Positions 1-47,618 of a DNA stretch of 47,618 nucleotides are shown here, in pieces. The position numbers were made by a program, and so were the translations under genes. The notes beneath the pieces are model-generated. The model did not search any database and was not told the origin of the DNA. It was given only the letters and a program-made list of their open reading frames with translations. Source of the DNA: Rubritalea profundi (GTDB lineage Bacteria > Verrucomicrobiota > Verrucomicrobiia > Verrucomicrobiales > Akkermansiaceae); assembly GCF_002954445.1 (NCBI RefSeq), contig NZ_MQWA01000001.1, positions 2,178,194 to 2,225,811 of the forward strand, read 5' to 3'. The number at the start of each line of letters is the position of its first letter. The stretch's first letter is position 1.

Positions 1-192
1 CTTAAAAAGTATCCCTCCTAGTGAGTTGGAGGTCACTCCGTGCCCAGCCGTCATCAAAAACACAGATGATCAATGAAGCCGCTCGTTATTCAGCCCCAAA
101 CACAACAAGTCGCACCGATTATCGCCAAATTAGCAGAGTCTAATAAACCTCCACCCCAATTTTTCACAAATACTGACGCTTCCAGCCAGGCA

Positions 193-939
193 CTAAATAG
201 ACAGTTTGAGAGGATGAATGTTGACAGAAACAGTGGCCGCAATGATGGCCGACATGGGGGGCGTCTCCGGCTCGGTAAAATTGCAGAGTGAAAATAGTCT
301 AGTGGGTTGCGGCGTCCGATCAAGGTGTTGGTATTGATAGGGTTGGTGATGCACACGACCCTCGTAGATGGAGCCATTTTTACGTTGGCTAAATAGGCGG
401 TAACGCTCTAACAGGAAGAACTCGAGTGAGCCCAGTTTCGCTATTTGCTGAGTAGTAAGTTTCTGCGGGTATTGGAAGACTTGATTTATCGAATCACCGC
501 TACGTTTTGATGTGTAAACAAGCTGATCAGATAGCTGTTCAGAAGTCATCTTGGCGTGGTTATATGGAAGGTGGAATAGGCTGCGAGCTATCTTAACTGC
601 TAGCCATTGATTACAATCGAGCGTAAAGAACCAGACGCCAGGTTTACCGTGTTTGTCATAGACGTAGGTTCTGAGGTTCAATTCCTGAAACCATGATAAG
701 CCGGGAGCACTAGGGCAGTAGGACGGGCGTATCTTTTCCATAAAAAAAGGCACGACCCCCAAGTAGGCTTCCCCTTCGAAACTGTCTACAAAAAGGCCTT
801 TTGGCAGCCTTTGCTGGATTACTTCAGGAGAAACCTGCCAGTGGAGAAAGAGTAAGTGACTCCAGTCCTGGCGCATCACCACGGCTGAGTTCGGCTTTTT
901 ACGGGCATCGATCCGCTGTTGGTCAGTAGGGTGATTCAT
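193..939 (-). CDS. DUF2071 (YqjF-like) family protein
   Basis: A 248-residue protein of the DUF2071/YqjF family, whose function is not established. The family pattern is visible: an N-terminal stretch on trapping the substrate-like core (DWSHLLFLHWQVSPEVIQQRLP, residues about 26-46, shown here only as the family landmark around WSHLLFLHW), then the GEAYLGVVPFFMEKIRP segment near residue 56, an LNLRTYVY strand near 88 and a GVWFFTLD strand near 101. No signal peptide or membrane helix is seen. It starts 22 bp after the flavin-reductase-like gene on the same strand, so the two are probably one transcript. The family call is firm; the biochemical role is unknown. Confidence 0.85.
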   Translation of the reverse strand: MNHPTDQQRIDARKKPNSAVVMRQDWSHLLFLHWQVSPEVIQQRLPKGLFVDSFEGEAYLGVVPFFMEKIRPSYCPSAPGLSWFQELNLRTYVYDKHGKPGVWFFTLDCNQWLAVKIARSLFHLPYNHAKMTSEQLSDQLVYTSKRSGDSINQVFQYPQKLTTQQIAKLGSLEFFLLERYRLFSQRKNGSIYEGRVHHQPYQYQHLDRTPQPTRLFSLCNFTEPETPPMSAIIAATVSVNIHPLKLSI

Positions 940-961
940 GTCGATGAGTAGACTTTTATCC

Positions 962-1570
962 TTATGGTTTTGCGTAACTAAACTGAGCGACTTTGCTGAG
1001 TGAGAAGTAGGTGTCTAACGCGGTAGAAGCCAGCGACGCAGCCTCTATCAGGTTGATGCTGCCATCGCTATGAAGGGCTTCGTCGGGCATCTCAATGAGC
1101 TGCACGCGACCGATAATAAGCTTAGTATTGTTGGTCTTAATATCGACGATGTCCTCTAGATTTAGAGCGTACCTGATACGGCTTTCTTTGACGAATGGTG
1201 CAGAAATATTTGGGTGGAAATGTTCGTCCATTCCTACGGCTGAGAATTCTGAGATTTCTGCAGGGTAGCGAGCCGAGCATTGGTGTGCCTGTTCAAGGAT
1301 CTCAGCATGGACATGATTAAGCGTCCATGACTCGGTATCAACTATGTTTTTTAAAGTATTTCGGTCAACAGTATCTGGTCGCGTCACCATACCGATCAGA
1401 ATTGGGCTGGAACCTAGGTGGGTAATACTGGAAAAAGGGGCTAGATTGGTTATGCCGGCGATTGATTTAGTGCCGACAAGACAGATTGGTTTAGCTCCAG
1501 GAAGAGAAGTTGCTAGCTGGACCTTCGGAAGTTTTTTCATAGCGTTAATGTGCGCCGCAGTGATGATCAT
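962..1570 (-). CDS. Flavin reductase-like (FMN-binding split barrel) protein
   Basis: A 202-residue protein resembling the flavin reductase-like domain family, which binds FMN in a split barrel and often reduces flavin with NAD(P)H. Visible family features are the N-terminal strand KPICLVGTKSIAG, the segment TNLAPFSSITHLGSSPILIG (residues about 41-60) and a later FVKESRIRYALNLEDIV strand where FMN-binding proteins keep a conserved small-side-chain turn. It is followed after 22 bp by the DUF2071 gene on the same strand. The true start could be the internal methionine at residue 11 (MKKLPKVQ), which would shorten it by ten residues. The substrate is unknown. Confidence 0.8.
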   Translation of the reverse strand: MIITAAHINAMKKLPKVQLATSLPGAKPICLVGTKSIAGITNLAPFSSITHLGSSPILIGMVTRPDTVDRNTLKNIVDTESWTLNHVHAEILEQAHQCSARYPAEISEFSAVGMDEHFHPNISAPFVKESRIRYALNLEDIVDIKTNNTKLIIGRVQLIEMPDEALHSDGSINLIEAASLASTALDTYFSLSKVAQFSYAKP

Positions 1571-1646
1571 AGCTTAATCATGGACCAGATGAAGAGGTCT
1601 GCAAATTGTTATGAAGCAAAGTCGCAGATGTGCGCTATAGTTACAC

Positions 1647-1922
1647 ATGAAGTGGGTAATCAACGATGAAGCAAAGAGCAAAGTCATACGTATGGCTTGG
1701 GAGGATAGGACAAGCTTTGATGAAATTTATAAAAACACCGGGCTTACTGAGACGGACGTTATTAAATTGATGCGTAAATACCTAAAGCCCTCAAGCTTCC
1801 GCAGCTGGAGGAAGCGCGTGAGTGGGAGAATCACAAAGCACGGCAAAAAGTTCAGCCAGAGTCGTAAAGAGCTAAAAAATATTCCGCAGCAAAAAATTGA
1901 TATACGGGCTTTAGAATATTGA
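1647..1922 (+). CDS. TIGR03643 family small protein
   Basis: A 91-residue basic protein that matches the small TIGR03643 (DUF2805) family, conserved in marine and aquatic bacteria without a known function. The hallmarks are the WEDRTSFDEIYKNTGLTE stretch (residues 19-36), which reads like a helix-turn-helix, followed by VIKLMRKYLKPSSFRSWRKR and a lysine-rich tail. It is divergent from the flavin-reductase-like gene. The start is the ATG at 1647, with no clear purine-rich ribosome site in front. DNA binding is an inference from the helix pattern only. Confidence 0.75.
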   Translation: MKWVINDEAKSKVIRMAWEDRTSFDEIYKNTGLTETDVIKLMRKYLKPSSFRSWRKRVSGRITKHGKKFSQSRKELKNIPQQKIDIRALEY

Positions 1923-1978
1923 CGCCTCTCATTTCGAAATGGCCTTTTGCCTGCAGTGTTTGCTGCGTGGTAAAAAGA

Positions 1979-3021
1979 AAAAAGGAGTCATAATTTAATC
2001 TTATTCATCCAGCATCCCTTCATGCCTAGAACTCCGCGGATCCAATACCCCGGACCCCTGCTATGTCATGGCACGCGGGTATCGTCGGGAGAACATTGTT
2101 CAAGGTGATGACGACCGCTGGATGTTCCTGCACACTCTGGGTGAAATGGCCGGACGCACCTCTATTCTTATCCATGCCTTCGCGCTCATCGACAATCACT
2201 ACCATCTTGTGCTCGAGACCCCGAGGGCGAACCTCGTGGACGGCATGCAGTGGTTCCAGAACACCTACACGCGGCGTTTTAATGTGAAACACAAAGCCTG
2301 GGGGCATCTCTTCGGTGGCCGTTACAAAGCAGTGCTCGTTCAGTCTGATGAGGGTGATTATTTCAGCACACTCATCGACTACGTGCATCTCAACCCCGTC
2401 AGAGCCGGAATGATCAAAGAGGGGCAAGGTTTTGATGAAAGCCCTTGGACAAGTCTGCGCGAATACCGCAAACCTACCACCAAACGCCAGCCCTGGATGG
2501 CTACTTCAGCCGGGTTTGAAGCCGTTGGGCTAGAAGATACCTCCCGGGGGCGCAAGGCCTACATAACACGTCTGGAAAACCTCATCGACTGGAGCCAGCC
2601 GAGCGATTCCGGTAAAATCCTCTGGCAGGGCCAAAGTCTGCAATCCACCTTGAAACGAGGCTGGTATTTTGGAGCACAGGAGTTTCGGGAAAAACTACTG
2701 GCCCGTCTGGAAACAGGAAAAGCCAATCTGGAGCGAAAAACCGCAAGGCGATACACCAGTGGAGAACTCAAAGCCTATGATGAGCAAGTGGCGGAAACCA
2801 TCGTGTGCGCGGGTTTGAAAGAGCTGGGGCTTGAACGCAGCGAACTGGCTGATCTCCCGAAGAACGCCCCAGCCAAAGCCCTGCTCGCGCACATCATCAC
2901 GGAACAAACCAGCATGCCGCAAAAATGGATCTCGCAAACCCTTCACATGGGCAGTGCCCCCTATGTGAGCAAATTGGCGAAGGAGATGAAGCTGGCCATG
3001 CCAAGCACCTGACCCCTTTTT
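1979..3021 (+). mobile_element. IS200-like (Y1 transposase) element with imperfect terminal inverted repeats
   Basis: The transposase gene is bracketed by AAAAAGGAGTCA at 1979-1990 and by TGACCCCTTTTT at 3010-3021. The second is the reverse complement of the first with one mismatch (AAAAAGG[A/G]GTCA). The span is about 1.04 kb. The right end cuts into the 3' end of the GxxExxY gene on the other strand, so that gene's frame continues into the element. The ends were inferred from this inverted repeat and from the position of the transposase; no target duplication was identified. Confidence 0.6.
2022..3012 (+). pseudogene. Y1 (IS200-like/HUH) transposase, frameshifted near its N-terminus
   Basis: The protein belongs to the Y1 transposase superfamily. 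The core from 2068 onward is open for 314 residues and contains the HUH box in the form NHYHLVLETP (residues about 43-52), the GRYKAVLVQ segment, and DYVHLNPVRAGM, where family members carry their conserved helix. The usual N-terminus MPRTPRIQYPG is present at 2022 but in another frame: the CCCC run at 2055-2058 holds one base too many, and removing it gives a single frame of 329 residues running through YVMARGYRREN. Starting at the ATG at 2068 instead would lose the first beta strand. It is either a recent pseudogene or a sequencing error. This transposase is unlike the RAYT found in metH. Confidence 0.75.
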
Positions 3022-3380
3022 ATGCTAATTTCGAGTTTGGAGCTTCCGAAGTTGATAAGCATTCCATGCTGGGTGCGGCTGGCCCGGAGATAGCCTAGTA
3101 TCTGGGCTGTGTGTTCTGGGGCGAGTGTTTTACAGGCCTTGAGTTCGATGATGATTTTGTTTTCTACAGTGAGATCTGAAATGAAATCACCCAGTAAGCT
3201 GCCATCCTCGTCGTAAACCTTGAGGGGTATTTGTTGATCTACTTGCAGCCCCTGTTTTCTGAGTCTGTTGCGCAGCCCGTTCTCATAGATTTTTTCAAGA
3301 TGCCCGTGGCGTAGGTAACGATGAAGCTCGTAGGCGGTTTGTCTGATTGTATCGGTGAGTATTTTTATGTCTGCTTCCAT
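2961..3380 (-). CDS. GxxExxY family protein, C-terminus altered by the adjacent element
   Basis: A 139-residue protein of the GxxExxY family, a small group resembling PD-(D/E)XK nucleases whose function is not settled. The signature reads GHLEKIYENGLR (residues 25-36, G-x-x-E-x-x-Y). Further landmarks are the DFISDLTVENKIIIELK strands, with Asp and Glu-x-Lys as in the nuclease fold, and LGYLRASRTQHGMLINFGSSKLEI. Family members normally end shortly after KLEI. Here the frame continues about 20 more residues (IKRGQVLGMAS and on) on the strand opposite the transposase 3' end, so the natural stop was probably removed when the Y1 element inserted. Confidence 0.8.
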   Translation of the reverse strand: MEADIKILTDTIRQTAYELHRYLRHGHLEKIYENGLRNRLRKQGLQVDQQIPLKVYDEDGSLLGDFISDLTVENKIIIELKACKTLAPEHTAQILGYLRASRTQHGMLINFGSSKLEISIKRGQVLGMASFISFANLLT

Positions 3381-3660
3381 GATCCTATTTTATCATACGG
3401 AATGCCCAGCAGGATATTTGAAAATGTTAGTTTGTCTATTTATGTGAATTATACTGCTAGGGATTTGCTTTTTGGGTGAGGTGGTCGGAGTTGCGGTCAT
3501 GGGGGAAATAGGTGGTTGCGAGGGAAAGATGGGGGTGCATTAAATGGGTGAATCGGCTGTAGTGAATGGCCACTCACAGGATGAGTCAATGGTGGAATTG
3601 TTACTGAGAGCGGTCAGTCCGGACCCTTCTCTGCCCCTTCTCTGGATATTGAACCATACG

Positions 3661-3696
3661 AAAAAACCCCACCTCCGCGTGACGGGGAATGGGGTT
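3661..3696 (-). terminator. Rho-independent terminator of the PEP-CTERM gene
   Basis: Read on the minus strand, AACCCCATTCCCCGTC pairs with the following GCGGAGGTGGGGTT and is followed by a run of six T. It lies about 30 bp past the stop of the PEP-CTERM gene. The rest of the 345 bp between the GxxExxY and PEP-CTERM genes holds nothing I can recognise. Confidence 0.7.
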
Positions 3697-3725
3697 GGGA
3701 TATTTGTTAATTTTCCGAGGCCGGA

Positions 3726-4649
3726 TTACCTACGGCGACGCAGGATGAGTGCGAGTCCACCGAGGCCGAGAAGGGCGGTGGTGGATGGCTCGGGGATGGC
3801 CGTGATGGTGAAAGTGCCGTTGAGATTGTCCGTTGCCAACAAGGTCTGTGAGGTAGTGGTTGTGAAGAAATCTGCGGCTGTTATAGCGGCTGTGACATCA
3901 GAAAGCATTACATAATCAGATCCAGCACCAAATCCGGCCGTGAAACTACTACCAACCGCTTGGAAATCAATAAAGCTGCCCTGTAAACCATATAAACCAG
4001 TACCAGTTTTAGAGTCAGTAACAGGATTAAGAAAAGTTAATGAGCCTCCATTAAGTTCGAAACCAGCTCCTCGACTGTCATACCGGTCTACCCTGAGGTT
4101 TGTTTGGGAGGAATCAAATGTTAGAGCTCCATCAGAGTTGACCGTCCAAAACGCAAACACCTTATCGTCGCGCACGAGCCCATTCGCAAAACTGCCCTCA
4201 TACGTGAGTGAAGCTAGTCCATTAGCCGAGTTTCCATCGCCCACAGTATTTGTGAAGGATTGAGCTTTTTTTATTTGAAAGCCGCTGGAGGAGCCAATCA
4301 ATGTGAAAGTTAAGGAACCATTTAATAGATCTATTTCCGGGGTGGAATTTACGCGGTTAGATGTACCACCCAAAGAGGGTATATTCGTTGTCGGAGTCAA
4401 ATTGGGGGACCCTAGGGCATTGAATGAGATCCGATCGTCTGAAGACGATAGCAGATCTAATTGAGTTGTTGAAAGGTCACTGTCAACGGGTACGTCCCCT
4501 GTAGCATCTCCTTGGACATCATTCCAGTTAGCTGCATTGTTCCAGTCGCCGTCAACTGAACCATTCCATGCGTAAATTACGGCGTAAGCTGGAGCAGACC
4601 ACAGAGTCATTACGCCGACTAGCGGCATGAGGTATTTTTGATGTGTCAT
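3726..4649 (-). CDS. PEP-CTERM sorting domain protein
   Basis: A secreted protein of 307 residues. I placed the start at the ATG at 4649 because it opens directly onto a signal peptide (MTHQKYLMPLVGVMTLWS, cleavage after AYA). The upstream in-frame ATG would add a charged 37-residue leader. The C-terminus is a textbook exosortase tail: the PEPS motif, a hydrophobic helix TTALLGLGGLALIL and RRRR. The middle is a beta-rich, Gly/Ser/Asp/Asn-rich extracellular region, probably a beta helix with WNGSVDGDWNNAANWND at its start, a motif of autotransporter-like and PEP-CTERM surface proteins. An exosortase elsewhere in the genome is implied. The regulator next door is divergent. The ligand or role is unknown. 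Confidence 0.85.
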   Translation of the reverse strand: MTHQKYLMPLVGVMTLWSAPAYAVIYAWNGSVDGDWNNAANWNDVQGDATGDVPVDSDLSTTQLDLLSSSDDRISFNALGSPNLTPTTNIPSLGGTSNRVNSTPEIDLLNGSLTFTLIGSSSGFQIKKAQSFTNTVGDGNSANGLASLTYEGSFANGLVRDDKVFAFWTVNSDGALTFDSSQTNLRVDRYDSRGAGFELNGGSLTFLNPVTDSKTGTGLYGLQGSFIDFQAVGSSFTAGFGAGSDYVMLSDVTAAITAADFFTTTTSQTLLATDNLNGTFTITAIPEPSTTALLGLGGLALILRRRR

Positions 4650-4807
4650 ATTTTTAGTTTTGGTTGTTGGTTGTGTTTTTGCGACCTTGCCGAATCGATC
4701 CACCGAGGATAAAACCGGACATGAGTCGCTGATTGGCACGCTTTTCGCACACACACACAAGATTTTTCAGGATTGACAACTAGGGTCGTTCAGGGTCAGG
4801 TTAAACC

Positions 4808-5874
4808 ATGAATCAATGGCAGCGGCTCTCGACGGTTGACCAGTTCACAGCACACCTGCGTGCCGGGTTACTGTCTGGGCATTGGACGGGGACGATGCCT
4901 GGTGAGCTCCGGTTGGCGAAAGAATTCGCCATCAACCGCAAGACGGTGAAAGCGGCGCTGCGAATGCTCGAGAACGAGGGACTGCTGGTGAATCAAGGCC
5001 GCGGGGCCCAGCGCAAAATCGTGCTGTCGGAAGATCTGGTCAAGCCGCCAGGCTTTCGGGTGGCGATATTATGTTACGAACAAATCGATCAATCTCTGGA
5101 TTATCTTATCGACTGCAAAAATAAGTTGGAGACGGCGGGGCACACTGCCTTTTATGCGCCGAGCCACTTAACGGAACTCAAGATGGACGCGCGTCGGATC
5201 GCACGCATGGTGGGGGAAATCGAGGCGGACGCCTGGGTGGTGCTTGGCGGCACGCGTGAGGTGCTGGAGTGGTTCCTGCTACAAAAGATCCCGGCCTTTG
5301 CGCTCTTCGGTCGGCGGCGAGAATTGAAAATTGCAGGGATCGGACCGGACCATGTTCCAGCCCTCACTGAGGCCACGCGTCGACTGATCGACCTCGGTCA
5401 CCAACGGATTGTGTTACTGGACAGTATTTATAAATTCTCAGAACCGGGGGCTTTTGGCGGAGCCGTTCTCGATGCATTGTCGCTAGCGGTATCACTGCGG
5501 GCGCCTACAACATGCGGGGTTGGGAGGGAGGGCTCGAAGGACTGTATGCGCACCTTGACTCGTCGTTCCAAATCTCCCCGCCAACCGCGCTCATCGCCAG
5601 CTCCTGTCCCAACTATTTCGCAACGCAAAGTTTTCTGCTTAACCGGGGCATCCGGGTGCCGCAGGATCTTTCCTTGATCTGCGTCGACGATGAACCGCAT
5701 TTCAGCCAGTGCCGGCCATCGGTCTCGCATATCCGCTGGAGCAGCCGCTCGGTCGCGAACCGCATCGTGCGCTGGGTCCGGAATATCAGAGAGGGAAAAA
5801 AAGACACCCGCCAGACGATGATCAAAGCGGAGTTTGTTGAGGGTGGCACGATGGGGCCAGCACCAGAGGAGTGA
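4808..5874 (+). pseudogene. GntR-helix/LacI-body transcriptional regulator, frameshifted
   Basis: The N-terminus (residues 1-75) is a GntR-type winged helix with the signature RKTVKAALRMLENEGLLVNQG. It is followed by a periplasmic-binding-like sugar-sensing body as in LacI/XylR regulators (DAWVVLGGTREVLEWF, then PALTEATRRLIDLGHQRIVLL). This hybrid is common in Verrucomicrobiota. The frame breaks near 5480-5484: upstream it reads GAFGGAVLDAL, and the family sequence resumes one frame back as SGITAGAYNMRGWEGGLEG and continues to 5874 (PPTALIASSCPN, then LSLICVDDEPHF). Restoring one missing base gives a single 355-residue protein of normal length. It is either a recent pseudogene or a one-base read error. 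Its proximity suggests, but does not prove, control of the divergent PEP-CTERM gene. Confidence 0.75.
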
Positions 5875-6070
5875 AGTCTTGAAGTCGGGGAGGCAGGGAT
5901 CAAGAGTACCCAAAGAATGACGAAAGCCTAAATCCGAATCATCAGGATTTGCTCTGCGCATCTGCGCGAGAAATGAATTCAGAGCCTCGAATGGTACTTT
6001 GGGGTCAGGCCTACAGAGGTGTACAGAGGTGCCGTTGTTATTGGGCGAGACGGTTGGAAACCGTCGCCAC

Positions 6071-7066
6071 TTAGAGGCTGGAGATGGTTACTGGGCGGGA
6101 TTCTTGGATGGAGAGGTCGGCGGCGATGCTGACTTTTAGGCTTTCGATGGCGTCGTCGAATGTGGAGTGGATTCCGGCGTGCGAGTCACTTTTTAGAGCG
6201 GTGAGGAAGGCTCTGTTCTCTGCGAGCAAGGGGTTATCAATGGAGATGAGTTCTTCGGTGTGGGCTGCGCTGTGTTGGATTTTTAGGTCCATGCAATGCT
6301 CGCTAAAGCGGAAGGTCTTCTCGCGGGAGGCCATTTCGAGGTAGATTCCGAGTGCGCCACCGCCGTGTTGTTTGGTGAAGCATGAGGTCTGGACTGTGCC
6401 GATAGCTCCAGATTCTAGCTGGAAGTTCATCACTAAGGCGTCGTCGACATTGAAGTCGTCGACATCATTGATGAAACCACGGGTTGAGAGGGCTTGGACT
6501 TCTTTGATTTCGCCGCTGATATAGCGGATCGAGTCGATCAAGTGGGTGGCCTGCTCGGTGAGTTGGCCGCCAGAGAGCTCGCGACGTCGCCACCAATAAG
6601 GAGGTGGCAGTTCGCCGCTCCAAGCCGAGTTGAAAAGGATGGCGGGGTCTTTAGAAAAGTATTCTTTGGCTTTTAGAATATTGTGCCGGTAGCGATTCAT
6701 GTAGCCAACACTGACGACGTTCCCTGCGTTTTTGAAGGTGTCGCTGAGTCGGCTTGCTAGGTCTAAGTTGAGGGCGATGGGTTTCTCGATGAAGAGCCCT
6801 TTGACATGCTCAGCGCATGCGATCTCGATGTCGCCATGGAGATGTGGGGGGAGGCAGATGTAGACGGCATCGAGTTGCTCCTTTTTGAGCATCTCGAGAT
6901 AGTTGTTAAATGGGTAGTATCTGACAGCCGAGGTGCCGATGAGGGCCTGAGCCGTGGATTCGTTGCGGCTGCAGATAGCAACCACTTCAGCACTGGGGAT
7001 CTGAGCCAGTGCCAGCATGTGCTGCTGTGCAAAACCTGATCCGATGAAGGCGATTTTTGATGTCAT
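6071..7066 (-). CDS. Gfo/Idh/MocA family NAD(P)-dependent oxidoreductase
   Basis: A 331-residue oxidoreductase. The N-terminal Rossmann motif is KIAFIGSGFAQQHMLAL (G-x-G-x-x). The family signature EKPIALNLDLASRLSD lies near residue 93, with the catalytic-region Lys of EKP. The C-terminal alpha/beta domain holds GGQLTEQATHLIDSIRY, where the conserved His of the family is found. Such enzymes oxidise or reduce sugars, inositols or imines with NAD(P). It follows the UDP-sugar pyrophosphorylase gene by 23 bp on the same strand and is probably the last gene of the sugar operon. The substrate is unknown; a galactose-derived sugar or an inositol-like compound is an inference from context. Confidence 0.85.
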   Translation of the reverse strand: MTSKIAFIGSGFAQQHMLALAQIPSAEVVAICSRNESTAQALIGTSAVRYYPFNNYLEMLKKEQLDAVYICLPPHLHGDIEIACAEHVKGLFIEKPIALNLDLASRLSDTFKNAGNVVSVGYMNRYRHNILKAKEYFSKDPAILFNSAWSGELPPPYWWRRRELSGGQLTEQATHLIDSIRYISGEIKEVQALSTRGFINDVDDFNVDDALVMNFQLESGAIGTVQTSCFTKQHGGGALGIYLEMASREKTFRFSEHCMDLKIQHSAAHTEELISIDNPLLAENRAFLTALKSDSHAGIHSTFDDAIESLKVSIAADLSIQESRPVTISSL

Positions 7067-7089
7067 GGGGAAGAAAGGAGAAAGTGCGG

Positions 7090-8445
7090 TTATGCTAGGT
7101 AGTAGCTGTGGTTGGACTTTAGTGATGTAGGGGAGGCTGCTGTGAGTTTTTTGTCGTCGAGGTAGAGTGTGGGGGAGATTTCTACGGTGGCGGAGTCGGC
7201 GACTTTGATTCCGAGGTTTCTTAGGCGATTGATGTCGCGTTTGATCTGATCAGCCTGGCTGCTCTCGAGTGAATCCACGCCGGTTTTATTTTTCACGGGT
7301 GAGAATTCTTGCTCACGCATGGCTTCGAGGATGAGTGGGTTCTTGGCGAGTGGGAGGGCGTCGAATACGAAGGTTTCAAACTTAACGGCGTTGGCTGTGT
7401 CTGGTGAGAATGCTTCGCCATCGAGGTTGATGAAGGGGACTTTTTTCTCGGCTCTGTGGTAGGGGAGTTTGAGGTTGGCGCTGGCAAATTGGTCAATGAA
7501 GTCGCGACGTAGGAGGTGCATTGCTGGGCTGCCGGCACGGTATTTGATGCGTCCTTCGGTGTCGGTTTCGAGTGCTTTTTCCTCGGGGAGGTCGGAGTAT
7601 TCGATGATGTTCATGCTGTCGCCGACCATGACGAAGTTGCCGAGCTTTTCGAAGGGGCCAGTTTTGGTGAGTGAGCGGCTGGACATGTCTGACTGCTGCA
7701 GATCGTGGAGGCCAACAAAGAGTGGTGACATGATGCTGATGAGGGGATTGTCGACTTGGAAATAGGAGAGGTGTTCGATCCCTCGGCTTTTCATGTCGTC
7801 GATCGATCCTGAATCGATAAGTGCCTTGAGCGAGCCACCGTGGCCGTTGGGTGAGAGAGCTAGGTTGTCCGCGTCTTTTACTAGAAGTTTGCCTTCAAAA
7901 TCGGTTGCCGGCATGACGCCCTGGGTGAAGAACTGGACGTCGGCTTGATTGAGTCCAAAGAATTGGTTTTGTTTGAAGTAGGCAGTGGTGGCGTCGATGT
8001 TGAGCGGGCTGCACATGATGTACCACGGGATGTTGCAGCTGTACTTGGCATTGAGTCCAGCGATTTGCTCGGCGAAGAGCTGGAACAGGCTCTTGCTTTG
8101 GATCGGGCTGACTGGGAAGGTTCCTTTTGGTCCGTCATAGCCTAGGCGTGTGCCTTGGCCGCCTGCTACGGTGAAGGCTGCAGTTTTGCCTTCGGAGATG
8201 AGCTGTTCACCGTGAGCTGCAGCCTTTTGGTAGAGGGCGGATTGAGCATCATTCTCCGGAGTGAGAGGGAAGTAGGCAGCGGGCTCGTAGTGGTCTGGGA
8301 GTCCAGCGCTGGCGTGGCTGTTGATGCATTCATCCACGGCTTTGCTTAGTTCGTTCCAGTCGAGAGCCGCGACTTGCTCACTGAGTTCTGGGCTGTTGGC
8401 GACGAAGGGTTCGAGATGTGCTTGGTTTGCTGGTATGCTGGTCAT
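7090..8445 (-). CDS. UDP-sugar / UDP-hexose pyrophosphorylase (UDPGP family)
   Basis: A 451-residue nucleotidyltransferase of the eukaryote-like UDPGP family (UDP-N-acetylhexosamine, UDP-glucose or UDP-sugar pyrophosphorylases), which joins a sugar-1-phosphate to UTP. The nucleotide-binding loop is VAGGQGTRLGYDGPKGTFPV (residues about 91-110). Downstream landmarks are IPWYIMCSPLN, GHGGSLKALIDSG (the uridine-binding GHGG) and FQVDNPL, where the D-N pair binds metal. It starts 70 bp after galactokinase. Because no galT is seen, I infer that it makes UDP-galactose (and UDP-glucose) straight from galactose-1-phosphate. UDP-GlcNAc synthesis is the alternative. Confidence 0.85.
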   Translation of the reverse strand: MTSIPANQAHLEPFVANSPELSEQVAALDWNELSKAVDECINSHASAGLPDHYEPAAYFPLTPENDAQSALYQKAAAHGEQLISEGKTAAFTVAGGQGTRLGYDGPKGTFPVSPIQSKSLFQLFAEQIAGLNAKYSCNIPWYIMCSPLNIDATTAYFKQNQFFGLNQADVQFFTQGVMPATDFEGKLLVKDADNLALSPNGHGGSLKALIDSGSIDDMKSRGIEHLSYFQVDNPLISIMSPLFVGLHDLQQSDMSSRSLTKTGPFEKLGNFVMVGDSMNIIEYSDLPEEKALETDTEGRIKYRAGSPAMHLLRRDFIDQFASANLKLPYHRAEKKVPFINLDGEAFSPDTANAVKFETFVFDALPLAKNPLILEAMREQEFSPVKNKTGVDSLESSQADQIKRDINRLRNLGIKVADSATVEISPTLYLDDKKLTAASPTSLKSNHSYYLA

Positions 8446-8515
8446 TGTGGTGATGTCAAAAGTGTTGGGTAGTAGAGCTTGCTCTGGCAGTGACTCAGCT
8501 TGGGGGGATTGTTGT

Positions 8516-9676
8516 TTAGTCTAGGAACTCGGCTGATGCTCCACCGGCGCTGCGGCAAATGAAGGCGGTGGTCTGTTTGCCAGTTTCCCTTGCGTAGGCT
8601 TCAGTCGCGTCGGTGCAGTATTGCTCTGCGTCCATTGCGCGGACGAGGTGGATGGAGATTCCTCCAAAGCCGCCGCCGCTGAGACGTGCGCCTATGCAGA
8701 GCGATGATTGGTGGGCTATCTTTACCAATGCGTCGAGCTCGGGGCATGAGTTCTCGAAGTTTTGCTGCGAGCTATCATGCGAATCGAAAAGTAATTGGCC
8801 AAATTGGGCGAAGTCGTGTTGGCTTAGAAATCCTTGAGCTTGCTGGACGCGGGAGTTTTCGCCAACGACGTGGAGTGCGCGTTTGTAGTCGAAGAGGTCG
8901 AGTTTGTTTTTGAACTGTTCTAGCAACTGGAGGTCGACGTCACGGAGGGCCGTGATTTCTGGCTTGTCCTGGGCAATAGTGGCGACAGCATTTTCGCATT
9001 GTTGGCGGCGCTCGTTGTATTCTTGGCTTAGGTCGTGGGCGACATTCGAGTTGATAACGACGAATGCGAGGTTCTCGGGGAGGGGAGTGTGGCTGACGGT
9101 GACATCGCGGTATTCGCTGACGACCATTTCTCCTTTGCGGCCTGAGAGCGATGTGAGTTGGTCCATTAGGCCGGTGTTGGCGCCGATGTAGTTGTTTTCG
9201 CAGCCTTGGCCGATGAGGGCTTTTTCTTTGGGTTCTAGCTGTAGTTCAAACAGTGCGTCGAGTCCTGTGACGATGGCCATCTCCAGTGATGCTGAGCTAC
9301 TCATACCCGCAGAAAGAGGGATGTCAGAGGTGATCAGAGCCTGAAATGCGGTGATTGTGTGACCTCGTTTCTGCAGCTCAACAAGGACGCCGCGGACATA
9401 GTTGGTCCAATCTTTGTTGGGAAGAGGCGTGCTGAAATCGGTAATGTCGAACTCGCGGATGCCATCGGCCATTGCTGGACTAAAGACTTGGCAGGAATTT
9501 CCTTCTATTTTTTTGAAGGAAATCTGAGTGTTGCGGTCTACGGCGATACTGAGGACGAAGCCTTCGTTGTAGTCAGTATGGTTTCCGAGGACTTCGAGCC
9601 GGCCTGGTGCCTGTGCTAGCAGGATGGCGGATGATGCGAATACCTGTTCGAATTGGTCTAAATTATTGTGAGACAT
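8516..9676 (-). CDS. galK: Galactokinase
   Basis: A GHMP kinase that phosphorylates galactose at C1 with ATP. I chose the ATG at 9676, giving 386 residues, close to the 380-odd of known galactokinases; the longer frame from 9760 would code across a terminator hairpin. The galactokinase signature appears as APGRLEVLGNHTDYNEGF, with the divergent LEVLGNHTDY in place of the common NLIGEHTDY. The ATP loop is PLSAGMSSSASLEMAIV, and the C-terminal motif is IGARLSGGGFGGISIHLV. It sits between the sodium symporter and the UDP-sugar pyrophosphorylase. The first stretch of the mRNA is AT-rich with no obvious Shine-Dalgarno sequence. Confidence 0.9.
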   Translation of the reverse strand: MSHNNLDQFEQVFASSAILLAQAPGRLEVLGNHTDYNEGFVLSIAVDRNTQISFKKIEGNSCQVFSPAMADGIREFDITDFSTPLPNKDWTNYVRGVLVELQKRGHTITAFQALITSDIPLSAGMSSSASLEMAIVTGLDALFELQLEPKEKALIGQGCENNYIGANTGLMDQLTSLSGRKGEMVVSEYRDVTVSHTPLPENLAFVVINSNVAHDLSQEYNERRQQCENAVATIAQDKPEITALRDVDLQLLEQFKNKLDLFDYKRALHVVGENSRVQQAQGFLSQHDFAQFGQLLFDSHDSSQQNFENSCPELDALVKIAHQSSLCIGARLSGGGFGGISIHLVRAMDAEQYCTDATEAYARETGKQTTAFICRSAGGASAEFLD

Positions 9677-9685
9677 GGATTTTTT

Positions 9686-9720
9686 AAAAAACCAGCCTTC
9701 CGAGTTGAGGTCGGAAGGCT
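9686..9720 (-). terminator. Terminator/attenuator hairpin just upstream of galK
   Basis: On the minus strand a perfect 10-bp stem (AGCCTTCCGA / TCGGAAGGCT, 7-base loop) is followed by GG and six T, then six A. Its T-run ends 9 bp before the galK ATG. It would end most symporter transcripts or, if read through, set the ratio of symporter to galK. A secondary promoter for galK is the alternative. Confidence 0.65.
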
Positions 9721-9790
9721 GAGTTAGAAATAGCGGCAGCTGAAAAATTGGATTTACCAACTGACCATTTAGGATTTTCTAGGTGGCAGC

Positions 9791-11512
9791 CTATTTGGCT
9801 GATTTTTTCAGCTCGTCACGCTCTTTTTGAGCTTTCTGATCAGCGTCGAATTTCTCTTTGCCTTCAGGGTTATTGTGGTCCTGATTGAAGGCTTTAGTGT
9901 CGGCGAAGTAAGCATAGATAGCGACTACGGCAACACAGAGGAGAGCTCCAACGACTTTACCATGCTTCCAAGGAGTCATGTCTACAGCTCCCACATCTAC
10001 TTGAACGAAGTCGGTAGTGCGTGGCTTGATAAAGCGAATCAAGAGCATTGCACTGACGATGATGGCAAACGCTAAGCCTAAGAAGTGGAAGTCATTCATG
10101 CCGGATACCAATTCTTTACCATAAGGTACAAAATAGCAGAACGGGATGATGGTGAAACCAATGATGAGTCCCACTTTAGCTGCAATTGGCGGAGTGCGCT
10201 TGGAGAGCATTCCGACGATAATGACAGCAAAGAGTGGGATGAAGTAGATCCCGTTCATCTTCTGCAAATACGCAAACAAGCTATCTTGACCAGCAAGCAG
10301 TGGAGCAATGATGATAGAAGTGATCGCGATGAATAGACCGAACCATTTACCCGATTTGACCACTTTCTTTTCGTCAGCTTCTTTGTTGATGACGTTCTTG
10401 TAGAAGCCGAGACTAAAGAGAGTACAAGTCGAGTTGAGCGCTGAGTTGAATGATGAAAGAATGGCACCCACCATCACCGCAGCGAAGAAACCAGTGAGTG
10501 GCTTAGGTAGCACATCGCGGACGAGTGTTCCGTAAGATTCATCATTGCCAATGAAGGTGAGTTCACCGTCAACCATCGTGCCATTTGCATAAAGGTGGAA
10601 GGCGATTAGACCTGGAATTACCAGATACATGGGTCCGAGGAGCTTGAGTCCGCCAGTAAGCAGCACACCTTTCTGACCTTCTTGCAGGCTAGATGCGCCA
10701 AAGGTACGCTGGATAATCTGTTGGTTGGTACACCAGTAGAAGAGGTTGAGCAGGGCGACACCTGTGAAAATGGTGGAGAAAGGCACGTTGTCCTTTTTGC
10801 CGCCGATCGAGTTGAAACGCTCAGGGTCTGCTTCCATGAGGGTATTCCAGCCAGCTACTGCGCCATTGCCATCACCCACAGCCTTGAGGCCAAAGTAAGC
10901 AATCAGGAAGCCACCAACTAAGAGACCAGCGCCATTCAGCGTGTCTGAAACTGCCACAGTACGAAGACCACCAAAGAGTGCGTAGATGGAGCCGATTGTG
11001 CCAATAAGGATAACCATGAACCAGAGCACACCGGTTTCGCTATTGATGCCAGTCAAGGCTTGTACGTCGAGCATCGCCGAGAGCCCTTTGGCTCCCGAGT
11101 AGAGAACGATAGGTAGCAAAATCACTGCGTAAGCAACAAGGAAGATCATGTCGACAACCATGCGAACCTTGTGGTCGTAGCGAACTTCAAGGTATTGAGG
11201 CACTGTTGCGATACCGCTGCGGAGGAACTTAGGTAAGAAGAAGAGAGCCATTATCACGAGCGTAATGACGGCAAAGACCTCCCACACCATCACGTGTAAT
11301 CCGTGCTCATAAGCAGCTCCGTTGAGGCCTACTAATTGCTCAGTCGAGAGGTTGGTGAGGAGTAGTGAGCCAGCAATAAAGGGAAAGGTGAGGCTGCGGC
11401 CACCCAAGAAATAACCATCACTGCTGCTGTGGTCGTCTTTGCGGGTTATTAACCAAGTCACCAGACCGACTAGGCCAGTGAAGATTAGAAAGGATATAAT
11501 TATGCTATTCAT
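9791..11512 (-). CDS. Sodium/solute symporter (SSS family), probable galactose transporter
   Basis: A 573-residue membrane protein of the SSS family, related to SGLT-type Na+/sugar cotransporters. It has about 13-14 predicted membrane helices. The first helix is SIIISFLIFTGLVGLVTWLI, and the family core GGRSLTFPFIAGSLLLTNLS (Na2-site region) follows at residues 38-57. Later come YSGAKGLSAML and the FYWCTNQQIIQRTF stretch, where SGLT proteins coordinate sugar and sodium. The C-terminus is a charged cytoplasmic tail. It heads the cluster with galK and a UDP-sugar pyrophosphorylase, which makes galactose the likely cargo (inference). Two palindromes lie upstream. Confidence 0.85.
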   Translation of the reverse strand: MNSIIISFLIFTGLVGLVTWLITRKDDHSSSDGYFLGGRSLTFPFIAGSLLLTNLSTEQLVGLNGAAYEHGLHVMVWEVFAVITLVIMALFFLPKFLRSGIATVPQYLEVRYDHKVRMVVDMIFLVAYAVILLPIVLYSGAKGLSAMLDVQALTGINSETGVLWFMVILIGTIGSIYALFGGLRTVAVSDTLNGAGLLVGGFLIAYFGLKAVGDGNGAVAGWNTLMEADPERFNSIGGKKDNVPFSTIFTGVALLNLFYWCTNQQIIQRTFGASSLQEGQKGVLLTGGLKLLGPMYLVIPGLIAFHLYANGTMVDGELTFIGNDESYGTLVRDVLPKPLTGFFAAVMVGAILSSFNSALNSTCTLFSLGFYKNVINKEADEKKVVKSGKWFGLFIAITSIIIAPLLAGQDSLFAYLQKMNGIYFIPLFAVIIVGMLSKRTPPIAAKVGLIIGFTIIPFCYFVPYGKELVSGMNDFHFLGLAFAIIVSAMLLIRFIKPRTTDFVQVDVGAVDMTPWKHGKVVGALLCVAVVAIYAYFADTKAFNQDHNNPEGKEKFDADQKAQKERDELKKSAK

Positions 11513-11549
11513 GGGTGGTTTCTATTCTTGGGGGGTGAAATTCTGGGTC

Positions 11550-11567
11550 ACTTAACACGAGTTAAGT
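11550..11567. promoter_or_regulatory. Perfect inverted repeat upstream of the symporter, candidate operator
   Basis: ACTTAAC-ACGA-GTTAAGT is a 7-bp perfect inverted repeat with a 4-bp centre, 38-55 bp upstream of the symporter start. Its size fits a dimeric repressor site. The regulator is unknown. Confidence 0.4.
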
Positions 11568-11579
11568 TAATCTGTGGAG

Positions 11580-11599
11580 GATAATTTTTAGCAATTATC
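11580..11599. promoter_or_regulatory. Second AT-rich inverted repeat upstream of the symporter
   Basis: GATAATT-TTTAGC-AATTATC forms 7-bp arms around a 6-bp centre, between the metH stop and the symporter. It could be a second operator or a weak metH terminator. It lacks a strong T-run, so the operator reading is preferred. Confidence 0.3.
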
Positions 11600-11645
11600 A
11601 ATGAGCAGCGCTGAGACGTGCTGAGGGAAGAGAAAATGGTGGGGG

Positions 11646-16157
<4,512 letters not shown>

Positions 16158-16239
16158 GATTTTTTAAAGAAAAAGGTGAAAGGGCAAAGGATAAAGCGCC
16201 TAGCTAGATGAAGCCTTGCGAGTTGCGTGTGAAGTGGGC

Positions 16240-17626
16240 TTAGAGGCCGAGGATTGCTTTTGCAACGAAGAAGTAGATCACCATGCCCGAGACGTCAACA
16301 ATAGTGGTGATGGCTGGGGCTGCGACGACTGCCGGATCGATTTTTGCCGCGCGAGCACCGATCGGAAGAAGGGAGCCGACGAGGGTAGATGAAGTGATTT
16401 GAACCGCCATTGAAATGGCAACCGCGATTCCAAATTTGACGAAGCCGATTTCGACGGGCATGTCGTGGTAGAACATGGGAACGACAAAAATAGTAATGAG
16501 CGCCATACCGATGCCGAGTAAGGAACCTAGCATGAGCCGAGTCGGAGTTCTTTCCAGCGACTCGCCAGAGCGTGCCCTCGTCGAGTTCGCCAAGCGCCAT
16601 CGCGCGAATCACCATGGTGGATGCTTGACCGCCAGTGTTGCCGCCAGCAGCGACGACCATGGGAAGGAAGAGAGAGAGGATGAACAGACTTTCGAGGACG
16701 TGTTCGAACTTGATCATCACAATGCCCGAGGCGATCGCTAAAATCGCTAGGCCAAAGAGCCATGGGAAGCGGCGCTTGAAGTGCGTCATCGTCGGGGTGT
16801 TGAGGTAGGTTTCTTCGGAGATTCCACCCGAGAAACCCGCCATTTTTTCCATATCTTCAGTGGACTCTTCTTCGAGAATCTCGACCACGTCATCGTGGGT
16901 GATGATGCCTAAGATGCGATTTTGTTCGTCGACGACGGGAAGCACGAAGAGGTCGTACTTGGATACCATCTGAGCGGCCTCTTCCTGGTCAGCTGAGGCT
17001 AGGATGGAGCGGGTGACTTCGCGCTGAATTTCAGATATTTTTGTTTCCCAGGTGTTGAAAGCAAGGTCACGGAAGCGAACATAGCCACAGAGTCTTTCCT
17101 TTGCGTCGACGACGTAAACACGAGAAAATGATTCAGTCTCATCGCTGGCCCCACGCAGGCTGTGCAGAGCTTCTTTAATTGTCATCTCGGCATGAATACT
17201 GCCGAAGTGAGTTGTCATGCGACCACCTGCGGTATGTTCGCCGTATTTAAGAAGTGACTTGGTGACCTCGATGTCGTCGGGTTCGATCAGCGCTAACAGG
17301 CGCTCACGAGTGTCGTCGGAAACGTCTTGAAGGATATCGACTCGGTCATCGTCAGAAACTTGGTCGAGGATTTCGCGCTGCCCCTCAGTGTCGAGACGCG
17401 CCATGGTCTCTTCCACGAGGGTGTCAGGGAGCTCGGTGATGACGGCAGCAAATTTTTCCTTATCGATGTGTTCGGAGAAGAATTCACGTTTGTCGTCGTT
17501 GAGTCTTTCAAAGATTTCAGCGAGGTCAGCGTAGTGCAGCGCATCAGCCACTTTAAGAAATTTTGCGGAATCGCGTTCCTCAATCGCCTCCACCATGCGG
17601 CGTGTGTCTTTAGCTTCCTCGCTCAT
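16240..17626 (-). pseudogene. mgtE: Magnesium transporter MgtE, interrupted by two one-base shifts
   Basis: The protein is an MgtE-type Mg2+ channel/transporter. It has the N-terminal superhelical domain (EERDSAKFLKVADALH), two CBS domains (about residues 150-280; GIITHDDVVEILEEES) and the start of the membrane domain (GGNTGGQASTMVIRAMALGE, the conserved pore region). The frame then breaks: after LWRVAGK the family sequence KELRLG lies in a second frame and LMLGSLLGIGMALITIF in a third. A base is missing at about 16551-16553 and another at about 16534-16537. Adding two bases gives 462 residues, the normal length. The last membrane helices are intact in their own frame to LGL at 16240. It is a pseudogene or a two-error read. 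The start is the ATG at 17626 (MSEEAKDT), eight codons inside the longer frame. Confidence 0.8.
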
Positions 17627-17732
17627 GCCGCTTAGCCTAATGATGCGCACTCATAATGGAAGTGCGAAAACTGGGAGATTTCACCTACTTGGAGGGCTTG
17701 ACCAATGGGGGCTATTGGTTAGGATTAGAGTC

Positions 17733-18326
17733 ATGCCAAATCAAGGAATGTCTCCCTACCAGCCCGATGCCGAGAATGCCCAACCGCCAGCATTGCCTAA
17801 GAAGCCCTCGAGTATTCCGAAGGTCATGGGGATTACACATCTAATCCTTGGCGGGGTGAGTCTTGTCTCGGCGATATCCGGATTACTTAGCGGGGGGACT
17901 TTGTCGAGCACTTTGGAAACGCAAGTGGGGGCAGTAGAGGGAGCGATTTTCGTGTCGCCAAGTTCTTTGGCATTATTGAATGGCGTGGATCAGGCGAATG
18001 GTTGGTTGCTATGGCTCGATCTGTTGGTTTGTATAGCGTTGATTGTGGCGGGTGTGGGTTTGCTAAAGTATAGGAAGTGGGGACGCAGTATTTCGAATGT
18101 TTATGTTTCTGGATCGCTGCTGGTGAAGGCATTCAATGGGTATATCTTACTTGTCTTGGCGAAGCCTTTCTTCGAAGCCTTCGTCGCGGAAAATGAAGTA
18201 CTCCAACCAGTAGGTGTTGCAGGCTTACAAGCCATTTTAGGAGCCTCAGTTATCTTGGGTGGCTTCTATGCGATCGCTACAGCAATTGTTGTGAACCTAA
18301 AATCTTCTAGGCAAAGTCTCCATTAG
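17733..18326 (+). CDS. Hypothetical four-helix membrane protein
   Basis: A 197-residue membrane protein I do not recognise. I took the ATG at 17733 (MPNQGMSPYQPD) as the start; the longer frame begins inside the mgtE leader. After a Pro/Gln-rich cytoplasmic N-terminus come four predicted membrane segments: ITHLILGGVSLVSAISGLL, WLLWLDLLVCIALIVAGVGLL, VSGSLLVKAFNGYILLVLA and LQAILGASVILGGFYAIATA. No enzyme motif is visible. It is divergent from mgtE and upstream of tRNA-His. Confidence 0.6.
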   Translation: MPNQGMSPYQPDAENAQPPALPKKPSSIPKVMGITHLILGGVSLVSAISGLLSGGTLSSTLETQVGAVEGAIFVSPSSLALLNGVDQANGWLLWLDLLVCIALIVAGVGLLKYRKWGRSISNVYVSGSLLVKAFNGYILLVLAKPFFEAFVAENEVLQPVGVAGLQAILGASVILGGFYAIATAIVVNLKSSRQSLH

Positions 18327-18369
18327 TGAAGTGGCGGAAAATAAATTGTAATTTAACCTAAAAAAGATC

Positions 18370-18397
18370 TTGCCAATGAGGGGGGAATCGCTAGGTT
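18370..18397 (+). promoter_or_regulatory. Possible promoter of tRNA-His
   Basis: TTGCCA and TAGGTT lie 16 bp apart, 26 bp upstream of the tRNA, with a GC-rich stretch (GCGCCCCGCG) at the expected start, as seen at stringently controlled stable RNA promoters. This is a weak match. Confidence 0.3.
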
Positions 18398-18422
18398 GCG
18401 CCCCGCGTAAGCAAACCAAAAT

Positions 18423-18499
18423 GGTGATTGTAGCTCAGTTGGTAGAGCCCCGGATTGTGATTCCGGTTGTCGCGGGTTCGAGTCCCGTCATTCACCCCA
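18423..18499 (+). tRNA. tRNA-His (anticodon GTG)
   Basis: A cloverleaf with the D-arm (AGCTCAGTTGGTAGAGC), an anticodon stem CCGGA/TCCGG around a loop holding GTG at 18457-18459, a T-arm with GGTTCGAGTCCC, and an encoded CCA. The acceptor arm carries the extra 5' G paired with C, the tRNA-His identity mark. One T-T mismatch in the acceptor stem is seen. Confidence 0.95.
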
Positions 18500-18525
18500 T
18501 TTTGCTCTTTTGAGCAAGTTAAGGA

Positions 18526-18551
18526 AAAGGCACCTAAGGGTGTCTTTTTTT
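18526..18551 (+). terminator. Terminator after tRNA-His
   Basis: AAAGGCACC-TAA-GGGTGTCTTT gives a 9-bp stem with one G-T pair, leading into a run of T. Confidence 0.7.
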
Positions 18552-18628
18552 GTGCCATGGCTAAGGTTTTCTCTTGCTTGATGGGAGGGAATCACTCTGA
18601 ATGGTCAGCCTCTACTTGACTTTATAGG

Positions 18629-19321
18629 ATGGATTCACTCGAAGCACTTTTAGGATACAAATTTCGCAACTCACTATTATTGGCTGAGGCACTGACGCAC
18701 CCAAGCTTGGCGTACGAAACCCAGCGCCCTCATTTCGATAATCAACGGCTCGAATTTTTGGGGGATGCGGTTTTGCAGTTGGCGCTCACGGCGCACCTCT
18801 ACCATCTCTTCCCTGGTTTCTCTGAAGGTGATTTAACCAAGATGCGAGCTCGGCTTGTGTCTAAAGAAGCCTTGCATCATTTAGCGATTGGTATTGATCT
18901 CGGCGGCTATGTTTTGCTCGGCCGTGGTGAAGAAGCCAGCGGTGGTCGTGAGCGAGCGTCAACGCTCGCTGATGCCTTCGAGGCGCTGCTAGGAGCTGTT
19001 TATCTAGATGGAGGCTTTGAGGCGGCATGTGATGTTGTACTTAAGGTCGCTAAAGAAGAGGTTGATAAAATTTCTGAAAAGCCAGAGGAGGAAAATCCAA
19101 AGGGACGGCTTCAAGAGGCGCTGCAAGCTATTTTACCGGAAAGCCCTGTTTACAAGGTGGTAAATGAGGAGGGACCTGACCATGACAAGTATTTCGTAGT
19201 CGAAGTGCACTGGAATAACATTATGCTGGCGAGTGGTAAGGGAAAAAACAAGAAGCAGGCTGAGGCTGCTGCCGCGGGCAACGCGATCGAGGTCAAGTCT
19301 TGGGAGACTGCCGCAAAGTGA
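18629..19321 (+). CDS. rnc: Ribonuclease III
   Basis: A 230-residue double-strand-specific endoribonuclease that processes rRNA precursors and other duplex RNA. The RNase III signature QRLEFLGDAVLQLALTAHL (residues about 39-57) carries the catalytic Glu and Asp. A second acidic set lies in TLADAFEALLGAVYLDGG (near 111-128), with the catalytic Glu of FEALLGA. The C-terminal dsRNA-binding domain runs from NPKGRLQEALQ to KKQAEAAAAGNAI, ending in the usual lysine-rich helix. The length is normal. It is transcribed alone after the tRNA-His terminator. Confidence 0.93.
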   Translation: MDSLEALLGYKFRNSLLLAEALTHPSLAYETQRPHFDNQRLEFLGDAVLQLALTAHLYHLFPGFSEGDLTKMRARLVSKEALHHLAIGIDLGGYVLLGRGEEASGGRERASTLADAFEALLGAVYLDGGFEAACDVVLKVAKEEVDKISEKPEEENPKGRLQEALQAILPESPVYKVVNEEGPDHDKYFVVEVHWNNIMLASGKGKNKKQAEAAAAGNAIEVKSWETAAK

Positions 19322-19652
19322 TTTGTGGGTCGAATGGTCCAAATCGAGCGTGAATTTGTATTTTAGTCGCTGGAAATCGGTATTTTTCGCGAAAATGTGA
19401 GAATTTCTTTAGTTTGAGTACGTATTCTTCTGGAGGAGCCAGGATCCCCAGAGTTACAGAATATAGAAGCCGCATTGAGTTCCGCAATTCATGATATTTC
19501 TTGCGCATATCATGGCAAAGTCGTGGAGTAAGTTGGTTTTTGTTGGTTTTTGTTGGCAATTCTCAGAATCTAGGGTTACGTCCAGTGGTCTGGACTGCGG
19601 AGCGTGGCTTCCCAAGTGACAGACCATCAATACAGTTATAGAAATTATTATT
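19322..19652. other. Intergenic stretch between rnc and the desaturase
   Basis: These 331 bases hold no gene I can support. There is a short tandem array GTTGGTTTTT (about 19533-19557, two and a half copies) and a small inverted repeat GTCCAG-TGGT-CTGGAC at 19580-19595. A promoter or leader for the desaturase probably lies here. Confidence 0.4.
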
Positions 19653-20795
19653 ATGTTTAAAGACTTCCCATTCCACCGTGTCAACTGGAAGACCAGTACC
19701 TTCATTATGGTTACGACCATTGTAGCTCTGATTGGCTCACCTTGGTACTTCATTAAGTACGGAGGCGAAATGCCTCTCAGCCTGCTGATCTTCCAAATCG
19801 CGCTTTGCCTGTTCTTCTGCTCGGCTACGATTATGAGTATCACGCTAGGCTATCACCGCTTGTTCTCTCACCTCTCCTTCAAAGCGAAGTGGCCAGTGAA
19901 GCTTGCCACGCTTGTTATGGGTGCTGCCGCTTATGAGAACTCATGCCTTAGCTGGGCATCCGATCACCGTCACCACCACAAGCACGTGGATCACGATGGA
20001 GATCCATATGACATTTCCCGTGGATTCTTTTATGCGCATGTTGGTTGGTTGCTTTTCAAGCTCGATCCAATGCCATTGATGAATAATGTGAACGACCTTA
20101 AAAAGGATAAGCTAGTGATGTGGCAGGATAAGTGGGTCCACCTTATTGGCTTCGTTGCGGGTATAGTTATCCCTTCACTTTTTGGCCTTTGGCTCGACGG
20201 CACACGAGGCTTTCTCGGTTGTCTTCTGTTGACTGGTTTCCTCCGTATCGTGATCGTGCAGCACTGTACTTTCTTCATTAATTCAGCATGTCACACGCTT
20301 GGGACGCGTCCTTACAATTCAGGAAACACTGCCCGTGACTCAGCGATCATGGCTTTATTCACTTGTGGTGAAGGCTACCATAACTACCATCACGCATTCC
20401 AGCATGACTACCGTAATGGTGTGAAGTCTTGGCAGTTTGATCCAACTAAGTGGGCGATTTGGCTTCTGTCTAAGATGGGCCTTACAAGCAACCTTCGCCG
20501 CGTTCCAGATGAGAAAATCATCCTCGCTGAGGTGCGTGAAGCGCAGCGACTCTTAGAACAGAAACGAGTGAAGGCTGGCATCGATAAAGCGGATGAGTCT
20601 TGTCCTAAACGCAAGATTGCTGAAGAAGGTTTCGAGGCGCTTTCCTCCGTGCTTTCTGAGCGTTACACACTGATTGAGAATGCTATTTCAACTAAGGTTG
20701 ATCTGTCTAAGACTAAGGTTTCTGAGCTCGAGCGTGAGATCCGTACTCTTGTGAGAAAGATTACTAAGTTCAAGCCATCGCTAGCAACGAAGTAA
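19653..20795 (+). CDS. Fatty acid desaturase (acyl-CoA delta-9 type) with C-terminal extension
   Basis: A membrane di-iron enzyme that inserts a cis double bond into acyl chains using O2. The three histidine boxes are HRLFSH (about 69-74), HRHHHKHVD (about 106-114) and HNYHHAF (about 246-252). Four membrane segments surround them (for example TFIMVTTIVALIGSPWYF and LLIFQIALCLFFCSATIM). The protein is 380 residues. After the family core ends near residue 290 it continues with about 90 residues of charged, probably helical sequence (EKIILAEVREAQRLLEQ, then VSELEREIRTLVRKI) that most bacterial desaturases lack. A GTAA-tetraloop hairpin follows the gene. Confidence 0.88.
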   Translation: MFKDFPFHRVNWKTSTFIMVTTIVALIGSPWYFIKYGGEMPLSLLIFQIALCLFFCSATIMSITLGYHRLFSHLSFKAKWPVKLATLVMGAAAYENSCLSWASDHRHHHKHVDHDGDPYDISRGFFYAHVGWLLFKLDPMPLMNNVNDLKKDKLVMWQDKWVHLIGFVAGIVIPSLFGLWLDGTRGFLGCLLLTGFLRIVIVQHCTFFINSACHTLGTRPYNSGNTARDSAIMALFTCGEGYHNYHHAFQHDYRNGVKSWQFDPTKWAIWLLSKMGLTSNLRRVPDEKIILAEVREAQRLLEQKRVKAGIDKADESCPKRKIAEEGFEALSSVLSERYTLIENAISTKVDLSKTKVSELEREIRTLVRKITKFKPSLATK

Positions 20796-20820
20796 GTATA
20801 GCTTAACTAAATTTCAGGTA

Positions 20821-20857
20821 GAGCTCGAGGTCGTAAGATCTCGAGTTCTTTGCTTTG
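20821..20857 (+). terminator. Hairpin terminator after the desaturase
   Basis: GAGCTCGAGGTC pairs with GATCTCGAGTTC around a GTAA tetraloop (12 bp, two G-T pairs), followed by a short T-rich tract. Confidence 0.55.
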
Positions 20858-20943
20858 GTATATGAGGCTGGAGCCGTGTGCTGTGGGGAGTCTAGCAGAA
20901 TGTGATTGAGCCTGAGTGGGATGTGATCTACAGTATTAGGGTT

Positions 20944-21630
20944 ATGTGGAAAAAAATCATCCCCTCTAGTGTTTGTGTTCTCTGTCTTTTTGGTGCGATT
21001 TCGTGTGATCAAGTAGAGAGTCTTGTGAATGATGTAACTGGAAAAAGTGCTCCGACTGAGCGTAGAGCCGGAATCAAAAATGTGCACCAAGCCTCAGTCT
21101 CAGATATTAGGAAGTGGCTCGACGAGCCCAATGTGCTTGTGGTGTTAGATTTCTATAGTGATTCATGTCAGCTGTGTAAGACTATGGATCCAGCTCTTGT
21201 GAAAATGGCTGAAAAATACGCTGATAAGTCAGCGATCATGAAGCTCAATGTTGGTAAGCCTGGGGATGTGGCCACTGTGGCAATGAACGAGTATAAGATC
21301 AATGAGACTCCAATTCTAAAGTTCTATTTCAATGGCAAAGAAGTAAAAGAGCTTCGAGGGAATCAAACTGAAGAGGATTTGGATTTTACTTTTAAGAAGT
21401 ACACTTCAAAAATTGATGGCGACTATACCATGAGAGATGGTGAGCTCCCTGGTATGCGCTCTCAGCGCACGGTGGAGGAAATGATGGTGCGCACGAATCT
21501 AGATGAGCTTCCTCAGGGGATCACAAGATCAAAGGTGCCAGTTGATGCTATTGAGATTACCGAGGGGCTCCCCAGTAATGTCTTCAGTTCGGGTCCGGCT
21601 GCCACTCCCACGATTCCAGCTCAGGAATAG
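20944..21630 (+). CDS. Thioredoxin-fold lipoprotein (CxxC copy)
   Basis: A predicted lipoprotein of 228 residues from the ATG at 20944, chosen because it opens onto the signal peptide KKIIPSSVCVLCLFGAISC with a lipobox Cys. The mature part holds a thioredoxin fold with the active-site motif CQLC in FYSDSCQLCKTMDPALV, and the cis-proline region NETPILKFYFNGKEV, as in thioredoxin. The C-terminal 60 or so residues have no known match; they are conserved with the next gene (a QRTVEEMMV motif). It could serve in envelope thiol-disulfide exchange. It is a tandem duplicate of the following gene. Confidence 0.8.
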   Translation: MWKKIIPSSVCVLCLFGAISCDQVESLVNDVTGKSAPTERRAGIKNVHQASVSDIRKWLDEPNVLVVLDFYSDSCQLCKTMDPALVKMAEKYADKSAIMKLNVGKPGDVATVAMNEYKINETPILKFYFNGKEVKELRGNQTEEDLDFTFKKYTSKIDGDYTMRDGELPGMRSQRTVEEMMVRTNLDELPQGITRSKVPVDAIEITEGLPSNVFSSGPAATPTIPAQE

Positions 21631-21759
21631 GCTTCAATAGAAGAACCGAAACCTAGAATTTGGTTGAGTTATTAGGGTTCTGAGACTATGTAAAGGTTGA
21701 TTGTAATCACTTGAATTAGGGTTGTCTCTGACGAGAATCCGGTCTATGTAGCCCACACC

Positions 21760-22467
21760 ATGTGGAAAAATGCCTTATCTCATAGTCTCGGACTTATCTG
21801 CCTATTTGGTGTAGTATCTTGCGACCAAGTTGAGTCAATGGTGTCTAGCGTGGTGGGTGAAAGCCTGCCAGTTGAGCGCCGTCAAGGGATCAGCCGAGTA
21901 CACGAAGCTTCGGCTTCAGATGTGAAGCTTTGGTTGGCTGAGCCTAATGTGCTCGTGGTGCTAGATTTCTATAGTTCCACATCCGCACCTTGCCAGGCCT
22001 TGAGTCCAAAGCTGGATGCCATGGCTAAGAAGTACGCTGAACATTCCGCGATTATGGAAGTCAATGTTGGGAGGCCCGGTGAAGCTGCAACGATGGCAAT
22101 GAATGAGTACCAAATTGATAAGGTTCCCGTGCTTAAGTTTTTTCTTAATGGGAAAGAGGTGGCAGAGCTTAGAGGTGATCAATCTGACGAGGTGCTAGAA
22201 TCGGCTTTCAGTAAATACACCACGGGTATAGTTGAAGGTGAATTCACCATGAAAGAAGGTGATCTTCCTGGGAGCAATAGTCAGCGAACTGTTGAGGATA
22301 TGATGGTGCGCGGTAAAAAAGGCGATTTGGCTGTAGGAATCACGCGTGTCCGTGTGCCTAAGGATGCTAAAGAAGTCACCGAAGGGTTACCAAAGGATAT
22401 GCTAGGGCTAAGCTCTGATGCTGGCCAACCAGCGACACCTGCGTCTGCGGGTAAGTCAGCCAAATAA
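21760..22467 (+). CDS. Thioredoxin-fold lipoprotein paralogue with SxxC active site
   Basis: A 235-residue paralogue of the preceding gene. It begins with the same kind of lipoprotein signal (MWKNALSHSLGLICLFGVVSC) and shares the thioredoxin core and the QRTVEDMMV tail. The active-site stretch reads FYSSTSAPCQALSP: the first cysteine of CxxC is replaced by Ser (S-A-P-C), so one catalytic cysteine is gone while the resolving one stays. A glutathionylation, trapping or binding role is possible; oxidoreductase activity like the neighbour's is unlikely. The promoter regions of the two genes share short ATTAGGGTT words, consistent with duplication. Confidence 0.78.
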   Translation: MWKNALSHSLGLICLFGVVSCDQVESMVSSVVGESLPVERRQGISRVHEASASDVKLWLAEPNVLVVLDFYSSTSAPCQALSPKLDAMAKKYAEHSAIMEVNVGRPGEAATMAMNEYQIDKVPVLKFFLNGKEVAELRGDQSDEVLESAFSKYTTGIVEGEFTMKEGDLPGSNSQRTVEDMMVRGKKGDLAVGITRVRVPKDAKEVTEGLPKDMLGLSSDAGQPATPASAGKSAK

Positions 22468-22636
22468 AGTAAATCAACGACGCTCTAGCCTGAGCAAAAA
22501 AATATGAATGATCAAAGCTCTCACGGGTCACATGGTGCATGATAAATTGAGCTCAGGCATTACGATCACTTTAGCAGAATGCGCGATTGACCCTTAGCGT
22601 ATTGCTGGATAGCTTCCGCCGAATTTATTTTTATCT

Positions 22637-25414
22637 ATGTGCAAGGACGCCCAAAACTACAAAGACAGCCTGAGTCTGCCTCAAACGACTTTCCCAATGC
22701 GTGGAGACCTCGTGAAGAAGGAGCCTCAGCGACTCGACCAATGGGAATCTAACGATCTTTACCAACGTATTCAAAAGCGCCGTATTGATCAGAATGCTCC
22801 GCGTTATATTTTACACGATGGCCCTCCGTTTGCCAATGGTGACGTGCACATGGGCACAGCGCTCAACAAAGTACTTAAGGATCTTGTACTTAAATCCAAG
22901 ACAATGGCTGGATTTGAGACTCCAATGATCCCCGGTTGGGACTGTCACGGTCTTCCGATCGAATTTAAGGTTTGCCAGAATGCGCGTGACCTTGAGCCTG
23001 CTGAAATCCGCCGTCGTTGTGTTGATTTCGCAAGTGGTTGGATCGAGACTCAGAAGGCATCGTTCCGCCGTCTCGGTGTGTTTGGTGACTGGAATAATCC
23101 TTACCTCACCATGGACTCAGCCTACGAGGCAGATGTCGTGCGTACTTTTTCTGCGCTGATCAAGCGTGGCAATGTCTATCAATCCAAGAAGCCCGTTCAG
23201 TGGTCCTACGGTGCGCAGACTGCACTCGCCGAGGCTGAGGTCGAGTACATGGACAAAAAGTCGATCTCACTTTACGTCGAGTTCCCGCTGAATTCCGACA
23301 AGTTCGGCAAAGATGTTTCCATGGTGATCTGGACCACAACTCCGTGGACGCTTCCGGCAAACCTCGCTGTAGCAGTGCACGAGCGTATCGAATACGTGGT
23401 GGGTAAGTTTGAAAAGGTGAATCACGCTGCTGAGCTGATCACCAAGAACCTAGTCATCGCGAAAGATCTTCTCGAAGCAATCGAGGAGAAGACTGGCTTC
23501 GCTCTGAAACAGACTTTCCAAGAGGTGAAGGGATCCGAATTCGAAGGACTCGAAGCCCAGCACCCATTCCTCGATCGCACATCCAAGCTGATCCTGGCAA
23601 ATTTTGTTACAACTGAATCTGGTTCAGGTGCAGTACACATTGCTCCAGGTCACGGCGCAGATGACTACGCTGTTGGCCAGCTCAATGGTCTAGGAGTTCT
23701 TTCTCCAGTCGACGACGAAGGTAAATACACTGACGAATGTGGACTTCCTGATCTCGTCGGCGAACATGTCTTTGATTGCAACGTGCCAATCATCAAGATT
23801 TTGGCTGCTGCTGGTTTCCTTCTCGGAAAGGAAAACTACTACCATAGCTACCCACATTGCTGGAGGTCTAAGACGCCGATCATTTTCCGCGCGGTGGAGC
23901 AATTCTTCATCTCGCTCGAAGGAATCCGTGAGAAGGCTCTCGAAGAAATCGATAAGGTCAACTGGCTTCCTAAGTGGGGTCGGAACCGTATCTACGGGAC
24001 TGTAGAAGCTCGTCCGGACTGGTGTGTTTCCCGTCAACGTACTTGGGGTGTTCCAGTTCCTGTATTCTTCGATACCAAAGGCAAGGCTGTGATAAATGCA
24101 GAGACGGCAGACAAGATCGCTGACCTCATCGAAAAAGAAGGCTCTAATATCTGGTTCAAACTTTCTGATGAACAACTTTGCGAGCGCCTCGGCCTGCCAG
24201 CTGGTTATAAAAAATGCCGCGACACGCTCGATGTGTGGATCGATTCTGGTTCATCACACAAAGCTGTTGTCGAGCGTCGTCCTGAGCTCGAAGGTCCTGT
24301 CGACCTTTACCTCGAAGCGACTGATCAACACCGTGGTTGGTTCCAATCATCACTCATGCTCTCAGTCGGTCTGCGTGATGCAGCACCATACAAGTCTGTT
24401 CTCACACACGGTTTCGTGGTCGACCAAGATAAGCTCAAGGCTAAGAAGGCAGGCAAAACCAATGGTGAGTCCACTAAGCTTTCCAAGTCAGAAGCTGAAA
24501 AGAGCGGTAAGCCAATCGATGCAGCCTATTACTACAACAAGTACGGTGCTGACATCGTCCGTCTATGGGTCTCCAGCGTCGACTGGCAGACCGAAGTTCC
24601 TTTCGGTGAAGGCCTCTTCAAGCAAATTACCGAGCCATACCGTCGTCTCCGTAACACGCTTCGTATCCTTCTTGGTAACATGGATGGATTCGATCTTGAG
24701 ACAGATGCTGTGGCGAAAGCGGATATGCCAATTCTCGATCAATGGGTGCTCGAACGTCTTCACGAAGTCATCGTGGAATGTCGTGCTGCCTATGAAGCCT
24801 TTGAGTTCCGCAAAGTTTTCAACCAGATCAACCAGTTCTGTACGACCGATCTTTCTGCCATCTACGTCGATGTCACCAAAGATCGCATGTACTGCGACTC
24901 AAAGGAAAGCCTCCGCCGCTGCGCGACTCAGACAGTCATGCACGAGGTGTTCACAGCTCTAACTAAACTGCTCGCCCCAGTTCTAGCGTACACTGCTGAC
25001 GAGGCGTGGGAGCACGCTGATTTCGAGGGCTCAGTGCACGAGCAAGACTTCCCAGAAGCGAAAACTGAGTGGGCTCCGTCTGTGGTCTCCACTAAGGTAG
25101 CAGCTCTACTTGAAGCGCGTGGAGTCATCCAGACTGCGATCGAAGAAAAGGTACAGGCTAAAGAATTCAATAAGAACAACGAAGCATCAGTGCTCGTTAC
25201 AGTCCCTGAGGACTTTGCTGCTATTGAAGCACTCAACGACCGTGAGTTCGCAACAGAGTTCTTCATCCTCGCTGACCTCAAGGTCCAAAAAGGTGAAGTC
25301 CTTGAGGCTGAAGCAAGCGCAACAGAGTACACCATGTGTCCACGCTGCCGCCGCTACGAACCACTGCTAGACAGCGGCCTCTGTGCTCGCTGTGAGGATG
25401 TGGTAAATGGCTAA
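22637..25414 (+). CDS. ileS: Isoleucyl-tRNA synthetase
   Basis: A class I aminoacyl-tRNA synthetase of 925 residues that charges tRNA-Ile. The HIGH-like motif reads HMGT in GDVHMGTALNKVLKDLVL (near residue 71), a variant seen in some bacteria. The KMSKS loop is TKLSKSEAEKSGKPI, preceded by an insertion rich in Lys and Ala (LKAKKAGKTNGES). The editing domain holds TTTPWTLPANLAVAVH and the acceptor region GHGADDYAVG. The C-terminal zinc finger is CPRCRRYE...CARC. It starts about 170 bp after the thioredoxin pair and is followed by a strong terminator. Confidence 0.95.
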   Translation: MCKDAQNYKDSLSLPQTTFPMRGDLVKKEPQRLDQWESNDLYQRIQKRRIDQNAPRYILHDGPPFANGDVHMGTALNKVLKDLVLKSKTMAGFETPMIPGWDCHGLPIEFKVCQNARDLEPAEIRRRCVDFASGWIETQKASFRRLGVFGDWNNPYLTMDSAYEADVVRTFSALIKRGNVYQSKKPVQWSYGAQTALAEAEVEYMDKKSISLYVEFPLNSDKFGKDVSMVIWTTTPWTLPANLAVAVHERIEYVVGKFEKVNHAAELITKNLVIAKDLLEAIEEKTGFALKQTFQEVKGSEFEGLEAQHPFLDRTSKLILANFVTTESGSGAVHIAPGHGADDYAVGQLNGLGVLSPVDDEGKYTDECGLPDLVGEHVFDCNVPIIKILAAAGFLLGKENYYHSYPHCWRSKTPIIFRAVEQFFISLEGIREKALEEIDKVNWLPKWGRNRIYGTVEARPDWCVSRQRTWGVPVPVFFDTKGKAVINAETADKIADLIEKEGSNIWFKLSDEQLCERLGLPAGYKKCRDTLDVWIDSGSSHKAVVERRPELEGPVDLYLEATDQHRGWFQSSLMLSVGLRDAAPYKSVLTHGFVVDQDKLKAKKAGKTNGESTKLSKSEAEKSGKPIDAAYYYNKYGADIVRLWVSSVDWQTEVPFGEGLFKQITEPYRRLRNTLRILLGNMDGFDLETDAVAKADMPILDQWVLERLHEVIVECRAAYEAFEFRKVFNQINQFCTTDLSAIYVDVTKDRMYCDSKESLRRCATQTVMHEVFTALTKLLAPVLAYTADEAWEHADFEGSVHEQDFPEAKTEWAPSVVSTKVAALLEARGVIQTAIEEKVQAKEFNKNNEASVLVTVPEDFAAIEALNDREFATEFFILADLKVQKGEVLEAEASATEYTMCPRCRRYEPLLDSGLCARCEDVVNG

Positions 25415-25436
25415 GTCCTAACCAATCGTTCAATCA

Positions 25437-25470
25437 AAAGCTTGGACCTAAATGGTTCCGAGCTTTTTTT
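25437..25470 (+). terminator. Terminator after ileS
   Basis: AAAGCTTGGACC pairs with GGTTCCGAGCTTT (one bulge and one wobble), ending in a long T-run. Confidence 0.75.
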
Positions 25471-25607
25471 GTGGCTAGATGCTGAGTGGTGGTTGCTACA
25501 ATCTGAGAGGTAGAACCGTTCTTGCTCAGTGCCTAGTCACATCTCTTTCGTAAATCTGAAAGAATTCTTGTGGAGTTGTGACTGCAGGGCTAGGTTGAGC
25601 GCTGAAG

Positions 25608-27305
25608 ATGCGAGAGGAGCCTAGACAATGGATTTTGAAAAAAGATCCGCCGAGTAGCGAAGTCGATGTCGAAGGGGTGCCTAGCATTCTTTTGAAGTTG
25701 TTAGGCCAACGGGGTGTCACAGGTAAAGAGAATATAGAGGCTTTCCTCAATCCACGCCTCAAGGATCTGAGCGATCCATTTTTGCTGCCCAACATGGAGC
25801 CTGCAGTGGAACGAATTTTTCAAGCGGTCGACCAAAATGAACACGTCATCGTCTATGGTGATTATGATGTGGATGGTGTGACTTCTGTAGCATTGATGCG
25901 CAATGTGCTAGATGCATACGGTGTGTCCGGAGGGATATTTATCCCTAAACGTGGCGGAGAAGGATATGGACTCAGTGATGTTGCTATCGACAATTTACTC
26001 GCCAAACACGGAAAGCCAGACCTTGTGGTTACGGTGGACTGCGGCACCGCATCAATAGATGAGATCGACCGACTCGGCGAGCTAGGGATTGATGTGATCG
26101 TGGTGGACCACCACGAAATGTCAGTGCGCGGGTGTCCAGATTGTATCGCAGTAGTGAACCCAAAGCTAGGTGATGACTTTCACTATCTCTGTGCTGCTGG
26201 AGTTGTTTTTAAATTAGCGCATGCTTTGCTGAAGCGTCGGAAAGCCGAAGGCTTCGACCTCAAAGACTATATTGATATGGTCGCTGTGGCGACAGTGGCA
26301 GATATTGTGCCGCTGGTGAAAGAAAATCGCTTGCTCGTACGCCATGGACTAAAGCGCCTTCCGCAAACCAGTAACGCAGGGCTAAAAGCTTTGCAGCAGG
26401 TGGCTGGCTTGTCAGACAATGTGAGTAGTATGGATGTGGGCTTCCGAATCGGGCCGAGGATCAATGCGGCCGGCCGGATGGATCGTCCCGAAGATGCGCT
26501 TTCACTTCTCGTCGAAAAAGATCTCGAGGCTGCACATCGTATTGCCTCATTGTTAGATGAGTATAACTGCCAGCGCCAAGGGCACGAAAAGCAGATCCGG
26601 GAGGAGGCCATGAAGATGGTCTACGAGCAATGTGATCCAATCAACGATCCTGTGATAGTCTTGGGCTCGCGCAACTGGCACCCAGGGGTGGTGGGGATTG
26701 TGGCCTCACGCTTGATGCGTCAGTTCTATAAGCCCACTTTCATCATCTCAATAGACGAAGATGGCCTAGGTAAAGGAAGTGGCCGCAGCGTTGAGGGCAT
26801 TTCTTTGGTGGGAGCTATCCAGGCATGTCCAGACGATTTGATCTCTGGTGGTGGTCATGATATGGCTGCTGGGCTGAGCATTCGTGAAGAGAAGTTAGCT
26901 GACTTCCGCAAGAATTTTTCTGAGTATGTGTTAGAGACTACCAGCAAGGAACAACGGGCGCCGAGAATGAACGTCGATTCAGAAATTGGTTTCGATGTGC
27001 TATCGCTCGAATTCATGGACAGCTACGACCTGTTACAGCCTTTTGGTAGCCAGAATCCGCAGCCAGTATTCATGAGCCGTGAGGTGTGGCTAACAGAAGC
27101 GCCGAGGCATCTAAAAAATAACCACCTTAAGTTGTTCTTACGTCAGGGAATCTCTGAGCACGATGCTATTTTCTTTGGTGGAGGTGAACGGACTTTACCT
27201 GATCCTCCTTGGGATGTGGCTTTTACAATTGACCGCAATACCTTTAGGGGACGTACAAGCTTGCAGATGGTGATTCAAGATGTGCGAGCATCTCACTCAG
27301 GATAG
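25608..27305 (+). CDS. recJ: Single-stranded-DNA-specific exonuclease RecJ
   Basis: A 565-residue DHH-family 5'-3' exonuclease acting on single-stranded DNA in repair. The DHH motifs are visible: GDYDVDGVTSVALM (D-x-D), TVDCGTASIDE, VVDHHEMSVRGCP (DHH) and the DHHA1 tail with GSGRSVEGISLVGAI and GGGHDMAAGLSI. The C-terminal OB-like part starts with LEFMDSYDLLQPFGSQNPQP. It overlaps or abuts recG (the next start is 5 bp after, or overlaps by 26 bp), which suggests one transcript. No clear ribosome site lies before the ATG at 25608. Confidence 0.93.
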   Translation: MREEPRQWILKKDPPSSEVDVEGVPSILLKLLGQRGVTGKENIEAFLNPRLKDLSDPFLLPNMEPAVERIFQAVDQNEHVIVYGDYDVDGVTSVALMRNVLDAYGVSGGIFIPKRGGEGYGLSDVAIDNLLAKHGKPDLVVTVDCGTASIDEIDRLGELGIDVIVVDHHEMSVRGCPDCIAVVNPKLGDDFHYLCAAGVVFKLAHALLKRRKAEGFDLKDYIDMVAVATVADIVPLVKENRLLVRHGLKRLPQTSNAGLKALQQVAGLSDNVSSMDVGFRIGPRINAAGRMDRPEDALSLLVEKDLEAAHRIASLLDEYNCQRQGHEKQIREEAMKMVYEQCDPINDPVIVLGSRNWHPGVVGIVASRLMRQFYKPTFIISIDEDGLGKGSGRSVEGISLVGAIQACPDDLISGGGHDMAAGLSIREEKLADFRKNFSEYVLETTSKEQRAPRMNVDSEIGFDVLSLEFMDSYDLLQPFGSQNPQPVFMSREVWLTEAPRHLKNNHLKLFLRQGISEHDAIFFGGGERTLPDPPWDVAFTIDRNTFRGRTSLQMVIQDVRASHSG

Positions 27306-27309
27306 ACCT

Positions 27310-29331
27310 ATGGGGCTTATTGCGTCAGCAGAACTTACCGAGTTAGGCTTTCTCACGACGAAGGAGATTATAGCCTTTTCGACCGCCAAGGTAATGACCG
27401 TACAGCAGGTGTTAGATCATCTGCCGAAACGTTACGAAGACCGTCGGCAATTTGCTGCATTTCCCGCACAAGCGACAGGTAAACCTATGTGCCTTCGGGG
27501 AGTGGTGGTGGATTGTCAGCGCAAAGGTTTTGGTGGACGCAAGGGTTTTCACGAAGTTGTAGTTGGGACTGATGATGGATTCTCAGATAATACGATCGTG
27601 CTGAGGTGGTTCAATATGCCCTACATTGCCAAAATTCTGGCAGTTGGACATGAGTTGATTTTCTTTGGTAAGCTCAAGGAAACCGCCGGGAAGCTAGTCA
27701 TAGATCATCCAGATTTTGAAATCATTAATGACATGGTGGATGCGAGCGTGCATGTGGATAGAATTGTTCCCATTTATAAGAATATAGTGGGAATCTCTCA
27801 ACGACGCTTGCGCGAGATTACTTATAGATTCCGCAAGGATGTTGACCCAGATAGTTTATGCGAGGCCTACCAAGTCGATGAAAGCTACCCACGTATTGAT
27901 GCCTATAGGGAAGTCCACTTTCCCGAAGCTATGCCTCAGGCCGAAGCGGCCCGGCGCTTCTTTGCGTTGGAAGAATTTTTTATACTTCAGCTCAATGTGG
28001 CGTGGCGAAAGAGCCGCTATGATGCCCAGCGTGGTAGAGTTTTAGGTAAAAAGACGAGTCTGCTTAAGGCCTTTTATGAAAGTCTACCATTTGATCTGAC
28101 TGGGGCGCAGAAACGTTCAGTTAAAGAGATTGTGGCTGACATGAGGCGTCCTAGCCCTATGCATAGAATGCTGCAGGGAGACGTGGGATCTGGTAAAACA
28201 TTTGTGGCGATGTGTGCTGCCTTATTGGCTATCGAAAGTGGTGCACAAGTTGCCTTGATGGCTCCCACTCAGATACTCGCTGAGCAGCACTTCCTAACCT
28301 TTTGTAAATGGTTAGATCCATTGGGGGTTCGAGTGGGATTGCGAACCTCGGCGAAGAAGCTAGATCAAGGAGGTTCAGGTCAGGTTCAATTGCTAATTGG
28401 CACGCATGCGCTACTTTATGACGAGGATTCTTTTGAGGATCTAGGGCTTGTGATCATTGATGAACAGCACAAGTTCGGGGTGGAGCAGCGGAGTAGACTG
28501 ATTCAGCAAGGTGTGATGCCCGATGTTTTAGTGATGACAGCCACACCTATTCCTAGAACTCTAACGCTAACAATCTACGGAGATCTAGAGGTTTCAGTCC
28601 TAGATGAACGACCAGCAGGTAGAGGTAAGGTGATCACGGCATTGAAGCCAAAGGCTAAGGTGAGTGACGTGACTAAATTTGTGAAGCAACAGCTTGATCA
28701 GGGGCGCCAAGCTTATTTGGTATACCCTTTGGTCGAAGAAAGTGAATCGCTGAACGCTGAGTCGGCTACCGTGGAGTTTGAGAAATGGCAGAAGCGCCTG
28801 AGTAAATACGAGGTAGCGCTCCTTCACGGGAAGGTTAGCTCAGAGGAGAAAGAGTCAGTGATGTCTGACTTTCGTGATGGTAAAACTGATGTCTTAGTGT
28901 CAACAACCGTGATTGAAGTCGGGGTTGATGTGCCTAATGCCAATCTCATGGTGATTTACAATGCTGAGCGCTTTGGTCTATCCCAGCTGCACCAGCTTCG
29001 CGGTCGTGTCGGCCGAGGTGAGCACAAGAGTTACTGTATTCTAGTTACCGATGGAAAAAACTCTGCAGCTCTTGAAAAGCTTCAAGAGCTAGTGCAAACC
29101 GATGATGGATTCAAAATTGCCGAAGCTGATCTGCGTCTACGTGGGCCGGGTGATGTGCTGGGGACCCAACAAAGTGGTCTGGCAGATTTGAGGTTTATCG
29201 AATACCTTGCGGATGCCGACCTAGTGAGAGAAGCTAGAAGGTTAGCTGACGCCTTGCTGCACGAAGATCCCAATCTAACATCTCATTCAAAGCTGCTAGA
29301 TTTGATGGTGGACGATGGCGTGAGAGCCTAA
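27310..29331 (+). CDS. recG: ATP-dependent DNA helicase RecG
   Basis: A 673-residue branch-migrating helicase for stalled forks and Holliday junctions. The N-terminal wedge (OB) domain is present (KPMCLRGVVVDCQRKGFGG), then the helicase core with Walker A GDVGSGKTFVAM, Walker B DEQH in VIIDEQHKFGVEQRSR, motif III MTATPIPRTL, and the C-terminal motifs DVPNANLMVIYNAERFGLSQLHQLRGRVGRG. I prefer the ATG at 27310 (MGLIASAELT) over the one at 27280, because the latter lies inside recJ and adds only a short leader. The residual RecG tail ends in DLMVDDGVRA. Confidence 0.92.
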   Translation: MGLIASAELTELGFLTTKEIIAFSTAKVMTVQQVLDHLPKRYEDRRQFAAFPAQATGKPMCLRGVVVDCQRKGFGGRKGFHEVVVGTDDGFSDNTIVLRWFNMPYIAKILAVGHELIFFGKLKETAGKLVIDHPDFEIINDMVDASVHVDRIVPIYKNIVGISQRRLREITYRFRKDVDPDSLCEAYQVDESYPRIDAYREVHFPEAMPQAEAARRFFALEEFFILQLNVAWRKSRYDAQRGRVLGKKTSLLKAFYESLPFDLTGAQKRSVKEIVADMRRPSPMHRMLQGDVGSGKTFVAMCAALLAIESGAQVALMAPTQILAEQHFLTFCKWLDPLGVRVGLRTSAKKLDQGGSGQVQLLIGTHALLYDEDSFEDLGLVIIDEQHKFGVEQRSRLIQQGVMPDVLVMTATPIPRTLTLTIYGDLEVSVLDERPAGRGKVITALKPKAKVSDVTKFVKQQLDQGRQAYLVYPLVEESESLNAESATVEFEKWQKRLSKYEVALLHGKVSSEEKESVMSDFRDGKTDVLVSTTVIEVGVDVPNANLMVIYNAERFGLSQLHQLRGRVGRGEHKSYCILVTDGKNSAALEKLQELVQTDDGFKIAEADLRLRGPGDVLGTQQSGLADLRFIEYLADADLVREARRLADALLHEDPNLTSHSKLLDLMVDDGVRA

Positions 29332-29339
29332 TTTCAGCC

Positions 29340-29787
29340 GCCCTTATTGGGCCATGAGAGATTCGATCTAATCGGCTTCGATCGCGAATAGTTCGTTTAG
29401 TGGGAGCACGTAGTGAACATCGAGCCTAAGGAGGTGTGATGTCCATTGCTGGTCCTCGACACTGGAGATCTCTGTGGATCGCTCTGTCTTGTATTTTGGC
29501 TTATTCCCAAATATATAGGAGCTGGCTCATTGGTCTAGCGAACAAAAAGAACCTCTTTTTACTTTTCGTTGGGCGCGTCTGGATAGAGCATTAATACAGT
29601 CTCTTGTTGATCATCTCCAGTGAGGTGAATCATATTTGAGTTCTGTACGAAGGGCGTTACTCAGTCTGTGCACATTGGCATGACTTCATTTGAGTGAAGA
29701 ACAACGATGCTATTTGATTTGAGAAGTTCAGAGAGTCATTCCCAGTTACGGATAAAAAAACTGTGGATCGATGGGGCCGTAACGCAT
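29340..29787 (-). pseudogene. Decayed aminopeptidase P (Xaa-Pro peptidase) N-terminal domain
   Basis: No long frame exists here, but reading three minus-strand frames in turn gives a clear aminopeptidase P N-terminal domain. It starts at 29787 with MRYGPIDPQFF. It continues in a second frame from about 29730 with ELLKSNSIVVLHSNEVMP, then VTPFVQNSNMIHLTGDDQQE, TVLMLYPDAPNEK, KEVLFVR and TNEPAPIYLG (to about 29505). A third frame reads TEISSVEDQQWTSHLLRLDV and HYVLPLNELFAIEAD. Three in-frame stops (after CTD, NEK and VR) and at least two frameshifts disrupt it. The catalytic pita-bread domain (about 250 residues) is missing: the fossil ends at recG. A functional copy probably lies elsewhere. 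Confidence 0.75.
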
Positions 29788-30492
29788 AGGCAGATAGGAG
29801 TTTTAAAAATCAACTGCTGCAAGAAGCAAACCCATACATATCAATAAAGGTGAGGGTGATTCGTGGCTAGGGGGCCCATGTGCAAAGGGGGCGAGGAGCC
29901 AGGACTATATGAACGAGGGAATTGAGGGTGCCACCTGGCGGGTGAAGGGGATTCTTTCACCCGCCAAATAGCGTACTAGGGGGGAATCGTGACTAGATAC
30001 CTTCAGAGCGTTCGCATCACGACATTATATTTTGCCTAAGTCTTTTCAGAATTTACTACTTTGGTGGAAGAGTAGATTACACCCAAGACTTTTGTACTAT
30101 ACGAAGAAGTCAGTAGAATGTATTGAAGCTTCTTGCTCTTTTACAGGTAATTTTTAAACGGGTGTGTAAAATTTATATTTACGTTAGTTTGGGCTACTAG
30201 TTGCTGATATAAATGTAGTTTGGTAGGGTGGTCAAATTGAGAATGTTTAATTTACTGTCAATTTTTGAATATTCCTGCTCTTCTTTTAGCTGTGTAAATA
30301 CCGTTAGATTGTACTGGAAAGGATGTATGAATCACGTGAGGGGAGACAGCTTAGTAGGGTTAAGCTACATCGGCGTGGGATCCTGCTTTTTTGACTTCTC
30401 AAAAGTGCGATGGAATCGAGGATGTCACATTTTATGAAATAATCGACGAAGTCGTACTTGTCTATCGTGGTGAGCGAGATTAGATCTAATGC
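29788..30492. other. Long intergenic region with one strong hairpin
   Basis: About 700 bases without a supportable gene. A perfect 10-bp hairpin (GGCGGGTGAA / TTCACCCGCC, 9-base loop) lies at 29937-29965; it has no T-run and may be a structured RNA or a recombination relic. From about 30000 the sequence is AT-rich and holds the ndh promoter. A 69-codon frame at 30228 has no convincing features. Confidence 0.4.
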
Positions 30493-31791
30493 ATGGCAGG
30501 TTTTGAAGTGAAAAAGGTAGTGATTATTGGAGGAGGTTTCGCAGGCTTAGAGTGTGCAAAGCAGTTGGCAAATAAGCCTACATTTGAGGTGACTCTGATT
30601 GATCGGACGAACCACCACCTATTCCAGCCGTTGCTTTACCAAGTAGCAACGGCCACACTTCCTTCCCATGATATTGCACGTTCTTTGCGTAGTATTCTGG
30701 CTGATGCTGAAAACATCACTGTGTTGATGGATGAGGTGACGGAGATCGATGCTGATGAGAAGTTTGTTCACGGTCAGTCTGGTAAAAAGTATTCCTTCGA
30801 TACGCTGGTCGTGGCGGCAGGTGCAAAGACTGGCTACTTCGGCAATGATCATTGGGCAAAGTACACGCTCGGGATGAAAACCTTGGCGGAAGCCTACGAA
30901 GTGCGTGAGACCGTTCTAAAGAATTTGGAAAAGGCTGAAATGTCTGATGACGAAGCTGAACGAGAGAGATTAATGACTATAGCTATCGTCGGAGGCGGTC
31001 CAACAGGGGTTGAGCTCTCTGGAGCATTTGTCGAACTCATCCAGCGTTCTATGAAGCGCAACTTCCGTCGCATCGATACGAGTAAGCTCAAGGTGGTGCT
31101 AGTAGAAGCGGGACCACGTATTTTACCTCCTTACGAAGAGGAAAGCTCAGCTTATGCTAAGCAGCGTCTCGAGAGCCTCGGAGTGGAAGTGCAGACAAGT
31201 ACAATGGTGACTGACATTCAAGAAGGTCGTGTCATAACCAAAAAGGGTGAAATCCTCGCTGGGACTATTCTCTGGGCTGCTGGAGTGCAGGCTGAAAGCA
31301 TCGTGGCAAAGTTGCCGGTGGAGGCTAACCGCGTAGGCAAAGTGACGCCTGAATTAAGTCTAGCACTGCCAGGTTATCCCCATGTCTTTGTGGCTGGAGA
31401 TGTGACTTTTATGAAGGATGCAAATGACGTTCCCGTACCGGGTGTGGCTCCCGCTGCCACACAAATGGGTCGCTTCATTGGCAAGTTGTTAGTTAGTGAG
31501 GCCATTGCTGGAAATGCTGGAAATGCTGGTGCCGAGCGCCCAGGTTTCGTCTATTGGGACAAAGGTTCTATGGCTATCATTGGGCGTTCTCACGCAGTCG
31601 TAGAGTTTGGAAAGATCCAGCTCAAAGGCTATATTGCTTGGCTCGCCTGGTTGTTCATCCACATTTTGTTCCTCGTCGATTTCAGATCAAAACTCAGCGT
31701 GTTCATCCACTGGCTTTGGAGTTACATCACGAATGCGCCCGGAGTAAGCGTCTTCGAATACAAGCCCGAAGACTTCCAAGACAAGAAGTAA
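30493..31791 (+). CDS. ndh: NADH dehydrogenase type II
   Basis: A 432-residue FAD-containing single-subunit NADH:quinone oxidoreductase. The FAD-binding motif is VVIIGGGFAGLECAKQL (residues about 9-25), the NADH-binding motif is AIVGGGPTGVELSGAFVELI (about 165-184), and the C-terminal FAD motif is YPHVFVAGDVTFM. The C-terminus has a hydrophobic segment (YIAWLAWLFIHILFLVDF) that anchors NDH-2 to the membrane. It takes electrons from NADH without pumping protons. A bidirectional terminator follows. Confidence 0.93.
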   Translation: MAGFEVKKVVIIGGGFAGLECAKQLANKPTFEVTLIDRTNHHLFQPLLYQVATATLPSHDIARSLRSILADAENITVLMDEVTEIDADEKFVHGQSGKKYSFDTLVVAAGAKTGYFGNDHWAKYTLGMKTLAEAYEVRETVLKNLEKAEMSDDEAERERLMTIAIVGGGPTGVELSGAFVELIQRSMKRNFRRIDTSKLKVVLVEAGPRILPPYEEESSAYAKQRLESLGVEVQTSTMVTDIQEGRVITKKGEILAGTILWAAGVQAESIVAKLPVEANRVGKVTPELSLALPGYPHVFVAGDVTFMKDANDVPVPGVAPAATQMGRFIGKLLVSEAIAGNAGNAGAERPGFVYWDKGSMAIIGRSHAVVEFGKIQLKGYIAWLAWLFIHILFLVDFRSKLSVFIHWLWSYITNAPGVSVFEYKPEDFQDKK

Positions 31792-31809
31792 ACTTCTCAA
31801 GCAATTTTC

Positions 31810-31842
31810 AAAACGCCAGTTTGCACTCTAATCTGGCATTTT
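31810..31842. terminator. Bidirectional terminator between ndh and vapC
   Basis: AAAACGCCAG and CTGGCATTTT form a stem with one mismatch, flanked by A- and T-runs on either side. It separates the convergent genes. Confidence 0.6.
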
Positions 31843-31850
31843 GTATTATC

Positions 31851-32237
31851 TTACCAAAGCCGCTCGATCCCGTAGGCGTCGAGCTGACTGTCAGCTGAAA
31901 TGATAGGCACGCCGCGCAGTTGGCATTCAGCTATGAGTAGCCGATCAAAAGGGTCGCGATAGTGTCGCGGGAGTTCGCACGAGCGCTTCATCGCTGGCCA
32001 TGTGATTTCAATTATTTCGAAGCCATGCTCGCGTAGGAGTTTGGGCAAGTCTGTGTGATCGTCATAGCTGACCTGCAGTTTGCCCAATGAAGCCTTAAGA
32101 GTAATCTCCCACAAGCTCGCCATCGAGATGAGGCTCATACTCTGCGAGCTTTCGATTAACTCAGCATTTTTCGAACTCAGCCTTGGGGAGTCTTCTAGAA
32201 AGAAAATGAGGGCGTTTGTGTCCAGCAAGTGATCCAT
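31851..32237 (-). CDS. VapC-like PIN-domain toxin
   Basis: A 128-residue PIN-domain ribonuclease of the VapC type. The acidic active-site positions are visible: DTNAL (Asp near 6), SLWEITLKASLGKL (Glu near 44), DPFDRLLIAEC (Asp near 96) and SADSQLDAYGIERLW at the end, the pattern of the Sll0205-like group. VapC toxins cleave tRNA or mRNA. It starts directly after the antitoxin stop (TAA then ATG), so the two are translationally coupled. The substrate is unknown. Confidence 0.85.
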   Translation of the reverse strand: MDHLLDTNALIFFLEDSPRLSSKNAELIESSQSMSLISMASLWEITLKASLGKLQVSYDDHTDLPKLLREHGFEIIEITWPAMKRSCELPRHYRDPFDRLLIAECQLRGVPIISADSQLDAYGIERLW

Positions 32238-32516
32238 TTATATATTTCCGTAGGGCATTTCATCTTCAGCAACCTTTTGGTTTGGCTGATCTTGTAAATC
32301 TTCAAACCCTAGCTCGACGGTATCGAAGTCGGCTGAAATATGGAAATTTTCAGACTTCATGCAACCCCGCTTTGGCGCTCTAGTCGCCGTTGGCAGGGAG
32401 AGTTGTGCAACTACCTTACCATGACGGGTGAGTAAAATACTCTCGCCATGTTGCTCCAGCTCCGCAACCAAGGACGAGAGCTTGGTCTTGGCTTCGTAAA
32501 GTCCAATTTCCTTCAT
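32238..32516 (-). CDS. Phd/YefM-type antitoxin
   Basis: A 92-residue antitoxin with the N-terminal Phd fold: MKEIGLYEAKTKLSSLVAEL, then GESILLTRHGKVVAQLSLP. The C-terminal half, rich in Asp and Glu, is expected to wrap the toxin. Its start codon overlaps an operator palindrome, so it most likely represses its own promoter. Confidence 0.85.
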   Translation of the reverse strand: MKEIGLYEAKTKLSSLVAELEQHGESILLTRHGKVVAQLSLPTATRAPKRGCMKSENFHISADFDTVELGFEDLQDQPNQKVAEDEMPYGNI

Positions 32517-32537
32517 TTAGACCAGTCTAGTCTAAAT
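32515..32537. promoter_or_regulatory. Palindromic operator overlapping the antitoxin start
   Basis: ATTTAGAC and GTCTAAAT are perfect 8-bp arms 7 bp apart; the centre holds a second GTCTA repeat. The antitoxin ATG lies inside the left arm, which fits autorepression by the Phd/VapC complex. Confidence 0.55.
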
Positions 32538-32624
32538 GGATATTCGAGTAAACACCTAAAGCTCAACACGTCTTCTCCACTCGCGCCATGAGCGTATCGA
32601 ATGCCACTGCCGTGTGTTGCTAAC

Positions 32625-34847
32625 CTAGGAAAACCCTAGAGCATCCATGTCAAAAACAATGGTCACATCATCTGGTGGCGGTGTGGCTGTTAGTATGCGT
32701 TTGACGTGCTGGTGCAGGGCGCGGGCTGAAGTCGACTTTAGCATCAGGTGGTAGCGGAACTGGCCGTGAGCCCGGGTCAGTGGCGATGGCATAGGCTCGC
32801 CGAGTTCCACCTGAGGTGGGAGGTCTTTTTTGAGCCGTTTGTGTAAATTTTCTAGAGTGAACTCGGCACGGCGCTCGTGCGTGGAGCGCGTACCTAACAG
32901 CGCGCAATGAGCAAAAGGTGGATAGAGGAATTTGTTACGAAATTGTAGTTCTTGCTCGGCATAACCATCGAAATCGTGATGGCGTGAAAACTGGACGCTC
33001 GGGCTATGCGGGGTGAAAGTCTGAATGATGACCTCGCCTTCTAGTTCACCTCGGCCAGCTCTACCCGCCACCTGCGTGAGCAACTGGAAGGTGCGCTCGC
33101 CAGCGCGAAAATCGGGCACCTGTAGTCCTAGGTCAGCGTTGAGAACGCCGACCAGTGTCACATTGGGGAAGTGTAACCCTTTGGCGATCATCTGAGTGCC
33201 GATGATTATATCGATTTTATGGGCTTTGAATTTATTTAAAGTGTCACGTAGAGCATTCTTGCGGCGCATGGTGTCGGCATCGATCCGTGCCATCCGTGCC
33301 TGCGGGAAGACTTTCTGGATGACCTCTTCCACCTTCTGGGTGCCGAATCCTTGTAGGCGAATCGCTTCATCACCACAGCTGGGGCATTTCTTTGGAGGTA
33401 GAGATTGGTAGCCACACATGTGACACATGAGCCGATCCTCAGTGCGGTGGTAGGTGAGCGGGATAGAGCAGTGTTGGCACTCGCAGACGTAGCCGCATGG
33501 CGGGCATTGGAGCGATCTTGCAAATCCGCGACGGTTGAGGAAGAGAATGATTTGTTCGCCATTTTCTAACTTCTTCTCCATCGATAATCTTAGCTTGTCA
33601 GAAAGAATAGCGAGTCGGCCCTTTTGTTTTTGTGCCTCTATTCGCATGTCTAACACTCGCATGATTGGCATCGATTGGGAGTCGGCTCGTTGGTCTAGAC
33701 GTACCAGCTCGTACTTTCCTGATTGAGTGTTTTGAAATGACTCTAACGAAGGAGTCGCCGATCCTAAAACCACTACAGCTTTCTCAAAATGTGCACGGAG
33801 AACAGCGATGTCTCGGCCGTGGTAGCGCGGTGAGGTTTCTTGTTTGTATGTATTCTCGTGCTCTTCATCGACTATGATTATTCCGACGTTGGTGAGGGGG
33901 GCGAAGATGGCCGAGCGAGCACCAATAACAATCCTAGCTTCGCCTTTGCGGATCCTATGCCATTCGTCAAAGCGCTCGCCCTGAGAGAGGTGAGAGTGGA
34001 GAACCGCGACCTGGTCATGGAGCGCCGCAAAGCGCGACTTGAATCGCTGTACAGTTTGCGGCGTGAGTGAAATTTCTGGGACTAGGATCAAGGCACTTTT
34101 ACCTTGGTCTAGAGCATGTTGGACGCCCTGTAGGTACACCTCTGTTTTTCCAGAACCAGTGACGCCAAGGAGTAAAATAGGCTTGGGAATGCCTTTGTCG
34201 TTGGTGGCCGGGTTGACGATCTTTTCGAGCGCCACAACTTGTTCCGGGTTGAGCTTGAGTGGAGCAGATTCGAGGAATTCTTGGTCTTCGTCGGGATCGC
34301 GACGGACAGCCTCTTCCTTGAGAACTACATGGCCCTTCTTTACTAAAGATTTTACGGCAGCAGTCACCGAGCCCCCTCCGAGATCCTTCAGTGACATCAT
34401 GCCGGAATTTGATTCAAGTAGCTTGAGAATGATATGTTGCTTTGGTGCGCGCTTAGCCAGTTTTTCTAGAGCCTCAGCATCCGGCATTTCCTTGATCTCG
34501 ACTATTTTACGCGTCTTCTCGCTGTGCATCTCTTGCCGCACTGATTCCGGCAGCAGTGCACGCATGACTTGCTCCAGTGGAGCCACATAGTATTCGGCTA
34601 TCCACTTTCCCAGCTTCATCAGCTGCGGAGTGATCAGTGGATCAGGGTCGATCAGTTTGCTTACCAGGCGGAGGTTATAGTTGGTCTGTGGTGGAGGGCC
34701 AACTTCTAACACCGTTCCGGTAGAGTCGCGATTGCGCAGAGGTATACGTACCCGGCAGCCAGTCGCGACAGCCATGCCGTCTGGGATCATGTAGTCGAAG
34801 ACGAGCTCGGATGGACCGTCGATGAGGACTCTAGCGGATTGCTGCAC
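32625..34847 (-). CDS. priA: Primosomal protein N' (replication restart helicase PriA)
   Basis: A 740-residue helicase that reloads the replisome at collapsed forks. The N-terminal DNA-binding domain is followed by Walker A GVTGSGKTEVYL (near residue 230), Walker B with DEEH (IIIVDEEHENTYKQ), motif III GSATPSLES, and a zinc-binding module (CPPCGYVCECQHCSIPL, then CHMCGYQSLPPKKCPSCGDE). The C-terminal helicase motifs GTQMIAKGLHFPNVTLVG and QVAGRAGRGELEGEVIIQT are intact. The length is normal. It is divergent from the ECF sigma factor. Confidence 0.94.
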   Translation of the reverse strand: MQQSARVLIDGPSELVFDYMIPDGMAVATGCRVRIPLRNRDSTGTVLEVGPPPQTNYNLRLVSKLIDPDPLITPQLMKLGKWIAEYYVAPLEQVMRALLPESVRQEMHSEKTRKIVEIKEMPDAEALEKLAKRAPKQHIILKLLESNSGMMSLKDLGGGSVTAAVKSLVKKGHVVLKEEAVRRDPDEDQEFLESAPLKLNPEQVVALEKIVNPATNDKGIPKPILLLGVTGSGKTEVYLQGVQHALDQGKSALILVPEISLTPQTVQRFKSRFAALHDQVAVLHSHLSQGERFDEWHRIRKGEARIVIGARSAIFAPLTNVGIIIVDEEHENTYKQETSPRYHGRDIAVLRAHFEKAVVVLGSATPSLESFQNTQSGKYELVRLDQRADSQSMPIMRVLDMRIEAQKQKGRLAILSDKLRLSMEKKLENGEQIILFLNRRGFARSLQCPPCGYVCECQHCSIPLTYHRTEDRLMCHMCGYQSLPPKKCPSCGDEAIRLQGFGTQKVEEVIQKVFPQARMARIDADTMRRKNALRDTLNKFKAHKIDIIIGTQMIAKGLHFPNVTLVGVLNADLGLQVPDFRAGERTFQLLTQVAGRAGRGELEGEVIIQTFTPHSPSVQFSRHHDFDGYAEQELQFRNKFLYPPFAHCALLGTRSTHERRAEFTLENLHKRLKKDLPPQVELGEPMPSPLTRAHGQFRYHLMLKSTSARALHQHVKRILTATPPPDDVTIVFDMDALGFS

Positions 34848-34986
34848 GGGGGGAGTGTTACGTTTTATGGGTTAAGTGTTAAGTGTTTTGTCTGTGAATT
34901 TCAAAGAGTGGTCTGCGGTCTCCTTACTAAAAGGCTAAGTCTTTGGGGCTTAAACTATGAAATCTGAAATTTTTAGAAGAAACATG

Positions 34987-34998
34987 TCACAAATGTGA
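34987..34998. promoter_or_regulatory. Short inverted repeat upstream of the sigma factor
   Basis: TCACA-AA-TGTGA, 30 bp ahead of the sigma-factor start. It is compact and could be a binding site, but the arms are short. Confidence 0.25.
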
Positions 34999-35027
34999 TC
35001 GCCCACGCCAATTGTAAGTGAAAGACT

Positions 35028-35558
35028 ATGGAAGCTCTAGCAATCATGAATGAAACTAAACAGCAGACCTTTGCGGGTTTGGCGCGTTTGCACCACCGCG
35101 AACTGCTCGTCTACGCCCGTGCTCTGACTCGTGAGGATCACCAAAGCCGAGATATTGTCCAGGAGTCCTTTGTGACTGCTTGGGAGAATATGGAACGCTT
35201 TGATGTGACCCGCGATTTCGGTTCCTGGCTCCGCGGTATTGTCCGCAATAAATGGCGCGAAACCATGCGCCGCAATAATAAACAGATCGCTCTAGAAGAC
35301 GATGCTCTGGAATCGATGGAGGCCGAGATGCTGACCTGGCAGGAGTTGCGACAAGATGGAGGCCCCGGTGTCTTCATCCGCTTAGAGGACTGTGTTGGCA
35401 AACTCCCAGAGGCCCTCGTCGGCGCTGTGAAGAGTTTTTATTACGAGGGCTGCTCGACTGATGAAGCAGCAGAACAGTTAGATATTGGAGGCGCCACACT
35501 ACGCAAGCGCCTCGAACGAGCGCGTCAAGCACTGCGCCAATGTCTCCAAACTAAATAA
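35028..35558 (+). CDS. ECF-type RNA polymerase sigma factor
   Basis: A 176-residue sigma-70-like factor. Region 2 is visible in HRELLVYARALTREDHQSRDIVQESFVTAW, and region 4 as CSTDEAAEQLDIGGATLRKRLERARQAL. It belongs to the Rhodopirellula/Verrucomicrobium-type ECF group by its general pattern (inferred). The start may be the ATG at 35046 (MNETKQQTFAG), six codons later. It is followed at 14 bp by the VWA gene with its membrane anchor, so the pair looks like a sigma/anti-sigma unit. Confidence 0.88.
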   Translation: MEALAIMNETKQQTFAGLARLHHRELLVYARALTREDHQSRDIVQESFVTAWENMERFDVTRDFGSWLRGIVRNKWRETMRRNNKQIALEDDALESMEAEMLTWQELRQDGGPGVFIRLEDCVGKLPEALVGAVKSFYYEGCSTDEAAEQLDIGGATLRKRLERARQALRQCLQTK

Positions 35559-35572
35559 AGAGAGGAAAGAAA

Positions 35573-37849
35573 ATGGATAAACATAAAGATCAATTGTTAG
35601 ATGACTTGCTCAAAGAGCACGCAAAACACGGAGCAGGAAGTGATGAGACCTTCCTTAAGGAATTAGATGAACGCCTTGCCGCTCAGGAAAAGGTAGTGAA
35701 AATGCCTAAACCTCAACAAAGTCCAGGGACAAGATGGGCGCTAGGATCAGGCATAGCAGCCTGCCTCGCCATTGGGTTTAGCGTGCATTATTTTACGAAG
35801 ACGAATGAGGAAGATACGATCGCTTATCATGATGCGAACCTGGAGGTTCTCGTAGCCGATGCTATTTTAGAGCTTCCGATAGAAGCTCAGGTAAGACCAA
35901 TGGCACCCAAACCCAATATGGCTCAGCTTGCTTCTACTAGAAGCGAGAATGAATCAGCTCTGTCAGATGTGAGTAAACCGAGAATGTATGAAGGTGAACA
36001 AACCGCTGCACAGACACCTGGCAATTCAAATCGACTCTTAGGTGATAAACCGAGTAGATCCTATGAAGAGGATCTGAGCGTGGGTGGCTATTCAGATGGT
36101 ATATTACGAGGGAAAGACTCTGAGAAGAAGGAGAAAAGCGACTCGTTAGAGCGCAAGCCCTCAGCTCCATCGGGTAGCATGGCGAAGGTGCTTGCTTCGA
36201 ATGTAGTGTCACCACAACAGATACCCATGCCAGCAAGAGAGGTAAAGGAATTGAGTATCGCTTTAGATGATCACGTCTTAGGTTATGCGGGTAAATCAAA
36301 GAGACAGAATACACCTGAAAGTAGTCTATTGGGGAGAGATGCAAATGTCGCTCGCTCAAGGATTGCAATTTACCCACCCCCACATGTTCATCCACCCGTA
36401 GTCCAGCCGAATACTGCAGGTGAGAAATATGGCGAACTCACAGATAACAAATGGACTGCTCCTATAGATGAGCGTTCTTCCCTCTCCACTTTTGCAGTGG
36501 ATGTCGATACTGCGAGTTATGCGAATATCCGTAGAATGATCCGTCAGGGGCAAGCGATTCCGAAAGACTCGGTCCGTATCGAGGAGATGGTAAACTACTT
36601 CGACTACCAATACGCCCAGCCGACTGACGAGCATCCATTCGCGGTGCATGTTGATTCCTGTGTCTCTCCCTGGGACTCTAACAACCGCATTGTGCGGATT
36701 GGTATTCAAGGAAAAGAGATCGTCCGTGAGCAACGCCCAGCAACCAATCTCGTATTCCTGCTCGATGTCTCGGGCTCGATGAATAACGCTAATAAATTGC
36801 CGCTACTCAAACAGTCGATGCAGTATTTGTTAGAGGAGCTGAACGAGAACGACACAGTGAGCATAGTTGTCTACGCTGGAGCTTCAGGTTTAGCGCTTCC
36901 TGCAACGAAGGTTGATGATATTGGACGTCAGAAGATTCTAGAGAAGATGAATAGTCTGAATGCCGGTGGACCGACCGCTGGTGGGCAGGGGATCCAACTC
37001 GCTTACAAGCAGGCTCAGGAAAACTTCAAAAAAGAGGGAGTCAACCGTATCATTCTAGCCACTGATGGTGACTTCAATGTCGGGGTCTCAGACAATGCTT
37101 CTTTGACCAAGATGGTGAAAGAGAAGGCCAAGTCAGGAACTTACATCTCAGTGTTAGGCTTCGGTAGCGGTAACATCAACGACGCCATGCTCGAGTCTAT
37201 TACTAACAACGGTAATGGAAACTACAGCTATATCGACACGATCAAGGAAGGTCGCAAGGTGTTGTTAGAGGATATGATGGGAACCATGGTGACCATCGCT
37301 AAGGACGTCAAAGTGCAGGTGGAAATGAACCCTAACAATGTGAAGGCATATCGCCTGATTGGCTACGCAAACCGCATGCTACCACCCGAGGCATTCCTCG
37401 ATAAAAAGGTGGATGCTGGCGAAATAGGAGCAGGACACACTGTGACAGCCCTCTATGAAATTATCCCAGCCGACGGTAAACCCTTCGGCACCGATATCGA
37501 TGCCTCACGCTACTTCAAGAAACCTGAGGTAAAGCCAAATCCAGCTCTAAAGGAGAGCAAAGAAATGATGTTCGTAAAGCTCGCCTACAAGCAGCCAGAT
37601 CAGAAAATAGAAGATGAAAGTACTTACTTCACCGTTCCTTTTGTGGATGGTAAATCGGAGATTACAACAGATATACAATTCGCAACTTCTGTCGGACTCT
37701 TCGGTATGGTCCTCCGCGATAGTGAAAATAAAGGCAATGGAGATTTAGCCAAGGTTCTCAGTCTCGCCAAATCTGGCAAAGGAACTGACGGAAAAGGCCA
37801 GCGCGCCGAGTTCATTCAGCTCGTCGAGAAGTGTATCGAGAAAGAATAA
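35573..37849 (+). CDS. Membrane-anchored VWA-domain protein (YfbK-like), probable anti-sigma partner
   Basis: A 758-residue protein that joins a short cytosolic helical N-terminus (DQLLDDLLKEHAKHG) to one membrane helix (WALGSGIAACLAIGFSVHYF, about 57-76), a long disordered linker, a vWF_A-associated domain (SLSTFAVDVDTASYANIRRM), a VWA domain with a MIDAS motif (FLLDVSGSMNNANKLPLLK) and a DUF3520-like C-terminus (SKEMMFVKLAYKQPDQKIED). VWA domains bind protein ligands through metal. The position after the sigma factor and the N-terminal layout suggest a zinc-free anti-sigma role, but no anti-sigma motif is strictly seen. Confidence 0.8.
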   Translation: MDKHKDQLLDDLLKEHAKHGAGSDETFLKELDERLAAQEKVVKMPKPQQSPGTRWALGSGIAACLAIGFSVHYFTKTNEEDTIAYHDANLEVLVADAILELPIEAQVRPMAPKPNMAQLASTRSENESALSDVSKPRMYEGEQTAAQTPGNSNRLLGDKPSRSYEEDLSVGGYSDGILRGKDSEKKEKSDSLERKPSAPSGSMAKVLASNVVSPQQIPMPAREVKELSIALDDHVLGYAGKSKRQNTPESSLLGRDANVARSRIAIYPPPHVHPPVVQPNTAGEKYGELTDNKWTAPIDERSSLSTFAVDVDTASYANIRRMIRQGQAIPKDSVRIEEMVNYFDYQYAQPTDEHPFAVHVDSCVSPWDSNNRIVRIGIQGKEIVREQRPATNLVFLLDVSGSMNNANKLPLLKQSMQYLLEELNENDTVSIVVYAGASGLALPATKVDDIGRQKILEKMNSLNAGGPTAGGQGIQLAYKQAQENFKKEGVNRIILATDGDFNVGVSDNASLTKMVKEKAKSGTYISVLGFGSGNINDAMLESITNNGNGNYSYIDTIKEGRKVLLEDMMGTMVTIAKDVKVQVEMNPNNVKAYRLIGYANRMLPPEAFLDKKVDAGEIGAGHTVTALYEIIPADGKPFGTDIDASRYFKKPEVKPNPALKESKEMMFVKLAYKQPDQKIEDESTYFTVPFVDGKSEITTDIQFATSVGLFGMVLRDSENKGNGDLAKVLSLAKSGKGTDGKGQRAEFIQLVEKCIEKE

Positions 37850-37879
37850 GCTCATTCTAACACGTGAGTCTACGCAAGC

Positions 37880-37914
37880 AGCCAGTCCCCGAGCAATCGG
37901 TGGCTGGCTTTTTA
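37880..37914 (+). terminator. Terminator of the sigma/VWA unit
   Basis: A 13-bp stem (AGCCAGTCCCCGA with TCGGTGGCTGGCT, one mismatch and one wobble) around GCAA, followed by TTTTTATT. Confidence 0.8.
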
Positions 37915-37918
37915 TTGT

Positions 37919-38002
37919 GGCCGTAGAAGAGGCTTCCAGCCTCTTTGAGCTGAGTCTCGTTAAATCGAAAAACAAGCAAAGAGGCTGGAAGCCTCTTCTA
38001 CG
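37919..38002. repeat. Inverted REP pair (BIME-like) between the VWA gene and dus
   Basis: Two GTAG-plus-hairpin REPs in inverted orientation, 25 bp apart. The left arm (37919-37951) is identical over 33 bp to one end of the metH element. The right arm (37978-38002) is identical over 25 bp to the other end (12810-12834). This is the non-autonomous REP unit matching the RAYT in metH, placed between convergent genes as REPs usually are. Confidence 0.85.
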
Positions 38003-38015
38003 ATCAGCGCATGAC

Positions 38016-39026
38016 CTACTGCCCCTCGAGCACGACGTTGTCGTACTTTCCAGAGAGATGGTTGGCCGCTATGTCTTCCAGCTCGGTGACTGAGACGACT
38101 GCGCAGAGCTTTTGGCGCAGAGCTTTGGCGCCGCTGAAGCCTTTGCAGTAAGCCATCAGGCGTGAGCGCATAGCCATCACTGTGTGACGCTCTTCACCAC
38201 CGTAGCGCTCTGACTTCGTCGCCAGCGTGCAATGTCGGATGATCAGCTCCCAACGCTCCTCGATGGTGATCGGAGGAAGATGCTCGCCAGTTTCCAGATA
38301 GTATTTTGCCTCGCGGAAAATCCACGGGTTCTGCATCGCAGCACGGCCAATCATCAGGCCCGAGACCGCGGTCGTTTTCTTGCGCATTTCTATATCTTCG
38401 CCGCAAGTGATGTCGCCATTTCCGATGATAGGTAGATCTGTAGAGCGTGCGCATTCATCGATGATGTTCCAGTTTGCTTCACCGCGGTATCCCTGTGACC
38501 GGGTGCGGCCGTGGATGGCAATTTGCTGCATTCCGCAGTCTTCTAGAGTCTTACAGACTTCGACAGCATTGATGCTTTTCTCATCCCAACCGACACGAAT
38601 TTTAGCAGTGACGGGAACTTGGTCTCCCACAGCCTTGGCCACTCCTTCAGCTACTGAGGCTAGTAGTGGACAGTCTTTAAGAAGTGACGACCCTCCATTT
38701 TTAGAAACTACTTTGCTCACCGGACAACCGAAGTTGATGTCGATGAAGTCTGGTTGCTTCCAGTCGATTATTTTCTTTGCCGCTTCTCCCATCCGCTCGC
38801 CATCCGCTCCAAAGAGTTGCACACCGACCGGCCGCTGGCCTTCGTGGAATTCTGTGTATTTCCGAGTGCGATCGTCGCGTCGGACAATACCTTCGGCCGA
38901 GACAAATTCCGTCACCATCACATCGGCGCCGAGTTCTTTGCAGATCGTGCGAAATGTCACGTCAGTGACCCCAGCCATCGGGGCTAGAAAGAGTGGGAAC
39001 TTGTCGTTGTCGAACCAGGGAAGCAC
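38016..39026 (-). CDS. dus: tRNA-dihydrouridine synthase
   Basis: A 336-residue FMN enzyme that reduces uridines in the tRNA D-loop. The FMN-binding start is FLAPMAGVTDVTFRTICKE, the catalytic-Cys motif is DINFGCPVSKVV (Cys in GCP), and KIRVGWDEKSIN and IGNGDITCGED are further family signatures, as is HGRTRSQGYRGEANW. It is closest to the DusB type by its general pattern. It is convergent with the VWA gene across the REP pair. Confidence 0.9.
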   Translation of the reverse strand: MLPWFDNDKFPLFLAPMAGVTDVTFRTICKELGADVMVTEFVSAEGIVRRDDRTRKYTEFHEGQRPVGVQLFGADGERMGEAAKKIIDWKQPDFIDINFGCPVSKVVSKNGGSSLLKDCPLLASVAEGVAKAVGDQVPVTAKIRVGWDEKSINAVEVCKTLEDCGMQQIAIHGRTRSQGYRGEANWNIIDECARSTDLPIIGNGDITCGEDIEMRKKTTAVSGLMIGRAAMQNPWIFREAKYYLETGEHLPPITIEERWELIIRHCTLATKSERYGGEERHTVMAMRSRLMAYCKGFSGAKALRQKLCAVVSVTELEDIAANHLSGKYDNVVLEGQ

Positions 39027-39075
39027 GGTGTTACTTAGTTAGTGTCAGTGAGTAGAGTTTTTGAACTCAGGTGAA

Positions 39076-39777
39076 TTAGGCAGAGTAAAGGATGCGGCCG
39101 CAGTTCTCGCACTGAGCGACTGCTTTTTCAGACTGCACATTGACCATCGTGGTTTGAGTCACCTTCATGTGGCAACCTTTACATTGCGAGCCTTTCAGCG
39201 GTGCCACGGGATCGTTCCCTTTACTCACCAGAAGTCGGTCGTAAAGCGCGACTAGGCCATCGTCAACCTTTTGCACTAACTCGGCACGCTCAGCAAGAAG
39301 CTCATCGAGACGTGCTGTGCTTTCGGTGCCCTTAGCTTCGAGATCTACAATGTCTTTGTCGACGAGTACCTGAGTTTCAGCGAGAGCTTCGATGCTCTTA
39401 GCGTGCGTTGCTCGGAGTTCGTCAGCCATTTCCATGAGCTCTAGCTCAGTAGTTTCTAGCGTATCCACCATTTCCTCATAACGAATCACATCATTTCCTA
39501 GGGCGGTGAATTCCTCATTCTTCTTGGTCTCAAATTGTTGAACCCTGAGTTTTTCGATCGTGTCGCGACGGGTCGCGATGTCGAGTTCGACATTTTTTGT
39601 GGCCACTTCATTTTCTTGATAAGCCAGCTTAGCGTCAGCCACGGCTTTCTTGTCCGAGCTCAGCTTGTCCTCAGCCTGGGCCTTGTCACGTGGGATTCTA
39701 GCAAGTTCTTGGCGCAGGGCTTGGATCTTTTGATCGCGATCTTGGACGATGAGTAATGACTCGACTTCAGGTAACAT
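39076..39777 (-). CDS. Coiled-coil protein with C4-type zinc ribbon
   Basis: A 233-residue protein with an N-terminal coiled coil (residues 10-170, rich in Glu, Ala, Lys and Leu) and a C-terminal zinc ribbon, with cysteines in GSQCKGCHMKV and AQCENCGRIL. It matches the CT398/HP0958-like family, whose members bind RNA or interact with flagellar or secretion factors in other bacteria. The role here is unknown. It is 49 bp upstream of dus on the same strand, so the two may be co-transcribed. Confidence 0.82.
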   Translation of the reverse strand: MLPEVESLLIVQDRDQKIQALRQELARIPRDKAQAEDKLSSDKKAVADAKLAYQENEVATKNVELDIATRRDTIEKLRVQQFETKKNEEFTALGNDVIRYEEMVDTLETTELELMEMADELRATHAKSIEALAETQVLVDKDIVDLEAKGTESTARLDELLAERAELVQKVDDGLVALYDRLLVSKGNDPVAPLKGSQCKGCHMKVTQTTMVNVQSEKAVAQCENCGRILYSA

Positions 39778-39826
39778 GGTTAAGAGGTAACTGCGATAGT
39801 GGGTGAGGGCAAGTGCTTCTATAGCT

Positions 39827-39886
39827 ATAGTTCAGGAAATTTTGTGGCTCGCCATACTAACAGCCATCGATTACGATCTGAACTAT
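39827..39886. promoter_or_regulatory. Long-arm inverted repeat in the leader of the zinc-ribbon membrane protein
   Basis: ATAGTTCAG and CTGAACTAT are perfect 9-bp arms 42 bp apart, ending 24 bp before the start codon at 39911. An adjacent palindrome CTATAGCTATAG lies at 39819-39830. Confidence 0.35.
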
Positions 39887-39910
39887 CAAAAATTGACTTA
39901 ATCCTGACCG

Positions 39911-41485
39911 ATGAGCGAAATGAAAATCCAATGCCCAGAATGCAAACAAAGCTTCGATGTTCCAGAAGAATTAATGGGGAATCCTGTCGAGTGTGGAGCA
40001 TGCCAGCATCCGTTTGAGCTCACCGATGAGCACATTGATAAGTTTTCCATGCGCTATTTCCCAGGAGAAAAGGCGAATGGACTAGAGGCTTTTTCAAAGA
40101 AAACTCCTGAAATGTCAACTGAGGCGGAGGTGCATTTCCGAACAGCGGCATATGATCAAGAGGTAGATCCAAATGCTATCATGCCTCTCGGGCCTAAGCG
40201 CTTGCTGGCAATATTTGTCGGGATTTCACTGATGGGACTAGTGATCACCTTCTTTGTTCTAGGTAATGGGGAACTAGGAGCAATGACCGACATAACGAAC
40301 GATAAACGTTGGGTTTTAGCTGGTTTTTCAGCATTCTTAGGCAGTTTATTGATTATCTTTGGTTTTCGTAAATATCGAATATTTGGAGTAATCTTCGCAT
40401 TGATCCTAGCGGGAGGTGTGTGCAGCATGCCCATTATTTATCCAGAACAATTATCACCAGTCGCACTAGAGTATGATTCAAGTTTGGAGGTGAACGAGCC
40501 GACAGAAATCGATCCTGAAGCGGAATTGTTAGCGTACAAGCTTGGTCTAGGCTACTCGACGGTTGAGGCGAAAATTACTGAAGCAGCCAATCCTCAACGC
40601 GTCATTGCTGTTGCGCTGACGCGTGTTAAGCCAGCCCACCTAGATACGATCAAAGACTACCTAGCTAGAGCTCTCAAGACTGAGGAGATCCCGCGAGTCT
40701 ACCCAAACCGTCAGCTCAATGGTATACCGTGTATCTTGCTCGTCTATCTGAATAGCCGGCTGTCCCTTGGAGAAGCGGCGATGGTGATACGTAAATTCGG
40801 TACCGTGACGGCAATTCGACCAAAACTTCAAATCGTGGAAGTGTTAGTCGACCCCGACACCTTCAAGAATTCTAAGTCTGACGTCTTAGTCGATGAAAGT
40901 AATGCCAAATTCTATCAGGAAAATTTAGAAGAACTCAAGCACATCGACCAAGAAAGGCAATTAGCGGCGATCCAGCGACTCTCCAATACCCAGAAATTTT
41001 CTTTGCGCTCAGACATAGCCAAGCAATTGAGGGCGCTACTAGCCCTCGATTCGTTTGAACACCAAGCAGCAACAGTTGAAGCTCTGATTCACTGGGATCG
41101 GAAGGATCAGGATAATGCTTCAGAGTCGGTGGTGTCACAGGCTCGCAGAATGGCCGTGAGTAAGAAAGTAATTCCTCTGACCTACCTCAATTACCTGATC
41201 GAACAAAAGGTAGAAGGAGTCGGTGACATCCTTCTCTACGCCTGGATGAAGGAACGTGTAGTGCACGAATCTACGCTGATCCGAGCTGGAAAACTAGCAG
41301 AACTAGCTTTGATTGAAATGCTGCCTGAGCTTGAGCCTATCGAGCTAGATTCAGCCGCCAGCGTGCTCCGAAAGATCGGAACTCCAGATGCCCTTCCCGC
41401 ATTACTCCTTGCGTATGAATCAGCTAGTGGCGATGTGAAAAAGTCTTTGAAAGCTACCATTGACGAGATCAAATCTCGTGAGTAG
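39911..41485 (+). CDS. Zinc-ribbon membrane protein with repeat-rich C-terminus
   Basis: A 524-residue protein. It starts with a zinc ribbon (MKIQCPECKQSF and VECGACQHPFEL, four cysteines) of the MJ0042 type. It then has three membrane helices (LLAIFVGISLMGLVITFFVL, VLAGFSAFLGSLLIIFGF and FGVIFALILAGGVCSMPII) and an extracytoplasmic helical part with repeat-like segments (ALLALDSFEHQAATVEALIH and VLRKIGTPDALPALLLAYES), reminiscent of HEAT repeats. I do not recognise a family. It is divergent from the coiled-coil protein. Confidence 0.65.
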   Translation: MSEMKIQCPECKQSFDVPEELMGNPVECGACQHPFELTDEHIDKFSMRYFPGEKANGLEAFSKKTPEMSTEAEVHFRTAAYDQEVDPNAIMPLGPKRLLAIFVGISLMGLVITFFVLGNGELGAMTDITNDKRWVLAGFSAFLGSLLIIFGFRKYRIFGVIFALILAGGVCSMPIIYPEQLSPVALEYDSSLEVNEPTEIDPEAELLAYKLGLGYSTVEAKITEAANPQRVIAVALTRVKPAHLDTIKDYLARALKTEEIPRVYPNRQLNGIPCILLVYLNSRLSLGEAAMVIRKFGTVTAIRPKLQIVEVLVDPDTFKNSKSDVLVDESNAKFYQENLEELKHIDQERQLAAIQRLSNTQKFSLRSDIAKQLRALLALDSFEHQAATVEALIHWDRKDQDNASESVVSQARRMAVSKKVIPLTYLNYLIEQKVEGVGDILLYAWMKERVVHESTLIRAGKLAELALIEMLPELEPIELDSAASVLRKIGTPDALPALLLAYESASGDVKKSLKATIDEIKSRE

Positions 41486-41536
41486 TCTCCGCCTCGCAGG
41501 TTGCAAAAGAGCTTATTTATAAGCTCTAGAGCAAAT

Positions 41537-41623
41537 GCCACCGTGGCGGAATTGGTAGACGCCGCAGACTTAAAATCTGCTGTCCTTCGGGGCGTACCGG
41601 TTCGAGTCCGGTCGGTGGTACCA
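41537..41623 (+). tRNA. tRNA-Leu (anticodon TAA)
   Basis: A long class II tRNA. The acceptor stem GCCACCG pairs with CGGTGGT, the anticodon stem GCAGA/TCTGC holds the TAA anticodon at 41571-41573, a variable arm follows (TGTCCTTCGGGGCG) and the T-arm contains GGTTCGAGTCC. CCA is encoded. Such tRNA 3' ends are frequent integration sites, and an integrase relic lies 210 bp downstream. Confidence 0.95.
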
Positions 41624-41641
41624 TCTGCATTTCAATGAATT

Positions 41642-41669
41642 ACGCGACTTTTACAGGTCGCGTTTTTTG
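41642..41669 (+). terminator. Terminator after tRNA-Leu
   Basis: ACGCGAC and GTCGCGT form a 7-bp stem around TTTTACAG, followed by TTTTTTG. Confidence 0.75.
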
Positions 41670-41835
41670 TTGTGAAGATGCTTACCTGCCAGTTACCTGC
41701 CAGTTTTGACTGGGCTGTATTGAGCTTAAATGGGTACTTCTGGACCTGTAATTATAGCTTGCAATCAAAGTTACTATTTAGATTTGATTTATTTTGGGTT
41801 ACCTAAAGGAATTGAAGATCGAGAAAAGAACTTGT

Positions 41836-42048
41836 TCAGTGGTTGCAGCGAGGCTCCCTCACTGCTCGCCTGCTCTCCAAAGGGCTCCGCACCCCGGAGC
41901 AACCGACTTTCTTAGTGAGGTGGGTGTAGATCTGCGTCGTCTCCAGCTTGGCATGGCCCAGTAGACATTGGATCGTTCGGAGATAGGTCCCATTTTCCAG
42001 TAAATGCGTGGCAAAGCAGGTGGCAGGAACACTCCGCAATTTTTTATG
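41836..42048 (-). pseudogene. Tyrosine recombinase (integrase) C-terminal remnant
   Basis: Only the end of a tyrosine recombinase is left: [38 protein letters not shown] and GVRSPLE. The LLGH histidine and the IYTH nucleophile are present. The H-x-L-R-H box upstream is garbled around 42030-42040 (probably one extra base) and the N-terminal and core-binding domains are gone. The tail VGxxGVRSPL resembles integron integrases. Its place downstream of tRNA-Leu points to an old integration event, with only a relic left. Confidence 0.7.
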
Positions 42049-42076
42049 CTCATTTGTTTTGAGCTGGCAGCCGACG

Positions 42077-42406
42077 TTACGGTTGTTTCTTCGTGGTCGA
42101 CTTACGGCGTACGTGGACAAAGGCCTGGGTGCGTCTGAATCGGGACACGGTGGAGTCCGTGGTAATCTTGAGGATTCCGAAGCTTGTGTTTGAGGTGTCC
42201 TTCGCGGTCACTATGAGTTCGTATTCCCATCCATCGCGGATGGTCTTGAGTTCGGTGGTGAAATTATTGTTGGTGCTTGCTATCTTGGTGCCAGGTTTTG
42301 CGGTCACTTCCATTGTTTTGTTGTTGAAGCTCAGCATGGCCTGAGCGGCATCGGAAACCGGGGCTAGGGCGAGAGAAGTGAGCAGGCTGAAAAAAGCGTA
42401 TCGCAT
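42077..42406 (-). CDS. Small secreted protein, probable DUF1573-like fragment
   Basis: A protein of about 109 residues (start at the ATG at 42406, or at 42412). It has a signal peptide ([20 protein letters not shown], cut after AQA) joined directly to a short beta domain: [35 protein letters not shown] and GILKITTDS with [10 protein letters not shown] at the end. This matches the C-terminal part of Verrucomicrobial DUF1573-type surface proteins, whose N-terminal parts are absent here. It probably arose by internal deletion. It may still be expressed; the call is tentative. Confidence 0.45.
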
Positions 42407-42995
42407 TAACATATTAGGAATAGTCGGGTCATTGCAGTTTATGCATGCTGCAGCTGTTGCGTTAGGCAACTGTGAATTTTTGTCAGAACTAAGGGACAGA
42501 ACTGTGATTTTTATACTTGGTGCCGACGCAGTTGTCGAAGCCGACGAGCGCATCGTGGTCACTGAAACCACCGCCAACCCGCAGACCGGGCCACGCACGT
42601 TCTTGGTCAAGGCCGAGGAGCCAGTCAGTCGCCATGTGATTGCTCGCCTACCTGAAGGCATTGATGGCGCTCCATCAGCCATCCTTGCACGAGGCACCGT
42701 TCACACCTTCGATATCGGCAGAGTGGATGAAACCAGCGACGCCCAAGTGGTGACTCGCTACGATGATGGAACCTGGCTGATGAGCCACACCATGGTAGCG
42801 GTGAATCTGCCACCTGGTTTTTTCATCCAACTCCAAGTCAAGAACCAAGGTTCACTCTTCACCAATGGCAGCGACATTCTTGAGCTGCGCGCCGAGGACT
42901 TCGACGCCAACGGCATCGCCACCATCTACTACGAAGCTCCTTCTTCAGCCGCGGCACCGAAGCTTTGCCACAGCATCAAGACCTTCACCGAGTAA
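42378..42995 (+). CDS. Hypothetical protein, probable truncated surface protein upstream of RHS
   Basis: An open frame of 205 codons. The first 45 codons lie across the start region of the minus-strand secreted fragment and look non-coding. From about 42508 the sequence becomes GC-rich and protein-like: VVEADERIVVTETTANPQTG, LPEGIDGAPSAILARG and NLPPGFFIQLQVKNQGS. I do not recognise the family. It ends 72 bp before the RHS start on the same strand and is probably the 3' piece of a surface protein gene cut by the same rearrangement, or a start-proximal partner of the RHS protein. Confidence 0.45.
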   Translation: MSRLKKAYRINILGIVGSLQFMHAAAVALGNCEFLSELRDRTVIFILGADAVVEADERIVVTETTANPQTGPRTFLVKAEEPVSRHVIARLPEGIDGAPSAILARGTVHTFDIGRVDETSDAQVVTRYDDGTWLMSHTMVAVNLPPGFFIQLQVKNQGSLFTNGSDILELRAEDFDANGIATIYYEAPSSAAAPKLCHSIKTFTE

Positions 42996-43067
42996 TAAGC
43001 CACCGGCACCTCACGTCCATAGACATCCTCACTTTCTATCAATTTTACCTCAGCAAACGTTTTCCAC

Positions 43068-46000
43068 ATGAACTCCAAACGATCCAAATTCCTTCAGTCC
43101 TTCCTAATCCCCACCCGAGCCTTGCCCGTCTTGGCCATGGCATGCCTCTTTTTTCAGAATACTGCTGACGGGCAAGTATCGGGCTCAAGCCTGAACCCCT
43201 CTGCTGGAACTACCCCGTGTATTCAATCCTCAACGAATACATTCTCAGCAAGTAAGGCTGGCTCATACCCCATTACCACAATAGGAGTAAATGGTCAGTC
43301 TATAGTTAAGGTTAAAGTGTCGTTCACAGCCTCAGAAGAGTGCGATGAATTAGAGGTTTCTGCTTCGGCAACATCCTCATCAGGAGGAGGGGTTACAGTA
43401 ACCTCTTCCCCTTCATCAGTAACACTTACCGAGGAACAATCTGAACAGGAGTTTACGCTTACATTTGATTCCTTAAATATATCCGCAAGTAGCAAATGGG
43501 ATATTAAAGTGAATGGTGAAAAAATTGATATCGTTGAATTCGAGAAAGGAGACTGCTCGTCCTGCTCGATAGGGGGATCATGTGGCGGATCCACGGTCCA
43601 AGGCAGCTTCCTTCTTGACCTTCCCACGCCCTATTCGAATGGAGGTATGACGAAAGGAACCCTCTATTTCTTTACCCCCGACTTTACCTTCCCGGGGCGC
43701 GCTGGTCTCACGGCCATCATGCCACCTGGTTTCACTGTCACACGTGATACTAACGAACTCATCACTCAAATTGATACCGGTGCTGGCGTCATGGACATCC
43801 AAGACGGAACAGCCCCAGATTCGATTGAGATTTCATATAAAGATGCTGCCGGTGTCGAGTTCCGACATACAGTTGTCTCTAAAATCACCACTGGTGGTGG
43901 CCTCCCAGGCTTCCGTATGGACACGACCTTCGACGGCTCCACCACCCGCCACGAGCAATACGAAACCAGCCCTGGCACCACGGTTCTCGAAAAAGGCCGC
44001 GTTATCGCAGGGGCATTCATCCCCCTATCTCTAGAAACTCTCGCAAAAGACACCAGCACCCCAGGCATCCAAATCAAGCGCACTACCATTAAGGAGCGCT
44101 GCTCATCCAGCGATCCATGGCAAACCGTCAGTGACACAGAAACCACATGGGAAAACCAGCTTAGTGGCTGGGTCAAAACCAAAGAGATCATCGATCCAGG
44201 CGCTGCAGCCCTCACCTCCACCTGGACCTACTACCAGCCGGGTGAAATCACCGGTCCAGGAGGTTCTGTCGAAGGTCTCACAAATCTCAAACACCATGTC
44301 CGTCATGACGGTTATGAGTCCTTGCACACCTACGCTTTACATTACGAAAGCATCACCACCCCCTACGCTGGAAACATGACTGGTAAAACCACCACCACCA
44401 GTCACGACCCAGGCAGCAACACCACTACAGTAACCACCACTATTGGCGGAGTTGTAACCTCTAAAACCGTCACAGCCAAGTTCGTCACCGAAACCGAAAG
44501 CCACAAAACTCGCGATGTTTACACCGCTGAAGGCGAAATGCTCAGGACAAAGGCCCATTACATCATACAAGGCAGCGACTTCGTCCTCAAACCCTTCCGC
44601 GTCGAGCATCCCAATGGCACCCTCACCACCTACTCATATAACCGAGACACCACCGGCGGCTACACCACCGTCACCGACAATGGAGCCACCACAGACAACA
44701 TCATCGTCTCCAAAGGCACTCGCACCACTACCTCAGTCAACTCCCGTGGTACCACCATTTTTAGTAAGACCCAGTCCATCGGCTACGGCGCAGCAGATAG
44801 TGAGGTCTACGGCTCTATGGCCGTCACCTCTGTCGACAATGTCGGCCGCCCCCTCACCACCCTCTACCATCCAGAAACCGTAACTCTCACCGGTGAAGTC
44901 GCCGCAGCCACCAACCCCGCATGGACCACCACTCAGGAATACAATTGCTGCGGAGTTTCCAAGCAAACAGACCAGTATGGTATCATCACCTACTACGCCT
45001 ACGACGAACTCCAACGCCGGATCAAAACCAACCGCCTCGGCGTCACCACCGAAACCGTCCGCAACGGTCTGATTACTGAAACTCACCGCTACGCAGAAAC
45101 CGTTGGCGCCTCACTCTCGTCCACCTTGGCCGGCACTACTGCCACGCTCGTATCCAGATCCGTGCGTAACCTCAGCGGCACGCTCTCTGAATCATGGTCC
45201 CCCGACTCCACCAGCACCACCGCCGGTACCTTGATCAAATCCTCCAGCACAGCCACCACCTACCAGCCATCCGCTGGTCTCTCCCGACGCACCGTCACCA
45301 CCACTGCTGACGGCTTCACCCAAACCACCGACAGCTTCCTCGACGGGCGCACTGCTACCACCTCTGGCGATCTGTCACCAGCCATGCAATACGCCTACAG
45401 CGTCAATGCCACTGGCCCAGTCACGACCCAGTCCTACCTCGATGGCGTCAACCTCCGTCAAACCACCACCAGCCAATCTGACTGGACTGGCCGCCAGCTC
45501 AGCACCACCTACATGGATGGCGCAGTCGCCATCGTAGAATACAACGCCCTCGGTCAAATGGATAAATCCACCGACCTAGATGACATCATCACCACCTACA
45601 CCTACAACACCGAAGGCGAACGCACCACCACCTCCCAGCCCATCGCCGGAGGACAGACCATGGTCACACTCACCGAGCGCAGTTTCGCTACCGCTACCGA
45701 AAGCGGCATCGGCACTGCCTACAAGACAACCACCACCGTCAACGGCAAACTCGTCAGCACCAGCTTCCGCTCAGCAGACGGCATGAGCAGCAAAACCGTC
45801 ACCCTCGCTGGAACAACCTACTCCTCTAGCTCCACCCCAGCTAATGGCGACTGGACCCTCACCTCCACCCACCCCCGACGGCCAGAAAGCGTCCAGACCT
45901 ACACCTCTGGCCGACTCGCAAAAACCGAAACCTTCGACAACAGTGCTACCCCAGTAAGCATCGCCTCCACCTCCTACGGCTACGACACCTTAGGACGCAC

Positions 46001-47618
46001 CTCCTCCACCACGGACTCCCGCACCGGCGTCACCACCACCGCATACCTCACCACCACCGCCGATGTGCCAACCAACGTCACCGACCCCGGCAGCCGCACC
46101 ACCGCCTACACCTATGACACCCGCGGACGCACCATCACAATCGACGCCCCAGATACTACCGACAAAGACGGTAACACCATCGATAACATCACCCACACCA
46201 GTTACTACAGCAATGGCCAAGTCGCTGGCACTTGGGGCGACCAAACCTATGCACGCTTCAATGTGTATGATTCTCAGAATCGTTTCATCGAACTCCGTAC
46301 ATACCAGGACCTAGCACACGGCACTGAGCCTACTGCTAGCACTACTGGATTTGCCTCCACCAAGTGGAACTATAACCCAACTCGTGGCTGGCTCGACAAC
46401 AAGCGCTACGACGACAACAAGGGCACCGACTACACCTACACTTCAGCCGGTCGCCTTGAAACACGTGAATGGTCTAGACTTAACACATCAAACGTAAAAC
46501 TTAAAACTACGTACAGTTACGACCAAGGCCAAATGGTCTCCACCACCTACAACGATGGACTCACCCAAGGAGTCGTCTACACCTACGACAACTTCGGACG
46601 TCCAACTGTGGTCACTCAAGGAACTGGAGCCACAGCCAACCAGCATGCTTACATCTATGACGCTGCAACTCTAGTTCTCGACAAAGAAATCATCTCCTAC
46701 GGCAATGGTCTCTCAAGAACACTCGACCGCTCACAAGACGGACTACTTCGTCCAGCGGGTTTCCAGTTAATGAATGGAACGACAGAAGAGCACGCAACAA
46801 GCTACGGCTACGACGCAGTTGGCAGATTAGCAGGTTTGCATACAGCTGCTACTTATTCAGCAACTCCTGACTTCAGCTATGCTTACTTGGCGAACTCCGG
46901 TAGTTTACTTGAAACCGTCACCGGCCCAGCCCACACAGTGACGAATACTTACGAAACAAACCGCAACGTCCTGACCAACAAGGAAAACAAAGCGGGAGTC
47001 AATATCCGCTCCAACTTCGCCTACACCGTCAACGACCTAGGCCAACGAGACGATGTATCTCGATCAGGCACCGCCTTCACATCCGCTAATACAGAAACCT
47101 GGAACTATAATGCCGTAGGCGAAACTGTTAGTGCCGATCACAGTACAAACAACGCTTTTGACCGCTCGTATCTGTTCGACGGCATAGGCAATCGCAAGAA
47201 ATCAGCCGATAGTCTGACGCTTCCAGCGACAGATAACTACACCAGCAACGCGCTGAACCAGTATCCTGCTGTAGGTGCAGTTGCTAGATCGTTTGATGAC
47301 GATGGCAATCTCACAAATGACGGCACAAAGCAGTTTGAATGGGATGCAGAAAACCGCCTCATTGCTGTGAAGCAAGGTGCTGTGACTGTCGCTGAATACG
47401 ATTATGACTATCAAAGTCGTAGAATCACCAAAGATGTTGCAGGTGTAGTCACAAACTTCGTTTATGACGGCTGGAACCCGATAGCAGAATTCACTGGCAC
47501 TACGCTCAGTAAAAGCTATGTTTGGGGAATGGATCTCAGTGGATCAATGCAAGGTGCTGGTGGTGTAGGTGGTCTTTTGGCAGTAGCTGAAGGTTCTGCG
47601 ATTCACTATCCAGTTTAG
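43068..47618 (+). CDS. RHS repeat wall-associated protein
   Basis: A 1516-codon frame. It begins with a signal peptide (MNSKRSKFLQSFLIPTRALP, then LAMACLFF). An adhesive N-terminal part with a CSSC-x-IGGSC cluster near residue 165 comes next. A long array of YD/RHS-type repeats from about residue 380 to 1440 follows, with units like TYYAYDELQRR, GYDTLGRTSSTTDSRTG, AYTYDTRGRT and EWDAENRLIAVKQGAVTVAEYDYDYQ. The RHS core starts at SRRITKDVAGVVTNFVYDG and reaches GAGGVGGLLAV. Normally the chain continues as Y-D-x-N-G-N-V and a variable toxin tail, but a TAG stops it after HYPV at the last base of the window. It may be a real truncation, or the window or contig ends there. Confidence 0.85.
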   Translation: MNSKRSKFLQSFLIPTRALPVLAMACLFFQNTADGQVSGSSLNPSAGTTPCIQSSTNTFSASKAGSYPITTIGVNGQSIVKVKVSFTASEECDELEVSASATSSSGGGVTVTSSPSSVTLTEEQSEQEFTLTFDSLNISASSKWDIKVNGEKIDIVEFEKGDCSSCSIGGSCGGSTVQGSFLLDLPTPYSNGGMTKGTLYFFTPDFTFPGRAGLTAIMPPGFTVTRDTNELITQIDTGAGVMDIQDGTAPDSIEISYKDAAGVEFRHTVVSKITTGGGLPGFRMDTTFDGSTTRHEQYETSPGTTVLEKGRVIAGAFIPLSLETLAKDTSTPGIQIKRTTIKERCSSSDPWQTVSDTETTWENQLSGWVKTKEIIDPGAAALTSTWTYYQPGEITGPGGSVEGLTNLKHHVRHDGYESLHTYALHYESITTPYAGNMTGKTTTTSHDPGSNTTTVTTTIGGVVTSKTVTAKFVTETESHKTRDVYTAEGEMLRTKAHYIIQGSDFVLKPFRVEHPNGTLTTYSYNRDTTGGYTTVTDNGATTDNIIVSKGTRTTTSVNSRGTTIFSKTQSIGYGAADSEVYGSMAVTSVDNVGRPLTTLYHPETVTLTGEVAAATNPAWTTTQEYNCCGVSKQTDQYGIITYYAYDELQRRIKTNRLGVTTETVRNGLITETHRYAETVGASLSSTLAGTTATLVSRSVRNLSGTLSESWSPDSTSTTAGTLIKSSSTATTYQPSAGLSRRTVTTTADGFTQTTDSFLDGRTATTSGDLSPAMQYAYSVNATGPVTTQSYLDGVNLRQTTTSQSDWTGRQLSTTYMDGAVAIVEYNALGQMDKSTDLDDIITTYTYNTEGERTTTSQPIAGGQTMVTLTERSFATATESGIGTAYKTTTTVNGKLVSTSFRSADGMSSKTVTLAGTTYSSSSTPANGDWTLTSTHPRRPESVQTYTSGRLAKTETFDNSATPVSIASTSYGYDTLGRTSSTTDSRTGVTTTAYLTTTADVPTNVTDPGSRTTAYTYDTRGRTITIDAPDTTDKDGNTIDNITHTSYYSNGQVAGTWGDQTYARFNVYDSQNRFIELRTYQDLAHGTEPTASTTGFASTKWNYNPTRGWLDNKRYDDNKGTDYTYTSAGRLETREWSRLNTSNVKLKTTYSYDQGQMVSTTYNDGLTQGVVYTYDNFGRPTVVTQGTGATANQHAYIYDAATLVLDKEIISYGNGLSRTLDRSQDGLLRPAGFQLMNGTTEEHATSYGYDAVGRLAGLHTAATYSATPDFSYAYLANSGSLLETVTGPAHTVTNTYETNRNVLTNKENKAGVNIRSNFAYTVNDLGQRDDVSRSGTAFTSANTETWNYNAVGETVSADHSTNNAFDRSYLFDGIGNRKKSADSLTLPATDNYTSNALNQYPAVGAVARSFDDDGNLTNDGTKQFEWDAENRLIAVKQGAVTVAEYDYDYQSRRITKDVAGVVTNFVYDGWNPIAEFTGTTLSKSYVWGMDLSGSMQGAGGVGGLLAVAEGSAIHYPV

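Follow-up and report, generated by a model that had tools for sequence, protein, structure and literature searches.

The 81-bp hairpin pair at positions 37922-38002 of the window (the whole stretch of DNA that was analysed, 47,618 nucleotides from Rubritalea profundi) is, as judged from its sequence, a REPIN, a non-autonomous pair of REPs. It was most likely moved (probability about 0.8) by a RAYT, a Y1/HUH transposase, that appears to be built into the methionine synthase MetH. By itself, the REPIN is a further example of a kind of element already known; the new element proposed here is a variant of the REPtron whose cognate RAYT sits inside host proteins. The features concerned are as follows.

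37922..38002, no strand: solo REPIN, 81 bp, two inverted REPs with CGTAG heads outward
37922..37947, + strand: left REP arm, CGTAG plus hairpin AAGAGGCTTCCAGCCTCTT; the identity with the metH element spans 37919 to 37951
37948..37976, no strand: 29-nt spacer separating the REPIN arms; its first bases only match the RAYT element
37977..38002, - strand: right REP arm, hairpin then GCTTGTTTTT on the - strand; resembles a terminator of the Dus gene
35573..37849, + strand: gene for a vWA/YfbK-C protein, left convergent neighbour (Pfam PF12034, PF12450)
38016..39026, - strand: tRNA-dihydrouridine synthase (Dus) gene, right convergent neighbour (Pfam PF01207)
11646..16157, - strand: metH open frame, 1503 aa, RAYT included; above both NCBIfam methionine synthase equivalog cut-offs
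12159..12834, - strand: metH-resident element, REP ends plus RAYT; MetH residues V1109-T1332, in frame
12162..12187, + strand: REP at the RAYT C-terminal end, read as part of K-R-L-E-A-S-S-T
12810..12834, - strand: REP at the RAYT N-terminal end, read as V-E-E-A-S-S-L-F

The arms of the REPIN are perfect 26-bp inverted repeats separated by 29 nt. The first-pass annotation had claimed that they matched both ends of the metH insertion exactly, over 33 and 25 bp and in opposite orientation, and both coordinates and lengths proved correct. Indeed, positions 37919-37951 equal 12159-12191 at one end of the insert (33 bp, 100%) and positions 37978-38002 equal 12810-12834 at the other (25 bp, 100%), the two elements lying 25 kb apart. 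From base composition, the numbers expected by chance in the window were about 3e-11 for an exact 33-mer pair and about 2e-6 for an exact 25-mer pair. The left arm carries an extra GAGCT that was also present at one RAYT end and in none of the other REP hairpins compared. Folding of the REPIN as single-stranded DNA gave -31.3 kcal/mol (z -9.8), and none of 200 shuffled sequences folded equally well. The convergent flanks described previously were also confirmed, with the vWA/YfbK gene (+) 72 bp and the Dus gene (-) 13 bp from the REPIN. Taken together, the pair shows inverted REPs with a GTAG head, repetition across the genome, a hairpin kept by compensatory change, and a cognate RAYT, that of metH, bearing the same REP flanks. 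A possible YfbK-gene terminator with the stem AGCCAG/CTGGCT near 37880-37909 was seen by eye and was absent from the terminator prediction. The REPIN matched Rfam microRNA families below the gathering score, and these matches were dismissed as artefacts of its palindromes.

At the level of the sequence, the metH RAYT has neither the usual start codon nor a stop and is open in the MetH frame. The frame of 1503 aa contains no internal stop, and the RAYT lacks a stop codon of its own. No ATG, GTG or TTG was found between the N-side REP and the RAYT domain (LPHW at 1135), the nearest start-type codon being the GTG of host DYV. Pfam and NCBIfam scans placed MetH domains on both sides of the transposase, and the MetH equivalog score was 1786 bits against an NCBIfam cut-off of 1497. 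Within the MetH activation domain, the insert is bounded by DYVAP and DFVGG. When the 170-aa C-terminal end of MetH was used as a query, the R. profundi genome gave one match, and 53 of 58 genomes gave a match, in every case a single one. The insert carries the HUH motif and Tyr of a RAYT and has two inverted REPs at its ends; HUH and Tyr172, which we take to be the catalytic Tyr, were invariant along with other positions in 22 of 22 aligned RAYTs. Its score against the NCBIfam equivalog REP_Tyr_transpos was 64.6 bits (E 8.9e-18), below the 80-bit cut-off, which is a curation threshold and not a defining trait.

The MetH activation domain with its insert, modelled by AlphaFold (523 aa, 30 rows), had a mean pLDDT of 80 and a pTM of 0.57. 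Confidence dropped under 50 in the two linkers (residues 131-156 and 347-352) as well as at 430-438 and the C end. The model resolves into two folded parts, most of the least confident positions falling in the linkers, and the relative placement of the domains in it is not trustworthy. Foldseek matched the model to MetH activation domains (E about 5e-22). The nearest transposase fold was that of a RAYT, the E. coli-type RAYT-REP complex 4er8 (3.4e-7, TM-score to target 0.61).

The R. profundi genome contains 17 Y1_Tnp matches, four of which are of the RAYT type of metH. The RAYTs at loci L023, L024 and L029 have perfect end hairpins that differ from one another, and the end hairpins of the RAYT at L018 appeared by eye to be imperfect and in direct orientation. 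In a scan of about 1.5 kb of flank at up to 4 mismatches (L025, L027 and L029 partly masked), the REP of 37922-38002 was absent at 16 of the 17 Y1_Tnp loci, and metH alone was positive. No other RAYT fitted the REP better, the three of the same type carrying other hairpins, and further copies of the REP were present in the genome. These comparisons support the first-pass reading of the hairpin pair as a non-autonomous unit tied to the metH-resident RAYT. A further Y1_Tnp protein of 314 aa is encoded at 2068-3012 (+) of the window, outside the metH-type RAYT matches. At 43068-47618 (+), a long frame that continues past the end of the window contains repeats that, judged by eye, resemble those of the Rhs/YD type.

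Within one mismatch of the 23-mer, 20 REPs were found in R. profundi (G000), 12 of them exact. The same search of 11 congeners gave one copy, in G010, and none in the other ten. The 11-mer AAGAGGCTTCC occurred 17 times in the 4.17-Mb genome, twice outside any hairpin. A looser REP pattern gave 49 matches, falling into 35 clusters, versus 2 in the reversed control. Among 28 distinct copies, stem pairing reached 94.6% of cells versus 82.6% after shuffling, with two-sided (compensatory) changes at 5 of 8 pairs. Eight inverted pairs with outward heads are listed among the 35 clusters, the metH element being counted apart; they start on contig 1 at 12086, 354614, 1438680, 2216115 (window 37922-38002), 2384873, 2397371, 3528728 and 4134351. 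By the listed sequences, the pair at 2216115 is the only one with both arms exactly as in metH. Two REP pairs occupy in-frame positions within coding sequences, those of PurL (L035 1-2322) and of an MmeI-like methylase (L054 1-1926). The REPIN in PurL reads as a linker just before the glutaminase domain. The expectation that REPs sit mostly between convergent genes was not borne out, and a convergent-gene preference was rejected as their main rule. Convergent placement accounted for 8 of the 35 clusters (8 of 25 intergenic) and unidirectional placement for 16; a single cluster was divergent, 9 lay inside frames and 1 was undetermined. These are crude ORF calls with length as the sole basis of choice, and some of the 'inside' frames are short or masked. 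Masked (N) stretches adjoin some REPs or Y1 genes (L005, L025, L027, L029 and L039).

The R. profundi genome contains a second REP family, GTGGCGGCGGTTTCCAACCGCC, with 20 copies at up to one mismatch, examples being those on G000 contig 1 at 76339, 243987, 244373, 1439553, 3003370 and 3064670. At up to 4 mismatches it was found near the Y1 genes of none of the 17 loci of this genome. REPs resembling GTGGCGGCGGTTTCCAACCGCC border the metH RAYTs in G010 and in two Akkermansiaceae MAGs, L096 and L097. Since this family has no RAYT in view, REPs can outlive their transposase, and the family may be what remains of a RAYT that was lost or replaced.

The Dus gene was found in all 12 genomes of the genus, that of R. 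profundi included. In the 1.5 kb beside it, YfbK was found at two of the 11 congener loci (G004 and G001), and the printed intergenic stretch of both Dus-YfbK sites contained no such REP. At the other nine congener loci YfbK was not found alongside, and the Dus end of L207 was unread. Presence of the REP in R. profundi and absence from two syntenic congeners is, as read from these stretches, a matter of presence and absence only. The earlier claim of recent activity stands in part: arm identity and near-absence from the congeners point that way and suggest recent REPIN activity, but they give no date, and the congeners are distant.

The loop of MetH occupied by the RAYT was read at 30 loci from the search with the 170-aa C-end. 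It was filled in 6 (G000, G010, G067, G030, G020 and G033), lengthened in 2 (G032 and G018) and short in 22. Within the genus, in a survey that leaves out G005 and in which G008 had no match, the loop was filled in G000 and G010 and short in eight genomes (G001, G002, G003, G004, G006, G007, G009 and G011); in G004, the RAYT lies in a neighbouring MetH loop. The loop of G032 has ends like those of its congener G020 with the RAYT core gone in frame, and is on this reading an in-frame deletion scar; that of G018 has a shorter remnant that may derive from a REP. Between G000 and G010, the C part of MetH is 90% identical and the RAYTs 48% (13 of 15 rows compared, L102 and L177 dropped), and a tree joining their two RAYTs was not rejected (AU p 0.08). 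Fourfold sites showed no host-insert difference in 8 of 11 chosen pairs and a more changed RAYT in 3 (p 0.03, 0.04 and, for G000/G010, 0.05, uncorrected for 11 tests). Homing at the metH site was not shown by these comparisons. Most pairs are consistent with vertical persistence, accompanied by rapid protein change and repeated loss.

RAYTs were also found in frame inside other host proteins. Relatives were obtained by a pattern scan of the species collection (best 80 of at least 468), and a RAYT was counted as embedded when at least 90 aa preceded and at least 60 aa followed it in frame, L066 and L085 being added by hand. Longer frames contained 69 of 113 RAYT loci, or 64 of 108 after removal of 5 duplicate loci. 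The hosts form 24 blastp clusters; because two of these are HsdR, the host families number fewer than 24. In Pfam or NCBIfam scans of one or two representatives per cluster, host domains lay on both sides of the RAYT in MetH, IspG (GcpE), an Ile/Val-type class I tRNA synthetase, LeuRS, AlaRS, CarB, Sua5, XseA, HsdR (two), an alpha-mannosidase-like protein, a TPR protein and Eco57I/N6-type DNA methylases, one of them PglX-like. One-sided matches were to FabA-like, adenosine deaminase, Helicase_C_2, MmeI-like, radical SAM, UDG, NUDIX, WYL, DrmD-like and DUF1156-like hosts. The PglX-, DrmD- and DUF1156-like matches lie below NCBIfam cut-offs because the queries were partial proteins. IspG hosts were single copy in 5 of 5 genomes and LeuRS hosts in 2 of 2, weaker extra matches of the latter being taken as other synthetases. 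By record titles, embedded RAYTs occur in Verrucomicrobiota, Planctomycetota, Kiritimatiellota, Chloroflexota, Bacteroidota, Ignavibacteriota, Armatimonadota and Pseudomonadota. Because some of the records, for example Rubritalea marina DSM 17716 (L100), are not MAGs, the embedding is not explained by errors in binning.

Among the matches listed from other genomes (147 rows), frames of at least 600 aa accounted for 17 of the 19 RAYT rows at 150 bits or more and, with falling RAYT score, for 7 of 16, 6 of 35, 4 of 36 and 6 of 41. A phylum-wide draw found a RAYT of the metH model in 95 of 288 genomes (E 1e-20), and 46 of 150 rows among the matches listed, from 34 genomes, had frames of at least 600 aa, frame length being an indirect sign.

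In a RAYT tree of 108 rows, the 24 host labels gave 34 changes versus 61.1 when shuffled, and the 8 IspG rows formed one group. In a tree of 35 rows, 13 of the 14 MetH-loop RAYTs fell in one clade (support 99/98), which also contains L078 (another MetH loop) and L069 (a TPR protein). The RAYTs of L141 and L075 stood apart from the other MetH RAYTs, L075 outside the clade. In these trees the embedded RAYTs cluster by host, and their catalytic residues are conserved. Perfect stems of 6 pairs or more were present on both sides of 38 of the 47 embedded RAYTs scanned, on one side of 4 (L076, L080, L102 and L115) and on neither side of 5 (L018, L066, L073, L075 and L101). For stems with a GT[AG]G head (head within 9 nt), the corresponding counts were 21, 8 and 18. 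The headed REP form is enriched and not universal, because a headed hairpin occurred on at least one side of 29 of 47 embedded RAYTs versus 0 of 70 host control windows, yet 18 of 47 had none. The controls, 200-nt host windows further out, contained a stem in 19 cases and a headed stem in none. The hairpin arms vary between RAYTs.

In the proposed mechanism, MetH and the RAYT would be translated as a fusion in which MetH is still functional and the RAYT forms an extra domain on a loop, joined by REP-encoded linkers. To spread REPINs, the RAYT domain would cut single-stranded REPs in trans beside their GTAG head. Residence in metH, whose frame must stay open, would shelter the RAYT from loss and supply its expression. 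By a careless frameshift or excision of an embedded RAYT, the host enzyme would be lost to the cell. To our knowledge, the long-term upkeep of RAYTs, which are unlike ordinary transposases in behaviour, is an open question, and the incorporation of a transposase into methionine synthase, IspG or a tRNA synthetase offers a testable answer to their persistence. It is rather probable that such RAYTs form a wide class, without a start or stop of their own, placed in loops or linkers of housekeeping or defence proteins with REP ends as linkers, long-lived since only in-frame deletion is harmless, and mobilising genome-wide REPINs in trans, intein-like without splicing.

Several observations speak against the metH RAYT as the mover, among them its score under the NCBIfam RAYT cut-off, the GTGGCGGCGGTTTCCAACCGCC family without a RAYT in view and the 18 of 47 embedded RAYTs without headed hairpins. 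The metH RAYT could instead be a passive, domesticated or dying relic tolerated by MetH, with old REPINs. We consider this unlikely: many REP sites are single and several degraded, and the in-frame deletion scar of G032, perhaps joined by G018, agrees with such a relic, but the catalytic residues are invariant and 12 copies of the 23-mer are exact. Moreover, RAYTs of the closest pair had a dN/dS of 0.10, compared with 0.08-0.09 for the host; four pairs of greater divergence gave values from 0.06 to 0.12, and the remaining pairs were saturated. Spread of the REPIN by another RAYT, now lost or in unseen sequence and with the metH RAYT as a sister copy, is decidedly improbable. It would draw on a genome completeness of 95.8% with some stretches masked, and on the GTGGCGGCGGTTTCCAACCGCC family, whose 20 copies persist without a RAYT in view; against it, the ends of the metH RAYT are exact, the extra GAGCT on one side included, and among the 17 Y1 matches metH is the sole one with the REP.

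Very little probability is given to the palindromes being kept as transcription terminators or RNA 3' ends and not as mobile units. Although the right arm, together with the T-rich tail that follows it, was scored as a dus terminator, and only 1 of the 25 intergenic REP clusters is divergent, terminator-like sites numbered only 1 versus 0.6 expected, and REP pairs are also present in frame in PurL and the MmeI-like methylase. Nor would a terminator role explain ends identical to those of a RAYT. That the metH insert is spliced out as an intein or intron, so that MetH is made without it, is hardly credible. In-frame inserts at repeated sites of conserved proteins do look intein-like, but a Pfam scan (E 0.001) found no intein splicing domain, and the window contained no group I/II intron at the Rfam gathering threshold, with two tRNAs alone. 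Inteins are enzyme-coding elements in conserved host genes, and their relatives cluster by host gene; the metH insert differs in that no splicing domain was found and its enzyme is a single-strand transposase.

The REPIN and the metH-resident RAYT were compared with published systems as described in the available portions of the cited sources. Like REPINs or BIMEs (PMC3116915; Nunvar 2010, PMC2817692), the pair at 37922-38002 has inverted GTAG-head REPs, is genome-repeated and has a cognate RAYT with the same REP flanks, but copies are few (20 close REPs, 8 inverted pairs) and the cognate RAYT is inside a host enzyme. The RAYT/TnpA-REP or REPtron (PMC3733652; PMC6006769) shares with the metH element the HUH motif and Tyr, the REP flanks, RAYT-specific REPs and the 4er8 match, whereas the metH RAYT lacks its own start and stop codons and is in frame with the host protein. 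Di Nocera 2013 (PMC3733652), in the portion available, described GTAG repeats, in-frame REPs within genes and REP-flanked RAYT genes, and most of its intragenic GTAG repeats are from O. terrae, a verrucomicrobium. Intragenic REPs and the Rickettsia RPEs (PMC3733652) are likewise palindromic repeats in frame within genes, but consist of repeats alone, mostly 20-30 aa and up to 82 aa, where a whole transposase is present here. Yeast WHO elements (PMC7282813) are also enzyme-coding, reside in conserved host genes and have relatives that cluster by host gene; they differ in replacing the gene end and not lying internally, and the enzyme here is a single-strand transposase. No description of RAYTs inside host frames was found in the available text of PMC3733652, PMC6006769, PMC2817692 and PMC8266576, nor were in-frame RAYTs in host proteins reported by titles and abstracts of the open-licence PMC literature in a limited search. 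In the accessible part of Quentin 2018 (PMC6006769), a few unexpectedly long proteins were thrown out as fusions or annotation errors. If the wide class is real, part of the RAYT family has been concealed by length filters and by labels such as 'fusion or annotation error', and a ssDNA transposase domain is present in many annotated housekeeping enzymes.

Several hosts look like restriction-modification or anti-phage proteins (HsdR, MmeI-like, DrmD-like, PglX-like and DUF1156-like); the loci of this kind are L018, L115, L136, L140, L143, L144, L149, L153, L162 and L167, and RAYTs may have spread with defence islands. The first of these is a second R. profundi RAYT in frame, inside the HsdR of a type I restriction system (G000 contig 1:3263977-3264222).
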